Assembly: GCA_026770575.1 (NCBI GenBank)
Contig: MU657173.1
Location: 414,767-478,766, forward strand
Source of the DNA: Pelagophyceae sp. CCMP2097
Taxonomy: Eukaryota > Sar > Pelagophyceae
Direction: 5' to 3'
Length of the DNA stretch: 64,000 bases
Part shown: piece by piece, positions 1 through 64,000 of the stretch
How the letters are laid out: each line of letters begins with the position of its first letter
How positions within the stretch are numbered: position 1 is the stretch's first letter
The notes under the pieces: generated by a model
Databases searched by the model: none
The model's input: only the letters and a program-made list of their open reading frames with translations
What the model was told of the DNA's origin: nothing
Translations under genes and position numbers: made by a program

Positions 1-193
1 TCCGCGCGCTGCGACCGTCGCGCGGCCGCGCGCGCGCGCATGCGTTCGCGCGCCGCCGCGCGCCGCGCGTCGTCGCCGCCCGCGGGGGCCTCCATTGCCG
101 AAGCAACGCTCCGCGCGCGGTAGAAGCGCCTTCGCCGAAAATAACGAACTGTAGAAGTGCGTTCAAAAAGAGGGTCGTTCAAACGACAATGAA

Positions 194-3100
194 GTGCACC
201 CGCCGGGCGACGCGTGGGCGGCCGCGACGCGCCTCCACCGACTGCTTGAAACCGACGGATCCTACTTGAAACCCTTTTCGAATTATAACGCGAAGTTCAG
301 CGATACCTTGACCAACGACGTCGCGCCGCGCGCACGACGAGCGCCCGACGGTGGCGATCCCCCTTTCCGCCGACGATCGCGAGGTCCTGGCGGGCCCGGC
401 CGTGGTCCCGATGGAGCACTCGGCTTCGACGCCGCTGATGCGTCTGCCGCGCGCGGCGCCGCGGCAGACGCCGCAGCGGCAGCCTCCGGCAGACGACTCG
501 CCACACTTCCGCGGTGCGCCCCGCGCGCCACCGCCGTGGCGACCGCCCTCTTCACACGTTGTGTCTTGAAGCCTCTCTCGACAGGCGCGCTGACACGGTC
601 GCTGCCGGAGCTCCGTGGCAGCGCAGTGCCAGAGCTCCGCGCCGCGCGGCGGCGGCCGGGCACACAGACGCTGCATGTCAGCGAGGATGATGCCGCCGTG
701 CCGACCGACGTGCTCTCAAAGTGCGTCAAAAGGCCGACGAGACGCTTCCGCGCGGGGCTGACCGTCACACCACCCTGCTGGCACCGCTCATCTTGTCGGG
801 ATGCACGCGAGTCGGTCGCTCGTCGGGTTGCACGGAGGGGACCATTCACGCTGCCATCCGTGGCGTTGAGGACGGCCGGTCGTAGGTCGCTGCGGTCGCG
901 CCGGGAGCCTGCGCACGATCGGCTGCTTCGCGCGACGACGACGGACCCGGCCGCGCGCGCGCAGCAGCGATCCATCGCCGAGTTCGGCGGCGCGCCGTCG
1001 GGCGAGGACGTCGTCGAGCTCTTCGCGCGTGTGGCGGCCGCGTCGCAGGGATGGGGGCAACCTTTGGCGCCAGGGCGAGAGTGCAGACGAAAGGTGGTGT
1101 GCGTGCCGACAAAAAGCTTAGGCACGCAGGGCGCGGACGGTGCGCCGCGGTGCGTGCCGCTCATGTCGTCTGCGACGCTTCGAAGGAAGACGGGCGCGCC
1201 GCTGCGCAATTCGGCGGATTTGGTTCAGCTGCGGGCGTTGCATCCTATGCTGGCCAAGAAGGTCCTGCGCGGCGAGGCGCACGAGCCGTACAACCTCCTT
1301 CAAGTCTCGGACGAGCGCGCGGCGGCCCCCGTGCCCGAGGGCGCGGAAGTCTACTCGATGACGCGGACGGGCCTTGTCCAACTCGCGCCGGGACCCGCAC
1401 AAGTCACACCCCTCGAAGATTGGGTCTGGGAGGCGGCGGCGTTCCGCACCCTCCGCGCCTCTTTCAAGATCTTCCGCTACGCGCGCGAGATGCGCTGCCT
1501 CGCCCACTGGCGCCTTGCAACGAAACGGAGTATCTACGACCGGCTGCGCGCGAGAGTCGGCGCCAAGCTGCTCCTGGAGCGCGAGGCTTTTCGAGCGCCG
1601 CTCCTCGACGTCTTTTCGGCGGCGGCGGCGATGCGCACCACGTGCATGCTGGATCTGAGTTGCGTTCCGGAGCGGCCCGACGAGGCGGCCGGGGACGTGG
1701 CCGAGACTTTAGCGCCGCCGCCGCTCGTCGAGGGCGTGGCTCGAGAGTGGATGCACCTCTGCCCGCTGACGCGCACAAAAAAAGCGGCAGTGAAAGCTCT
1801 CAAGGACGCGGAATTGGGGGACGCCGATGCCCTCGCCGTATCGGCCCGCGGCGACGACGCCGCATTTCGGCGCGCCGAGCGAAGGAGGCTGGCGAGCGTC
1901 GCGGAGAGCGACTCTGCCCAGCGGCGCGCCATCGAGCTGCCTCTCTTTGAAAAGCGACAAACGAAGCGACAAAAGGCGGCTGCGGTGCATCTCGAGGCGG
2001 CCCTCGAGCGCGTCGTCCAGGCCTGCGCATCCGCGCGAAACGCGGCGCACACTTTAGTGGCAAGAGACGACGCATCGCGCCAGACGGCTTTAGAGCAAGT
2101 TGCTCTTATGAAGGGCGTGAGCGTTGGGGAGGTGCAAGGCAAGGACCAGTCCATGGCCGCCGCGCGGGAGGAGGCGGCGACAAGGCGCACTTTGAGGGAC
2201 GCGGAGCGCGAAGCCAAGGTCATGTTCGGCGCCTTTGTCCGCTTGGCGGACCACGTCGTCGTCGAAGCGCTCGTCCAGTGCGGCGAATCTGCGGCAAGAT
2301 CGCTGCGGCACCGCCTCGACCGTGCGCGCGCTTTGAAGATTGGCTTCTTCCGAGTCTCCGTCGCCTTTCGCGACTACGAAGGCTGCGACCGCCGCGGCGT
2401 GAGAAGCAGTGGGGCACTGAACGTTTTGAACGGCTGTTTCGAAAAACAGGACGACGTCAAGATCCGGCCGGCTACAGACCTCAAACAGGCCTGGACAGCC
2501 AAGTCGGCCGGCGTCTGCGGCGAAGACGTCGACGCTTCCGTTTCAGCGTTGGACGACGAGGCGCTGGAGCGGCTCTCTCTCGACGAGGCGGTGGCGGAGC
2601 GCTTGGGCGCCACGGTGTCGAGAAGCCTCGGGGGGACGACTTTCTCGCCGGACTCGGACGAGGTCCGCGAGGCGGCGGCGAACGTGCTGCACAACGCGGT
2701 TCACGTCTTAGACGGCATCCCGCGCTTAGAGTCCATGTGGCCTTACGGCGGCGACGTCTCCGCGTTGCGCGCGTACGAGCAAGCCTTCCGCGGCCACACG
2801 GCCGCGGGCGCGGACGAGGCCGACGCATCGAAGAAGGGCCTCGCCGACGCCGAGGCGGTCGCCTCGAGGGCCGTTGGGCGTGCAAGGCGGACCGAGGCAA
2901 AACGCAACGCCAAGAGGTTGAACCGCAGCGACTCTTCCGTAGCCTCGACGTCCGACTCGCACACCTCGGACGACGGCTCTTCCCGCGGCGACGCCTCGCG
3001 CCGGCGAGACTCGCGATCCGGCGAGACGTCGCGATCCCGCGAAATGGGCCCCACCACGTCTTGCGCGACGTCGCTCGCTTCGCCGACCGCCGAGGCCGAC

Positions 3101-6100
3101 GGCGCGTCGCTGGCGTTGCGCGACGATTCGTCGCAGGTCACGCCGAGCCGCTCGACGCTCTTGCGGCAGGCTCAGGGAGGCGTCGCGGATCTCGTTCGGC
3201 GCGCATGCGAATCTTCGGTCCACTTTTCCAACGCGCTCCTTGCCATCGACGGCATCATCGTAGACTCGTTTGCCAAAGGAGACGAATACGCCGCTTCGCT
3301 CGATGTGCTGAGGTCGTTGTTTGATGCTTACGCGTGGCAATACGAAAACTACGCCACCGCCGAATCCCAAGTCGAGGCGCGCGCGGCGCGGCCAGAGTGC
3401 TGGCGCGCGTTAGCAGTGGCCGCGTCGCTGGACGCGCAGCTCGTGCACCGAGACGTCGAACGTCTCAGGAGGTGGCGCTTGGAGCTCAACTCTTCCCGAC
3501 CGCGCGGGAGCTGCGGCGCCATCGAGTGCGCAACGCGGCGGCTGCGGCAGACGCTCGCCGGCGCGACTCGGAAATTTAGAGGCCAAATACGAGCCAATGC
3601 TCTCAATTGCGCCAGACTCCACGCCTCGGCCGCTTTGCGCGTTGCGGTTCGTGCAAACCTCGTTTTAGACGAGCAGCCGGAAGAGCTGCGCAACTTTGCG
3701 CGCGCCGCCGCAGACGTCGTCCTCGCGCGCGCGTTTGCGTGGCCCGCGGTGGACGCGCTTGCCGGCGCGGCGCTGCATTTGCACAAACTCTTGAAAAGCG
3801 ACGCTCTCGCCGACGACGACTTCGACGCAGTCGTACCGGGCGACGACGACGACGTCTTCGAGCCGGAGATACCCAAAGGGGCGGCGCGGTCCCTCGACGA
3901 CGTTTCGGCGCCGGCGCTGACGGCGAGCGACGTGGCCGCTGGCCGCACGGACATTTGCGTCTCCCTCGCGCAGCTCGAGGCGCAGGCGGGCCTGCGCAAG
4001 TTCAAGGTGGCGCGGCACGTGGCCTGGCGCGACGGCCGCCTCGGTGGGGCGCACGCGCAGGTGGACGTTGAAGTCGCCAAAGTTTCCAAAATCGTCTTCG
4101 TGCTGGCTCGGACGCTCGCGGGCCAGCGCTTCGTCGCCGCCGCCGACGACCGCTACGACGACGCCTGGCGCATGGTTGAAGATTTGGAGCCGCAGCGAAG
4201 GAAGCTTGATGGTGTCGAGGAGACGGCCGCAAAACTCGCCGACTTGAGAGGCCTGCTTGGTGTCGTCGCAAAGGAGGTCCAGGCCATCGAGCGCGGCGAG
4301 GGGCTGCAGGCCGACGGCGAAGGGTGCGACGCGACTGGAGCGGCCGAGGGTCGCACGCGCGAGGTGGAAGACTTTCCCGTCGAGGCGGTGGTGTGGCCGC
4401 ACGACGCTGCTTTGGCGGTGGACGTGGCGTGCGCGCGCGTCTTCTTTTCGCGCGCGGAGCTCTTATGGAACATGATCGCCCGGTGGCGCGAACTGCACGA
4501 AGGGTGGCTTGGGCAACCGCTCCTCCACGTCGACGGCGACGCTTTAGACGCCGAGTCCAGACTCTTTGCGCGCGAGTCTGCCGCGTTAGTTGAGCGTTTA
4601 GCCTCGCCCTGCCATGGGGACGACGCCTACGACCCTCAAGGTCAGATTTCCGAAACGGCTGATGGCTCGGGCCGCACTGCTTCTCTTCCGCCGCGCGGCG
4701 GCGGCGCGGCGCAGCGCCTGCTCCGCGAGACGCGCGAGTTCCGCAGTCTGGTGCCCGTGGCCATCGAGCTGAAGAACCCGGATTTGCTCTCGCATCATTG
4801 GGCCAAGCTCACTCGCCACGTCCTCGCCTCGGCCGCCGCGCCGCCCGACGACGACGACGCCGACGACGCGCTCTCCTTCCGGCCGGCGACGACGTCTTTG
4901 GATGACCTCTTAGGATGCGGAATTTCGAAGCACGCGGCTTTCGTGCATACGCTCGGGACGGCCGCGACAGCCGAGGCGCACATCGGCAGCGCTCTGAGGA
5001 CCCTCGCCGGCGCCTGGGACTCCGCGCAGCTGCCCGTCGTCCTCTTCGCCGACGAGGGCAACGACGGCGTGCCGCGGGCCGAGCTGGGTCCTTTAGACGA
5101 CGTCCGAGCTTTGGCCTCGGAGCACCGCGCCGCCCTCAAGGTGATAGACTGCGGCGACCACGGCGCCGCTCTCCGGCCTTTGATCTTGGCCTGGCGCCGC
5201 CGTTTAGACGTCCTTTTGGCCACTTTGGCGAGGGCAGAAGAGCTCGATGTCGGGCTTCGAGCGCTGAGGCCGTTGATTCCCGACTTTGGGAGGGTTTTCA
5301 AGTACGCCACGACGAGGCTCATCTACACGAACCGCACCTGGCACGACGCTCTCGAGGCCATCTCTCAAGATTCGCGGCCGCTCTTGCTCATCTCGGACGA
5401 CGGATTGATGCACGATGACGTCGAGGGTCACCCACCTTCAACCCGGCGTCTAGACGGCTGGGTCCACGACCTCCGCTTCCTGGACGAGCTCAGGTTCGAG
5501 CTGCGCGACTATCTCGCAGCGAAAAGAGCGCACTTTGCCCGGTTCTACTTTCTGTCTGATGCCCATCTGACTCAGGCCTTGGGCCAGCTCAGAGTGCGCT
5601 TCGGTTCGTTGGCCGGCGTTGCGCGCGCGGTCCCGACGCTCTTCCCGGGCGTGTGTGCGATTGAGCAGTCGGTCCCGAGTGCAGACGACGACGAGGCCTC
5701 TTACGCTTCCTCGGAGGACGCGGACGTTGCCGCTTTCAACGCAGCAGAGGCCCAAATGCCCGCGGCGGGCGCGTCCCAGCGATTCGCCGAGGCCACGAAA
5801 GCCCCGAGAATCGGCGCCGTCGTCGACTCTTGTGGGGAGAGGCTTGTTTTAAGGCCCGTCGCCGTTCGAGGCGTCCCGGAGGAATGGCTCGCCGCTTTAC
5901 AGCGAGAAGTGCGGGATGCTCTCAAAGCGGCGTTGACGCACGTCCTCCGGCTGCAGCTGCGGCGAAGAGCTCGGGATGCGGACCACGTCGTGGACGAGAG
6001 CGCGGGCGCGCCGGCGCAGGTGCGCATTTTGGCCGAAAGGGTGAGATGGACTGGCGACATTTCCGCGGCGCTCTCTTCGACGATCAAGCACGGCGATGTC

Positions 6101-9100
6101 AGTTTCCTGACGGAGTGCTGCGCCTTGTTCCACGCGATCGCTCGCCAGCGCGCAAAGGACGTGCGAGACTACAGGGCGGAAACAGTGCAATCGCACTGCG
6201 CAGCACTCCCCGGCTCGAGCGCGGCGGCGCCACCGAGGTGGCGCGTCGTCGCGGAAGAGGCCCTGCTCATGCTGGCCATCCAGCACGCCGAGGCTGGGGA
6301 TGCTTTGCAGGCGGAGGCGCGGGATGTGACGTCGTTGGATGATTGGGCGTGGCAACAGCACTTTAGATTTTATGCCATTACGCAGGCCGAGGCGCACGAC
6401 GTCGTCGGGTTCACCGCCGGCAGCGACCGCGCACGAAGAGGGTCGGACGCGGCGCACTTTGCGTCTTCGCTTTCCGCGAAAATTAAAGCGCGATCTGAGG
6501 TCGGTGCCATTTCGAGACTCGGGCCGGTGGTCACCGCCGCAGTCGGCGGCGAGTACGTCGGTTCCACAGCGAGGTGCTACCTCACGCCTTTAGCGCAGCG
6601 GTGCGTCCTCGCCATGCTGAACGCTCTCCGGTCGCTCAACGGCGTGGCTTTGCTCGGCCCCAAAGCGGGGGGCAAGGCCGAGACGGTGGCGTCGCTGGCG
6701 GGCGCCCTGGGCACCGCCGTCGTTTTACGCGGCAGCGGCGCGATTTTAAACGCGGCGGACGGATCGGCCGTGACGTTGACGCGCCTCTTCTGCGGCGCCG
6801 CCGCGACAGGCCACATTCTCCTCTTCGACGTGGCGACCGACGAGGCGCCCAAGCTCCTCAACGCCATTGCGGCGCACATAGACGCCCTCTCGACGGCCGT
6901 CCGCCTGAAAGCGGCGAGCGTAAACTTTTCACCGCTCGCGCCGCCCGTGCCCTTCAACAAGTTCAGAGCAGAAGACGACCACTGGCGCGACGCCATGCCG
7001 TTGATAGTCGTCAAGTTGTCGGGCGACGCGCATCGGAACTCGGACGCTCTTCTCCGAGGGGCGGCGGGCAGGCGGCTGCGGGCCGTGGCGCTGAATACGC
7101 CCGATGTCAAGGTTCTAGTCCACCTCGAGCTCCAGCGCCTCGGCTTCGCCGCCCAAGTCGCAGAGTCGGCGGGCTTTGCGATTTCGGCTTTAGTGCACTG
7201 CGCCAACGCTTTGAGCCTTGGGGTGGTTTTCGGCTTGAGGGAGGGTGTCAAAACCGCGCAGCACGCCGCATTGCTCCTCGCCGGCCAGCAGGTCCTCTCC
7301 TTGGAGACGGCGGCGGAGCGCGACTCCGCCGTTGCGCGCTTCCGCGTTTTGTACTCCGAGAGTTTTGTATGCCAGGAGGCGCGAATTTCCGAGGAAGCGC
7401 GCTTCCGCGTTTTGTATGCCGAGGCGCGAATTTCCGAGGAAGCGCGAATGCGGCGGAGTTTGCTCTTTGCGGCTCGTCTCATCTTTTGCATCAACGTCCA
7501 CGATGCCGACCGCGCGGCCATCCTGGCAATCGTCGACGACGTCTTCCCCGCCGAGTACGCAGACGCGGCGGCTCTGACCGCCGAAGACGAGGACAGCCGT
7601 CGCCACAGGCAGCGCACCGCCTTCTTCGAGGCGCACCGCGGCCCCCCGACAGCAGCGCAGACTTCGGCCATGGCGTCTCTCGGCGCGGCGGTGGATCTCG
7701 GCGCGGCGGCGATCGTAGCCGAGGCGGGCGCGGGCAAGACGGCGTGCATCGACGCCGTGGCCGGGGCTGCGGGCAAGGTCATCTTGCACACTGTTGCGCC
7801 TGCGTCTTTGCCCTTCGATTTGTGCTTCGGCGCAGACGGCATCGCGGCGCGTCTGCTCCGTCTTTCAAGTCGCGCGGCAGACGCGGAGATGCCCGTCGAG
7901 AGGTGGATACATCTCGACGGGGGAGTCGACTCAGAGGCATTGCTCCTCCTCCTCTTCGACGAGCTCGCCAAAGCCAAGCCCGACCCCTTTGCGGACCTCG
8001 CCAAAGGCCCCGCAAGCCGGCGCGTCCGCTTAGTCGTCGAGACGGACGCTCTGCCGGACGCGAGCCCGGCGCTCCTCTCGAGGATTTCGATAGTGCACCT
8101 CGCTTCTTTCGGCAAGCAGGCCGCCGAGGACGCGGGGCACGCCTCGGCCGTTGCGCGCGCCTGGTTCGACCGCAACTTGCGCGTCGCGCTCGAGGAAAGC
8201 GGGCGCGGGGACGTTTACGACGAGCTCGACTCTCTCCTCGCCGAGATGCCTCTCTCAAACGCGCTGAACAAGGCGCGCGCGTACGACGCTTTACGAGGCG
8301 CGGCATCGCGCGATTCCAGCGCGGACGACGCGCGGCGGTTGAATGCGATGTGTACGCTGGCCGCTTCCTTGCTCGACCCAAACGACAACCTGGACCGTTC
8401 CGAGAACCAAACCGCGCGCGAGGCGGCGACGCTCGCGCTGGCCTGGGGCGTCGCCTGGGGAGTCTTCGGACACGAGCTGTGCAGGGCCGAGGCCGGCGAT
8501 TCATCGGACTGCGTGGCCTGGCTCGGCACCTTTTTTGAAAGCGACTGCGACGAGGTCCTCCTCGGCCAAGCCTGCGCCGGACTCGCCCCGAGGCCGGACC
8601 TCAGCGGATTCGTGCCCTGGAAACACCTCGCCGAGCGCGCACCCGCCGCGCCGGAACCGGAGTTGCTGCGAGACGTCGTCGTACCGTCGGACCGCTTCGA
8701 ACGCGCATGTTTCCAACTCCGCTTGTTGGGCCGCGGCGGGCCGCGCGAGCGCGCGGCGCCGGCGAGGGCGCTGGCGATGATCGAGGCGGCGGAGCCGGGC
8801 GTCGGGGCCTCTGCTTTGGCTCGTTTCTTTGCGGCGCGAGTCGTCGCGGGCGTCGATTTTAGAGGCCAAGTGGCTACGGCCTGCGTCGGCGCCGCCACGA
8901 CGGCCGAAGCTGTCAGGGCGACTTTAATGCGGCGCCTCGCGCCGAGCCGCGCCCTGGGCGACGGCGCGCGCGGCGGCGGCCTGGAGCGAAGGTCGGCGCG
9001 GCATCTCGGCCGCAGCGCTGCCGACGACGACTTGAGCGCAGACGTCGAGCGCTGCACCTTATTTTCGCCCGTCGGAGGGTCCGTGGCCGCGTCGGCCAAG

Positions 9101-12100
9101 CTCTACGTCGTAATCGACGACGTCTCGCTCGGCGCGGCGGGCGGCGGCGGCGCCGCGCAGCTGGCGCGCGCAATTGCGGCGCACGGTGGAAGGTGCCACG
9201 TCGACCTCGAGCAGGCCACGAACCTCGCCGGCGCCACGTTCGGCGACGACGATCAGCCAGTGGCAGTGCGGCAGATTCTGGGCGTCGACTTGATCGGCGT
9301 CGCGTCGTCTCGCAGAGTCGAGGCGCGGTGCCGCGCAGCGTTTTCGCCCGTCTCCCTCGCGCGGCCGAGCGAGGCCGACCTCGCCGCGATCTTCGTCGGC
9401 GTTTCCAGGCGCGCTTTGCGATGCGATGCGATGGACGTCGAGCTGAAGTTGCACGCGGCTGCCATCTGCGGGATGACGCACCTCGCGGCGCGCGAAAACC
9501 TCAAAGCGGTCACGTCCGTGCTCCACACGCTCTCGCGCGTCGCGCGTGCGCTCGCTTTGGGTTTGGACGGCGAGAAGCGCCTGCCCCTGGCGCGCTTGAT
9601 AGCGCACGAATTGTGCCGAGAACTCCGAGACGCGTTCCAATCGACCAACGTCGGGTCCTTCAAAGGCGGCAAGACGCAGTTCGACGAGCTGGTCCGCCCG
9701 GCGTTTAGCCTTGACGGCGGCGCCGACGCGTTTGCAAACGTGCGCGAGATGTTGGTCGAAGCTTCGCCCGGCGGGCGGTGCTACGACCGGCGGCGGCGCG
9801 CGGCGTCTGTCGTGAGCGTCCGCGTTTCTTCCGTCGTCGAGGCCATGAACGCGGCGCGGCTCCTCACCGCGCATCCGCCCGTGGCGCTGCCTTGCCATGG
9901 GTCGCACCACGTGGCGCGGTGCGCTCGGGCTTTAGCGGCGCACGGGGTAATCGTCCTCGCGGGCGAACGCGGGTCTGGTCGAAGGTCCGTCGCGGTCGCG
10001 GCGGCGCACCATTTAGGCATGGCCGTGGTGCACGCGCCGCCGCCGCCGCCACCGCGAGACGGCGCGAAATTACGATTGCCCCACGACGATAAACGCGACG
10101 ACGCCCGGACAGACGCGCGCTTCGCTTTGCAACCCGGCGGCGACGCAGCCTGGGCCGCAGTCTTCCGCAAAGCCCTCTTCGCAGCCGGCGCCGGCGAGGA
10201 CGTGGTCGTTGTCGTCGCAGACGACGCCTGGCGAAGTTCGGCGGAGACGGCCAAAAGATTGGATGACGTTCTCGCTGCTATCGAATCGGGCGCCGTCTGC
10301 GACTCTACACTTTTCAGAGGTGAAGACGAGGCGCACATCGTGCAGGAGCTCGCGGCGGCGGCGATGCAGGCGCAGGCGCAGAAGCAGGCCGAAGAGTCGG
10401 CGATGGAGGACACCTTCTCGGCCGACCTCAAACGGCCGCGGCTGCGGCGCTACACGAGCCCTACGGAAACGCCGGCGCCGCCGGCGACGCACGGGTCGCT
10501 CGAAGAGCGCGCGGCGCTCGACGCGTTTGCGGCAAAGGTGAGGGCGCATCTCAAACTCGTCGTCTGCTGCGACGGAGGTGATCCGGTGTACGCAGCCGAG
10601 TCGTACGCGAGACACGCTTCATCTGCAGAGGCCAAGGAATGCCTGAAAAGGTTGCTTCGAAAAGCGACCATCGACCGAATTGAGTTCGATGACTTGGAGT
10701 CGACCGCTTTCAATCTTCTCAGCCCTTCGAGCGACGGCCGAACACCTTCTCTTGCGGCGTGGCTCTCGCGGCCGAGCGTCGACGTCGCCCTCCAGCTCCC
10801 AAAGAGGTTCAAGAAGAAGTTCGAGCTCTCGCAGGCCGAGGCCTTATTGAGAGGCGTCGGCAGAGCGGCGCAGCAGCTCGAAGAAGCGCTGCCGGGCCCG
10901 GCGAAAAGAGCGTTGGCGAAGAGCTGCGCCGAGGCGTACGCCGTAGCTTCGAGGCACGTTTCCGTGGACCCGTGCTCGTTTCGCGCTTTAGTCGTGGCCG
11001 CCGCGACGGTCGCGGCGTGGCGGTCCGAGGCTTTGCTATCTACGTCTGCCTTTGTCGACGCGGGCCTCTGCGCTTTAACAGACGCGCACGGCGCGGCGGC
11101 GCGGCTGACGAGCGACGCTCAAAAAGCGAGGAAGGACGCCGCAATTGCGTTTGCGGATTCGAACGCACACGCCGCGGCTTGCCACGACTGCGTCGACGGC
11201 CTCGAATTGCAAGAGGCTCGAAAGCTCGAAAGCGCGCCGGTCAAGGCGCAGGCTTATGAAGCGCGCGATTTGGCGATAAAGGCGCACGACGCCGCCGCTT
11301 CGGCGACGCACGCCGCCGTCCTGGCCGCGGTGCAGGCAGTCCGCTCCATTTCCCGCGACGCCATGGGGTCCGACGAGGCGCCAAAGCCGCGGTTCGTGCG
11401 CCAATGCCTAGAGGCGCTGGCCTTGGTCATGATGGATGCGGCGCCGTCGGTTGAAGCGGGATGGGCACGGTTCACTTCAGGAAAAAGCCTTTCAAACGCT
11501 CTTGTAATATGGCTCGCTGTGGCCCCGCACGCTGCGAGCGGCACGCCACCCCCGGCCGCGCGCGCACGGCGCGCCGCCGCGGGCGCCGAATCGCCGTCGG
11601 ACCGCGCCGCGGCGCTGCTGGCCAAGTGGTCCGCCGCCGTAGCCGCGGCCCAAGGGCTTGTCGAGCCGCCGGAGACCGGGGCGGGCCACATGCGCAGGAA
11701 GATGGGCTTCGATGGCAAAAACGTCGGCGCGCCCTGCGGCAATCTCGCCCGCGCCATGGTCGCCCACTGGAACGCGCTGGCTGGAGAAACCACTGTATCA
11801 GCTTTCCGAACAGTCTGCCGCGCCGAGACGGACATCATTTCAGCGTGCAGGGTGGAAGCTCTGGACGACGACGCCATTTTGGCGGCCAAGGCCTGCCTGA
11901 AAGCGACGGTCTCCGCCGTCGGCGACCGGAAAAAACAGGGCACAGACTCGAACGCTTTAGCCGTGGCGCACGAGCAAATGGCGCGCGCCGCAGCCGTGCG
12001 TTTCCAGGAATTCACGGCGACTTTAACGCGCTGGGACGGCCGGGCGGCGGCGCTGGCTTGTTCGCACGCCGGGCTGCCCGCGTCGAGCGCGCTGGCTGCG

Positions 12101-15100
12101 GCGGCGGTGACGTACGGCGCGCAGCTGTCCAACGCGCCGTCCAAGGCGCCGCCGCTCTTGAGCGCGAGGACGCCGCGGCAGAAGCGTCTGGACAAGGCGA
12201 CGTCGCCGAGATGGGTCTTGTTGGACGCTTTAAACCGAACCCTGCTCGGGTCGCCCTTGCGACGCCAGGACGCCGCCGGCCTGCCGGTTGCGTTTCCGCC
12301 TCTGTGCGCGGCCGTCACGGACGAGGCCTGCGACGGCGGCGGCGGCGGCGACTACGGCCTACCTCTTCGGCGCTGGGCCTCGCAAGGCCTTTTGCAGGGC
12401 GGTTGCGGTGGCGATTTGGCCTTTGCCGTCGCAGCGGCCAACGCGCCGGATGGCATGCGGGTCCCCGTCCTCGTCGACCCCGACGGCGACCTCTCGATTT
12501 GGCTCGACGGCGTCTACGACTGCACGCGGGGCGACTCGCAACTTGCTCGGATCTACTTGTCCGCAGACGGTTCTGCGTCCCTCGTCGAGCAGTCCACGGG
12601 TGGCCTAAGGCGAAAGCAGGACGACGCGCCGATGCACGCCACGCCCTTTTGCGCGGCTTTGCACGAAGCTTTAAAAGGTGGAACGTACCTGGCTATTGTT
12701 GTCGAGCTCCCCGACGACCTCGCTGGCATCGGCAAAGTCCTTTCCGCCGCAGAGCCCGTGCTCCGCGCGAGGTTCGAGGCGCAGGCGTCCCCAGACGCTT
12801 TAGCTGCGGCGCTGGACGGCCTAGTTGGCCGCGACGGCAGCGACGACATGCCGTTGGAGCCCAGACTCAAGTCCCCACCCAAGGCGATGCGCAGCCCAAT
12901 CGAGCCGGCGAGGCGGGCGTCGGACCGCGCCGCCACGCCAACGAGGCGGGCGTCGGACCGTTTGGCCACGCCAAAGGAGGAACCGCCGCGGAGCGCCGCG
13001 CGCCTCTTCTTTCGGACGTCTTTGCGCTTTGACGACGCCCAAAACGCGCTGCAGAAACAAGTGTCGCCGTCTTGCTTCGCTTTACTGACGATGATCGACG
13101 GCGCGTCGAACGACGCCTGCGGCCGTCTGGTGACCCTTTGCACCGTCGACGCCGACGCTTTGAGGGAGCCAAAGTGGCGAGGCACCGTCGCGGCGACGTT
13201 GGCGGCGGCGGCCAAGGCGCGCGCGGCGGGCTTGACGCTGCAGGAGGACGAAGACGCTTTGCTCGAGGCGGCGGCGGGCATGGACGACTTGGCGCTCGCG
13301 GCTATTGACGACGAAACGCCCCACGTCGTCGCCGCCGCACGGAGGAGGGCGGCGTCGGAAAAGCGCTTCACCATGGCCCTCGACCAGGCCCTGCGCGCTT
13401 TTAGGCGCCGCGATGCTTTATGTTTGCGGTTCAGGCCGTACTGCATCGCGGTGGCAGATGTGATCAAGGCCTGCGCCGCGGACGGCGGCGCCTCGGGCGC
13501 TTTTGCTCTCAAGGCGCACGCTGCAAGGCTCATGGCGTGGGTGATGCACCATGTCGACGCGACAGGCGCCGTGCCCACCTTCGAACAGGACCCCGCAGTT
13601 GTCGTCGAAATTACGAGAGCAGCGTGGTATCTGGTGAGGCCCAACGTGCCCTCGGCAGAAACGCTGCCGCGCCTACTTGCCATTGCCGCCGCGACGCTCG
13701 AGCACCGCGCGCAGCTCGCCACGGCGCTCGACTCTTCGAAAGAGTCGCACCGGTCGGTTCTCTCGGACAAGTCGACCCTCGACGCAGTCGTCCGCTGCAG
13801 CGATCCGGGGCCCGCCCTCGCACTCCTGGCGCAGGCCGACGCCGCGGGCGGCCGGCGAGCTGCGGGAACAGCGGACGCCGTCGTGCGGTCGTGGCTCGCG
13901 CTGGACGGGGCCGAGGCGCTGGAGGCGTCCGAGGCGGTGGAGGGGGCCGAGGCGGTGGAGGCGTCGGCGGCTCTGTGGCCGCCGGCGGCGGTCCGGCGCG
14001 AGCTGGCGCTTCTCGAGCTGGACCTCGGCGACCTGCGTGGCCTCTGTGAGGACGTGGCTTCGCACGCGGCGTCGTGGGAGGAGTTGTCCCTGCGAGGCAC
14101 TTTTTGCGAAATTGTTTTTGGCGTGCAAGTTTGCGCTTCGGACCGCGCGCCTCCTGAATTAGCGCAGAAATTCTTTGGCGACCCGGCTCACGTCTCGCGG
14201 CAGCGCACCCTGAAACGCGCGCCAAAGGCAAAGGCCGCGGGCGCGGCGCGCGAGGCGGCAAAAGCGGCAGCGGCGGACGTTGTGCGCCAAGTCGGCCAAA
14301 CGTCCAAAGTGGAATCCGCGGTGGAGGCGGCCAGGGGTGCGCTCGAGGCGGCCACCGAGGACGAGGACGAGGAGCCCGGAGAGCCGGAGCCGGACGCGGA
14401 GCCGTTTTCCAAGCTGCTGCTTCTGCGCGCGTTTCTGGGTCCCACGCAGCTCCCCAAAATCGCCCGCGCGCTCGCAAAGGCCGTCCTCGGCATCGACGCC
14501 GACGCAAAAGCCCACTGCTGCGCGCCCGACGTCTGGCCACCGCGCAAACCGGTGGTGAAGGAGGGCGTCGCGGCGGTCAAGGAGGCAAGTGTCGACGAAT
14601 TCCACGAGTTTCGCGCTTTCGACGACTCGACGGCGGCGAGTGCGGCGCACTTTTTATGCGCGGCGGCGCGCGCCGTCTCGTCAGCGCAGCCTGTTTTGGT
14701 GCGGTGCAGTGCCGACGTTGATTTTGCAGAAGATGCTCTCCGCGGCGCCGCAATCCTCTTCCGCGACGCCGCAAATTCCGAGTCCGACGCCGCCCCCGCC
14801 TTGTTGGGGCCGGCGATCCTCCACGTCATGCTCGGCGCGCCGGCGGCGCTGGACGCAGCGGTGGCGGCGATGAAGCGAGCGAGGGCGTCGGGCGAATGGG
14901 TCGCGCTGATTCATTGCCAACTTTCGCCGCTCGACCGAATCGCGGCGGCGCTGGAAGCTTTGAAGCGGTCCGACTTTGAGCACTCGGCGACGGAGGCGCA
15001 GAAGCATCGCTCGGCGACGTTTCGTCTCTTTGCGTTTGCGTTTGAGAGTCACGGCTCGAGTGGCGCTTCGGTGACTCGCGCGCTGGAGCGGTGCTGCGGG

Positions 15101-17038
15101 GCGCGGGTGAGACTCGAGGCTGCGCAGGGCGCCGGCCGAATGCTGGCGGTGGCGTTACGGGAAGGTGGCGGGCCGCACGCCTCGCCGGGGCTCTTCGAAG
15201 CGTTGGATCCCGAGGCGCAGCGCGCTTTATACGCGCAGTGCATGCTCTGGGTCCTCTTGCGCACTCGGCGCGAGATCTTGCCCCTTACAAATTCGCCGGC
15301 GAATGGCCACGGTGGATTTGGGCACGCCTGGATTTGGGCGCTCCAAGTCGAACGCCCACCCTTTGCGAGCGTGCTCGCGCTCGAGACCCCGGAATCGGCC
15401 ATCAACGCATTGGCGCGCCAGGCGTGGTCCTTGGCGAGGCCGCCGGCGCTCTTCGCTGCGGACTGCGAGGCGCGCAAAAGACAAGGCGACTCAACCCATC
15501 TCTCAAAAGTACACGACGCAGAAGAGCGGCACCACGCCCTGGCGTTGGAGGCTCTGGCTCGCCTCGCCATGGCCCGGTGCGACGTGCGCGCGCCGTACAA
15601 GGTCGTGCGCCGAAACGCATCTCCGTCGATTCCGCCCGCGGGCGCCGCGGCGCTCGCGCTCAAGGCCGCGCAACGCAAGGACCGCAGGGAGGACGGCATG
15701 GCATCGTCGGACTCGGAGTCGGAGTCGACGGTGGCCGACGTGGAAGACCCCCTGGCGTTCCTGGCGGACCCGCTGGCGGACCCTTGGCTCGCAGCCCCAG
15801 ACGCCGAGATGAGGCACGGCCTTGCCGGCGTCTTGGAATTCGTCGATTCGCTGCCCACGCGGCGAGACGCCGACATGGTCGGCCTGGGCGACTGCTTTTT
15901 GGAAGGATTCGGAAGTTATCTCGACGGCGTCGAGACTCAGCGCATTTTGAATTCAGACGTCTTCCACAGACACCGCACCCCGCCGCAAAACGCGCAACAC
16001 GACGCGCCGCTGGACGACGACGCGCTGCGCCGCGTGCTCCAGGCGGTGCGGGACCGCGTTGCACGCTTCGAGACCCCACTCCCGATCGATGCGCGCCTCG
16101 AGGCCGCGACGCTCGACGGCACGGCCGTGCAAAGCCTCGCCGCCGCGCATGAGATTCCGGACGGTCTGGCGAGCGGCGAGCCGTCGGCGCGGGCGTTTGA
16201 AGACGTCGACGAAACGCGCCCCTGGTCCGGTTGGAAAGAGGTGCGCGACCGCGAGCTCCGGCGCCTCACGAGCGTCTGCGCGGCGGTGCGCCGCGACTTG
16301 GACTCCGGCGCCGCCACCGCCGACGTGCGGCGGCAGCGGCTGCCAGAGGCGTGGGGCGAAATGACAAAGCTTCATGATTCCGTGGGCCTCTTCTCCTGGC
16401 TCGACGACCTCGAGGCGCGGCGGCACGCTTTGGAATGTTGGCCGACGGGCGCTTCTGGTTGCGTTTCGCTCCCGCCGAGCGTCTGGGTCGGGGGCCTCTT
16501 TTTGCCGGCTGCCTTCTTTGCCGCGCTGCAAAGGGCCGACGCAAGCCGCGACGACGCGGAGACGGCCTCGCGCGGCGTCCGCGGCGCCGAGGCGCTGCTC
16601 TGCACGGCTATGGACTTTGGCGCGCACGGCGTTTGCGCCGCGCCGCGCAGTGGGGCGTTCGTCCACGGGTTTTCGCTCCTCCGCGCGCGTCTCGACGGCC
16701 GAGATGTCCTCGAGGCCGCATCCACCGCGCGGCGCGTCAACGTCTGCCTCTGGGTCCGCTGCGCGCGCGACCGGCGCGGGAAGAAGAAGCACGTCCTCGA
16801 CGATTTGGAGCCCTCCGCAAAGCCAACAGAGCACTTTTACGAATGCCCCGTCTACTCGACCGCAGACCGTGGCCACTTCGTCACCGCGCTCAAGATCCGC
16901 ATCCTCGAGCCCACCGACGACTTTGTGCTCCGCGCCGCCGCCATGGTCTGCACCGACCGCGGCGCCGCCATTTTTGAAGGCGCCGCCCCCGCGGCAGCCA
17001 CCGCCCCCGCGGCGGCCGCGCCGCGCGAAGAATTATAA
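194..17038 (+). CDS. Divergent dynein heavy chain (axonemal/inner-arm type), AAA1 site degenerate
   Basis: One open frame of 5,614 codons; position 194 is GTG. The first in-frame ATG is at 1163 (5,291 aa), unless a short exon is spliced on upstream. Numbering is from 194. A YSMTRTGLVQL-type N-terminal stretch near residue 390 resembles DNAH6/DNAH14-type chains. A ring entry (RCYLTPLAQ) precedes AAA1 Walker A GPKAGGKAET (about 2155) and Walker B LLFDV (about 2210). AAA2 has an intact AGAGKT (about 2511). AAA3 has a VVIDDV Walker B (about 2972) but no clear P-loop. AAA4 reads GERGSGRRS (about 3257), with the Arg usual for axonemal AAA4. An Ala-rich coiled stalk follows (about 3620-3740), then the strut, AAA5 (VPVLVDPDGD) and the C-terminal dynein motif YECPVY (about 5549). 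In AAA1 the Walker A Thr is Ala and the Walker B Glu is Val, so ATP hydrolysis there is probably lost. Family assignment is firm; motor activity is doubtful. Confidence 0.85.
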   Translation: MHPPGDAWAAATRLHRLLETDGSYLKPFSNYNAKFSDTLTNDVAPRARRAPDGGDPPFRRRSRGPGGPGRGPDGALGFDAADASAARGAAADAAAAASGRRLATLPRCAPRATAVATALFTRCVLKPLSTGALTRSLPELRGSAVPELRAARRRPGTQTLHVSEDDAAVPTDVLSKCVKRPTRRFRAGLTVTPPCWHRSSCRDARESVARRVARRGPFTLPSVALRTAGRRSLRSRREPAHDRLLRATTTDPAARAQQRSIAEFGGAPSGEDVVELFARVAAASQGWGQPLAPGRECRRKVVCVPTKSLGTQGADGAPRCVPLMSSATLRRKTGAPLRNSADLVQLRALHPMLAKKVLRGEAHEPYNLLQVSDERAAAPVPEGAEVYSMTRTGLVQLAPGPAQVTPLEDWVWEAAAFRTLRASFKIFRYAREMRCLAHWRLATKRSIYDRLRARVGAKLLLEREAFRAPLLDVFSAAAAMRTTCMLDLSCVPERPDEAAGDVAETLAPPPLVEGVAREWMHLCPLTRTKKAAVKALKDAELGDADALAVSARGDDAAFRRAERRRLASVAESDSAQRRAIELPLFEKRQTKRQKAAAVHLEAALERVVQACASARNAAHTLVARDDASRQTALEQVALMKGVSVGEVQGKDQSMAAAREEAATRRTLRDAEREAKVMFGAFVRLADHVVVEALVQCGESAARSLRHRLDRARALKIGFFRVSVAFRDYEGCDRRGVRSSGALNVLNGCFEKQDDVKIRPATDLKQAWTAKSAGVCGEDVDASVSALDDEALERLSLDEAVAERLGATVSRSLGGTTFSPDSDEVREAAANVLHNAVHVLDGIPRLESMWPYGGDVSALRAYEQAFRGHTAAGADEADASKKGLADAEAVASRAVGRARRTEAKRNAKRLNRSDSSVASTSDSHTSDDGSSRGDASRRRDSRSGETSRSREMGPTTSCATSLASPTAEADGASLALRDDSSQVTPSRSTLLRQAQGGVADLVRRACESSVHFSNALLAIDGIIVDSFAKGDEYAASLDVLRSLFDAYAWQYENYATAESQVEARAARPECWRALAVAASLDAQLVHRDVERLRRWRLELNSSRPRGSCGAIECATRRLRQTLAGATRKFRGQIRANALNCARLHASAALRVAVRANLVLDEQPEELRNFARAAADVVLARAFAWPAVDALAGAALHLHKLLKSDALADDDFDAVVPGDDDDVFEPEIPKGAARSLDDVSAPALTASDVAAGRTDICVSLAQLEAQAGLRKFKVARHVAWRDGRLGGAHAQVDVEVAKVSKIVFVLARTLAGQRFVAAADDRYDDAWRMVEDLEPQRRKLDGVEETAAKLADLRGLLGVVAKEVQAIERGEGLQADGEGCDATGAAEGRTREVEDFPVEAVVWPHDAALAVDVACARVFFSRAELLWNMIARWRELHEGWLGQPLLHVDGDALDAESRLFARESAALVERLASPCHGDDAYDPQGQISETADGSGRTASLPPRGGGAAQRLLRETREFRSLVPVAIELKNPDLLSHHWAKLTRHVLASAAAPPDDDDADDALSFRPATTSLDDLLGCGISKHAAFVHTLGTAATAEAHIGSALRTLAGAWDSAQLPVVLFADEGNDGVPRAELGPLDDVRALASEHRAALKVIDCGDHGAALRPLILAWRRRLDVLLATLARAEELDVGLRALRPLIPDFGRVFKYATTRLIYTNRTWHDALEAISQDSRPLLLISDDGLMHDDVEGHPPSTRRLDGWVHDLRFLDELRFELRDYLAAKRAHFARFYFLSDAHLTQALGQLRVRFGSLAGVARAVPTLFPGVCAIEQSVPSADDDEASYASSEDADVAAFNAAEAQMPAAGASQRFAEATKAPRIGAVVDSCGERLVLRPVAVRGVPEEWLAALQREVRDALKAALTHVLRLQLRRRARDADHVVDESAGAPAQVRILAERVRWTGDISAALSSTIKHGDVSFLTECCALFHAIARQRAKDVRDYRAETVQSHCAALPGSSAAAPPRWRVVAEEALLMLAIQHAEAGDALQAEARDVTSLDDWAWQQHFRFYAITQAEAHDVVGFTAGSDRARRGSDAAHFASSLSAKIKARSEVGAISRLGPVVTAAVGGEYVGSTARCYLTPLAQRCVLAMLNALRSLNGVALLGPKAGGKAETVASLAGALGTAVVLRGSGAILNAADGSAVTLTRLFCGAAATGHILLFDVATDEAPKLLNAIAAHIDALSTAVRLKAASVNFSPLAPPVPFNKFRAEDDHWRDAMPLIVVKLSGDAHRNSDALLRGAAGRRLRAVALNTPDVKVLVHLELQRLGFAAQVAESAGFAISALVHCANALSLGVVFGLREGVKTAQHAALLLAGQQVLSLETAAERDSAVARFRVLYSESFVCQEARISEEARFRVLYAEARISEEARMRRSLLFAARLIFCINVHDADRAAILAIVDDVFPAEYADAAALTAEDEDSRRHRQRTAFFEAHRGPPTAAQTSAMASLGAAVDLGAAAIVAEAGAGKTACIDAVAGAAGKVILHTVAPASLPFDLCFGADGIAARLLRLSSRAADAEMPVERWIHLDGGVDSEALLLLLFDELAKAKPDPFADLAKGPASRRVRLVVETDALPDASPALLSRISIVHLASFGKQAAEDAGHASAVARAWFDRNLRVALEESGRGDVYDELDSLLAEMPLSNALNKARAYDALRGAASRDSSADDARRLNAMCTLAASLLDPNDNLDRSENQTAREAATLALAWGVAWGVFGHELCRAEAGDSSDCVAWLGTFFESDCDEVLLGQACAGLAPRPDLSGFVPWKHLAERAPAAPEPELLRDVVVPSDRFERACFQLRLLGRGGPRERAAPARALAMIEAAEPGVGASALARFFAARVVAGVDFRGQVATACVGAATTAEAVRATLMRRLAPSRALGDGARGGGLERRSARHLGRSAADDDLSADVERCTLFSPVGGSVAASAKLYVVIDDVSLGAAGGGGAAQLARAIAAHGGRCHVDLEQATNLAGATFGDDDQPVAVRQILGVDLIGVASSRRVEARCRAAFSPVSLARPSEADLAAIFVGVSRRALRCDAMDVELKLHAAAICGMTHLAARENLKAVTSVLHTLSRVARALALGLDGEKRLPLARLIAHELCRELRDAFQSTNVGSFKGGKTQFDELVRPAFSLDGGADAFANVREMLVEASPGGRCYDRRRRAASVVSVRVSSVVEAMNAARLLTAHPPVALPCHGSHHVARCARALAAHGVIVLAGERGSGRRSVAVAAAHHLGMAVVHAPPPPPPRDGAKLRLPHDDKRDDARTDARFALQPGGDAAWAAVFRKALFAAGAGEDVVVVVADDAWRSSAETAKRLDDVLAAIESGAVCDSTLFRGEDEAHIVQELAAAAMQAQAQKQAEESAMEDTFSADLKRPRLRRYTSPTETPAPPATHGSLEERAALDAFAAKVRAHLKLVVCCDGGDPVYAAESYARHASSAEAKECLKRLLRKATIDRIEFDDLESTAFNLLSPSSDGRTPSLAAWLSRPSVDVALQLPKRFKKKFELSQAEALLRGVGRAAQQLEEALPGPAKRALAKSCAEAYAVASRHVSVDPCSFRALVVAAATVAAWRSEALLSTSAFVDAGLCALTDAHGAAARLTSDAQKARKDAAIAFADSNAHAAACHDCVDGLELQEARKLESAPVKAQAYEARDLAIKAHDAAASATHAAVLAAVQAVRSISRDAMGSDEAPKPRFVRQCLEALALVMMDAAPSVEAGWARFTSGKSLSNALVIWLAVAPHAASGTPPPAARARRAAAGAESPSDRAAALLAKWSAAVAAAQGLVEPPETGAGHMRRKMGFDGKNVGAPCGNLARAMVAHWNALAGETTVSAFRTVCRAETDIISACRVEALDDDAILAAKACLKATVSAVGDRKKQGTDSNALAVAHEQMARAAAVRFQEFTATLTRWDGRAAALACSHAGLPASSALAAAAVTYGAQLSNAPSKAPPLLSARTPRQKRLDKATSPRWVLLDALNRTLLGSPLRRQDAAGLPVAFPPLCAAVTDEACDGGGGGDYGLPLRRWASQGLLQGGCGGDLAFAVAAANAPDGMRVPVLVDPDGDLSIWLDGVYDCTRGDSQLARIYLSADGSASLVEQSTGGLRRKQDDAPMHATPFCAALHEALKGGTYLAIVVELPDDLAGIGKVLSAAEPVLRARFEAQASPDALAAALDGLVGRDGSDDMPLEPRLKSPPKAMRSPIEPARRASDRAATPTRRASDRLATPKEEPPRSAARLFFRTSLRFDDAQNALQKQVSPSCFALLTMIDGASNDACGRLVTLCTVDADALREPKWRGTVAATLAAAAKARAAGLTLQEDEDALLEAAAGMDDLALAAIDDETPHVVAAARRRAASEKRFTMALDQALRAFRRRDALCLRFRPYCIAVADVIKACAADGGASGAFALKAHAARLMAWVMHHVDATGAVPTFEQDPAVVVEITRAAWYLVRPNVPSAETLPRLLAIAAATLEHRAQLATALDSSKESHRSVLSDKSTLDAVVRCSDPGPALALLAQADAAGGRRAAGTADAVVRSWLALDGAEALEASEAVEGAEAVEASAALWPPAAVRRELALLELDLGDLRGLCEDVASHAASWEELSLRGTFCEIVFGVQVCASDRAPPELAQKFFGDPAHVSRQRTLKRAPKAKAAGAAREAAKAAAADVVRQVGQTSKVESAVEAARGALEAATEDEDEEPGEPEPDAEPFSKLLLLRAFLGPTQLPKIARALAKAVLGIDADAKAHCCAPDVWPPRKPVVKEGVAAVKEASVDEFHEFRAFDDSTAASAAHFLCAAARAVSSAQPVLVRCSADVDFAEDALRGAAILFRDAANSESDAAPALLGPAILHVMLGAPAALDAAVAAMKRARASGEWVALIHCQLSPLDRIAAALEALKRSDFEHSATEAQKHRSATFRLFAFAFESHGSSGASVTRALERCCGARVRLEAAQGAGRMLAVALREGGGPHASPGLFEALDPEAQRALYAQCMLWVLLRTRREILPLTNSPANGHGGFGHAWIWALQVERPPFASVLALETPESAINALARQAWSLARPPALFAADCEARKRQGDSTHLSKVHDAEERHHALALEALARLAMARCDVRAPYKVVRRNASPSIPPAGAAALALKAAQRKDRREDGMASSDSESESTVADVEDPLAFLADPLADPWLAAPDAEMRHGLAGVLEFVDSLPTRRDADMVGLGDCFLEGFGSYLDGVETQRILNSDVFHRHRTPPQNAQHDAPLDDDALRRVLQAVRDRVARFETPLPIDARLEAATLDGTAVQSLAAAHEIPDGLASGEPSARAFEDVDETRPWSGWKEVRDRELRRLTSVCAAVRRDLDSGAATADVRRQRLPEAWGEMTKLHDSVGLFSWLDDLEARRHALECWPTGASGCVSLPPSVWVGGLFLPAAFFAALQRADASRDDAETASRGVRGAEALLCTAMDFGAHGVCAAPRSGAFVHGFSLLRARLDGRDVLEAASTARRVNVCLWVRCARDRRGKKKHVLDDLEPSAKPTEHFYECPVYSTADRGHFVTALKIRILEPTDDFVLRAAAMVCTDRGAAIFEGAAPAAATAPAAAAPREEL
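7338..7449 (+). repeat. Imperfect in-frame tandem duplication inside the dynein gene
   Basis: The blocks CTTCCGCGTTTTGTA and GAGGCGCGAATTTCCGAGGAA each occur twice, giving repeated peptide blocks FRVLY and EARISEEAR just after AAA1. The frame is kept, so this is a recent local duplication tolerated in the protein. Confidence 0.7.
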
Positions 17039-17949
17039 TTGTAGTAACCAAAAGACTGTGCATTGGAACCCCACGCGCACGCGCAGCAGAGCGACGAGCT
17101 GCCCGAGAGGCGCATATATTCGTTTGAATTCAAATTCGTTGGAGCGGGTCTCAGCCTTTTGCGGGGGCCGCGGGGCGGGCCGGCTTTGGTTTGAGGTCGT
17201 CGATGAGCTGGTTGGCCGAGCGCCGGAGGTGCTCCGGCAAGTCGCGCCTGCGAACCATGTCTTGGTGAGCAAGTCACGCAGACGGTTTCAAGTGCGAGCC
17301 AACAGCACCGGGGACCACCGGGACGCGGCGCCGGTACAGCGACGTGCGCTTGAGCGTGACGTCGAGGGCGCAGAGCTTCCCCGGGCCTAGCGGCGGAGTG
17401 CCGTCCAAACGGCACGCGTCGGGCGCCGGTCAAAAGGTTCTGGAGCCGTGGACGCCGTCGTCGCGGACCGGCCCAGGCCGGACACCTATGCACGAGGTGA
17501 TTGAAACGAATCGTGCGAGGTCAGGGCACGGGCAGACGCCGGGGTGCGCTCTCCGAAGCGGCAGTACGTCACCACGGGCGGCCGCCCGAGCCATCGTGGC
17601 CGGATCGCGTACCTACCCATCGAAAACTCGAAGCGGGCGCGCCAAAGACCGCCTGCGCAGCGCCTCACGATTCGCGACACCGCAGGCCCCGGATCGCTCG
17701 CTCGCTCGAGGCCTACGGCAGACGCTCGCGAGCGACGCCCGCGGCGCTCGGATCGAGGCGCGCGTACCGCCTTGGGCTTGCCGAACGCGACGAGGCGTCG
17801 CCTGGTCGCAGGCGTCGACGGAAGCGGGTTTCGACGGTCTCCGGAGGGCCGAACGTACTTTTGGTTCACCGCAGCTGGTTGCTCGCCGTCGGGTGATACG
17901 TAGCTGAACGGAGGGCGTTTCGGCGGCACCACGAAAGGCCCCGCGCGGC
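17039..17949. other. Intergenic, no convincing gene
   Basis: About 0.9 kb between the dynein stop and the end of a minus-strand gene. Several frames are open on both strands, but their products are Arg/Pro-rich compositional frames without motifs or conserved starts. I see no coding evidence I would stand behind. Confidence 0.4.
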
Positions 17950-18895
17950 TCACGTGTCTACGCGCGTGATGCCGCCGTTGTCGTCAATGGTCGCGTCGCA
18001 CTCGATTCTCCGCCCGTCCTCGCGCGTCTGGGTCAGCTCGACCTGCGGGCCGCGTCACGCCGCGCGCGCCGGCGCGCGACGGACCTTGCCGTCGTGGCGC
18101 AAAGCGCGCGACACGGTCGCAGTGTATCTCGGCGGCGGCACGACCTACGGAGGCGTATCTCGGCGGCACGACCTGGCGAGGCGCCTCCGCGCGCGCGTCG
18201 CGCAGCCGGGTGCCCGCACCTCGCGCCGCGGCGAGCCTACCGGCGGCGGTCCGGCAGCTGCCCGCCGAAGAAGCGAGCGTCGCGGCGCACCGGGTCTCGC
18301 CGTGTACGTCTCGAGCGCGTCCCCGGCGGCGTCGACGTACCTAGGCGCCCGTGCGGCGCCCAGCCTCGTGTGGTGCGCGGCTCAGCGACTGACGCGTAGG
18401 CGCGCGCGACGCGCGACACGTGCGGCCCGACCTACGGCACACCCCGCGTCCTGCGTCCCACGTCCCGCGTCCGGCGCTGATGTACCGACGGCGGACGCGG
18501 CGGCGCGTGCGGCGAAGGCCGCGTCGCCGGCGTGCGCCGCGCGCGTGTGGACCTCGATGCCCTCGACGTGCGCGAGCACGCGGCCCGTCCTACGGTGGCC
18601 GGAGTGCGCCGTCCGTCCGCCGGAGCGAGGCCGAGTGCGAGCGCCCGAGCGCCTCGGCGGGCGGCCACGTACGCGGGGTCGGAGAGCTCGCCGGTGGCGT
18701 GCCACGTCGAGAAGCCGCCTGCGGTCCGGCTCGGGCCGAGGGGAGCGAGTCTGCGAGGGTCGGTGGCCGCGACGTACCGAGCCACGGCGCGCGCGCGCGG
18801 CTCCAGGAAAGAAAGGCTTTGGCGCGCCGCTTGTCCACGCCGCACGCAAGGCGGCAGCAATGCCAAAGCACCATGGCCGCGAGCCACTGCGCCAT
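17950..18895 (-). CDS. Small multi-exon protein of unknown function
   Basis: Reading the minus strand, an ATG at 18895 gives MAQWLAAMVLWHCCRLACG, a hydrophobic signal or anchor segment. Later exons read in different frames but join through good splice sites: a segment with GGFSTWHATGELSDPA ends at donor GTACGT, and the frame resumes after GTAG as TGRVLAHVEGIEVHT. The last two exons are RYTATVSRALRHDGK, spliced at about 18085 to 18042 (GTCCGT...GCAG, 42 nt, phase 0), and VELTQTREDGRRI...TRVDT, ending at 17950. The middle exons (about 18250-18500) are not resolved, and a short tandem duplication at about 18130-18180 complicates them. I do not recognise the family. Gene existence is moderately supported by the phase-consistent junctions. 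Confidence 0.5.
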
Positions 18896-18955
18896 TAGTA
18901 CGACAACGCGGTTGGGTCGCCGAAAAGCTCCCCAGGATTTGAACAAAGTCTCATG

Positions 18956-19561
18956 AATCTTTGGGAAGAAAATCTTGCAAGAGGTTGTGGCGCTGGCCGT
19001 CGGCGGGCGCGCTGGGGAGGTCCGAAGGCTGTGCCTCGGCGATCATGCGCGACTGCGGCGCGCCTTTTCGAACACCCTAAAATCTCGAAAATTGGACACG
19101 CATCGTGAACGTTTCGTCTCTGTCTCCATCTGCAGGGACAACCCACCGAGGCCAAAGAAGCCCGTGTCGGAAAAGACCCAACGAGGTCCGCAGGGCGGCC
19201 CACGACCCACCCTCTCCCTGAAAAGGAGAAAACCCGCCGGACAGGCCGCTTTGGCGACACTGACCGAAGAACCCCCCCACCGAGGAATTTTGCTGCTCGT
19301 CCTGTAGGAATTCCTACACGCGCCGTACATGTGAATATACTTCCCCCCACCGAGGCCACATATCCCTCCGCCAGCGTTCTGTTTTTTTGCCAGGTGGGGG
19401 GGCACAGTAGGGGCAAAATGCTCGTACTTGTAAGTGGGTGGGTGGACCCTCCTTCCTGGTCCTCTGTGGCTTTTGAAAGTGGGTGGGTACCCCCCCCCTA
19501 AGAGGCCCCTTCGCTGGAATAGGCTCAGCTGTGTCCAACAGGGGCTCCCTGCTCTTCGCAG
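18956..19561. repeat. Low-complexity, repeat-like noncoding stretch before the assembly gap
   Basis: The sequence repeatedly contains CCCCACCGAGG and the related GTGGGTGGG, plus runs of C and G, and a 14-bp perfect palindrome (GTAGGAATTCCTAC, 19304-19317). No coding signal is visible. It abuts the run of N, consistent with a repeat that broke the assembly. Confidence 0.5.
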
Positions 19562-20556
19562 NNNNNNNNNNNNNNNNNNNNNNNNNNNNNNNNNNNNNNN
19601 NNNNNNNNNNNNNNNNNNNNNNNNNNNNNNNNNNNNNNNNNNNNNNNNNNNNNNNNNNNNNNNNNNNNNNNNNNNNNNNNNNNNNNNNNNNNNNNNNNNN
19701 NNNNNNNNNNNNNNNNNNNNNNNNNNNNNNNNNNNNNNNNNNNNNNNNNNNNNNNNNNNNNNNNNNNNNNNNNNNNNNNNNNNNNNNNNNNNNNNNNNNN
19801 NNNNNNNNNNNNNNNNNNNNNNNNNNNNNNNNNNNNNNNNNNNNNNNNNNNNNNNNNNNNNNNNNNNNNNNNNNNNNNNNNNNNNNNNNNNNNNNNNNNN
19901 NNNNNNNNNNNNNNNNNNNNNNNNNNNNNNNNNNNNNNNNNNNNNNNNNNNNNNNNNNNNNNNNNNNNNNNNNNNNNNNNNNNNNNNNNNNNNNNNNNNN
20001 NNNNNNNNNNNNNNNNNNNNNNNNNNNNNNNNNNNNNNNNNNNNNNNNNNNNNNNNNNNNNNNNNNNNNNNNNNNNNNNNNNNNNNNNNNNNNNNNNNNN
20101 NNNNNNNNNNNNNNNNNNNNNNNNNNNNNNNNNNNNNNNNNNNNNNNNNNNNNNNNNNNNNNNNNNNNNNNNNNNNNNNNNNNNNNNNNNNNNNNNNNNN
20201 NNNNNNNNNNNNNNNNNNNNNNNNNNNNNNNNNNNNNNNNNNNNNNNNNNNNNNNNNNNNNNNNNNNNNNNNNNNNNNNNNNNNNNNNNNNNNNNNNNNN
20301 NNNNNNNNNNNNNNNNNNNNNNNNNNNNNNNNNNNNNNNNNNNNNNNNNNNNNNNNNNNNNNNNNNNNNNNNNNNNNNNNNNNNNNNNNNNNNNNNNNNN
20401 NNNNNNNNNNNNNNNNNNNNNNNNNNNNNNNNNNNNNNNNNNNNNNNNNNNNNNNNNNNNNNNNNNNNNNNNNNNNNNNNNNNNNNNNNNNNNNNNNNNN
20501 NNNNNNNNNNNNNNNNNNNNNNNNNNNNNNNNNNNNNNNNNNNNNNNNNNNNNNNN
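19562..20556. other. Assembly gap (995 N)
   Basis: Unresolved bases. Frames running through this stretch have no biological meaning. Confidence 1.
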
Positions 20557-20875
20557 TATTGAGAAATATGTTAAAACAAACGTAAATAAGATTTAATTAA
20601 ATCTTAAATATGCCTTTATTGAGATATTAAATTGCGAAATGACGAAAAACATGGTATTTGCGAGCGTCAGATTGTGTTGAGTCTAGCAAATAACGACGAT
20701 TTTCCCGGTAATCCCGGCAAATGTCGATGAAATATCGCCGATTATCGTTTCGGCAAAAATCCCGGCAAATATCGATCCCGCCTATGCATAGCTGTCGTTC
20801 TGCCTTGGGGGAGCGCGAGGTTTAATCGCTAAACAATTCTGCAAGGGCTGGGGCGCGCCGACGCGGGAGGTCGCG
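20557..20875. other. AT-rich intergenic segment
   Basis: Distinctly AT-rich compared with its surroundings, with a near direct repeat ATCCCGGCAAATrTCGAT at about 20709-20726 and 20759-20776. No gene is seen. It probably carries the upstream region of the gene starting at 20876. Confidence 0.5.
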
Positions 20876-21995
20876 ATGGCTCCGCGGAAGATCGGCCTGC
20901 TCATCGCGGGCGCCGCCGGCCTTTTGACCGGCGGTGCCATGTTCGGGCTCGGGTGCGTCCATCAATTGTCCATCGAGTCGGACCGGCAAGATAGGGTCCG
21001 TCGTCGACGTCGTACCTAGGCTGCGGCGGGGCATGCAGGAGACGCGCGCGGTCCGCGACGCGCCACCGGCCGCGGCAGACAAGGCCGCGCCACCGGCCGC
21101 GGCAGACAAGGCCGCGCCACCGGCCGCGGCGGGCGCGGCCGCGCCAATGGGCGCGGCGGGCGCGGCCGCGCCGTGGAAGCACAAGGTGCGCCGGCGAAGA
21201 TCCAGACGTCGGCCCCTCCACGCGCGCCGCTAGGATACGCCCCTCGGCGCGCCGCGCGACGGGACGGCGAGCGACGCGGTCGCGCAAACGGACGCGTCGG
21301 CGGCCGCGCGGAGCTCCGCGAGCCGTGACCACAAGCCACGGCCCCTCGAAAAGTCGCGGCCCGGCGGGAACCCGCGGCCCGCCGGGAACCCACGGCTGCG
21401 CGGGACCCCCGCCCACGTAAACCCGCACCACCCCGCCGAGGGCCACATCGAGACCTTCCACGAAGCGGACAAGTGAGTCGGCGCCGTGTCGCACGGCGCG
21501 CCGCGCACGCCGGTCGCGGCGGCCGACGGCGTTAGGCGCAGGTCTTCGCCGCGGGCCGACGGCACGAGGCTGCCTCTGCGGTTGCCGCGAGAGTTCACTG
21601 CCAACTTCGACTCAACTCGGAGCCGCGTCCGCATCCGGCGGCCCCTTCTCCCCGACGCCGCCGACTTCGACCCGGACGAGGCGGCGCTTTTGCGCATGGG
21701 AAACGACAAACCCGCGCTGCCCGCGGACGTGGCCGCTCGCATGGCCGCTCGCCGGAGCGCCGCGGACTTAGCCGATCGTCTGGCCGCTCGTCGAGACGCC
21801 GCGCGCGCCGCGGGCGCCGCGGGTGCGCGCGCCGCGCCGGCGACTGCGCGCCCGCCGTCGGCGCCGCGCGGCAAGCCCTCGGCGCCGCGCGGCAAGCCCT
21901 CGGCGCCGCGTGCGAAGCCCCGCCAAGCCCTCCCGGCGGCCCAGCCCGTCCCAGCCCTGCCGGACGAGGAGGAATGGCCGGAGGACGAGCGCTAG
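20876..21995 (+). CDS. Small protein with N-terminal membrane segment, unknown function
   Basis: Four-exon model: 20876-20952, 21020-21185, 21234-21472, 21542-21995, with introns of 67, 48 and 69 nt (GTGCGT/CTAG, GTGCGC/CTAG, GTGAGT/GCAG). All phases agree and the product is 311 aa. It starts MAPRKIGLLIAGAAGLLTGG, a single hydrophobic stretch fitting a signal anchor. Exon 2 has a repeated PPAAADKAA unit. Exon 3 ends in a His-rich HPAEGHIETFHEADK stretch. The last exon has PREFTANFDSTRSRVRIRRP and an Ala/Arg-rich helical segment with a tandem PSAPRGK repeat and an acidic tail (DEEEWPEDER). No family is recognised. The consistent splice phases are the main evidence for a real gene. Confidence 0.65.
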
Positions 21996-22166
21996 TCCGG
22001 ATCGTGAACGCCGTCACCCTCTGCGCCCTCTGCGCGAGCAATCGACCGGGTCGTGTCGCGCGTCCAGAAGTTAAAAAAGTTATAAGAAAGCCCAGGAACA
22101 TTCATCTGCGGGTTTCCACAGAAAAGTAGGGAGAGCGCTGACTGTCGGAACTCCCGCGGGCGCCAC

Positions 22167-25100
22167 ATGGTTGATCCCGAGGGGCAGGCGTGCTGGATCG
22201 CCGTGAGCGGCGGCGGCGACAGCGTCTCTGGAGAGGCGGTGCGGGACTGGATCGAATCAAATGATTGGAAATTACGCGTCTCGACGGAAGATCTCGTTTC
22301 TGCGTGGAACGCGGCGGACAAGACGGAACGCGGCTCGCTGGACAGTGCGTCGCCCCCCGCCAAGCCCGGGACGCGCGAGGAACCCCTTGAGATGGATGCT
22401 CGGCCGCCAGTTTGGCCCCGTGAGATGGATGCTCCCCGCTAGGCGAAGAGTTTTCCGTCTTCTGGCGCGCGCTCGACGGCGCGGCGCGGCGGCGCCTCGC
22501 CGCGCGCGTCGGCGTGACGGTGCTGCCCGCGGCGCCGGCTTACGAGTTGGACGCGCGCTGGGACGGCGACGCGGCGGCGACGCTGCTTGCGCTCCTCGCC
22601 GCCTCGCTCCGCTTCGACGACGCGGAAGACGGGGCTTTCAACGCCCGCTTCATCCAGGTCTGCGCAGACTGCCTCGGCCTCGGGCCAACGGCGCCGCCTG
22701 CAGCAAACGGCGGGCCCGAGCGTTCAGCGTCGTCGCGGAACCTCAAGGTCGACGGCGCCGCGGCGGGCGCGCCGGCGCTGACGTGGGCGGCGGCGCTCGC
22801 GCGGCTGCACTCGACGCGGCTGCGCGCGCCGCGCGCCGCCGTGCGCCGCGACCTCGCCAAAATCCTCTTGGCGCGCTTTGGCCGCAGGGACGGCAAGGAC
22901 GCAGAGGATCCAGTCGCGGCGGCGATCTTGGCGTCGGTGCTCGTCCTGCCCGTCGTCCGGGCCAGCGGCGCGTACGACGCGCGCGCGCGGCGCGGCGTCG
23001 CGCGGGCCTGCGCGGCGCTCGGCTACGACGCGACATGGCTCTGCGCCGCCGAGCGCGCCGTCGCAGCCGCGCTCATCTCCGCCAACAAGGCCGCCCACGC
23101 GCCGGCGCAGGGCGCCAACTTCCAGCGCGGCAACAGCGCAAAGGGCGACAATTCGTACGCGTCGTACGGCCTCCGAATCGCCAAAGTCGGCGGCGTCGCC
23201 GTCGGCGCGGGTGCCGTGATTGCCCTCACCGCGGGGATGGCCGCGCCCGTAATCGCGGGAGTCCTCGCCTCGTCTTCTATCTGGGGCGCCACCCTCCTCA
23301 TCACGGCGGCGACGTACACGACGGTCTTCGCGGCGACGTTCGGCGTCGCGGGCGGCGGTCTCGCCGGGTATCGCATGCAGCGCCGTGTCCAGGGCCTGAC
23401 GGACTTTGAGTTCGCGGGCGGCCCGGGCGCCGCCGAGTGCGCGGTCAAGGGCCGCGCGGAGGAGGACCACGTTGCTAGTCTGACCGTGCTCATCAACGTC
23501 GCCGGCTCGATGCGCGACGTCTACGACTACGCTACGGCGTACGGCTTCCCTTCACCGGCCGAGGCGCCGCTGGACAGGCGCGTCGCGGAGATGCTCATCC
23601 AGCGCGGCGAGACGAAGAGGGATGCGGCGCGACATGCCAAGGAGGTCATAGACTCAGCGAACCGAGACCACAAGCTCGCCGAGGACCGCACCACGTCGTG
23701 GAAGTCCATCGCGGCGGCGACGGATCTGGTCTATTCCAAGCCGGACGCCGAGGACGTGGTCCGCAAGAAGCTCGGCCTCACCGCGGGGGCGGCCATCGGC
23801 GCCGCCGAGCCGCCGCTGGCCGCAATCGACGACACGCTCAAGCGCGCCGCCGCAAGCGCGCTGGCCACCGCCGTCGCGAAGAAGGCGGCGCCCAAGGCCG
23901 CCGTGCCGGAGACGGCTGACAAAGCGGCGGACAAAGCGGCCAAGGCTGCCTCCGGACCGGCGGCGTATTTCGCCTCGGCCAAGCTATTTGCCTCCACGGA
24001 GAAGAAGCCCACGGAGAAGAAGGCCGCGCCGGCGAAGGGCGCCGCGCCGCCGACGTTGCCGACTCGCCCGGCGTCGTCGTCGTACTATGCTTCTGCTTTT
24101 TCGCGCGAGAAAAAGGCCGCAGTTGCGCCGCCGCCGCCGCCGCCGCGCGCCGCCGATTCCGACGCCGTGTGCCGCATGCTGTGTTCCGCGCTGGCGGCGG
24201 CGCGCGCAGAGGACGCGGCCGCGACGCTGCGGCCTGGGGACGCCGTTGACGCTGAAGACATTTCGACGTACGATGAGCTGATCGACCAGTTCTCCCCGAG
24301 CTTCTTCGACGAAACCGGCGGCGACGACGACGACGACGCCGTTCGCGACGAGGTGGCGGCGGCGGAGAAGCGCAAGGCCGCCGACGAAGCAGCGCTCGCA
24401 GAGGCCGACGCCGCACGTGCGGCCGGCGCCGCTGAGGCCGACGCCGCGCGCGCGGCCGGCGGCGCAGAGGCCGCGCGGCCCGCCGATGCCGTGTCGGCTG
24501 AGGACGCGGCTGCGGCGGCGGCGGCGTACGCGGCGGCAGACGAGATTGAGGACGAGTCGGACACTGGAAGTGCGGAGAGCGGCCTTTGGTGGTGGAACGG
24601 CGCTTTTGGTGAAACGACCGGTGACAAGTACGTCCTCGTCTGGGAGCGCGACCTCCTCGTCGACATCACCGGCACCATGAACGACCTGGCCAAGTCGCTG
24701 GCGACGTCGGGGGCGCGAGAGGCTCTGATGATTGGTGCAGCCGCGACGACGGCGGCGGCGCTGCTGACGGCGCTGGCGCTGCCGCTGGCCCTCGTCGACG
24801 CGACCAAGTACATTGCTTCGACGTGGACGCTGGCCGTGGAGCGCGCCGACGCGGCGGGCGTGGCGCTCGCCGACGCTTTGACGGCGCGCGACGCCGTCGG
24901 CGCGCGGCCCGTCACGCTCGTCGGCTACTCGCTCGGCGCTCGAGTCGTGCTCAAGTGCCTCGAGGAGCTCGCGCGAAGGCACGGCGCCGCTTTGGAGGAG
25001 GAAAACCGCCTCTGCCGCCTTTTGGACGAGCAGGAGGCCGGCGCCGAGGAGTTTGACGACCTCGAGCCCGCCGCGGGCGACGCCGCCGCCGCGTCGTCGA

Positions 25101-26044
25101 CGGAGCGCGTCGCGGGCACGCTGCGCGTGAGAGTCGTCGACGCGGTGCACTGGCTCGGCAAACCGCTCAAGGCGCCCGCCGTCTCTGTCAGAGTCGGCTG
25201 CCGCGGCGCGACGGACAAGAGCTACGCCGCGCGCCTCTCGAAGATGGCCCTCGGGTCGTCCGGGCCCGACGCCGCAAAGCCGCGCGTCATCGGTCGGCGC
25301 AACAAAGCCATGCCGCCCGGGGTGCCCGTGACCTGGGACGCCAACATTTACGGCGCCACGGACATTCGCGTAGACTGCCTTGCGAGGTCGGCGACGGTCG
25401 ACGTTGCGCTCGTCGACGGCTCCAAGCCAGTCGCGGGGGCGCGGTTCACGAGGTGGCTCCGAGACGCCATGCTCCACGAGGGCGAGGCGCGCACGTTCGT
25501 CGCGGCCATGAAGCCCCGCGGCCGCGGCCGAATCGACACCGCCATCGCCTCGCCGCCGCCCGACGCCTACGAAGTCGAGTTTGAGATTTCAGAGGCGTTT
25601 TCGGACGCCGCGACTTCTGGGGGCGAGCGCGACGTCGCGGCGACGGTCACGTTCGAGCTCGTGTGGACGGCGGGCGCGGCGGGTGATTTCGCGCCGGTTG
25701 TGGCGGCGTCGCGTTTTGCTGGCATCGTGGAGCACGCGGTGCTCCTGGGCGGGCCCGTGCGCGGCACGTCTTCCAAAAAAGACCGCCGGCGGTGGCAGGC
25801 GGCGTCGCGCATGGTCGCCGGCCGTTTGGTGAACGCGTACTCGACCAACGACCTCATGCTCGCGGTCATGTTCAGGTCGCAGTCGTTTGCCATGCACGTC
25901 GGAGGCCTCTCGCCAATCAAGCTCCCGGGGTACGTCGAGGATTTAGACGTCTCCCATCTCGTCAAGAACCACGGCGACTACTCCCTCAAGATCAAAGAGC
26001 TCATGCAGCGCGTCGACCTCGCAGACGCCGACCGAGACGACTAG
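22167..26044 (+). CDS. DUF726/TMCO4-type alpha/beta-hydrolase with EF-hand/EH-like N-terminus and an internal insert
   Basis: Two exons, 22167-22344 and 22443-26044 (intron GTGCGT...CTAG, 98 nt, phase 1), 1,259 aa. The N-terminus carries an EF-hand/EH-like loop completed across the splice junction (ADKTERGSLDS joined to EEF). A Gly/Ala-rich double membrane segment around residues 330-385 ending GYRMQRRVQG is typical of the DUF726 (TMCO4) family. An Ala/Lys/Pro-rich linker follows, then KYIASTW and the nucleophile-elbow GYSLGARVV of the hydrolase core. Between the elbow and the conserved C-terminal block (AGRLVNAYSTNDLML) lies about 230 residues of beta-rich sequence (from GTLRVRVVDAVHW), possibly C2-like. 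The family's role is poorly defined; it resembles membrane-associated lipases. Family call is confident, the extra domains are inferred. Confidence 0.85.
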
Positions 26045-26181
26045 TGCGCACAGTTTTCATTTCATTGTTCGCAGATACAATTGTATACTAAGTCCCCCGC
26101 CTCTTTGCATCGACCCTCCGCATACGAGCTCTCCTCGAAGTCGTCCCCCGCGGAAGATCGACGAGGTCGAGGGGCGTATAA

Positions 26182-26892
26182 TTAATGGAAGGGGCGACCT
26201 CCGATGCCCCCGCGGGCCTCCGTTTCTCCCGGGCGGGCGGAACCGCGCTTCCAGTCTTCTCGACTCGTCGGGAATTTCGACTGCGCGCGAGCAGGGGCCG
26301 GCTCGGCGGCCGCGCCGAGGTGCAGCGCCGACGCGACGCCGATGGCGAAAATGGCGACGACGGCGACCGCCGTGCCGGCCAAGCTACGTTTGCGACACAT
26401 TTTGGAACAAGCGCACGCGAGGAGCAAACGCCCTACTCCAAAAGACGCCGCAAGGGCGTACGGCAGCCGGAGGAGCAGCCCGAGCGCGCGGCAGCCGAGC
26501 GAGAAAACTTCTTCCCTGAAGTAGATGAGGGACGCGGCGCCTACGTGCGCGGTGCCCGGGTCGCGTGCCGAGGGCATCTTACCGACGACGTGCGGCCCGA
26601 GCTGCATGACCATGATGAGGGCGAATTGGTGCATGGCGTGCCGGCGCCACGCCGCGCGCCTGCGTCGCCGTTGGGCGCAAACGGCAGACGGATATACGCA
26701 CTCCATTTCGTCGTCCTCGTCGCTCACGACGACGGGCGCCGCGCGCGCCGCCGGCGGCCGCGTCTGCGGCCGGCGCGGCGGCGCGTCGAGCGGCGCGTCG
26801 AGCGGCGCGTCGGCGGCGCTGGCCAGCCGGTCGATCTGGCGTTGCCGCCGCCGAGACGGCCGCTGCAGCGGGATGTACTGCGTGCGCTGCAT
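26182..26892 (-). CDS. Small membrane protein, unknown function
   Basis: Uninterrupted 236-codon frame from ATG at 26892 (MQRTQYIPLQRPSRRRQ). It has a basic/Pro-rich N-terminus with a duplicated APLD unit, an acidic patch (SDEDDEME), then one clear transmembrane helix near the C-terminus (AVAVVAIFAIGVASALHLG) preceded by a Cys-rich segment (LLLACACSKMCRKR). A longer frame exists upstream only through a GTG. It is divergent from the gene starting at 27044, with 151 bp between the starts. No homologous family is recognised; a single-pass membrane protein is the most that can be said. Confidence 0.5.
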   Translation of the reverse strand: MQRTQYIPLQRPSRRRQRQIDRLASAADAPLDAPLDAPPRRPQTRPPAARAAPVVVSDEDDEMECVYPSAVCAQRRRRRAAWRRHAMHQFALIMVMQLGPHVVGKMPSARDPGTAHVGAASLIYFREEVFSLGCRALGLLLRLPYALAASFGVGRLLLACACSKMCRKRSLAGTAVAVVAIFAIGVASALHLGAAAEPAPARAQSKFPTSREDWKRGSARPGETEARGGIGGRPFH

Positions 26893-27043
26893 CGCACGGC
26901 CGCCGGCAGAGACGCGCGCGGTCACTGTCGGTGGGCTCGGTGAGCCGACACCTTTTTACCACTCACTTTAGAAAAGCACTTGTGTGGCACATTTTAGCGA
27001 GACGCTTGTCCGTGTTTGCGATCCGATCTGTGTTCGTGGCAAG

Positions 27044-28879
27044 ATGCTTCCCGGTGCCCTCGCGCTGCTGCTGGCCCGCCTCGCGGTCGCGTCGCCGCAG
27101 GCCGCGGACGGCCGCAACCAGTGGGATGCGGCAGCAGCCGCCGCGTACGCCGCTCTAAGCGACGCGGCGCGCGGCGATTCGATCGAGGCCAAGCTCCCGA
27201 AGACGATCGACCGTGCCGTCCCCGCGCCCACAGCCTTTTGTATTTTTGCGGCAGGGCTGCGGCATAGCAGCGCCGGCAGGCCGCGGGGACGCCGTCGTCT
27301 ACGCGGCTGGCGGCGGCGCCGGCTTTTGGCGCCAAGAGGTGCTTCCGACCGCACGGTGCGAGGCCCCGGAGCGTGAAAGAGACGGCCGTACCGTCGAAAG
27401 GTTTCACGGACGTCTACGGCGGGCTGATCGTCGCGCCGAGGACGCGCCCGGAAGCCTCGGCGTAGCTATCTGACCCGTCTGGCGTAGCTATCTGACCCGT
27501 CTGGGCGTCAAGAACGACGCCGGCATCAAGTACTACCTCCTCGCGGAGCGGCCGCTGCTGGCGACCCTGGAGCCAGCCGACGCGAAAATGCTCCACGCGC
27601 TCTTCGACACGGCGCGTTTTTGGACGCTCTGGAGACTCGCGCGTGGCCGTGGATGCGCGGGCGGCGACGCTTCCGCAGGTGGCGACCTACGAGGACGTCG
27701 CGGTGCTCCCGCGCTACGGCAACGCCAAGCTGCGCGTCCTTCGAACGGCGTCGCGTCTCACGTCGGCGAATCGAATCAACGGCGTGAGAAGAGAGTCGCG
27801 AGCGGCAGGTTCAGAGGAGACTTTGCAAGCCGTGGACCCCCCTGCAAGCGGGTCTGTAGTATAGAACCGTCGTTGCCATGCTCCAGGTCAAGTCGGTCAA
27901 GCTGCACGCGCTCCTCTTCAACCCGTTCAGACGCTTTGTCTACCTCGACTTTGACTCGCGACCCTGCCGCTTCGACTTTGGGCGGGCCGGCCGCGTCGTC
28001 GAGAGTCCTCGCGAAAGGGGCCCGCGGCGACGCTCCGCTAGGTCCATCCTGCTGCGGCAGCTGGCGGAGGCGCGCGTGGGCGGTTCGAAAGTGGACGCTC
28101 TTCTGCACAACCAGTGGGAGGCCATCCAGTCCCGCCTTGACGTCTCGAGCAGCGACCATATGCGAATCGAGCACAACTCTGCCATCGCGGCGTTTGACGC
28201 TTCAACAAGAGGCACGGCGGCGTTCCTAGAAAAGCTGCTGCCGGCGTTTGATTCGTTAAAGTCGCGGCGCGACCAGCCGGCGATGATGGTCGCGCTGCGT
28301 TACGCGTTTGAGTCTGGGTTTCTCCACAAAGACGTCGACTCTACGACGTTTTGCCGCAGGAATACTTCGAGTGTCGTCTCCTGCGACGCCGGCTGCCTCG
28401 TCGTCCACAAACCGGCCAAGTACGACCCAGGCGCCCTCGTCGTCGCCGTCGGCGACCCGGGCACCGGCGCCGAAGCTCTTCAAGAAGCGCTCGCCGCGCT
28501 CCAAATCGACCGCGCCCCGTGCCTGTGGTCTTTTGGCGGGCACAACGACCAGAATTGCCGCGTCCTCGTCGGCGCCGAGTGGGCGAAACCCGACGCGTAC
28601 ACGCGCCTCGCCCAAGACTTCCCGCGCGCAAAGTTCATCCTCACGACGTCGGCGAGGCCGTGCAAAGCGGAGCGCGACCACGTCGCAGACGTCGTTGCTC
28701 GCCTCGAGCCGCACCGGCTCTTTCGCCTCGACGTTTCCGCGGCGGCGGCGCGCGGCGAATCGGTTTGGCTCGACCTCTGTGGATTTTTAGAGGCCTGGAG
28801 TCCATGCAAGGTTCGCCAGCTCCGGACAATCGCGCGCAAATGGCGACGAACGCGCGTCCACGCGCCCTGCGGCGACTAA
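27044..28879 (+). CDS. Secreted/Golgi glycosyltransferase-like protein with C-terminal sulfotransferase-like domain
   Basis: Starts MLPGALALLLARLAVASPQA (signal peptide). The gene is multi-exon. Supported junctions are 27212/27280 (phase 1), 27338 to about 27373 (phase 0) and 27783/27887 (GTGAGA...CCAG, phase 0). The middle (about 27459-27679) is not resolved because a 22-bp unit is tandemly duplicated at 27459-27502. The last exon has KLHALLFNPFRRFVYLDFDS, the pattern of nucleotide-sugar transferases with a DxD-like LDFDS. About 180 residues later a second module reads VVAVGDPGTGAEALQEAL and FPRAKFILTT, resembling the 5'-phosphosulfate loop and core of sulfotransferases, but the usual loop residues are altered. 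A Golgi or secreted glycan-modifying role is inferred. Catalytic competence of the second module is uncertain. Confidence 0.6.
27459..27502 (+). repeat. 22-bp tandem duplication
   Basis: Two perfect copies of a 22-bp unit beginning GGCGTAGC. The second copy provides a GTAG acceptor from which the frame YLTRLGVKNDAG continues, so the duplication sits at an exon boundary. Confidence 0.85.
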
Positions 28880-29036
28880 CAAGTGTTCTCAAGACCCCGT
28901 GGCCCGTAGTGCCGCAGCGTCCTCAAGGCGGCTACAAAGGAGCCTCCCTCGCCCGACCGCACCCGGTACGACAGACAGGCAGCATCCCCAGGAGCTCGTC
29001 CGCGGCGGCGCGCACGGTGCACAGAGGAAAGACAAG

Positions 29037-31179
29037 TTAGCGGCCCGAGGCGAACTCGCGCGTCTTGGCGGCCTCTCGTCGGAGGGCTGCGTAGAGTTCG
29101 CGGCCGATGCTTTTCGCGTTTGCGTCGGCCCCAACGACCCACATGTCGCCCTCGTGCGATCGGCGCGCGGTTCTCGTGGTGCGCGCAAATAAGTCGCCGA
29201 GGTGCGACGCCGACGTTGCGAGCAGGTCGCGGCCCGTGGCGCCCGGCGGCAGCACGACGTGCGCGAATTTTCCAGCGTCCGCCGTGACGAGCCACGCTTT
29301 GACGTCGTCGGCGGTCCAGGCTTCGACGGGCAGCCGCGCGCCGGGCGCCGAAGCGCCAAAGGGCACGAGGCGCTCCGTGGCGGCGCTCGTCGCGCGTTGG
29401 GCGAGGTCCGGGGCCATTAAAGTGACGTGGCGTAAAGTATGCACGCTGTGGATGAGGTCATCCGTCTCCGCGGAGAGCGTGGCCAATATAGCCACGGCGC
29501 CGGGATCGGCGCCCTCGAAGCACCGCCGCAGCACGCGCGTCAACGGCGACGCTCGGAAGGGCATGCGCGGCGCTCGCCCCGTCGCAAAGTGCGCGGCGTG
29601 CTGGGCGCGGAAGCAGTCCTTCAAAGCCATGAGCGAGAGGTTGATGGCCGCAGACTCGCGGTGCGCCGCGCGAGACATTTTGGTGGTCTCCCACTTTCTT
29701 TCACTTCCTGCGAGATCGACGAGGCGGAGGCACGCTTTTGAGCATCGCAGCTCGCAGATGGCGTGGCTCCTCGATGATTCGGCGTTGCGCTCCGTGCTCT
29801 CCGACGACCTCGCCGCGAGCGCGCGTGAAACGGCGGCCGAAAATGCCGCAGAGGACTTCCCAACTCCCCAAAGGGGAACTGACTTTCCCATCAAATCCAA
29901 TGGGCAAGTGCGTTGACGAGGACGCAACGTTCTTCTTCTCCTGAACCTCGCAACAGCATCTCTTGCTGTTGGAGGATCAAGCCGACCCGCGCCCCCGAGG
30001 GCACGCGGGCGGTATAGTGATGTGTATTTCCTAAAGTACATTTGACCCCCCTGCATGGGAATTGAGACGTGTCGCGCCGACGAAACGCGCCTCGTCCTGC
30101 GCGTCCGAGAGGAGGCGCACGTTGCCGTCGTCGCAGAGCAGGTCCGCGCACGCCCGGCCACTGACGAGCTCGACGAAGGAGAGCTCGATGGACGCCCCCG
30201 AGTCGCCCTCATTGGGCGCGTCGTCGCCGCCGATGGGCGCGTTGTCGCCAATCGCCCCGTCGTCTCCGTGCTCGTCGGCCGCGCCCTCTCCTCGCTCGCC
30301 GGCCTTGCCCCAGTGCTCGGCGGCGTAGCGCTCTGCGATGAAGTTGAGCGCCTCGCGGAGCGAGTACGTCTTTCCGGTGCCAGTCTGACCGAATAGGAGC
30401 AAAGTCGCGTCGCGGCCGCGCTCAAAGCGCTCCAGCAGCGGGGCGACGACGGCGTCGACGACGGCGCCGGCGGCGCTCGAGGAGTCGAAGACGCCGTCCA
30501 ACGAAAACACATGGTGCGTCGTCCGCAGGAAGCGGCCAGACCGCGTCAGCCGGCCGTCGTGGAGGACGCACGACGCACGGTGCCACCGTTCGACGGCCAG
30601 CACCGCGTCCGACGACGGCCGCACGCGCGCGTATACGCGCACACCGCGCCACGGCAACGGCGCGCTCGTGTTGCAGCTCGCCGCGCCGCCACTCGACGCG
30701 CCGCCGTCGCCGAGTGCGCCGTCGCCGGCCGTGCTCCGCGGTACTGAGACGAGGTCGACGAGTTCCGCGGCGCCGCGGCCCTCTAGGCATTCCGCGACGG
30801 CGCGTATGAGATCCGGCGTAAGTCTGCGCAGCGGCCCCGAATCCGCGGCGGCGGATCGCGCGACCTCCGCCACGCGCCAAAACGCGGCGATGGACTCCTG
30901 CAGCAACAAAGCGTGCCTCTTGGCCGCCTCGCGCTCGAAGAGGAGCTGGCGCGCGTCGACTTCGGTGTCCTTCCAAGCCGCTTCTTGCAATGCACGCGCT
31001 TCCGCGTCGGCGGGGCGGTCCGCCAGAAACGCGACGAGGCTGCCCATCATCTCCTCCCCGAGGGCGACCATGCCTGCTCGACGGCGACTGCGCCACGAAG
31101 CGCGCCGCGCCACGCCTCGTCGAAAACCAACGGAGGAATTCGGATTACTTCGAGTCCGAGGATCGAAATGTTTCGGCAT
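29037..31179 (-). CDS. Kinesin-13-like motor with C-terminal SAM-like domain
   Basis: Minus-strand exons 31179-30040 and about 29855-29037 (intron about 184 nt; phase 0 but the acceptor is weak), about 652 aa. The motor core has RVYARVRPS, P-loop GQTGTGKTYS, switch I NAESSRSHA and switch II LVDLAGSER. The INLSLMALKDCFRA segment resembles kinesin-13 (INKSLLALKECIRAL type). An acidic, Gly-rich insert follows the P-loop helix. A helical N-terminal extension (about residues 40-140) precedes the motor. After the motor, VEAWTADDVKAWL...FAHVV resembles a SAM domain. Kinesin-13s depolymerise microtubule ends in spindles and flagella; that role is inferred. It lies 77 bp downstream of the gene ending at 31257 on the same strand. 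Confidence 0.85.
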
Positions 31180-31256
31180 TTGCCTTCGATCACTGATTTT
31201 TTCGAAATTGTGCGAGGCGGTGCCCCCGATTTCGCAGGCTTCTTGGCAAGTTTGGA

Positions 31257-32789
31257 TTATCTTGAGGGCATGCCGGTGTGTTCGTAGCCTGAGGGCCTGC
31301 CGGCGTGTTCGGCGCCGCCCCAGTCCTCATTTGACTCGTCGAGATCCCACATCCACATCTTCAGTGGCTTCCGCTCGCGATCACCGAACAAGGGAGAGTC
31401 GCGGTCGACGTCGTGCCCGCGCGCGTCGATGCGGATGATGGAGATCGCGTCGACGAACGTCGAGTCGCCGTCGACGAGCAAAGCGTCCTCTGCAAGGTTG
31501 ACCGTCGGGCAGACGTGCCGCGGGAAGAGGTAAAACGAATCGCCGCGCTGCGGCGAGACCGGCGCGTCTGCGGCGAAGCGCACGGGCAAGTGCTCCTCGG
31601 ACGGCCGCGCCGGCTCGAAGTTCATGTCGAAGGCGCCGTCTGTGAGAACGCGGCACGTCGGTACGCCCGCGTCCGCCGAGACGGCTTTGTGGCCCGCGTC
31701 GAGCGTAAACTTGCCGGACGCCGGTGTCGAGATGACGCGCGAGAAGACGAGCGCCGCCGGCTCGAGGCCCAGCTCGGGCACCTAACCAAACGTCCGTTGA
31801 GGGAATCCGACGGGGATCAAACGTCGGCTCAAGGAATCGGACGTCGGAGAGGCTGCAGACACACGGTCTCACCTGTGCCTCGCATGCCATGTCGGAGAAG
31901 ACGACGGTACCCGGCGAGACAGCGTGTCTATTCGTGGCGGTGAGGCCGGCGTGCGCGAGCGCAGCCATGAAGGCGGGCGTCCCGCTCGTGACCAAGTCGG
32001 CCTTGAACGGGAGGCGCGCATCTAAAGCGAGCAGCGCGTCATAGCCCTTTTCCAGCATGGGCGCTCTTTCGGCGGCGGTGCCCGTGGAGGCGTGACCGTC
32101 GTAGAGATGCAAGCCTCGGAAGCGGTCATTAGCTGCCATCGCCACGTCATACGCCGCGTCAAAGGAACACCCGCTGCGGTCCATGCCCGGCGGGTTGACG
32201 TCGACGTAGACGCCGAGGAGGTCCGACGTCTTCAGGATTTCGGCGACGCCGTCAGTCGACTCGGCGAGGACCGCCATCCTGATGTGCGGGTACTCTGCCG
32301 CGCACCTCGCCAGCCGGACGAGGTTCGGGCCCGTGTGAGCCATGGCCACGAGGATAGAGCAGCGCGGGTCTTCACTCTTCATGTCTATCACCGTCGCGAG
32401 GACCTCGGCCTCGCGGACGGTGGCGCACTTGAACTCGCGCACGCCCTACGCCCGCGCCGGTCGAGCCCCGGGGACCCGGCCGCTAGAATGGGGGCCCGAC
32501 GCACGTGCTCGACGAGCTCGCCAAAGACCCAGGAGCATTTCGTAGTTTTCACGTGCGGCCGCCACCGCGTCACATCGTTGCCGCACGCCTCGAGGACCTT
32601 GCGAATGTTTGAACGGACCTGCTCCGCGTAGATGATCAGGCACGGCGAGGCCAGGCGGTCCTCGAGGCCCTTGGGGAGCTTGTACGTCGCCAAAGAGTAA
32701 CAACGCGCGCCGCGGGAGGTGCCCACGCCGCGGGGAGCCCCGCCACAACCCAGCCGCGCCGAAACGCTCCGCAGCGCCGCACGGGACAT
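31257..32789 (-). CDS. DSD1-type D-serine/D-threonine PLP enzyme, probably mitochondrial
   Basis: Exons 32789-32505, 32445-31873 and 31781-31257; introns GTGCGT...GTAG (59 nt) and GTGAGA...TTAG (91 nt), all phase 0; 460 aa. Fold-type III (alanine racemase-like) PLP barrel: RPHVKTTK carries the expected PLP lysine, KCATVREAEVL and SPGTVVFSDM follow, and the C-terminal domain has SEEHLPV and HVCPTVNL, the metal-binding His/Cys of eukaryotic D-serine dehydratase and D-threonine aldolase. The start MSRAALRSVSARLG is basic and Ser/Ala-rich, fitting a mitochondrial presequence. Reaction: PLP- and metal-dependent cleavage or dehydration of D-hydroxy amino acids. D-serine dehydratase and D-threonine aldolase cannot be separated from sequence alone. 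Confidence 0.88.
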
Positions 32790-32988
32790 GGCCGCTCGCC
32801 GCTCTTCTCCTTCGTTCGCGACTCCGGTCGGAAGGGAGACTTCCACGATCGCTGAAAATACAAGGAGATTTTGGCAGCCGTTCGGACAACGGCCGACGGC
32901 GACGTCGTCAGGCCGGACAGCTTGAAGTGAGAGCTCTGGTCGCGAGAAGCACGAGGGTTTGATTTACAGGTTTGCGGCGTCCCGTCGA

Positions 32989-33597
32989 TCACGCGTCGCG
33001 TGGCTCCGCGAGCCTGGCGTTTTCGGTCTCATAGAGGTCCTTCAACAGCAGGAACGCCTCTGTGCGGAGGCCGACGTCGTTTGCGTTTCGGTGGATCTTG
33101 TCCGGGTGCAGGAACCGCGCCGCGGTGAGGTACGCGGCGCGGACCTTTGACGGCGGCAGCGGCGCCGATATGGCCGGGGCGTCGGGGATGAGCGCAGCGA
33201 GGTCACACAGCACGTCGCTCAGAGCGCGGCCGTTGCGCCACGCGCGGACGCGCTGCGCGTCGCTCCGCAGCGCCGGCTGCAGCGGCGCGGGCGGCAGCGA
33301 CTGGTTCCGAGACGCCTTTGGAGCAGTGCGCCAATCGCGCGGCTGCCGGCGCGAAGACTCTGTGGCGCACGACTCCGTGCGCCACTGCGGCGAACCGGGC
33401 GGCTCCGGCTGCGCAGCGGGCGGCGGCCGCGCCGCCGCGGGAAGTCGCGTCGCCGCGGGCGGCGGCCTCATCGAGGGCGACCTCATCGAGGGCGACCTTT
33501 TCGGAGGCGGCGGCGGCGGATCCTTCGCGTCGTCGCTGGAAGGCATTGTTGGTATGAAGGGCGCCGACCTAAGGATCCGTCGTCGGCGCACCATCAT
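32989..33597 (-). CDS. Auxilin-like J-domain protein
   Basis: Single exon. ATGs at 33597 and 33594; the longer frame begins with GTG. About 200 aa. The Pro-rich N-terminus has a repeated RSPSM unit. The C-terminal half has WRNGRALSDVLCDLAALIP, then SKVRAAYLTAARFLHPDK with the HPD tripeptide, and EAFLLLKDLYE. This arrangement, with HPD followed by a short third helix at the very C-terminus, is that of auxilin/GAK-type J domains, which recruit Hsc70 to uncoat clathrin vesicles. It is paralogous to the gene at 50547-51239, which ends with the same EAFLLLKDLYE block. Confidence 0.8.
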   Translation of the reverse strand: MMVRRRRILRSAPFIPTMPSSDDAKDPPPPPPKRSPSMRSPSMRPPPAATRLPAAARPPPAAQPEPPGSPQWRTESCATESSRRQPRDWRTAPKASRNQSLPPAPLQPALRSDAQRVRAWRNGRALSDVLCDLAALIPDAPAISAPLPPSKVRAAYLTAARFLHPDKIHRNANDVGLRTEAFLLLKDLYETENARLAEPRDA

Positions 33598-33638
33598 CGC
33601 CCGTGAGAGGGATGAACAATCAAAACACAAACAAAGGC

Positions 33639-35420
33639 TCACGTCTGCTGGTGTTGCGGTGGCGGATGCGGCTCGATGGGGCGGTCGTCGCTGTGGCGCG
33701 CGTGGGCGCGCACGTCGTCCAACGGCGCGGGCGGCACGGACCGCGTCTGCCGCGAGATGGGCCTCTCCGGCGCCGCTGGCCGAGGCGCGGCGTCCCGCGG
33801 CTGCACGCTGCCGCGCCGCGGCCGCGCAACTCTCTCAAACGAAACGCGCGGCGCGGCGGGCGCATTCCTGACGCCTCGGTGCTGGACGCCCTGCACGGCG
33901 GCGGCGTAGTCCTTGCCGTCGCCGTCCTCGTCCTCGTCGGAAAAGTTGGGCGGCGACGTCGGAGAGCCCGACGCGTTCCCATCGGGCCGGCGCCGCCGGC
34001 GGCGGTCGTCCTCCGCCGGGGTGCCCCAGCGGGCGCTCGACGGCACGGGCGTGCGTGCGGCAGCGTTGGCCGGCGCGGGCGTGCGTGCGGCGGCGTTGGC
34101 TTTGTGTGCGGCCGGCGCGGGCGTATGTACAGCGGCTTTGTGTGTGGCAGCGTTGGCCGCGGGCGTCGTCGCCGAAACGGCGTCGCCGAGCATGCCCCAG
34201 GCCTCGCGCGCCACGCGGGCGTCGCGCGCCCACGCGGCGCCGAGCGCGGCGAACGCGCCGACGACGGCGGCGCCGCGCGCGCGACGGACGGCGGAAAGGT
34301 CCTCCGCCGCCTTATCCGAGTGATCGCCTTCGTGCGCGCGGTCGCCGCGCGCGGGCGCGTGCGTCTTGGCCGCGAGCGTTGCGACGTCGACATGGAATTT
34401 GAGCGCATCTGCAACATCCCGCAGCGCGTCCGACGCCGCGGTGCCGTCGCCTTGTGCGGCGGCGGACGCCAGCTGCACGCCGCGCAAAGGCGCGGCGGTG
34501 TGCGCCACGTCCTGCAGCTGTTCGCCGCCGCGCGAACCGCGGTCGACACAGCGCGCGAGGGCCTCGAGGGCGTCGGCGCGCGACCGGCCCGCGTCGGCCG
34601 CTCTTGCGGAAGCGGCCTGGAGCGCCAGAGTTGCGCGCAGGAGCGCTTCGAGCGCGTGCCGCGCGCCGCCGAGCGAAGCCTGCTCGCGCAGCAACTGTGC
34701 CGCCGCCGGCGACGGCAGCCGCGGCGCGAACGACGGCCGCGCGTCGGTCCACGACGGCCGCGCCGAGGCGTCGACCCACGACGCCCACGAGACGCGAGGC
34801 GCCTCGGAGAAGCGGCCCGCGCCACCGTCGTCTTTGGAGTCGTCGTCCGCGTCGTCGGCGGCGTCGTCGTCGGCGAAGGCGGCCACTTTGTCGTCGCAGA
34901 AGCGCCGGAAGGCTTGCGTGCGCCGGAGCGCGGGGCTGGCGACAATTATCTGGAGCCAGCGCCGGAGCGCGCGCCCTCGCGCGAGGACGCACGCGGTGTC
35001 CGCGGAAGTCGCTCGAAGACGCTTCGGCGGCAGCGTCGGCACAAAGCGCCCGCGCCGCCTCAGCGCGTTCCAGAGCGCGTCAAAGTCGCGGTAGCGCCGC
35101 CACGCGACGGTCGTTGGGTGCGCAGCTGCCGTGCGCGCGACGGTCGCTTCGCCCTTGGGCAGGGCCGTGCGGGCGACGCCGTACTCAGCGTGGACGTCCT
35201 CAAAATCGGCCGAAACGCGCGAGCCTGAGACGGCCACGGACCACCGCACGGCCGCGTCCTCCGCTGGCGTCGACGGCGCCGCCGCCTGCGGCTCGCGGAG
35301 GAGCGCGCGCGCGGCAGTGCGGAGCGCCAGACGGAGCGCCGCCTGGCCCGATTCGTCGACGAGCGGCTGCACCGCGGCGTACAAGGCCTCAAACGTCGCC
35401 TTGACGTGCGCCTCGCCCAT
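33639..35420 (-). CDS. PX-domain protein (sorting nexin-like)
   Basis: Uninterrupted 593-codon frame from ATG at 35420 (MGEAHVKATFEALY). The PX domain spans roughly residues 60-175: WRRYRDFDALWNALRRR, the Pro-rich LPPKRL loop and ALRRWLQIIVASP. An acidic Asp-rich linker and a long Ala-rich helical region follow, where a BAR-like coiled coil could lie. The tail is disordered, with repeated ANAAARTPAP units and SPTSPP. PX domains bind phosphoinositides on endosomes, so a membrane-trafficking role is inferred. Its stop is 41 bp upstream of the ATG of the J-domain gene on the same strand. Both genes could serve vesicle traffic. Confidence 0.8.
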   Translation of the reverse strand: MGEAHVKATFEALYAAVQPLVDESGQAALRLALRTAARALLREPQAAAPSTPAEDAAVRWSVAVSGSRVSADFEDVHAEYGVARTALPKGEATVARTAAAHPTTVAWRRYRDFDALWNALRRRGRFVPTLPPKRLRATSADTACVLARGRALRRWLQIIVASPALRRTQAFRRFCDDKVAAFADDDAADDADDDSKDDGGAGRFSEAPRVSWASWVDASARPSWTDARPSFAPRLPSPAAAQLLREQASLGGARHALEALLRATLALQAASARAADAGRSRADALEALARCVDRGSRGGEQLQDVAHTAAPLRGVQLASAAAQGDGTAASDALRDVADALKFHVDVATLAAKTHAPARGDRAHEGDHSDKAAEDLSAVRRARGAAVVGAFAALGAAWARDARVAREAWGMLGDAVSATTPAANAATHKAAVHTPAPAAHKANAAARTPAPANAAARTPVPSSARWGTPAEDDRRRRRRPDGNASGSPTSPPNFSDEDEDGDGKDYAAAVQGVQHRGVRNAPAAPRVSFERVARPRRGSVQPRDAAPRPAAPERPISRQTRSVPPAPLDDVRAHARHSDDRPIEPHPPPQHQQT

Positions 35421-35631
35421 GGTCAAATAGGGGCCCGCCGCGGCGCGCCCCCGAGGCGGCCTTTCACCCGATACACGGACATGGGTATTTCGCAGGGTAT
35501 TTCGTGGTATTGTTTTGCGAAAACCCGGAATATCCTTACAAATCTTGAAGGACAGCCGTCGACGCGCCCCCACCGCCTCGGGACGGCGCCGGCCGCGACT
35601 CGCGGCAAGCTCGCCAGCGGCGCGTGGGGCG

Positions 35632-36790
35632 ATGCGGCTCCGCCTGAGCCTGCTGGCGGCGGCGGCGGGCCTCGTTTCGCCGTTTCAGCCGCCGCCGGCG
35701 CGTCTGCGGCCGACGCCCCTTTGCGGCGTGGTTTCCGCTGAAAAGAAGTCGCCCTTTTCCTTCGCGGACCCGGCCAAGGAGGCGCCCAAGTCGCCCTTTG
35801 CGGCGTGGTTCGAGCCGAGTGCCGCTGCAAAGGATAAAGTAGCAGAACCCGCCTCGGTGGCCGAGCTCAGGGCCGAGGCGCGCGACACCGCCGCGATGCT
35901 CGAGTCTTCCGCGGCGGCGGCTGCGACGGAGTTTGTCGTGCTCGCCAAGAGTCTTAAAACAGCGCAAGCCGCCGCCGTCAAGGCGCAAAGCCGCGTGGAC
36001 CTCGCTGCAAACGCGACGCTCGCAGCCAAGGTGCGCCCCCACGATGATCGGCCGCGTCGAGCCGCGGTCTGGTATCGCGGTCTGATGTCGAGGCGCGGTC
36101 TAGGCCGACGCGGCGGCGAGCCGCGGCGGCGCCAAGAGGGCGCTACGCGACGTGCGCGACACCGAGGCGCTCCTCGAGGCCACGCAGGTGCAGGAGCAGG
36201 TCGACGCCGCCGCGCGGGCGGCGCTGCAGACGAAGCAGACCCTCGACCAGCGCGCCGTCGACGTCGCCCGCGCGCGAGTTTGAACGCCCATGTGACAGCC
36301 GCCCATGAGGCGCGCGTCGTAGGCGGCAAATTTCCAAGGTCAAGCTGCAAGCTGCCGTGGCGGCGAGCGCGCAGGCGCAGGCGGCCCTGGAGGCCGCGCG
36401 AGCCGCGTCGGCCAAGACGATATCTTCCGCCGAGGCCCAGGTCCGTTTTCTCCTCGAGGCGTCCCGGGGGCGAGGCGTCCCGGGGGCGAGGCGTCCCGGG
36501 GGCGAGGCGTCCCGTGGGCCGACCCGCGTCCGTAGGCCGCCGCGCGCGTGCGCGACGCCGAGGCCAGCATCGTCGAGGCGGCGGAGAGCGCGGGGCGGGC
36601 CGGCCAAGTGACGATCAAGCCGGCCGTGAGCGTCGCGGTGGCGGGCGTCACCGCGCTCCTCTTCGCTGATGCGATCGGACTGGACAAATTCGACATCCTC
36701 GCCGCCTTGGCGGGCGCGTCCGTCATGCTCCTCCTGCTGCCCGCGACGAAGGAGGAGCCCGCGGAAATGGAGGGGCCCACCACCGATTGA
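35632..36790 (+). CDS. Plastid-targeted coiled-coil protein with C-terminal membrane segments
   Basis: Four exons, all phase 0: 35632-36030, 36104-36277, 36339-36440, 36536-36790; 309 aa. Introns start GTGCGC, GTTTGA and GTCCGT; the second acceptor (CCAAG) is the weakest. The N-terminus MR(LRLSLLAAAAGLVSPFQP) looks like a heterokont bipartite plastid leader: a signal peptide followed by Phe near the predicted cleavage site. The middle is a continuous Ala/Glu/Lys/Arg-rich helix with heptad character. The C-terminus has two hydrophobic stretches (SVAVAGVTALLFADAIG and ILAALAGASVMLLLLP). No specific family is recognised. A plastid membrane role is inferred. Confidence 0.7.
36456..36519 (+). repeat. 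Four tandem copies of a 16-bp unit inside an intron
   Basis: The unit GAGGCGTCCCGGGGGC is repeated four times; the last copy has one change. The array makes up most of the 95-nt third intron of the surrounding gene and shifts the frame, so it must be spliced out for the C-terminal exon to be read. Confidence 0.9.
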
Positions 36791-36869
36791 GACGATTCTA
36801 ATACACAATCGCGCCCACAAACGACAGAGGGCGGGTCACAATCATTCGGCGCTTACAACGTCGTGGCTG

Positions 36870-38059
36870 CTAGTCTGAATCGGACCAGCGGTCGTCGCAC
36901 TTTGGGGTTCTCGAGGGCGCTTGGGGTGCCGCTTTCTGGTCCTTTCTCGGCGCGAGGAATTTGTCCATCGCACCGCACGGCGCGAGGAAACGGTCCATGG
37001 GTCCCGCGCCGTGCCTGCCGAGTATGCTGGCCTTTGGGAGGACGTCTTCGAAACCGTCGAGGCAGTCGCGAAGCCAAGGGGGCGTCTCGGAAACGCCGCG
37101 CCAAAATTTGATGAAGAACTTGATGCGGCCTGCGGATGGCGGTGGCGCGGCGCGCCCGGGGGCGAAAGTGCATCACAGAAGAAGAAGAGAGCCTCACCGT
37201 GGTCGATTTGCGGGACGACTTGGCCGAGGTTTCCGCGGTGGTCGCCGACGAGGTCCAGCACCAGCTCCAAAAGCTCGCGCCACTCCTGCGAGCCGGGTTT
37301 CGGACGTGGCGACGACAAGAGCGCTGTCCGAAGTTGACGTATCCGCGGATATGGCGGACGCCGGCGGCGCGCGTTTGGAGCCCTTTGGAGAAGTTTTGGT
37401 GCGGCCTCGGGCGAGACGCACGTCTTGGGATATGGCTCCGAGGCGCCCTCGAGGTCCGTCGGCCAGGCCCACCTAGATGAGGTATGCGGCCGAGGTGCGA
37501 GGCGAGCGGGCGCTCACCAGGCCCAGTGGCCCGTCTTGCGGCCGTGCTTCCGCAGCGAAGAAATGATCGCCGGGAACTTGTTCGTCTGCCGCACGAGGAG
37601 GCGCCGCAGCGAGACGTCGTCGACATCGGCGAACGCGTCGCTCCCGGCACACGCCTCGCTTCCCCAGCCGTCCTTCGACCGCTTCAGGGGATTCTGCACC
37701 GAGGCCTCGTTCGCCTCGTCAGCATCGACGCTCGGCGGCGTCGCGACGGCATCCGCCTCGACGCCCGATGACGTCGCGACGGCATCCGCCTCGACGCCCG
37801 ACGGCGTCGCGACGGCATCCGCCTCGACGCTCTGCGGCGTCGCGACGGCATCCTCGACGCTCGGCGGCGTCGCGACGGCACCGGCGTCCGCCTCGACGCT
37901 CGACGCCGCGTCCGCGGCGGCGTCGGTCCACGGCTGCGGGAGCACGTGGCGGTCCTGGGGGGTCAACCACGAAATCGCTGCCGCTGCCGTCGGCGGCGCC
38001 GCCGCCTTCCAGTTCAGCGACCCCAGCTCCTTGGAGAGGTCGTCGCGTCCGGGTTGCAT
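36870..38059 (-). CDS. Protein with GHWAWWAWPT motif, unknown function
   Basis: Exons 38059-37518, 37472-37198 and 37129-36870; introns GTGAGC...CTAG (45 nt) and GTGAGG...GCAG (68 nt). Phases agree; 358 aa. The N-terminal third has a tandem GVEADAVATP-type repeat (five to six copies). The conserved part reads KHGRKTGHWAW joined across the first splice to WAWPTDLEG, then KTCVSPEAAPKLLQRAP, EWRELLELV and, across the second splice, QIDHGRIKFFIKFW. I have seen the GHWAWW-WPT and DHGR-(K/R)-F patterns only as an uncharacterised algal family, and I do not know the activity. The C-terminus has a DRFLAP / DKFLAP duplication. Confidence 0.7.
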
Positions 38060-38908
38060 GCTGCCCAGGAGATAGACCAACACGTATGCGCCCACAACTG
38101 TCCGGGGCCGATTTCGACAGAGGCGCGTCAGAAACCAATGCGCCGTCCCGAGCCTCGTGGGGCGAGCCCTGTGAGTGTGTAGTTCAGACGAAGGGCGATT
38201 TCTTTCTTTTCACTGTCGAATTTGCACAACAGAAATCGCCGAAGATAACTTCTTTTAGCGCGTGCGCTCTTGCCGCCCCCTCCAGTCGTATTAGTTGGCG
38301 CCTCGGAGACCAGCGCGCGAAGAAGCAACGTCTCAAACCGCGAAATTTTAGTAGCCTACTTTGGAGGCAAGGAATTGCCGGCCAATTTGGACATAACGTT
38401 CGGGCACAGTGCCCCTAACGTCTGTCTCAATTGGCCGGGAACTCATTGGCGCCTTCATCGACTTTTGATTTGGGCCCTAAGGTTTAGACTTGATTAACTA
38501 CTAATTAAGAAGCTTTCGCAGAGTCTCGCCAAAATAAGACAGTTGACGAAAAAGCCAAACAAGCGCGCCCAGGGCGTCTCGCGGGAGTGGCCGGCGCAGC
38601 GCCAACCGCCTTCACGAGCCAAAAATAGTTAATAGATTTCCGGTGATAATCTAATTCGACAGTGTTTCTTTTAGCAACGACGAGGTAACGCGTTGGACAC
38701 GAGGCCGAGGTCGCGATCGAGGAGCTTGGCTTCGACGATCCCTCGACGGAATACGACCCTCGACGGTCCTCTACGGACCCTTGACCTGGTCTGAACCGCT
38801 TCGGGGATGGAGAACGGTTCGACGACGTAGTGGGTGAGGCTCACCTGCCCTCAACGGTCCGGCGCTGACGGTCCGTATCGACGTTCCAGTTTTGGGTCCT
38901 GTCGTCGC
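38060..38908. other. Intergenic, partly AT-rich
   Basis: Region between a minus-strand and a plus-strand gene start (divergent). It contains an AT-rich block at about 38360-38690. No coding frame with motifs is seen. It is presumably the promoter region for both flanking genes. Confidence 0.5.
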
Positions 38909-40691
38909 ATGCTGCCTTGGAAGGGACGGATGTCGGTACCGCGGCGCGCGTTGCACTTGGTCTTCGGCGGCGCTCTGGCGCTCGCAGCGGCGGTGCTGCT
39001 GGCGTCGCCGTGGGCATCCGCCTGGCGGCCCGTTTCGCGGCGGCACCGCGCGGGCGCGTTGAATTGCGAGGCGCGGCGGCCGCACGTCGTGGTCTTCGTG
39101 GCCGACGACCTAGGCGGCGCCGACGTCGGCTACGGCTGGGTCCCGGGCGGCCCGCGGCGGATCCCGACGCCGCGCGTCGACGCCCTCGCCGCGGGCTCCG
39201 TCGTGCTGGACCGCTTCTACGTCTCGCCCATGTGCACGCCGACGCGCGCCAGCCTCTTCACGGGCAAGCACGCCTTTCGACTCGGCCTCGCGCACTTTGT
39301 CATCGTGGCCAACCAACCCACGGGTTTACCGGACGGCGAGGTGACGCTCGCCCAGCGCCTCCGCGCCCGAGGCTACGCGACGCACGCTCTGGGCAAGTGG
39401 CACCTCGGCTTTGCGAAAAGCGAGTGGCTCCCGACACGAAGAGGGTTCGACTCGTTCTTCGGCTACGTGACAGGCGCGCAGGTACCGCACGCAGACCCCG
39501 CGAGGATGCACAAAGCCGTGGCGTAAGACTACTTTACGCACGACACTGGCGAGTGGCTCGAGGGCCATCTGTCTGGCCGCGTCGAGCGGCGATCCGTGGG
39601 CCACGACCTCTGGCGCGGCGAGACGCCTCTAAAGCGCACGCCCGCGACCGAGGGCGTCCATTCGTCGGACCTCTTTCCGGCCGAGGCGCGGGCCGTCGTC
39701 GCAAAACACGATGCTGACAAGGGACCACTCTTTTTGTACTACGCCGCACAGACGCCGCGCGGCCCGGCGTCCGGACGCACCAACGCTCCGTCGCACCGCG
39801 ACGCGTAGGCACGCGCACTTTCTCGGCACGCCGGCGCGCCACTCTGCCGCAGCGGCGGCGGCGGGCTTCGTCGCCGGCGAGGCGCGGTTCGAAATTGCCG
39901 CGCTCGTGTCGGCGCTCGATGAGCAAGTTGGCGCCGTCGTCGACGCTCTGATCGGCGCCGCGCTCTGGGACGACACTTTATTTTGGTTCGTCGGCGACAA
40001 CGGGCCCGAGTTTGGGTCGGGCGCGTCGGCATTCCCGCGGCGCGGCCACAAGAGGACGTTTTTCGAGGGCGGCGTCCGAGCGCCCTCGTTCGTCCACTTT
40101 AAGAGCTTTGAGCCGAGGAGAGTGGAGGTGCCTATGCACGCCGTCGACGTCGTCCCGACGCTCGTCGCCCTCGCCTCGTTAAACTGCCGCGCGGCCCCGG
40201 ATGGCCTCGATGGCCTCGACGGCGCCGACGCCTCGGCGCTGCTCCGCGGCGACGCGTCGCTCGCGGGCCGCACGCTCGTTATCGGCTTCGACAACGTCGT
40301 CCCCTGCGGCGCCGTCGTCCACGGGCGGTACAAGTACGTCGTCCGCGGCGGCTGCGGTGCGCGCCCCGGCGCCGGCGGCTGGGGCGACGAGACGGGGCCG
40401 CCGCGGTCGCAGGAGACGACCTGCCCCCCAGACGCCGAATGTCTCTTCGACCTCGAGAGCGACCCCGAGGAGCGCGTCGACGTCTCGGGAGCGATGCCTG
40501 AACTCGCATATGAGTTGCGAGCCGCGCTCCCCGTCATTGAGGCGGTGCCGTCGCGAGTCGCGCACACGGCCGGCGATCCGGACGCGTCCCCAGACCTCCA
40601 CGGCGGCTCCTGGGTCTCCTGGCTCTCCGGGGCGCCGCATTCAACGCGCGGGGCGCCGACACACTCGAGACGGCCCCCGCCTCTAACCTGA
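38909..40691 (+). CDS. Arylsulfatase (ARSB/ARSI/ARSJ type) interrupted by one in-frame TAA
   Basis: Start ATG at 38909 (or 38930) gives a signal anchor (LHLVFGGALALAAAVLLASP). VVFVADDLGGADVG is the metal site. MCTPTRASLFTGK carries the sulfatase signature C-x-P-x-R whose Cys becomes formylglycine. LGKWHLGF and LPTRRGFDSFFGY are typical of arylsulfatase B-like enzymes. Codon TAA at 39524-39526 interrupts the frame, and homologous sequence resumes at once in the same frame (DYFTHDTGEW...DLW). A 40-nt intron is likely at 39769-39808 (GTCCGG...GTAG, phase 2), after which HAHFLGTP and VGDNGPEFG follow. The frame ends at 40691. Either a recent nonsense mutation, a sequencing error or readthrough. 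Substrate would be sulfated polysaccharide. Confidence 0.85.
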
Positions 40692-41008
40692 AAAGCGCGG
40701 ACTCCACTCAGAGGGTAGTTTTACACGGCGCGTGTCGTGGACGAGCAGGGCGGGTGTTGACGTCGAGTCGCACGGGGGGGAGGAAGCTTGGGAGGAGCGC
40801 ATAGCGCACACTTGCCGGAACTTGAAAGAAGGTCCCTTGTTGGCAATGTTGGCTGTTGCAACGTGCAATCTTGCAATAGGATTCCTAGGAAGATTCCTAG
40901 GAATTCCTAGTCTGGTTCGTCGATTTTCTTCGGATTCTGCCATTTTCTGCCTCGAGATTGTCAGACACGGCGCCGGGAAGCTGCGCTCGTGGGTGCTTGG
41001 CACGCACC
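40692..41008. other. Intergenic with a 14-bp palindrome
   Basis: No supported gene. Contains CTAGGAATTCCTAG at 40897-40910, preceded by another AGGATTCCTAGGAAG inverted element. Related to palindromes at 19304 and near 59146. Confidence 0.6.
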
Positions 41009-42731
41009 ATGGCGGTCGTCGCCTCGGCGTCGCGGGCGGCCCGCGCGTTGAGGCCGCCGGTGGCCTCACTCCGCTTGATGGCCTCTGTCCGTTTGAATCA
41101 CAGCATTCTGGTCTCCTCGGCTCAGCACGCGCCGTCGTCTTCGGGCCGCGCGCCGCCGCGCCCGTCGAACGCCGACGCGTGAGTCCTCGAATTACCCCCA
41201 TTGATTCGCAGGCGCCGTCCTCGAGTCGCCCCCCTTGATCCACAGGGACTGGCACGGCGTGACGTCACGAGATTCTAGGCTCTGGTATCGTTCGACGAGC
41301 GCGAGCACGACGGCCGTGCCGTCGAGCCGCTCAAAAGGCGCGCCGGCGTCGCTCGCGGCGCTGCTGCGCCTGCTGCCGAGGCGGCCGTTTCTCGGCACGC
41401 TCGAACAGATACGGACGGCGTACAAACAAGGTGTGGGACGAAATGGCCAACGATTGAATGGTGATGATGTTTCCAAGGGCGTGGCCAACTGGAAGATGGC
41501 GGTGGGACTCCGCATCGGCGATCTCCTCGACGCGCCACACACTGCCACGGGCCGGCGGCGCCCTTATCTTCGGTCGGCAGAGTGCTTTATCGAGTGCTTT
41601 GCGCGCTGGGCGTCGACGCCGCGCGGCAGAGATGTCTTCATTCGAGGCCTGCCGAGCTTTGACATCGCGGCGGTCTACGACGAGATCTTCAAGATGAAGA
41701 CCCACGACCTGACCACGCACGAGCTTGGCCTTCGTTGGGAAGTGCTTTTAGCCGAGATCAAAAAATCAGCGCTCATACGAGAGGCGACCAAGCTGCGGTT
41801 CAAGGATCTAGGGAGGCAGGGTCCGAGCGTGCCGAGCAAGGACTAGGCAATCCGCTGCTTGGTCGACGGCCTCGACGATATCGCCGCTTTTTACAGGACG
41901 CACAACAAAGGCAGGAATTCGCACCGGAACCAACGACCCGAGCTCTGGATCCTGACGCCAAACGAGCTCCGCGCGCGCGGCCACTTCCCGCAAGTCTTCG
42001 CCGCTTTCCGAAGTGAGACGACGAGGGCAGAGTACGCGCGAAAACGCTCGGGATTGTCAGCGGGCTCTTGGGTCTCGACGACGACGACGCGCGGCGCCAG
42101 CACCTCCTGCGGCACCACGGCTTGTGGGACCATGCCAACCTCGGCGGCTGCCTCTACGAGCTGCTCGGCTGTCGCGATGCGTCGGAGATTGCAGGCTTTG
42201 TGGAGATGGACCCACCGCAGCTCATCAACGCTCTGCGCGAGCGGACGCGCCTGCGGGAACTCGGGCCCGACGTGCACTACGAGCACCTCAAGGACCTGCC
42301 GGACACGAGCTCGCTCGCCGTGCTTGGGAGCAAGCACGGAATCGTAGACGTCGGGAGGAAGCTGCACAAGATTTTTGTTGACTCAAGAGGTTTTGTAAAC
42401 TCAAATCTTAAAAGTGGCAATTAACTGCGCCCAGTCCTACGCCATCAAAGTCGAAAAAGGCGACTGCACCCTCGTGATGCTGCGCGACGCAAGCGGCGAG
42501 CCCGTCGCGCTCGGCGAGTTCAGCTCGGCGACGGAGCAGTGGGTCTCGATCCGCGAGGTCAGCAACCGCATGCCGGTCGACGCGACGAGGGCCGCCGGTA
42601 CCAACTACACGCCCGCGATTCAAGCGTGGGAGGCCGACGAACAAAAAAAATGGAAGATCGCCGAGGACCTTCGGATCGCCGCCCTCGCAGTTCTAGGAGT
42701 CTCGCGCAACCGTCCCAGACCGCTCCTATGA
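41009..42731 (+). CDS. Probable mitochondrial protein with weak PcfJ-like C-terminus; reading frame disrupted
   Basis: Exon 1 (41009-41178) is a good mitochondrial presequence (MAVVASASRAARALRPP). An intron GTGAGT...CTAG (100 nt, phase 2) leads to a long frame with SAECFIECFARWAS and PSFDIAAVYDEIFKMKTHD. This is interrupted by an in-frame TAG at 41844-41846, after which the same frame continues (LVDGLDDIAAFYRTHNKG...LWILTPNELRARG). Near 42047-42052 (AAAA run) the frame shifts by one base to GLLGLDDDDARRQHLL, and near 42412 it shifts again to INCAQSYAIKVEKGD...VSNRMPV. The last segment resembles the PcfJ domain (invariant Cys, Tyr and the short beta hairpins), but weakly. Either a decaying gene or unresolved micro-introns or assembly errors. 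Confidence 0.45.
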
Positions 42732-43472
42732 GACCAAGGAGCTTTATTCCGAGTGGGTGGCTGCCATGTCAAGCCGTGCCTCGTCTGCGGCGAGCCGGGC
42801 GGCAGGCACCGAGTGCAAGCGCGCCGACTGGCGACGCGGGCGTAAGGCGGCGCGCCGCGGGACGACGAGGCCCTGCACTTCTTCGAGCGCGCCGCGGCGA
42901 CGGGCGGCGCCGGCGCCGCGCTCCTCTTTGGAGCCCGCGCCTCTGCACAGGGACTGCATCCCGAGGGGCCAGTGGGCAACACCCTCCGAGGTGCTCGTCA
43001 CACGTCGTGCCGCGCGGCCCGCGCCCAGGGACCGCCGCGCCGGTAGCCGCTTTGCACGTTCTTCCCCTGCTGTCGAGTCGCTGCCGACTTCAGCTCGCGG
43101 CGGAGCCGTCGATCGTCGGCGGTCCAAGCCCCCCCCCCCACCCCCCCAGCGCGGTCGATCTCCGCAGCGGAGCATCGCCGCAGGCCTCTTCGAATTGATT
43201 TCGAGGGGCGGCTAAGCAAGTCCAGCAGTCGCAGCATGCCGCTCGCCGAGGGCGATGCGCGCCTCGAGTTGATTCTTCCTTCCGAGGTGTCGTCTTCCTC
43301 CTCCCCAGGTCTGACCAGTCGCGCGCTATGGTGTGAACCCCTCGCCAAAATATATTCGCCAAACAAAATGCGCTGATAGGCCGGGCGTCGAAGTGAAACC
43401 CCCATCGTCGAAGATCTCAGAAGGTTCCAGAAGCCTCAGCGCTGAGCAGCGCTCGGATTCCTCGCCGCGCGG
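42732..43472. other. Intergenic or unresolved coding remnants
   Basis: Fragments in different frames look faintly protein-like (DRSYETKELYSEWVA at about 42712, CLVCGEPGGRH at about 42777, DDEALHFFERAAATGG at about 42860, the last Sel1-like). I could not join them with good splice sites. A poly-C run lies at about 43128-43148. They could be further exons of the disrupted gene upstream. Confidence 0.3.
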
Positions 43473-44117
43473 ATGGCCCGCGAGCTGGGCACGCACGTCC
43501 CCCCACCGACGAAGAATCCCTGTGTCTTTGGGGCGGACGAGGACGAGGAGAAGAAGAAGAAGAACGAAGAGAACGCAAAAGTCGCACGCGCTCCATCGAC
43601 GTCGAGGACCGCCAGACGGACTCTCGAGGAGCAACCGCCCGAGTCATCCCGGCTCGACTCGGCGAGGGCGCCGCGGACGGCGCGGGAGCCTCGCACGGCG
43701 CGAGATTCTCGCACGGCGCGAGAGCCGAGCACGACGCGGGCGCCAAGCACTGCGCGGCGCGGTGACGACGCGCCGGTCGAGACGGCGCGGCCGCTCACCG
43801 TGCGTCAGCCGGCGCTGGCGCCAGCGGTGTGGGATTCGAGGGGGACGCTGTCGACGCTGCATTGGTCGGCATCTCGGGAGAACATGCGCCTCGCGGAGCT
43901 CGACAGCGTCGGCCGCGTCCTCGCCCCCTTGAAGCTCGCGGACCCGCGGCCGCAACCCGGCGCATACCCGCGCCACGCCCAGGCCTGCTACGAGCCCGGG
44001 GCCGGCGCGACGGCGCGGCACCGGAGACGCCTCGGCGAGTTCACGCGCGAAATGAACTACGTTTCGAGGCTCGGCATCTCACTCGCCAACCAAGGCGCCG
44101 GACCCGCCTTCCGCTGA
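43473..44117 (+). CDS. Hypothetical protein with TAREP-type repeats
   Basis: Uninterrupted 214-codon frame from ATG at 43473 (MARELGTHVPPP). An early acidic/Lys-rich stretch (EDEEKKKKNEE) is followed by six or so imperfect five- to seven-residue repeats of the form TAREP/TARDS/STRAP, then a non-repetitive C-terminal half containing WDSRGTLSTLHWSA and CYEPGAGATARHRRRLGEF. No family is recognised. The non-repetitive, compositionally balanced C-terminus and the absence of an equally good frame on the other strand favour a real gene. Confidence 0.5.
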   Translation: MARELGTHVPPPTKNPCVFGADEDEEKKKKNEENAKVARAPSTSRTARRTLEEQPPESSRLDSARAPRTAREPRTARDSRTAREPSTTRAPSTARRGDDAPVETARPLTVRQPALAPAVWDSRGTLSTLHWSASRENMRLAELDSVGRVLAPLKLADPRPQPGAYPRHAQACYEPGAGATARHRRRLGEFTREMNYVSRLGISLANQGAGPAFR

Positions 44118-44364
44118 GCCGGCCGCCGGCCGAAAGGCGCCGAGCCGCGCCGCGGTTTTGTAATAGAAAAGGACTCGAGCGTGCCGCGCCTGAGAAGTAA
44201 GTGACCTCTGTTCGCAAGGCGATGCGGGTCTCTTCCGTACGTCCTGCGGACTCCTGACTGGGCGCTCGGATGTCATCGATTTGCCTTCTCCAACGGCCCG
44301 CAGCCCAAAGTGCGAGGTCGCCCGTTTAGCACGGCCATTCAAGTCTTGGCGTGCGTGCGCGCGG
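44118..44364. other. Intergenic
   Basis: About 250 bp upstream of the urease accessory gene. Nothing distinctive is visible. Confidence 0.5.
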
Positions 44365-46322
44365 ATGGCGGCGATGGAGGGCCGGATGCCGCGTGCCGAG
44401 GTGGTTGCGGCGTGGGTCGACGGGCGGACGCAGCTGTCTCGCGTGGTGCACGCGAGTCCGTTAAGGATCCAGACGGTCCCGTCCGCATGTAGCAAGCGCG
44501 CCGGCGCTGCGCACATCTGCATCGCCAACCTCGGAGGTGCGCCGTTATCCGTGCCCCGCGTCGGCGGACCACCAGCGTAGCATCCCGCGCCGGCGGACGA
44601 ACCGAAAATAGGCGGCTTCGTCACAGGTGACCACGTGGCCGTCGAGGTCGACGTCCGCGCGGGCGCGACGCTCCACGTCGGGACCCAAGCGTCGGCAAAG
44701 GTCTACAAGGGCACCGCGGGCCAGCGCATCTCCGCGAACGTCGGCGCCGGCGCTTTGCTGGTCTACGCGCCGGATGCGACGGTCCCGTTCGCCTTGAGCA
44801 GTTTCGACGCGGAGACGGCGTACGCTTTAGACGCCCAGGCCTCGCTCGTCTGCGTCGAGTGGGTCCAGGGCGGCCGCACGCTGAACGGCGAGCGCTGGGC
44901 ATTTGACAAGTATCAAGCTCGGACGACGTGGACCGCCAACGGCAAATTGCTGGCCAAGGACGCCGTCCTGCTCGATGCGCGGTCTCGGAAACACTTCGAC
45001 CTCGGAAACGCGCGCTACGACCACGCCGTGACCGTCGGCGTCTTCGGCGCGCGCGGGTCGGCCGTCGCCGAAAGGTTCGACCGCGTCGCGAGGCTTCTCG
45101 CGCAGCGCCGCGGCGCGCGGACCGCGCCGGCGCCGGCGCCCGCGGGCGACGCGGCGCCCGCGGGCGAGCTCGGCGACGCCTTCCTCGCGACGCTGCGCGG
45201 CGGCGTCGTCCTGGGCTGCTCGCGCGACGGGTCCGAGGTGCTCTTCACGGCGCGTTTGGTGGCGACCTTTTCCGACGACGTGTACAGAATCCTCCACGCC
45301 TGCCTCGCGCCGCTCCGTTCAGATCTGGGATTTGAACCGTATGACGACCGTATCCACGCCACGACGTCCCTCGCAAAGGCACGGCAGCCCGAATTTGATG
45401 AGCCCTTCTCAACGCCAGAAAGCGCCGCGCCGTCGACGGCGACGTTCGACGCGGCCTCATTCGGCCTCATGCTGCAGCTTTCCGACTCGGGGCTGCCGAC
45501 GGGAGGCTTTGTGGACTCGTCAGGGTTGGAATCCGCGGCCCAGCTCGGCCTCGTCTTGCACAGCGCCCGTGGTCGGAAAACCAAGATGGAACATCCAAAT
45601 ACATGCCGGGGCTCATCGCGGCCGTCACGGGCGTCGTCGTCGACTGGCGTCGATAGGTGCGGCCGCACGACACTGTAGCGCTGTCGCAATTCGTCTCAGC
45701 CGTCGCGGCGTCGCACCTCCAGCTCCAGGCGCCCTTCGCAGAGGCCGCGCACGACGCCTTCGACAAACCAGACGCGAGTAGCGTCGCCGATGCTTCGCTG
45801 CCGGGGCTCCACGTTCTCAAAGCTGCGCCTTCTTAGGACCTCGCGTTGCTCGACGGCGAGCTCGAATCGCTGCTGCAGACGCTGCAGCAGGCGCGGCTGG
45901 CGTCGAAGCGGCGGGCCAAGGCCATTTGCCGCGTCGCCGAAGAGCTCCTCAGCGCCGCCGGCCAAGGCGCGCGGCCGCCGCGCATCGACCACGGCGTCGT
46001 CGCCTTTGGCGCCCTCGCCGCCAGGCTCGGGTGCGTGCTTCCGTCGAAGGGTCGCCGTCGAACGTCGCGTAGGCTGCCGCGCGCGGCGATGCGTCACGTA
46101 CTTTACTTCACCGTTGTCCGAGACGCCTTCTCCGCAGCAGTGCGCCTTAACCTCGTTGGGCCCCTGCGCGCGGTGGGCTTGCAGGCCGCGTTGCTCCGCG
46201 GCGGCGCGCCGCAGGTCGCGGGTGGTGGGGCCACCGTTCCCGACGCTGCGTCAAACTCACCGTTGCTCGACGCCGCCCACGCCGTCCACGCAATCCTCGA
46301 CATGCGACTCTTTCAGTCCTAA
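44365..46322 (+). CDS. Urease accessory UreD-UreF fusion protein
   Basis: Five exons: 44365-44536, 44612-45568, 45679-45782, 45837-46030, 46073-46322; introns 75, 110, 54, 42 nt; phases agree; 558 aa. The N-terminal half is UreD (UreH): GRTQLSRVVHASPLRI, then GGGFVTGDHVAVEV completed across the first splice, TQASAKVY and a VPFA segment. From about residue 353 the chain becomes UreF: LQLSDSGLPTGGFVDSSGLE, then SQFVSAVAASHLQLQAPF, a helical ELESLLQTLQQAR segment and AAVRLNLVGP, ending in the family C-terminus RLFQS. UreD and UreF with UreG deliver nickel to apo-urease; normally they are separate proteins that form a complex. The join lies inside exon 2, so it does not depend on a splice guess. 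The third intron (45783-45836) is the least certain. Confidence 0.88.
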
Positions 46323-46498
46323 GCCAGCGCCGGCGCAAGGATCCCAAAGGCGGGGCTCGGGCGCTCGGGGCCGGCGAAGGGCCGGCTTCCAATTTTTTCG
46401 AGAGAGCTCTTGTGCAAGGTCTTATTTTGGGCGATGCCCTCCCTGTTCAGCGATCTTGAAGTTCCGGCCGCGTCGAAGCGGCAGTAACGGCGGGTGCC

Positions 46499-47854
46499 AT
46501 GCTCGTGGGCTTGGTCTTGCTGGTCGGCGGCGCGAGCGGCCTCGCCGCGCAGGGTTTCGGCAAGGCGCCGGCCAAGGCCAAGGGCAAGAAGGCTCCCGTC
46601 GAAGCCGCGGGCGCCGGCGACCCTACTGCTAAGTGGGCGGCGTGCCAGGCCTGGGCGGCGCGCCACGGCGCGGCGCTCGACGGCGTGCGCCTCGACGTGT
46701 CGGCCGCGCGCGGCGTCGACGTCGTCGCGGAGCGCGCGTTTGCAAAAGGTGACCGTATCTTCGGCGTGCCGTCGGCGCTGGCTCTCGCCCTCGTCGACCC
46801 GGAAAAGGCCACGGCCACCGTCGACGTCGTCGACGCGGGCGCGAACTTCATCGACTGGTACGGCGCCAACGCAAAGCCGTTCTTCGCGCCGTACTTGGCG
46901 ACGTTGGCAGGTGCGGTCCCTTGCGTATGAATTGAGCAGTCCGACGTTGGAAACACAGGCGCGGGCTGTCCGACGCCCGACGCCTGGGGCGCGGACGCTG
47001 TGGCGGCGGCGGAGTGGCCGCCGCTCGAGGCGGTGGCGACGGCGCGTCGGCTGCGCGTCCGCGAAGTCTCGACGGAACGGGGCCTCGACTTTGCCGCGCT
47101 CCACGAGGCCGCGTTCATCGCGTCGTCGCGCTCCATCACCATCAAGATGGACGGCTCGACGGCGGCCATCGACGCCGAAGACGAAGACGACGACGCCGCG
47201 GCGGACGTGGGCGTGAAGAGCGGCCCCACGGTTGCCGTGTCCGCGGCCAAGCCGACGCGGGAGATCCGCGCTCTGGTGCCCATGTTCGACGCTTTGAACT
47301 GGTCGCCGAAGCCGAATTCGCGCGTGGAGATTGTCGATGGAGACAAGGACGAATCGACGTTCGCATTGTTCGCGCGGCGGCGCATCGAGGCCGGCGAGCC
47401 TTTGACCATCTCCTACGGCTCGTCGGCGTCGTCGCCGGACTTGTTGATGAATTACGGCTTTGTGCCGCCGGCGTTCCTCGACGGCTCGGGCAACGCCGAC
47501 GCGCGACTTGCTGAGATTCAACAGAAAGAGTGGTCCACGACTGCTTCCCAAGACCGCTTGTTGATCCAGGACGTCTCGACGCCGCAGGCGCTCCGTGAGG
47601 CCACGCGCCTCAAGCTCGCCCTCCGCTCCGTCGCGTCGAACAAGGCGCACGAGACTCTCTTCAAGTCCATCGCCGCCTTTGACCTCGGTCCGTCCCACGA
47701 AGAGCGGCCTCCCACGTTGCCAAGCGTCTCACGCTATGCCCGACTAGGCATCTCCGTGTCAAAGGCCAAGGCGGGCCCTCTGCCGCCGGGCCTGGAGCGC
47801 AACCGCGTCTCCTCGGGCCGGGGCAAAGGAGGCGGCGCCTACCAGGCCGGTTGA
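46499..47854 (+). CDS. SET-domain protein lysine methyltransferase, probably plastid-targeted
   Basis: Exons 46499-46910 and 46959-47854 (intron GTGCGG...ACAG, 48 nt, phase 1), 435 aa. Leader MLVGLVLLVGGASGLAAQGF resembles a heterokont plastid presequence with Phe after the signal peptide. The SET domain is of the Rubisco LSMT/SETD3 class: AARHGAALDGVRL, RGVDVVAERAFAKGDRIFGVP, then after an acidic insert ALVPMFDALNWSPKPNSRVE and AGEPLTISYGSS...LLMNYGFVP. The substrate is unknown; family members methylate plastid proteins, histones or actin. The usual Asn-His of the SET core reads NW here, as a local variant of the D-(M/L)-x-N-H motif, so activity needs testing. Confidence 0.82.
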
Positions 47855-47925
47855 AAACTTGGGCCCGGGGAATCGGTCTTTTAATGAAGTTCCGAGCGCA
47901 GCCGTGGCGGTTGCTTTCGTGTTTG

Positions 47926-47964
47926 TCGGGCCGGCGGCCGTTGGAGATGGGCCGCCGTCGTCAT
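47926..47964 (-). promoter_or_regulatory. Candidate SECIS element
   Basis: On the minus strand, about 120 nt after the msrA stop, ATGA is followed by a stem GGCGGCC, a ten-base loop containing CC and AA, the perfect complement GGCCGCC and a 3' CGA. This gives the ATGA...GA quartet geometry expected of a SECIS, but the AA is at the end of the loop rather than the start, and helix I is poor. Tentative. Confidence 0.35.
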
Positions 47965-48000
47965 GGGCACTTTTGGCAACTTGCTGCTTGGTCGGTTCTT

Positions 48001-48102
48001 GGCTACAAGCGTCGGTCTAGAAGCGTCGGTTCTTGGCTACAAGCGTCGGTCTACAAGCGTCGGTTCTTGGCTACAAGCGTCGGTCTAGAAGCGTCGGTTC
48101 TT
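48001..48102. repeat. Three tandem copies of a 34-bp unit overlapping the msrA 3' end
   Basis: Units at 48001-48034, 48035-48068 and 48069-48102, beginning GGCTACAAGCGTCGG. The third unit contains the msrA stop codon (48087-48085), so the last codons of the gene have been duplicated into the 3' untranslated region. Confidence 0.9.
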
Positions 48103-48662
48103 GGCCACGTAGTTTTGGTGGTACTCTTCGGCCTCGTAGAACGTGCAAAGAGGCTCGACGGCCGTGTTCTTGAAGAGTGCGTGTTTGTCCATCTGCTGGA
48201 GGCGCATGGCCGTCGCTTCTCGGAGCTGATCCTCACCTTGAACAAAAACAGCGGACCGGTACTGCCTCCTTGCAGCGCCGGGCGTGTGCATGGCCCAGAA
48301 CTTTTTCAGTAAAGTTTCATAGGTAATAACAGCGGAGTCGAATTCGATTGCGATGGCTTCGGTGTGATCGCCAATCACCTTGTAAGAGGGATCGGCCGTC
48401 GACCCGCCGCAGTACCCGACGACCGTGTTCTTCACGCCCGCCGTCGCGCCGAACGCGACCTGCGGCTGCCAGAATCATCCGAGGGCGAGGACGGCCACGG
48501 TGGAACCAGTGGGGAACGTGTAGGCAGGGCATAACCTAGTGGGCATTACGTCGCCGTGGGCATTGCGTCGGCGACGCCATGCAAGTCAGAGCGGACGCAC
48601 GGCTTCGTCGGCTGCAGCGCCGCCGCGCCGGCCGCGAACATCACCAGAGTCAGGTGCAACAT
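48085..48662 (-). CDS. msrA: Peptide methionine sulfoxide reductase A, selenocysteine form
   Basis: Exons 48662-48601 and 48535-48085, intron GTGCGT...CTAG (65 nt, phase 2), 170 residues if one TGA is decoded. The MsrA active-site motif GCFW reads G-(TGA)-F-W: the TGA at 48477-48475 is exactly at the catalytic Cys, flanked by VLALG and FWQPQVAFG. The rest is MsrA: VVGYCGGSTADPSYKVIGDHTEA, FWAMHTPGAARRQYRSAVF and EEYHQNY. An opal codon at only this position, with an otherwise intact frame, indicates selenocysteine insertion, known for MsrA in some algae. The leader MLHLTLVMFAAGAAALQP suggests secretion or organelle targeting. It repairs methionine-S-sulfoxide. Divergent from the PncC-NudC gene, with 79 bp between the start codons. 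Confidence 0.88.
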
Positions 48663-48741
48663 CGGCGTCTTCTTCCACTCGCTAAACGGATTTTGGCGAG
48701 CGTTGACATTCGTTGCGGTCGGCGGGGCGGTCGACCCGGCC
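48663..48741. promoter_or_regulatory. Short shared region between divergent msrA and pncC-nudC genes
   Basis: Only 79 bp separate the two ATGs, so the core promoters must overlap or share elements. No TATA-like box is evident. Co-regulation of methionine repair and NAD recycling is an inference. Confidence 0.5.
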
Positions 48742-50462
48742 ATGGCTCTGGCAAAGGGATTCGAGCGCGTCGTCGGCGCCCTTGTTCGGCGAAAGGCAAA
48801 TCTGACCGTCGTCGAGTCGTGCTGCGGCGGACTTATCAATGCCTCGATCATTGCCGTCCCGGGGTGCTCCGCCGTCTACCACGGAGGTGCGCCTCGCGCC
48901 GTATACCACGGCGGCAATTTTTATCCGTGGCACTGCGTCCGACGTTGTCGCTGGCAGGCTCGGTCGTCTACAGCACGGCCAAGGCGCGGCACCTGCTGCC
49001 GAGCGACGCTGTCTACAAGTCGCTCTCGGCGCCGACGTCCGAGGTGCCGGGCGAGACGGAGGCGGACCGCTACGTCCGCGGCAAGCGGGAGTGGGCCGCG
49101 AAAGCGGCGACGGCGTTTTGCGAGGCGCAGGGCACGGACTACGCCCTTGCTGAGAGCGGCGCGTCCGGACCAACGTTCCGGCCTGCGGGCTTAGTCGCCG
49201 GGTTCACAGCGCTCGCGGTGGCGCAGCGGTGCAAGGTTTCGGGGGACGTCAAAGTGGTGGCTGAAGAAGTGGTAAAGTCCGACGGCGCGGACCGTGAAGC
49301 GAACATGAGACTCTTCACCAAACGCGCGGGCAGGCTCCTCGCCACAACGCACAAGGCAGCGTCTTTGCGACATCTCTCGATGAGAGACCATCGAATCGTA
49401 GGCTTGGCGAGGAATTGGGCCCGGACGAGGACAGGCGCGCTTCGCTGCCACCTGCCATCGACCGAATGTCGCACCTGCGCGAGGATGCTCAGGAGGTGGC
49501 CGTGCTCCGGTCGTCGTCCGCGGCGCGCTTCGTCGTCGTCCAGCAACGGAAGATCCTGATCGAGCCGCCGGGCGACCTGGCGAAACTGACACGCGGCGAC
49601 GCCGAAAAACGGTTCGGGCCGATCGACGACGCCCGCACAACGTTTTTGGGCGTCGACGACCAAGGCAAGGCCGTCTTCACCGTCGAGGCTGTCGCGGCGG
49701 CGGCGGGCCTCGTCGACGCAAGGGTGCACGCTCCGCTCCTCGCGACGCAGGCGGCGCGCGACGTATCGCTCTACGCGACGGCGCTCGCGGCCTGGCAGGC
49801 TCGGTCCGCGTTTTGTTCGGCCTGCGGCACGGCCGCGCCGCTGACGCATTCGGGGCATGCGCGGACGTGCGGCCAGTGCAAGTCCGTGGTTTTCCCAAGA
49901 CAGGACCCAGCCGTAATCATGCTCGTGGCGAGCCGCTGCGGCGGATATGCGCTGCTGGCGAGGTCGCCGAGGCACCCGCCAAAGGTGCACACGACGCTCG
50001 CGGGCTTCGTCGAGGCCGGCGAGTCGTTTGAGGCGGCTGTTCGGCGCGAGGTTTTAGAGGAGACGGGAGTAATCGTCGACGACGTCGCCTACCGCGCCTC
50101 GCAGCCCTGGCGAGTTTTTTGTTTTTTCCCCCGTACCGACCGTGCAATCTCGGGCGACTGCAGCCTATATTGTTTTCTATCGGGCGCCCCACACGCTTAC
50201 CCGCAGGCCCTTCCCTCAGTCTACCATGATCGGTTTCGCTGCGACTGCTGACATGACGCAGCCCCTCGTCATCGACGCAAACGAACTCGTCTCCGCAGAG
50301 TGGTTCTCAAAGGCGCAAGTGCGCGACGCCGTCGCCGTCTCCCACTCCATGGACGCCGCCTTTGCCGCCGAGACGCTCGAGAAGCACCCGACGCTCGCGC
50401 TCCTCGTGCCCCCGCGCGGCGTCATCGCCCGAGACCTCATCGAAGACTGGCTCCGGGCCTAG
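48742..50462 (+). CDS. PncC (CinA C-domain)-NudC fusion: NMN deamidase plus NADH pyrophosphatase
   Basis: Exons 48742-48886, 48958-49360, 49402-50109, 50207-50462; 503 aa, phases all consistent. The N-terminal domain is CinA/PncC: LTVVESCCGGLINASI, PGCSAVYHGGSVVYSTAK (completed across intron 1) and ESGASGPTF. A 41-nt intron (GTCTTT...GTAG, phase 2) joins it in frame to NudC. NudC shows AIDRMSHLREDAQ, zinc ribbon CSACG...CGQC, VFPRQDPAVI, the Nudix box GFVEAGESFEAAVRREVLEE and, after a GC-AG intron (GCGAGT), SQPWPFP, the hallmark of NADH pyrophosphatases. No ATG precedes the conserved IDR motif in the NudC frame, so a separate NudC would be truncated. NudC cleaves NAD(H) to NMN(H) and AMP; PncC converts NMN to NaMN. 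Confidence 0.85.
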
Positions 50463-50546
50463 GCCCTCCACATCCGAACCAGTATCCTTGGCACTGGGCG
50501 TCGCTCGATGGAGCGGGTAAGTGCAAAGTTTACTCGGAACGCGGCG

Positions 50547-51239
50547 TCACTGGTTTTCGCGCTCGTAGAGGTCCTTGAGTAAGAGAAATGCCTCTTTCCG
50601 CAGCACGAGGTCGGGGGCGTCGGCTCGGACCTTGTCCGGGTGCAGCGCCTTGGCCGCGTGGAGATAAGCCAGGCGCACTTTACCCGGAACGAGGGGTTGG
50701 ACCACGGCGGGCGTGCCTGGTATCAGCCTCGGCAAATCAATGAGGAGTTGCCCGAGTGTCCGGCCGCGGCCCCACGCGACGACGCGCTGCGAGACGTCGT
50801 CTATCAGCCACCACGCGCGCGGCGGCGCCTTTGGAGCGGCCTGGGCGCAGGCCCGGCCGCGCGCCGTCGGCGGCGCGCCCCAGCCCCGTGCCGCGTGCTG
50901 CGGCGGCGCCTTGCCGCGCGGGAAGGCGCGGGCGCTGGCATAAGCGCCCGCGTTGGCGGCGGGCGCGGCGAGGAGGGCCCGCGCCTCGTCGACGATTGTG
51001 CGCGAGGCAGCGGGAGTCGACTGCGTGCACACTTTGCGGCTCAGCAAGTCGCGGAGGTCCGCAAACGCCAAAGTGGACTTGCGAAGCGCCAGCCTCGCGC
51101 GCGCCCGCCGCAGCAAAGCGCGCAGGTAGCCCGGGTCCAGCTCCAAAGCGCGCGTGCACAGCGCCTCGGCGTGCCGCACGTCCGCGTCGGCGCCGAGCAT
51201 CATAAACCTACGTCGTTCAAGGCGCTCCCCCGCCGCCAT
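50547..51239 (-). CDS. TPR plus auxilin-like J-domain protein
   Basis: Single exon from ATG at 51239 (MAAGERLERRRFMMLG), 230 aa; a longer frame begins only with GTG. An N-terminal TPR-like helical pair (HAEALCTRALELDPGYLRALLRRARARLA) is followed by an Ala/Pro-rich linker and a C-terminal auxilin-type J domain: GRTLGQLLIDLPRLIPG, KVRLAYLHAAKALHPDK with HPD, and EAFLLLKDLYEREN. It is a paralogue of the 32989-33597 gene. Likely an Hsp70 co-chaperone, possibly in clathrin uncoating. It is tail-to-tail with the PncC-NudC gene, 84 bp apart. Confidence 0.8.
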   Translation of the reverse strand: MAAGERLERRRFMMLGADADVRHAEALCTRALELDPGYLRALLRRARARLALRKSTLAFADLRDLLSRKVCTQSTPAASRTIVDEARALLAAPAANAGAYASARAFPRGKAPPQHAARGWGAPPTARGRACAQAAPKAPPRAWWLIDDVSQRVVAWGRGRTLGQLLIDLPRLIPGTPAVVQPLVPGKVRLAYLHAAKALHPDKVRADAPDLVLRKEAFLLLKDLYERENQ

Positions 51240-51397
51240 TTTGGGTTTTCCGCCGACGCGGGCGCGCACGCGGCGGCTGCGTTGGTCCACTCCACGGCCG
51301 CTGCGGCTGAATTCAGCGACGTCGCCGCCTGCTCAAACCTAAGCGGAGGGCATCACAACCGGCGTCTCTCGGGGGCGCCCCTTTTGACAAAATTCGC

Positions 51398-51847
51398 TCA
51401 CAGCCACGCAGCATTGCCGTAGCCGCCGCGCTTGTACTCGTTGCGCGCGTCTTCCTTGATCTTCTCCACGGACTGGCGCGCGTTCGCCTCCTCGTACTCC
51501 TCCTCGTCGCTGTAAAACTCCTCCTCCTCGTCGTACTCCTCCGGCGCCGGTGGCGGTGGGGGTGGCTCGGCCTTAACGGGCTGGGTCTTTGGCGGCGCAA
51601 AGAAATAGGGCGGCGGCGCCGGCGGCGGCGTGGGCAGCGGCGGCGGCGGCGCGAAGAAGCGCGGCGGCGCGTCGCTGGGTTTCTGGGGCGGCGCGGCGGG
51701 CTCCTCTTTTACAAAGGGTCTTGTCCTTTTTAAAGGCGGCTCGTCCTCCTCCTCGTCCTCGTCGCCGCTGGTGAGGTCGATGACGCACGCCTCGACGGAG
51801 ACGGACTCGTCCGAGTCCGTCCCCGTCAAATCGACGACCGTCGCCAT
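51398..51847 (-). CDS. Disordered protein with two SUMO-interacting motifs
   Basis: Uninterrupted 149-codon frame from ATG at 51847. It begins MATVVDLTGTDSDES and repeats the theme as CVIDLTSGDEDEEEDE: two hydrophobic cores (VVDL, VIDL) followed by acidic/Ser residues, the standard SUMO-interacting motif layout. A basic patch PPLKRTRP could be a nuclear localisation signal. The rest is Pro-rich (PPPAPPPYFFAPP) with an acidic segment (EEYDEEEEFYSDEEEYEE) and a helical tail. No enzymatic domain. A nuclear SUMO-reading adaptor is a reasonable inference. Confidence 0.65.
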   Translation of the reverse strand: MATVVDLTGTDSDESVSVEACVIDLTSGDEDEEEDEPPLKRTRPFVKEEPAAPPQKPSDAPPRFFAPPPPLPTPPPAPPPYFFAPPKTQPVKAEPPPPPPAPEEYDEEEEFYSDEEEYEEANARQSVEKIKEDARNEYKRGGYGNAAWL

Positions 51848-52182
51848 GGCGAATCTGTCGATTTATCTGCAAATGGACGATCGGTAGAAATGGCGCAATG
51901 GCAGATCTACAAATGGACGATCTGTAGATTTCGCAATATCAACCGATCAAGGTGTGCTTGCCGCGAGGCGGGGCCCGACCTCCCTCCGGCTCGAGACGCC
52001 GCCGCCCCTCGCTCGAGCAGCGCGCTTAAGCGCGCGACGTTTTTAAGCGGGATGATCGCTATAAACTGACCATTGAGAAATCCGAGAATCTGATCAAAAA
52101 CATAATTCTTCGCCGAATTTGGGGTGGCTTTCTGCGGCAGGAAGCTCAAGGTCGGTCAGCGAGCGGCCATCCGCAAGGCAGG
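51848..52182. other. Divergent intergenic region with a short direct repeat
   Basis: Relatively AT-rich. The block CAAATGGACGATC(G/T)GTAGA occurs twice (about 51871-51888 and 51910-51927). No gene is seen. Probably promoters for the SUMO-motif gene and EF-G. Confidence 0.55.
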
Positions 52183-52634
52183 ATGCGCGAGGCGATGCGC
52201 CGCGTGGTCACCGTGGCGCGGCGGTGGCAGTCGACGCACATCTCGATGACGCGCAATATTGGGATCTCGGCGCACATTGATAGTGGCAAAACGACGCTCA
52301 CCGAGCGCATTTTGTTCTACACGGGCCGCATCAAGGACATCCACGACGTCCGCGGCAAGGACGGCGTCGGCGCCAAGATGGACTCCATGGAGCTCGAGCG
52401 TGACGAACCGGCGCCCGGAGAAGACGAAATGCCGAAGCCGTGGAGCCGGCGACCGCGCGAGAGCCCGCTGAAGCCGCTTCCGCAGGCGAAAAGGGCATCA
52501 CCATCCAGTCCGCCGCGACGTTTTGCACTTGGGGCGTGCGTACCGCGCCGCCCGCGGGGGGCGGCCTGGATCGCCCGTCGCGCGAGGGTGGGCCGGGGAC
52601 CCTTTCTAAGAAGGCCGCTTTTTAGGAAAACCAT

Positions 52635-52673
<39 letters not shown>

Positions 52674-54692
52674 ATCGAGGTGGAGCGCGCGCTACGCGTC
52701 CTCGACGGAGGCGTGCTCGTCCTGTGAGCCGCGGCGCGCGCGGGGCGCGGCTGCGCGCGCCTCCGGCCCACCGACTGAAGCGGTCAAAGGGCGGCGCAGG
52801 TGCGGCGTCTCCGGCGTGCAGAGCCAAAGTCTCACCGTCGACCGGCAGATGAAGTGCGTTTTCGGGACAGTCCTCGCCAGCCGCTTGGACTCTAGGTTTT
52901 TAGGCGGTACGAGGTGCCTCGCGTGGCGTTTGTGAACAAGCTGGACCGCGCAGGCGCGGACCCGTGGCGCGTGATCCGCATGATCCGCAAGCAAATGTCG
53001 CTGAACGCTGCTGCGGTGCAGATCCCCATGGGCTTGGAGAGCGCATACGAGGGCATCGTGGACATTGTGGACATGCGCAGCATCACCTTTGACGGGCCCA
53101 AGGGCGAGGTCGTTGTGTATGGCGACATTCCGGACAAGTTCAAGGCCCAAGTAGAAGAGAAGCGCGCCGAGCTCGTCGAGCGCCTCGCCGAGGCGGACGA
53201 CGACATCGCGGAGCTCTACCTCGAGGGCGAGGCCATCTCGTCCGAGGTGCTGAAGGTGGCCATCCGCAAGGCGACGATTGCGCGCAAGTTCGTGCCCGTG
53301 TTCATGGGTTCCGCGTACAAAAATAAAGGCGTGCAGCCTCTGCTGGACGGCGTCGTGGCGTACCTGCCGGCCCCGAACGAGCGCTCGGCGACGGCGCTGG
53401 ACATGGGCAACCGCGAGGCGCACGTGACCGTGAACTGCGAGGACCCCGGCCCGCTCCTCGCTTTGGCGTTCAAGCTCGAGGAGTCGCGTTTCGGCCAGCT
53501 GACGTACGTGCGCATCTACCGCGGCGCGCTGAAGAAGGGCGACATGATCACGAACGTGCGCACGCGCAAGAGCGTGAAGATCTCTCGGCTGGTGCGGATG
53601 CATTCAAACGACATGGAGGAGATTACCGAAGCGATGCCCGGCGACGTGGCCTGCCTCTTCGGCGTCGACTGCCACTCGATGGACTCGTTCACTTCGGACC
53701 CGACTTGCAGATTAGCGATGCAGTCGATGTTCGTGCCGAGGCCGGTCATCTCCCTCTCCATTGCGCCAAAGAAGGGCTCAGCGCCAAACGTCATGGACTC
53801 GTTCGGCAAGGCCATCCAGCGCTTCACAAAGGAGGACCCGACGCTTCGAGTGCATCTCGATCCAGAGTCGAAGCAGACGATCATTTCCGGCATGGGCGAG
53901 CTTCACCTCGAAGTTTACGTCGAGCGCATGAAGCGAGAGTACGCAGTCGAGTGCGACGTCGGCAACCCGAGCGTCTCGTACCGCGAGGCCGTCAACGTGC
54001 GGGCAGACTTTGACTATTTGCATAAGAAGCAGACAGGAGGGTCTGGGCAGTACGCCCGCGTGGCGGGGTACATCGAGCCTCTGCCCGAGCTCGAGTACGA
54101 GGAGGACGAGGAGGGCAACGTGGTGAAGCGAGCCGAGCCGTTTGAGTTCATCAACGAGATGATCGGCATCGTCATCCCGGCAGAGTACATCCAGTCGGTG
54201 GAAAAAGGGGCTCGAGACGCCTGCGCCAAGGGCCAGCTCATCGGCTTCCCCGTCGAGGGCATCCGAGTCGTGCTGACGGACGGCACGGCGCACGCCGTCG
54301 ACTCGTCGGACATGGCCTTCCGCACCGCCGCGCAGTTCGCCGTGCGCCAGGCCATCGACAAGGCACGGCCTTCGATTCTCGAGCCCATCATGGCTTTAGA
54401 AGTCACGGCCCCTTCCGAGTTCCAGGGCGACGTCATCGGCGGCCTGAACCAGAGGCGCGGCCTCATCACGTCTTCCGAGACTTCCGAAGACGCATCCTCG
54501 ATTACCATCTCCGCGGACGTGCCCCTCGCCGTCATGTTCGGCTACAGCACCGTCATCCGGTCCGCGACGCAGGGCAAGGGCGAGTTTTCCATGGAGTACC
54601 AGCGCCACCAGGAGGTGATCAAGAGCGACCAGGCCGACCTCATCAAGGAATACCAGCGGAAGCAAGCCGAGCAAATCGCATCGAAAAAGTAA
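52183..54692 (+). CDS. Mitochondrial translation elongation factor G1
   Basis: Five exons: 52183-52399, 52486-52535, 52626-52723, 52800-52853, 52904-54692; introns 86, 90, 76, 50 nt; 735 aa. Leader [18 protein letters not shown] is a mitochondrial presequence. GTPase motifs appear across junctions: G1 [10 protein letters not shown]2 [13 protein letters not shown] (completed across intron 1), G3 DTPGHVDF, G4 NKLDRAG. Domains II-V follow, including [16 protein letters not shown] and the domain IV block [11 protein letters not shown]. All features match the mEFG1 (GFM1) group, which drives ribosomal translocation in mitochondria. Four early introns followed by one 1.8-kb exon. Confidence 0.93.
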
Positions 54693-55074
54693 GGCCGGCC
54701 GTCGGGCCGGCCCATGGCCTTCGGACACCTTCGGACAGCTGGCGGCGTCGCGGAGCCCCCGCCCAAATTAGGAATTCGAAGGCGTGACGGCTGACCTCGG
54801 ACGACCAGCCGCGACCAGACAGTTTTCCCGACGGCTTCTGTTAATCATGGCTCGAGTGAGACCGACGGCGCCTCTCGAAGCCGGCGACCTGCTTCATCCC
54901 TGCGCTGTTGGCGCAGCACCGGAGGCACAGCGAACGTGAGCGCTCAGTGCATTCTCGTGATCACGCTTCCAGTGATTCGAAACTCTCTGAGGCTGGCACG
55001 TGACCCCCGATCGCCGAAGCCTCAAAAGATTCCATCTCAGACTCTAGAGAATTCGGAGGCCCGCGATCGACGCA
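54693..55074. other. Intergenic
   Basis: About 380 bp between EF-G and the glucosidase gene on the same strand. No coding signal recognised. Confidence 0.5.
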
Positions 55075-57298
55075 ATGAAGGCGACGCGGCAGTGCGCCCT
55101 GGGGCTGGCCGCGGCGAGCCTCGCGCTGAGCGTTGTGCGTGCTTCCGAGGGCCCCTTTTCTTCAAATAGTGACGTGGTGGCGTGGATGAAAAGCGGTTCT
55201 TTCACCTGTGTTTTTGGAGAGCGGCCTTTTCTCACCACAAGGCACTGTAGGCCGGGCTGGCGCCGGAGCAGACGGAGCTGCAGCGCCTCGCCCTGGAGCT
55301 GCCGCCTGCCTTTGCCTGGGGCGCCGCTACGGCAGCTTACCAGATTGAAGGCGGCGCGTCGAGCGGCGGCCGGCGCGCGAGCGCGACGCCGCGCCGCAAC
55401 GCGGGCAACACCGGACGGAGTGATTTTCCTCAGAGTGAACGAAAAGGGGAACGGCAACGTCGTTGCTTGAAAGATGGTTTTTGCGCGCGAAGGGACCGCA
55501 TCGTCTTAGGCATCTGGGACACCTTTTCTCACACGCCCGGCAAGACGTACCATGGCGAGACTGGGGACGTGGCGTGCGACCATTACCACAAGTTCAAAGC
55601 GGACATTGCCCTTTTACAATCTTTGGGCCTGCGGCACTATCGCTTGAGCGTGAGCTGGTCCCGTCTGCTGCCCGACGGCCGAGGCAAGCTGAACAAGGCC
55701 GGCGTTGCGTTCTACACGGAGATCCTTGAAGAATTACGGCGTGTGGGCATCGAGCCTTTGGTGACGCTGTACCATTGGGACCTTCCTCAAGCGCTCGAGG
55801 ATGAATATGGAGGATGGCTCGACCGTCGGGTCATTCCCGACTTTGCCGCCTTTGCAGACGCCTGCTTCGAGGCCTTTGCGCCCTACGTCCACACGTGGCT
55901 GACTTTCAACGAAGCTTTGACCTTTGTCGGCGAAGGCTACGGCGACGGCGTCCACGCGCCGGGCAGGTGCAGCGACCGCAAGAGGTGCGCCTATGGCGAC
56001 TCGCAGAACGAGCCTTTGCTGGTCGCGCACAACGTGTTGTTGGCCCACGGGGCGGCGGTGGCGAAATTCCGGCAGCGATTTGCCTCGCAGTCGGAACAGA
56101 TCATCGGCATGACGAACTGCGGCTGGATGGCCTGGTGAGCCTTTCATCATCGAAAAGACTGGTTTCACGCCGCTTTGCCAGGCCGGTGCGCGAGGACGCG
56201 GCGTCGGGCGCGGCCGCAGAGGATTTCATGGAAGCCACGTGGGCCTGGTTCTTCGACCCGGTCATCTTCGGCGACTACCCAAACAGCATCAAGGAGCGCG
56301 TCGGGGCCAAGGTGCGCTTCTTGCCCGCCTTTTGCCGTTTGAGGAATCGCTCTTCGCCAGGCGATGCCGAAATTTACAGATGAAGAGCAAATGTTGCTCA
56401 AGGGGTCCATCGATTTCCTCGGCGTCAACTACTACACCGCGCGCTGGCTCGCGCAACCCGACGAAACCCACGCCCCCGCGCAGGCCGCGCAGGGGATTCC
56501 GTATCTCAAGGACCGATTTCACGTGGCGACGGTCAACGACAAAGGCCAGCAAATCGGCGACCAGGCCGGGTCCGAGTGGCTCTACGTTGCCCCGCGCGGC
56601 ATCCACGACGTCTTGCTGTGGCTCGACGAACGCTACACGACGAAAGATTTGGGCAAGAAGTTTCCTTTCAAGATAACTGAGAATGGCCTCGATCAGCCCG
56701 CCGCAATGGACGAGACGTTTGAAATGGCCCTCAACGACACGTACCGAATCGCCTACTTGGAGTCGCACATCCGCGAGGTCGTGTCAGTTTTGGGAATTTT
56801 TTGAATGAGACGCTTGCCTTTTGAAAAGCCGAACGCGCCCAACGCCCCGTTTCAGGCTGGCGCACCGCGACGGCGTGGCCGTGGACGCGTACTATGCGTG
56901 GTCTTTGATGGACAACTACGAGTGGGCCGACGGCTACGCGAAGCGCTTTGGATTAGTGTACGTCAATTATACCACGCAAGAGCGCACGCCAAAGGCGTCG
57001 GCGGCGTGGTACTCGGCGCTGGCGCAGTCGAGGCCGGACACGCTCAGACTCTCAAAGCCCTCGGCCAAGAACACGCTCGCGCTCTCCCTCGGAGGAGGTG
57101 CGCCCTGACTTTCTGCCCTCTTGGATCATTTTCGTACCCTTTGCGAATCATCACGCCGCCCGCACAGCCGTGCTGGCACTGCTGGGCATGGTCGCCGCCT
57201 TCCGCCACTTTTCGCCCGCGTCGCGCGGCATGTCCCACACGTACAGCGAGGTCCAGCTCCAGGCCGGCGCAGAAGCCCAGGCCGGCGTCGACGCATGA
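55075..57298 (+). CDS. GH1 beta-glucosidase with signal peptide and C-terminal membrane anchor
   Basis: Seven exons: 55075-55134, 55251-55419, 55510-56134, 56182-56311, 56361-56782, 56856-57097, 57168-57298; 592 aa with all phases consistent. A signal peptide ([20 protein letters not shown]) is followed by the GH1 opening [15 protein letters not shown] and [13 protein letters not shown] (completed across intron 2). The acid/base Glu lies in [12 protein letters not shown] follows, the nucleophile Glu lies in KITENGLDQ, and the late aglycone segment is [12 protein letters not shown]. The last intron joins LSLGG to [15 protein letters not shown], creating one transmembrane helix and a short tail, so the enzyme is predicted to be tethered with the catalytic domain outside or in the lumen. 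Substrates are beta-glucosides; specificity is unknown. Confidence 0.92.
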
Positions 57299-57557
57299 CC
57301 GCGCCATGACAATGGCCCACGCCGCTTTCCCCCGATGCCGAGTTGGGAGCGCGTAAGCGCTTTGATTGCTTCCGTCGAAGGACAGCTGCGGCTAACGGCG
57401 TGGGAGGCTACAGACGTAAGAGCTCTGGACCCTCTCGAGGCGGCGCGATTCACGAGGCTGGGAGAGTCTGCGGCATCGACGGAGACCCGAGTGGCAAGTC
57501 GGGAGAGAGGGCTCGACGGGCCCACCCAGCGGTCTCAAGGAGGTTGCGTCAACGGAT
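57299..57557. other. Short convergent intergenic spacer
   Basis: Lies between the glucosidase stop and the PP2C stop. A 77-codon plus-strand frame from ATG at 57335 runs through it, but it has no motif and overlaps the PP2C 3' end, so it is not called. Confidence 0.5.
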
Positions 57558-59096
57558 TTACTCGGTAGACGGCTTGGGTCGTTTCGAGGGCGGTGCTTCG
57601 TCGTCGTTCTTGGGCGCGGCGGCGGCGGCGACGGGCCCCGGCACAAAGGGGGCGAGGTCGGCGGTGCGCGGCTCCTGCGGCGCTTTGCCGTCTGCGGCTG
57701 CCGGCGCGGAGAAGCGGACGACGAGAACCGTTTCGTTGTCGCAGCCCGTGCCGTCGCCTCCGCAGTCGACAGCGACGCAGTGGCAGCACAGGTCCGCGGC
57801 CGCGTCGACGGCCGAAATCGCGGGCGCCGCCGCGAGGCGCGCGGCCACGTCGTCGTTCTCCATCACCCCCGTAATGCCGTCGCATATCAAAACGAGGCCG
57901 CCGTCGAGGCCCTCGCGGAGTTCCACCTCCAAGACGTCAGGCAGAGCCGAGATGCGCTGCTCGTGCGGGCCCAGGTGCCCCTCGGCCTTGTAGCGCAAGT
58001 CTCCCAAAGCGCGCGACAAGTTCAAATTGCCGTCGACGCGGCCGTCGACGACGTGGCCGCCAGCGAGCTCGATTCGGCGCGACTCCAAAGCATCCTCTGG
58101 CTTGTGGTCGTAGGACAGGGCCACCGCCGCGCCGCCGCGCAGCAGCACGGCGCGCGAGTCGCCCGCGTTGGCGCACCACAACAGCCGCCGCTTGCGGTCC
58201 AAGAGCACCACGACGGCCGTGCAGCCCGAAGAAAAGCCGGGGCGCTCGTCGTCGTCCTCATCCTCCTCCTCCGTGGCCGCCGCATCGGGTGCGCCGCCCC
58301 TGGGCGCGTCGCCCGCGGCCTCGGGCGCGCCCGCGGCCTCGTCGTCCTCTCGCGGATCATCGTCGTCGTTATCGTCTTCGTCGTCCGCCGCGGCCGGGTT
58401 GCCTCCGAGTTGCGCGAAGATCATTTTTTTGATCTGGTCCACCTGCGCCGCCGACGCGCCGTGCGCGCCCGCCGCGCCGTCGCCCGCGGGCTGGTGCGCG
58501 TCGTTGATGCGCTTTTGCGCGACACTGTGTTCGTCGGCGAGGCGAGACACCTCTGCCAAACCAGCATCGCTTCGCAGCGTCTCGTCGATGCGGAGGAAGG
58601 CGTCTCTGAGGGCGGAGGCGTAGTCACCGAATTTGTAGGCGGCCTCGCTTTTGAGGACGTCTCCGAAGCGCGCGGCACAGTACTGCGCAACTTCCGCGCC
58701 GCCGTGGCCGTCAAACACCGCGAACAACGACAAACCCGCCGAGACGTCAAAGTTCACGGCCGTGATGTGCGCGTCCTCCTACGCAGGGCGGGTTTGTTGT
58801 TGTTTTGAGGGTCTTCGAGGGCCTTAGCGAGGTCCCAGAGAGGCTTGGTGGGACCCTCCCGCGCTTCGTCCGAGGCTGCCCCCGGTCGCCTTCGTCGCAC
58901 GCCGGACATCGTAGGCACGGTTGCGCCGTTGGGCGCCGGTGGTTGCCTGCGCGCGGCGCCAGCCCTGGACAGCGCATGCGCCGTAAGAGACGCCGAGCAA
59001 GTTCTGTTCGACGTCCGTCTTTGCAAGCGAGGACCCGCTGCTCCTCTCCTGCTCCAGGATCGGCGCGTCGAGGTAGCAGCTCATGGCGGCGCCCAT
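57558..59096 (-). CDS. PP2C-type protein phosphatase, N-myristoylation-type N-terminus
   Basis: Exons 59096-58947 and 58778-57558, 168-nt GC-AG intron (GCAACC...GTAG, phase 0), 456 aa. Starts MGAAMSCYL, a Gly2/Ser6/Cys7 pattern fitting myristoylation plus palmitoylation. YGACAVQGWRRAQ joins EDAHITAV across the intron, restoring the PP2C first motif. FAVFDGHGGAEVAQ, ANAGDSRAVL, LSYDHKP and NLSRALGD follow. An acidic 70-residue insert (DDEDDNDDDDPREDDE) interrupts the domain before SSGCTAVVV. The CDGIWD motif reads CDGITG. A basic KRPKPSTE tail ends the protein. Mg/Mn-dependent Ser/Thr phosphatase, probably membrane-associated. Confidence 0.9.
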
Positions 59097-59569
59097 CGCG
59101 CCTATCCGGGTCGGCGCGTGGGGAAGAAGATTCCTATTAGGAATCCTAGGAATTCCTAATCGCCGTGTAGATCTTGTAGAAAGCCCGTAACTTCAACCTC
59201 AAACGAAAAATTCAGGCAACTGGCTCACTGGGGCGATCAATCAGCCCGGACGGGCGGGTGGGCGTCGTACCTATCCCGGGGTCCGTCGCGGTCGACAGAA
59301 CGAGGCAGCCTTCCCGATCGGCCCGATCGGCCGAGCGCCTTGTTGTTCAGCCCGATTTGTTCAGAGGTCCCGCTGCAAAAGTACTCACAGGAGAAGGTCC
59401 TCCGGGACTGGACATCCTGTGATTCCTATTACATTACATTACACGAGAGGCGGACCACCGAAAACTTCGGAAAAGAGCCAAGAGGCCGGCCGGTCGCCGC
59501 CTGCGCTCCCGCCCGCACGTCGTGAAGAGGCACCCCGTCGACGACAGGGCCCTCTTTCGACGGAACCGC
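59097..59569. other. Divergent intergenic region with palindromic element
   Basis: Contains ATTCCTATTAGGAAT followed directly by CCTAGGAATTCCTAA (about 59130-59158), the third occurrence of the AGGAATTCCT palindrome in the window. No gene is seen. Confidence 0.6.
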
Positions 59570-61657
59570 ATGCTCGTCAGCGTGGACCCGCACTCCCTCG
59601 CCCGAGGTCCGCAAGAGCCCCACAGCAGTCCCACAGCTAGCTCGACCGCGCGTGCCGCGAGCGGCCGCGTTCGGCGTGCGAGAGACGTCGAGGCCGTCGA
59701 CCCCCAAATGGCGTCGGGCGCGGCGTGGTCGCCGCTGGCACCAGAGGGAGGTGTTGCCAAGCGGCTCATTCGCGCCGCGCCCGAAGGAGCCCCGCTCTGC
59801 GACCCGTTCAAGGAGGTCCGATGCCACTACGTCGGCACCTGCCTAGGTCCGAAATGCCGCACGATGCAAAGGGCCCTGAGACGAAGAGGCATCTCGAGAG
59901 AGATGCCGAGGCGAAAGAGGCCGAAGAGACTCGTTTTAGGCGACGCGGAGCCCTTCGATTCGTCGCGCGCGCGCGGCGCAGAGTTCAAGTTCATGCTCGG
60001 CGTCGGCGCGGTCATCCCGGCCTGGGACATTGGCTTCCAACAGATGCGGGTCGGCGAACTCTGCGAACTGTTCCTGACGGCGTCCCACAAAGGCGGATTC
60101 TTGCCAAAGGCTGATTCGCCCTCTCGAGGCCGTCGATGCGTAGGAAGTGCGACGCCAAGTTCGCGTACGGCGACGAGGGACGCGTGCGTCGGCTCGTGCT
60201 CGGGTCGTGTTGCCGAAAGTGCGAGGCCGTCGCGTAGGAGCCCGGCATCAAGCCCGGCGCGACGCTCATCTTCGAGATTGAAGTCCTGGGCTGCGCGGAG
60301 AAGCAAAAGGAGCTGCACCACATGACCGCCGAGGAGAAGCTCAACGAGGCGACGAAGCACAAGGCCAAAGGGTGCGCTGCCCGGAACTGCGCGCCGCGGA
60401 AACGCTATGATGGCGCGGCGCAGGCTCGAGTGCTTTTCCAAGGAGGACTGGCGGGGCGCGCGCAAGGAGTTTGCAGAGGCCGTCAACTTTTGCGACGAGC
60501 AGTTTTACAAACGTGCGTGGCCTCTTTCGGGCCCTTTCGCGGGGCCCTCCGATTGCGCGCGGCCAGGCAACGAGGGCTCGGAGCAGGGCGCGCCGTGGCC
60601 CGCGGCGCTGCGGGATACCTACGTCTCGTGCTACATGAACATGTCACAGTGCGTCCCGCTCGTCGTCCCGGCGCCTTCTCTCGTGCGACGTTTTTCTAGG
60701 TGCGTGCTCAAGGAGCACGAGTGGCCGTCGGCGGCGGCGTACGCGACCAAGGCGCTGGCGTACTCTCCTGGAAATGTAAAGGCTCTGTATCGGCGCGCGT
60801 TTGCGCGGTCCAACATGGGCCTCCTCGAGGAGGCCAAGGTCGACCTCCTCCACGCAGCAAAGCTCGAGCCGAAGAACGTTTCTGTGCGGCAGCTCTACGC
60901 GGATTTGAAGAAGAAGTTCGTTTCTCAAAAGTCGGCGCAGCGCAGCGTCTTCGCATCGGCGTTTGACCGCGTGGACCTCTTCCCGGAGAAGCCCTCGAGC
61001 GTGTCCAATCCGTCCCGGACGACCAACCCCTACGTCTTCCTCGACTTTCATGTCGACCGAAACGCAACCGACGATGGCGCGGCGGCGGGCGCCTTTGCAG
61101 GCGGCACGGTCGTGCTGCGCGTCTTCGCCGACGCGTGCCCTCGCACGGCGCGAAACTTTGTCACGCTCGCCGGCGGCAAGGGCAAGCGGTCGTACAAGAA
61201 CTGCGCCGTCGTGCGCGTCGAGGCCGACTTTATGGTCCAGGCCGGCGACGTCATTAGCGACGACGGCTCTGGGGGCGAGTCCATCTACGGCCCGACTTTT
61301 GCGGATGAGCACTTCCGCGTGCCGCACGACAAGGCCGGCGTCCTGAGCATGGCCAACACGGGCCCCGACTCCAACGCGTCGCAGTTCTTCATCACGACTC
61401 GCGCCGTGCCGCACTTGGACGGCAAACACGTGGCCTTTGGCAACGTCGTTTCAGGTCAACACGTCGTAGACGCCATGTCCAGGCTCGAAGCCGACGAAGA
61501 CGACCAACCAAAGGGGCTCCGCTGCTTCATCGCACGTTGTGGCGCGCTGACGCACGAAGAGGCCATGGCCCACGTCGACGCAGAAAAGGCTGCTCAAACG
61601 GCGGTCGACGCCGAGAAGGCGGCCGGCGCCGCCTTAGCGGCCAACGCGCCGCCCTGA
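59570..61657 (+). CDS. Dual-family immunophilin: FKBP-TPR-cyclophilin
   Basis: ATG at 59570, or at 59708 directly before the FKBP domain. Domains in order: FKBP (PFKEVRCHYVGT, then after a splice EPFDSSRARGAEFKFMLG, AYGDEG, EPGIKPGATLIFEIEVLG); three TPR-like repeats (WRGARKEFAEAVNF, LKEHEWPSAAAYATKAL, ALYRRAFARSNMGLLEEA); and a C-terminal cyclophilin domain (CPRTARNFVTLAGG, VLSMANTGPDSNASQFFIT, HLDGKHVAFGNVV). Likely junctions are 59846/59940, 60183/60238, 60371/60424, 60512/60567 and 60648/60700, all phase-consistent; the one near 60106-60144 is not resolved. The domain order matches the FCBP class described from apicomplexans. Peptidyl-prolyl isomerase on two folds, with TPRs that could dock Hsp90. 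Confidence 0.85.
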
Positions 61658-61959
61658 GGCGCCGCGCGAGACTCGATAACGGCGCACAGCCCGGAGCCCT
61701 GGCGCTGGACACACGAAGCGTAACACGGGTCATGGTGTCATTGGTGTGTCGACCGCTCCGCTCGGGAACTGTTAATTACATGTTCCCAGGCTCACTGCTG
61801 GCATTTCAGCGAACCAGGGGTGGAAGAATATTCACGTGTACGACGCGTGTACCAGGGTCGGGGGGGGAGCGCGAGCGCGACCCCAGGTGGCCCCTGGTGG
61901 GACGCGTTGGGAGCCGAGTCTGCGTTCGGGGCCCAGCTGCGTGGTCGCCGCGTGGGGCG
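61658..61959. other. Intergenic
   Basis: About 300 bp with no recognised gene. Contains a run of G (61860-61867). Confidence 0.5.
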
Positions 61960-63617
61960 ATGCGGGGCACGGCGCTGTACCGGCGGCACGCGGAGCTGCG
62001 CGGCCCGCGGAGCCTCGAGCCGCGTCGACAAACCGGCGCCGTCGTCGTCGTCGGCGTGTCGGGCGCCGTCGGCGGCGCCGTGCGTCGTCCGTCCTTCTGC
62101 GGGCGCCGCGGCGCTGCGCGGCCCGACGGCGTAGGTCTGCGCGGCCAAACGGCGCCGCGTAGGTCGCCCGGGGCCTCGCCGCGGGCGCGCGCGGCGTCGT
62201 CGCCGTCTTGGCCGTCGGCGAATCGGCGACGGACCTCGCCGGCGACGTCGACCTCGCCTGGCTCCCCCAAGACGCCGCCGCCAAAGCCGCGTTGTGGCGC
62301 GCCACGCTCGCGGCGGCCGTCGAGTTCAAGAGCCGGCGCGGCGGCTGCGCGGGACTAAAGCGAGGCGAAGCGGCGAGCGCCGCCGTCCGCGCAATCGTCG
62401 TCGTCTTCGAAGACAACGACTGCGGCGGGCCCGCAGGCCTGACGGACGATGACAAGGTCGCCGCCGTTCGCGAGGCGCTCCAGGCCGAGACCATCTACCA
62501 CGTCGTGGTGCGGGCGCCCTTGTTGAGGCGACGAGGCGTCAGAGTACCGCGTAGGTCATCGGCCGAACCGGTGACGCCGGGTGCGCTCCTCGGCGCTTCG
62601 GTCGTCGGTCGCACCGCCGTATTATCTCGGTCGCACCGCTTCAGAGTACCGCGTAGGCTCGAGCGCGCCGAGGCGCTGTTGGACGGCGCAAACGGGCCGC
62701 GGCAGAGGTTGACGGCCTTGCGCCTCGCGCCGACGTTCGGCGACGTCGAGGCGCTGCTGACGACGGGCGCGCCGCGGCCGCCGCCGCCGCGGGCGCGCAC
62801 CTTCGGGCGCGCCGACGCGCGCCCGACGCTCGCGCGGCGCCTCGCGCGCCTCGCGCGCATCTTGCCCGCGGCGCTTGATGAAGAGTTCGTGTCGCCCGTC
62901 GCCGAGCGCGCCGTCGCCGACTTCCTCGGCGAGGAGCTGCTGGCGTCGCTAGAGGCCGTCGAGGCTATTAAATTCGCTGTCGTCGACCTCCGCGGCTGGG
63001 ACGCGCTGCCCTGGCGCAAGCTCTGCGAATCCGCGGCGGCGTCGTCCATCGGCTGCGGCGTCCTGCACCACGCGCTCTGTCATCCGTGGCTCGCGGCGGC
63101 CCTCGCGCAACTCTGCGGCGCCGCGCTGGCGCTCTGGGTGATGCTCGCGCCCCCGCTGCGGCGAGCGACCGCCGCCGTCGGGGCGCGGAGCGCGTTGCCG
63201 TCGGTGCAGCGACGAGGGCCGTCGTGGGCCTCGCACCTGGCGCTCATCTCCGACGTTTCCCCACCTGACGGTGAGCGCGCCGTCGACGTCGTCGCGCGCC
63301 TCTGCGACTTCAAGGGCGCCCGGCCGCTCGACTGGGACGCTTCAAAAGCGCGGGCCGCGTGCGACGCGCTCCTGCACGACGTGGCCGCGCCCGCGAGGCA
63401 CGTATTCTCAGACGAGCTGGGCTCGCGCCTCGCCGCGCGCATCGAGGCCGCGCGCGGCGCCGTCGCCGAGGTCCGTGCGCCGTGCGACACCCTCGACGGA
63501 CTGGTCCTCGACTTGTACAACATCTGTACGACGTCGCTCCGCTGCAAGGAGTCGGCGGACGAGCTCGCGCGCGACATCCTCTCGACGCTCCGCACGGTAC
63601 ACGACGCGGCAACGTAA
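61960..63617 (+). CDS. Unknown protein with Rossmann-like N-terminus
   Basis: Exon 1 (61960-62079, MRGTALYRRHAELRG) joins exon 2 at 62163 by GTGCGT...GTAG (83 nt, phase 0), producing VVVVGVSGAVGGAVARGLAA, a glycine-rich beta-alpha-beta fingerprint like NAD(P)-binding folds. It continues AVLAVGESATDL and a segment resembling the rest of a Rossmann sheet (AIVVVFEDNDCGG). A further intron may lie between about 62511 and 62655, where TCAGAGTACCGCGTAGG occurs twice and disrupts the pattern. The C-terminal 300 residues are helical with one hydrophobic stretch (LAQLCGAALALWVMLAPPL) and are not recognised. No function is assigned. Confidence 0.55.
62535..62656 (+). repeat. Direct repeat TCAGAGTACCGCGTAGG, two copies about 100 bp apart
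   Basis: Copies at about 62539-62555 and 62640-62656. Each ends in GTAG and could act as an acceptor, suggesting a duplicated intron end in the surrounding gene. Confidence 0.6.
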
Positions 63618-64000
63618 TCATCTCCAGACGACGGTCGCCGCATGAGAACCCGCGTGCTATCATTATAGTGCCACGTTCCAGAGCCGCGCCGTCCCTGCTC
63701 GCACCTCCCAGGCTCCCATAGGGAGCCGATCCAGACTCGCGGAGGAGAATTTACTCGAAAGGGAGAAAAGAGATGCCGTGGGTCTGCCGTTTACGGGGAA
63801 GTGAGATGATTTCCTGGTGAGTGTGAGACTCTATTCTCCATCGAACACCTGCATGTCATAGTAACTGACGCGTACGATGAGCGCCCTTTCAGGTGACGCC
63901 CCAAATCAAGGATGGCAGTGAAAGAAGGGGGCTTAGCGTGCGTGCTTGCAAGACGAAGAACGATGAGGGCCGTTACCACCACGAACGAAACGCTTGCGAG
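63618..64000. other. Intergenic to window end
   Basis: Lower GC than the gene upstream. No gene or RNA is recognised. Confidence 0.5.

What the first reader, a model, noticed from the sequence alone, without database searches (positions are those of the whole stretch)
48742..50462. PncC-NudC fusion: a possible single-chain NAD recycling enzyme
Splice- and phase-consistent exons place a CinA-type NMN deamidase directly in frame before a full NudC NADH pyrophosphatase. The product of NudC (NMN) is the substrate of PncC, so the fusion would channel NAD breakdown to NaMN without releasing NMN. I know both families as separate proteins and do not recall this fusion described. The linking intron is 41 nt (GTCTTT...GTAG), and the NudC frame has no upstream ATG that keeps its conserved IDR motif.
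Basis: partly seen in the sequence, partly recalled or inferred. Interest (0 to 1): 0.87.

Follow-up and report, generated by a model that had tools for sequence, protein, structure and literature searches.

The report
CinA–NudC fusion gene of ochrophyte algae
An algal gene appears to join a CinA-type (NMN-deamidase-like) domain to an NAD-cutting NudC enzyme in one protein; the same fusion occurs in diatoms and related algae, but whether its first half still deamidates NMN is in doubt.

Summary
Of the 120 best-listed protein matches, 117 carry both halves in one chain, 116 in the order CinA then NudC. Named hosts include diatoms, Triparma, Chrysophaeum and Aureococcus.

Both keep the frame (499 or 503 aa). 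The shared acceptor is strong and NudC-frame coding signal starts before its first ATG.

Against it: P0001, the one transcript product of this species found, is a 299-aa NudC-only ORF, just what a retained linking intron would give.

The NudC half keeps its catalytic motifs. The CinA half departs from proven NMN deamidases: the Lys-301 position is Arg in the window, and the Thr-340 position is Gly in 99 of 116 aligned fusions (Ser in the window). NAD cleavage is well supported by family; NMN-to-NaMN conversion is plausible, not shown; channelling has no support. The papers searched do not describe the fusion.

The parts
48742..48886 (+). exon 1: start codon and N-terminal part of the CinA domain (ESCCGG, VPGCS)
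   Evidence: PF02464 41.4 bits on this exon; codon score best in this frame
48887..48957 (+). intron 1, GT-AG, 71 nt
   Evidence: splice score 12.3; one of 8 frame-keeping pairs listed, chosen because it restores the conserved GGSVVYST stretch
   Evidence: PF02464 24.2 bits on this exon; codon score best in this frame
49349..49401 (+). linking intron, inferred: GC-AG, 53 nt; alternative 49361-49401 (GT-AG, 41 nt)
   Evidence: scores 12.0 against 9.4, acceptor strong; contradicted by transcript product P0001
49402..50109 (+). exon 3: linker, NudC N-part, zinc ribbon, Nudix box; NudC-only ORF would start at the ATG at 49466
   Evidence: NUDIX 56.1 bits; identical to P0001 from 49466 on
50110..50206 (+). 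intron 3, GC-AG, 97 nt
   Evidence: removed exactly so in P0001; splice score 11.4; no other copy found in the genome
50207..50462 (+). exon 4: PFPQS motif to the stop codon
   Evidence: NAD(+) diphosphatase model covers it; present in P0001

Best explanation
A gene found once in this genome encodes one chain: an N-terminal CinA/PncC-fold domain, a flexible linker, and a complete NudC-type NAD(H) diphosphatase. Shown: the two domains, their order, recurrence of the fusion in other ochrophytes, and the intact Nudix box, zinc-ribbon Cys and SQPWPFP motif. Inferred: a short intron (53 nt more likely than 41) is spliced so that this alga also makes the fused chain. Inferred: NudC cuts NAD(H), or NAD caps on RNA, into AMP and NMN(H), and the CinA half, which keeps the phosphate-site Gly, Ser and Tyr, binds the released mononucleotide. 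Deamidation of NMN to NaMN, which could re-enter NAD through the NAD synthetase of this genome, is the single most likely reaction, at a little under even odds, because catalytic positions have changed. Tethering raises local concentration at most; no channel is supported.
Against: P0001 is NudC-only and labelled complete. Lys-301 position is Arg in the window; Thr-340 position is Gly in 99 of 116 aligned fusions, Ser in the window. The NCBIfam PncC domain model scores 31.4, below its cut-off of 68.9. Neighbours of the nearest bacterial relatives are not NAD genes in the ten ORFs scanned.
Confidence: 0.5

Rival explanations
1. The fusion is real, but the CinA half is not an NMN deamidase: it has a changed active site and acts on another nucleotide, or only binds one.
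For: Thr-340 position lost in 110 of 116 aligned fusions (Gly 99, Ala 11), Lys-301 position Lys in 82 of 112, S31 Ser in 73 of 102; new near-fixed residues (Glu in 114 of 116, GPTF, RxxNM). Fungal CinA with similar losses is treated as inactive in PMC3855486 (sections 16-17).
Against: Phosphate-site Gly, Ser and Tyr are kept in every aligned row; most fusions have a Lys at or next to the expected place; the window keeps Ser at S31 and at Thr-340. The NudC partner makes NMN.
Confidence: 0.35
2. In this species the ancestral fusion is split or switchable: the linking segment stays in the mRNA, NudC is translated alone from the ATG at 49466, and the CinA frame runs on to the stop at 49560-49562 (248 aa).
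For: P0001 is exactly this NudC ORF, with intron 3 spliced.
Against: The NudC frame has coding signal before 49466 (+6.3) and the conserved IDR lies upstream of the ATG; the CinA frame after 49361 scores -11.7, as low in 46 of 1131 coding windows; strong acceptor at 49401; no read-through CinA ORF of this species found.
Confidence: 0.15
3. There is no intron; a one-base assembly error between 49298 and 49401 breaks a frame that is continuous in the living alga.
For: Both frames are open there, and linkers of up to 49 residues occur in relatives.
Against: P0001, a product of transcript data, also lacks the joined frame; the splice signals fit an intron.
Confidence: 0.05

Closest known systems
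Ochrophyte proteins in databases named NAD(+) diphosphatase (for example P0036 Fistulifera, P0023 Triparma, P0071 Chrysophaeum, P0108 Aureococcus)
   Same: Same two domains in the same order, 41-49 percent identical over nearly the whole length for most listed rows
   Different: No linking intron is needed in these protein records; most have Gly, not Ser, at the Thr-340 position
Bacterial CinA: COG1058-PncC two-domain enzyme (TtCinA)
   Same: A pyrophosphatase joined to a PncC-fold domain in one chain (PMC4246079, PMC3680494: passages and abstract)
   Different: There the pyrophosphatase is COG1058 and acts on ADP-ribose; here it is an unrelated Nudix NAD(H) diphosphatase, placed after the CinA domain
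Stand-alone NudC / NUDT12 / Npy1 NAD(H) diphosphatases
   Same: Nudix box, zinc ribbon, SQPWPFP motif
   Different: No CinA domain; the survey PMC6856373 tells of 21 architectures and its main text holds no PF02464, competence or deamidase and no CinA (listing); I saw part of its table only
Bacterial stand-alone CinA subfamily with ESSAGG, YT..GR and REANM
   Same: Nearest stand-alone relatives, 33-41 percent identical over about 65-75 percent of the 248-aa query; shared Glu, GA.GP and RxxNM
   Different: Thr kept (85 of 87), Arg for Lys (86 of 87), no NudC
Fungal CinA lineage 2.2.3.4 of PMC3855486
   Same: Eukaryotic CinA that keeps Tyr but not the Lys (paper)
   Different: No NudC half described there; S31 is Ala in them, Ser in the window; no fungal sequence was compared here

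Membership tests
NudC-type NAD(H) diphosphatase | NAD(+) diphosphatase model over cut-off | tested here: met
   210.3 bits, cut-off 158
NudC-type NAD(H) diphosphatase | Nudix box GX5EX7REUXEEXGU and SQPWPFPxS | tested here: met
   All present in the window; Nudix residues kept in 111 to 118 of 118 rows
NudC-type NAD(H) diphosphatase | Zinc ribbon with four Cys | tested here: met
   Four Cys in the window; the Pfam ribbon model is just under its cut-off, 21.9 against 24.8
NudC-type NAD(H) diphosphatase | Hydrolysis of NAD(H) to NMN(H) and AMP | not testable with these tools
   Needs an assay
PncC NMN deamidase (CinA C-terminal family) | PF02464 match and CinA fold | tested here: met
   68.6 bits, cut-off 23.5; fold matched for relative P0009, not for the window protein itself
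PncC NMN deamidase (CinA C-terminal family) | NCBIfam PncC domain model over cut-off | tested here: not met
   31.4 bits, cut-off 68.9; P0009 42.3 and P0002 40.2 also below
PncC NMN deamidase (CinA C-terminal family) | S31, G46, S48, Y58 (2A9S numbering) | tested here: met
   All four in the window; S31 is Ser in 73 of 102 aligned fusions
PncC NMN deamidase (CinA C-terminal family) | Catalytic Lys (K63 / Tt Lys-301) | tested here: not met
   Arg in the window with a one-residue longer loop and a Lys two places before; Lys in 82 of 112 aligned fusions
PncC NMN deamidase (CinA C-terminal family) | Thr or Ser at 105 / Tt Thr-340 | tested here: met
   Ser in the window; but Gly in 99, Ala in 11 of 116 aligned fusions
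PncC NMN deamidase (CinA C-terminal family) | Phosphate Arg (R145 / Tt Arg-377) | tested here: inconclusive
   RxxNM in place of RxxVR: first Arg kept in 117 of 117, last replaced by Met; which Arg is R145 was not settled
PncC NMN deamidase (CinA C-terminal family) | NMN to NaMN activity | not testable with these tools
   Needs an assay
Ochrophyte CinA-NudC fusion | Both halves in one mature mRNA frame in this species | tested here: inconclusive
   Splice and codon signals for, transcript product P0001 against

The most novel reading that the evidence does not exclude
Ochrophytes carry an ancient bifunctional NAD-turnover enzyme whose CinA half has moved to a new active site (near-fixed Glu, GPTF, RxxNM; catalytic Thr lost in most) and works on a NudC product other than NMN, for example NMNH or a damaged nicotinamide nucleotide, with retention of a short intron switching between fused and NudC-only forms in this species.
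Probability: 0.15. Interest if true: 0.72.

Novelty: new variant of a known kind. Interest (0 to 1): 0.5.

Why it matters
If right, diatoms and their kin carry a CinA-type step physically tied to NAD breakdown. In the paper on NMN deamidases read here (PMC3855486, sections 16-17), eukaryotic members are called a few curious exceptions, mostly fungal, and look inactive. A purified diatom fusion would tell directly whether these algae recycle NAD through NMN deamidation or have turned CinA to another use. It would also complete annotations that, in the named rows, mostly mention the NudC half alone.

Tried and rejected
Chance joining of two genes: rejected, since both halves in this order recur in 116 of the 120 listed matches. 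Intron 3 as a repeated introner: no other copy found. Alternative linking introns: the 12 best frame-keeping pairs were listed; a 32-nt pair at 49324-49355 scored 9.7 but is shorter than any of the 54 trained introns. A transcript ORF of the CinA half: a 248-aa query (candidates 136-434 aa by the tool's length rule) and a 150-aa query found none of this species, which does not prove absence. NAD genes beside the bacterial relatives: ten neighbour ORFs at six of the 80 loci scanned, none of NAD metabolism, one without any family. Lack of other deamidation routes: not so; 11 isochorismatase-family matches (exon pieces counted apart) and one NAPRTase match are present. Species or class: the quick tree is rooted on a long NudC-only row, has long branches, and puts the window at forks of SH-aLRT 84-88, so class is not settled. 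Literature: eight searches; two searches found no paper with all their terms; searches gave nothing that I used.

Rows dropped before counts: one search left out P0001, P0118 and P0120 of the 120 and, from the bacterial set, P0121 and P0122 of the 89; gaps were set aside in residue counts; the window is counted among the fusions. The misses are P0001, P0118 and P0120; the one row out of order was not followed up. In one search one of 55 pairs gave no candidate, and weak or exon-skipping pairs were kept in training.

Full report
Where it is. The gene is on the + strand, 48742-50462. CinA (PF02464) matches were found only here in that genome, on two neighbouring exons, and a search with the fused protein found no second copy. 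The only N run in the window is 19562-20556, far away.

Gene model. Exon 1 48742-48886 and exon 2 48958-49348 (or 49360) make the CinA half; exon 3 49402-50109 and exon 4 50207-50462 make NudC. On the spliced chain CinA scores 68.6 bits and NUDIX 63.1, and the NAD(+) diphosphatase model 210.3, over its cut-off of 158. Intron 3 is GC-AG and is spliced as modelled in P0001, a 299-aa transcript product identical to the window protein.

The linking intron. I trained donor and acceptor matrices on 54 introns inferred from split kinesin and kinase domain matches of the same genome (55 adjacent pairs, one without a candidate). Boundaries were inferred, not taken from RNA, and weak pairs were kept. 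Lengths run from 44 to 225 nt; acceptors favour TAG|G; about a fifth of donors are GC. At the link the acceptor at 49401 is strong. Both keep the frame, giving 499 or 503 aa. The best pair is reached by 13 of 2000 dinucleotide shuffles and 17 of 503 coding windows.

Codon signal. A codon score trained on the kinesin reading frames follows the model: CinA frames in exons 1 and 2, no positive frame in 49349-49401, and the NudC frame at +6.3 over 49402-49462, before its first ATG at 49466. In a held-out check with 28 frames, +6.3 is reached by 127 of 2504 off-frame and 654 of 1252 in-frame windows. The silence inside the putative intron is weak evidence alone, since 195 of 1252 coding windows score as low. 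The CinA frame read on past 49361 scores -11.7, as low in 46 of 1131 coding windows (these last windows were not held out).

Evidence against splicing. P0001 begins at the 49466 ATG and is labelled complete. The unspliced DNA gives just this ORF: TGA at 49295-49297, no ATG between. That a 5'-open ORF would have been labelled partial rests on my recall of the prediction program. Two searches for the read-through CinA ORF found nothing of this species. So a transcript seems to keep the linking segment, or that transcript is otherwise odd. I weigh this as intron retention, at about four to one for a spliced fused form existing; that is a judgement.

The family. The 503-aa query gave 5855 matches at E <= 0.001 among the 7996 candidates scored; only the best 120 are listed. 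Of these, 117 hold both halves, 116 in the order CinA then NudC, 98 with long matches to both. P0001, P0118 and P0120 lack a CinA match; P0118 by eye starts within the end of a CinA domain. Named hosts include Nitzschia, Mayamaea, Cylindrotheca, Fistulifera, Seminavis, Amphora, Corethron, Cyclotella, Triparma, Chrysophaeum and Aureococcus. Nine rows carry an MMETSP source; eight of them are fused ORFs. Weaker matches were not seen, so the fusion may reach beyond ochrophytes. A quick tree rooted on P0120 puts the window on a long branch outside the Aureococcus/Triparma, Chrysophaeum and diatom groups.

NudC half. The Nudix box, four zinc-ribbon Cys and SQPWPFPxS are present in the window; over the 118 rows the Nudix residues are kept in 111 to 118. 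The best solved relatives are a mycobacterial NudC and NUDT12. Cleavage of NAD(H), or of NAD caps on RNA (recalled for NudC and NUDT12), is well founded by family, though untested. A truffle enzyme of this family is almost tenfold more efficient with NADH (passage of PMC6856373), and NADH yields NMNH, which is not the known PncC substrate.

CinA half. Measured against passages of PMC4246079 and sections 16-17 of PMC3855486: the phosphate-site Gly, Ser and Tyr are kept in every aligned fusion; S31 is Ser in the window and in 73 of 102; the Lys-301 position is Arg in the window and Lys in 82 of 112; the Thr-340 position is Ser in the window, and Gly in 99, Ala in 11, Ser in 5 and Thr in 1 of 116. 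The fusions share with a bacterial stand-alone subfamily a Glu before the Thr position (114 of 116 and 87 of 87), GA.GP and RxxNM. That subfamily keeps Thr (85 of 87) but has Arg for Lys (86 of 87). Among the 80 loci kept of 398 confirmed it occurs in Betaproteobacteria, Rokubacteria, Chloroflexi and others. Ten neighbouring ORFs at six of these loci hold no NAD gene. The NCBIfam PncC model stays below its cut-off for the window and for two relatives, but is passed by one bacterial member. So the CinA half is conserved but has drifted from proven NMN deamidases; I give deamidation a little under even odds.

Pathway. The genome holds one NAD synthetase match, one NAPRTase match and 11 isochorismatase-family matches. 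NaMN, if made, could be turned into NAD; other routes may exist too.

Novelty. The architecture exists in databases, where named rows mostly read NAD(+) diphosphatase; five of the 120 rows carry a JGI label naming both NudC and PncC. In print I found nothing in searches, nor in find-passages of two surveys: PMC6856373, which reports 21 NADH-diphosphatase architectures, holds no competence, PF02464 or deamidase in its main text, and PMC5389931 no CinA. I saw only part of the architecture table. Most subscription papers and all supplements were out of reach. PMC6856373 does list one isochorismatase-NUDIX fungal fusion, another hydrolase family joined to the same enzyme type.

Verdict.

Noticed in passing
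47991-48105: Tandem array of a 34-base unit, 3.4 copies, 97 percent match, between a SET-domain gene and a methionine sulfoxide reductase frame; it overlaps the last codons of that reductase frame (48085-48474, minus strand; PF01625 107.1 bits).
   Followed up: partly
46931-47854, 50547-51332: Neighbours: SET domain on the + strand (26.3 bits); a minus-strand frame that by eye ends like a J-domain (HPDK), with no Pfam match at E <= 0.001.
   Followed up: partly
P0123-P0209 and loci L076-L155: A bacterial CinA subfamily with Arg in place of the catalytic Lys (86 of 87 aligned), some rows named PncC family amidohydrolase or nicotinamide-nucleotide amidase; these names may not fit its activity.
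   Followed up: partly
own-genome loci L037-L075: Splice signals of this genome look unusual: about a fifth of inferred donors are GC, the donor often reads GTGCG, and the acceptor favours TAG followed by G.
   Followed up: partly
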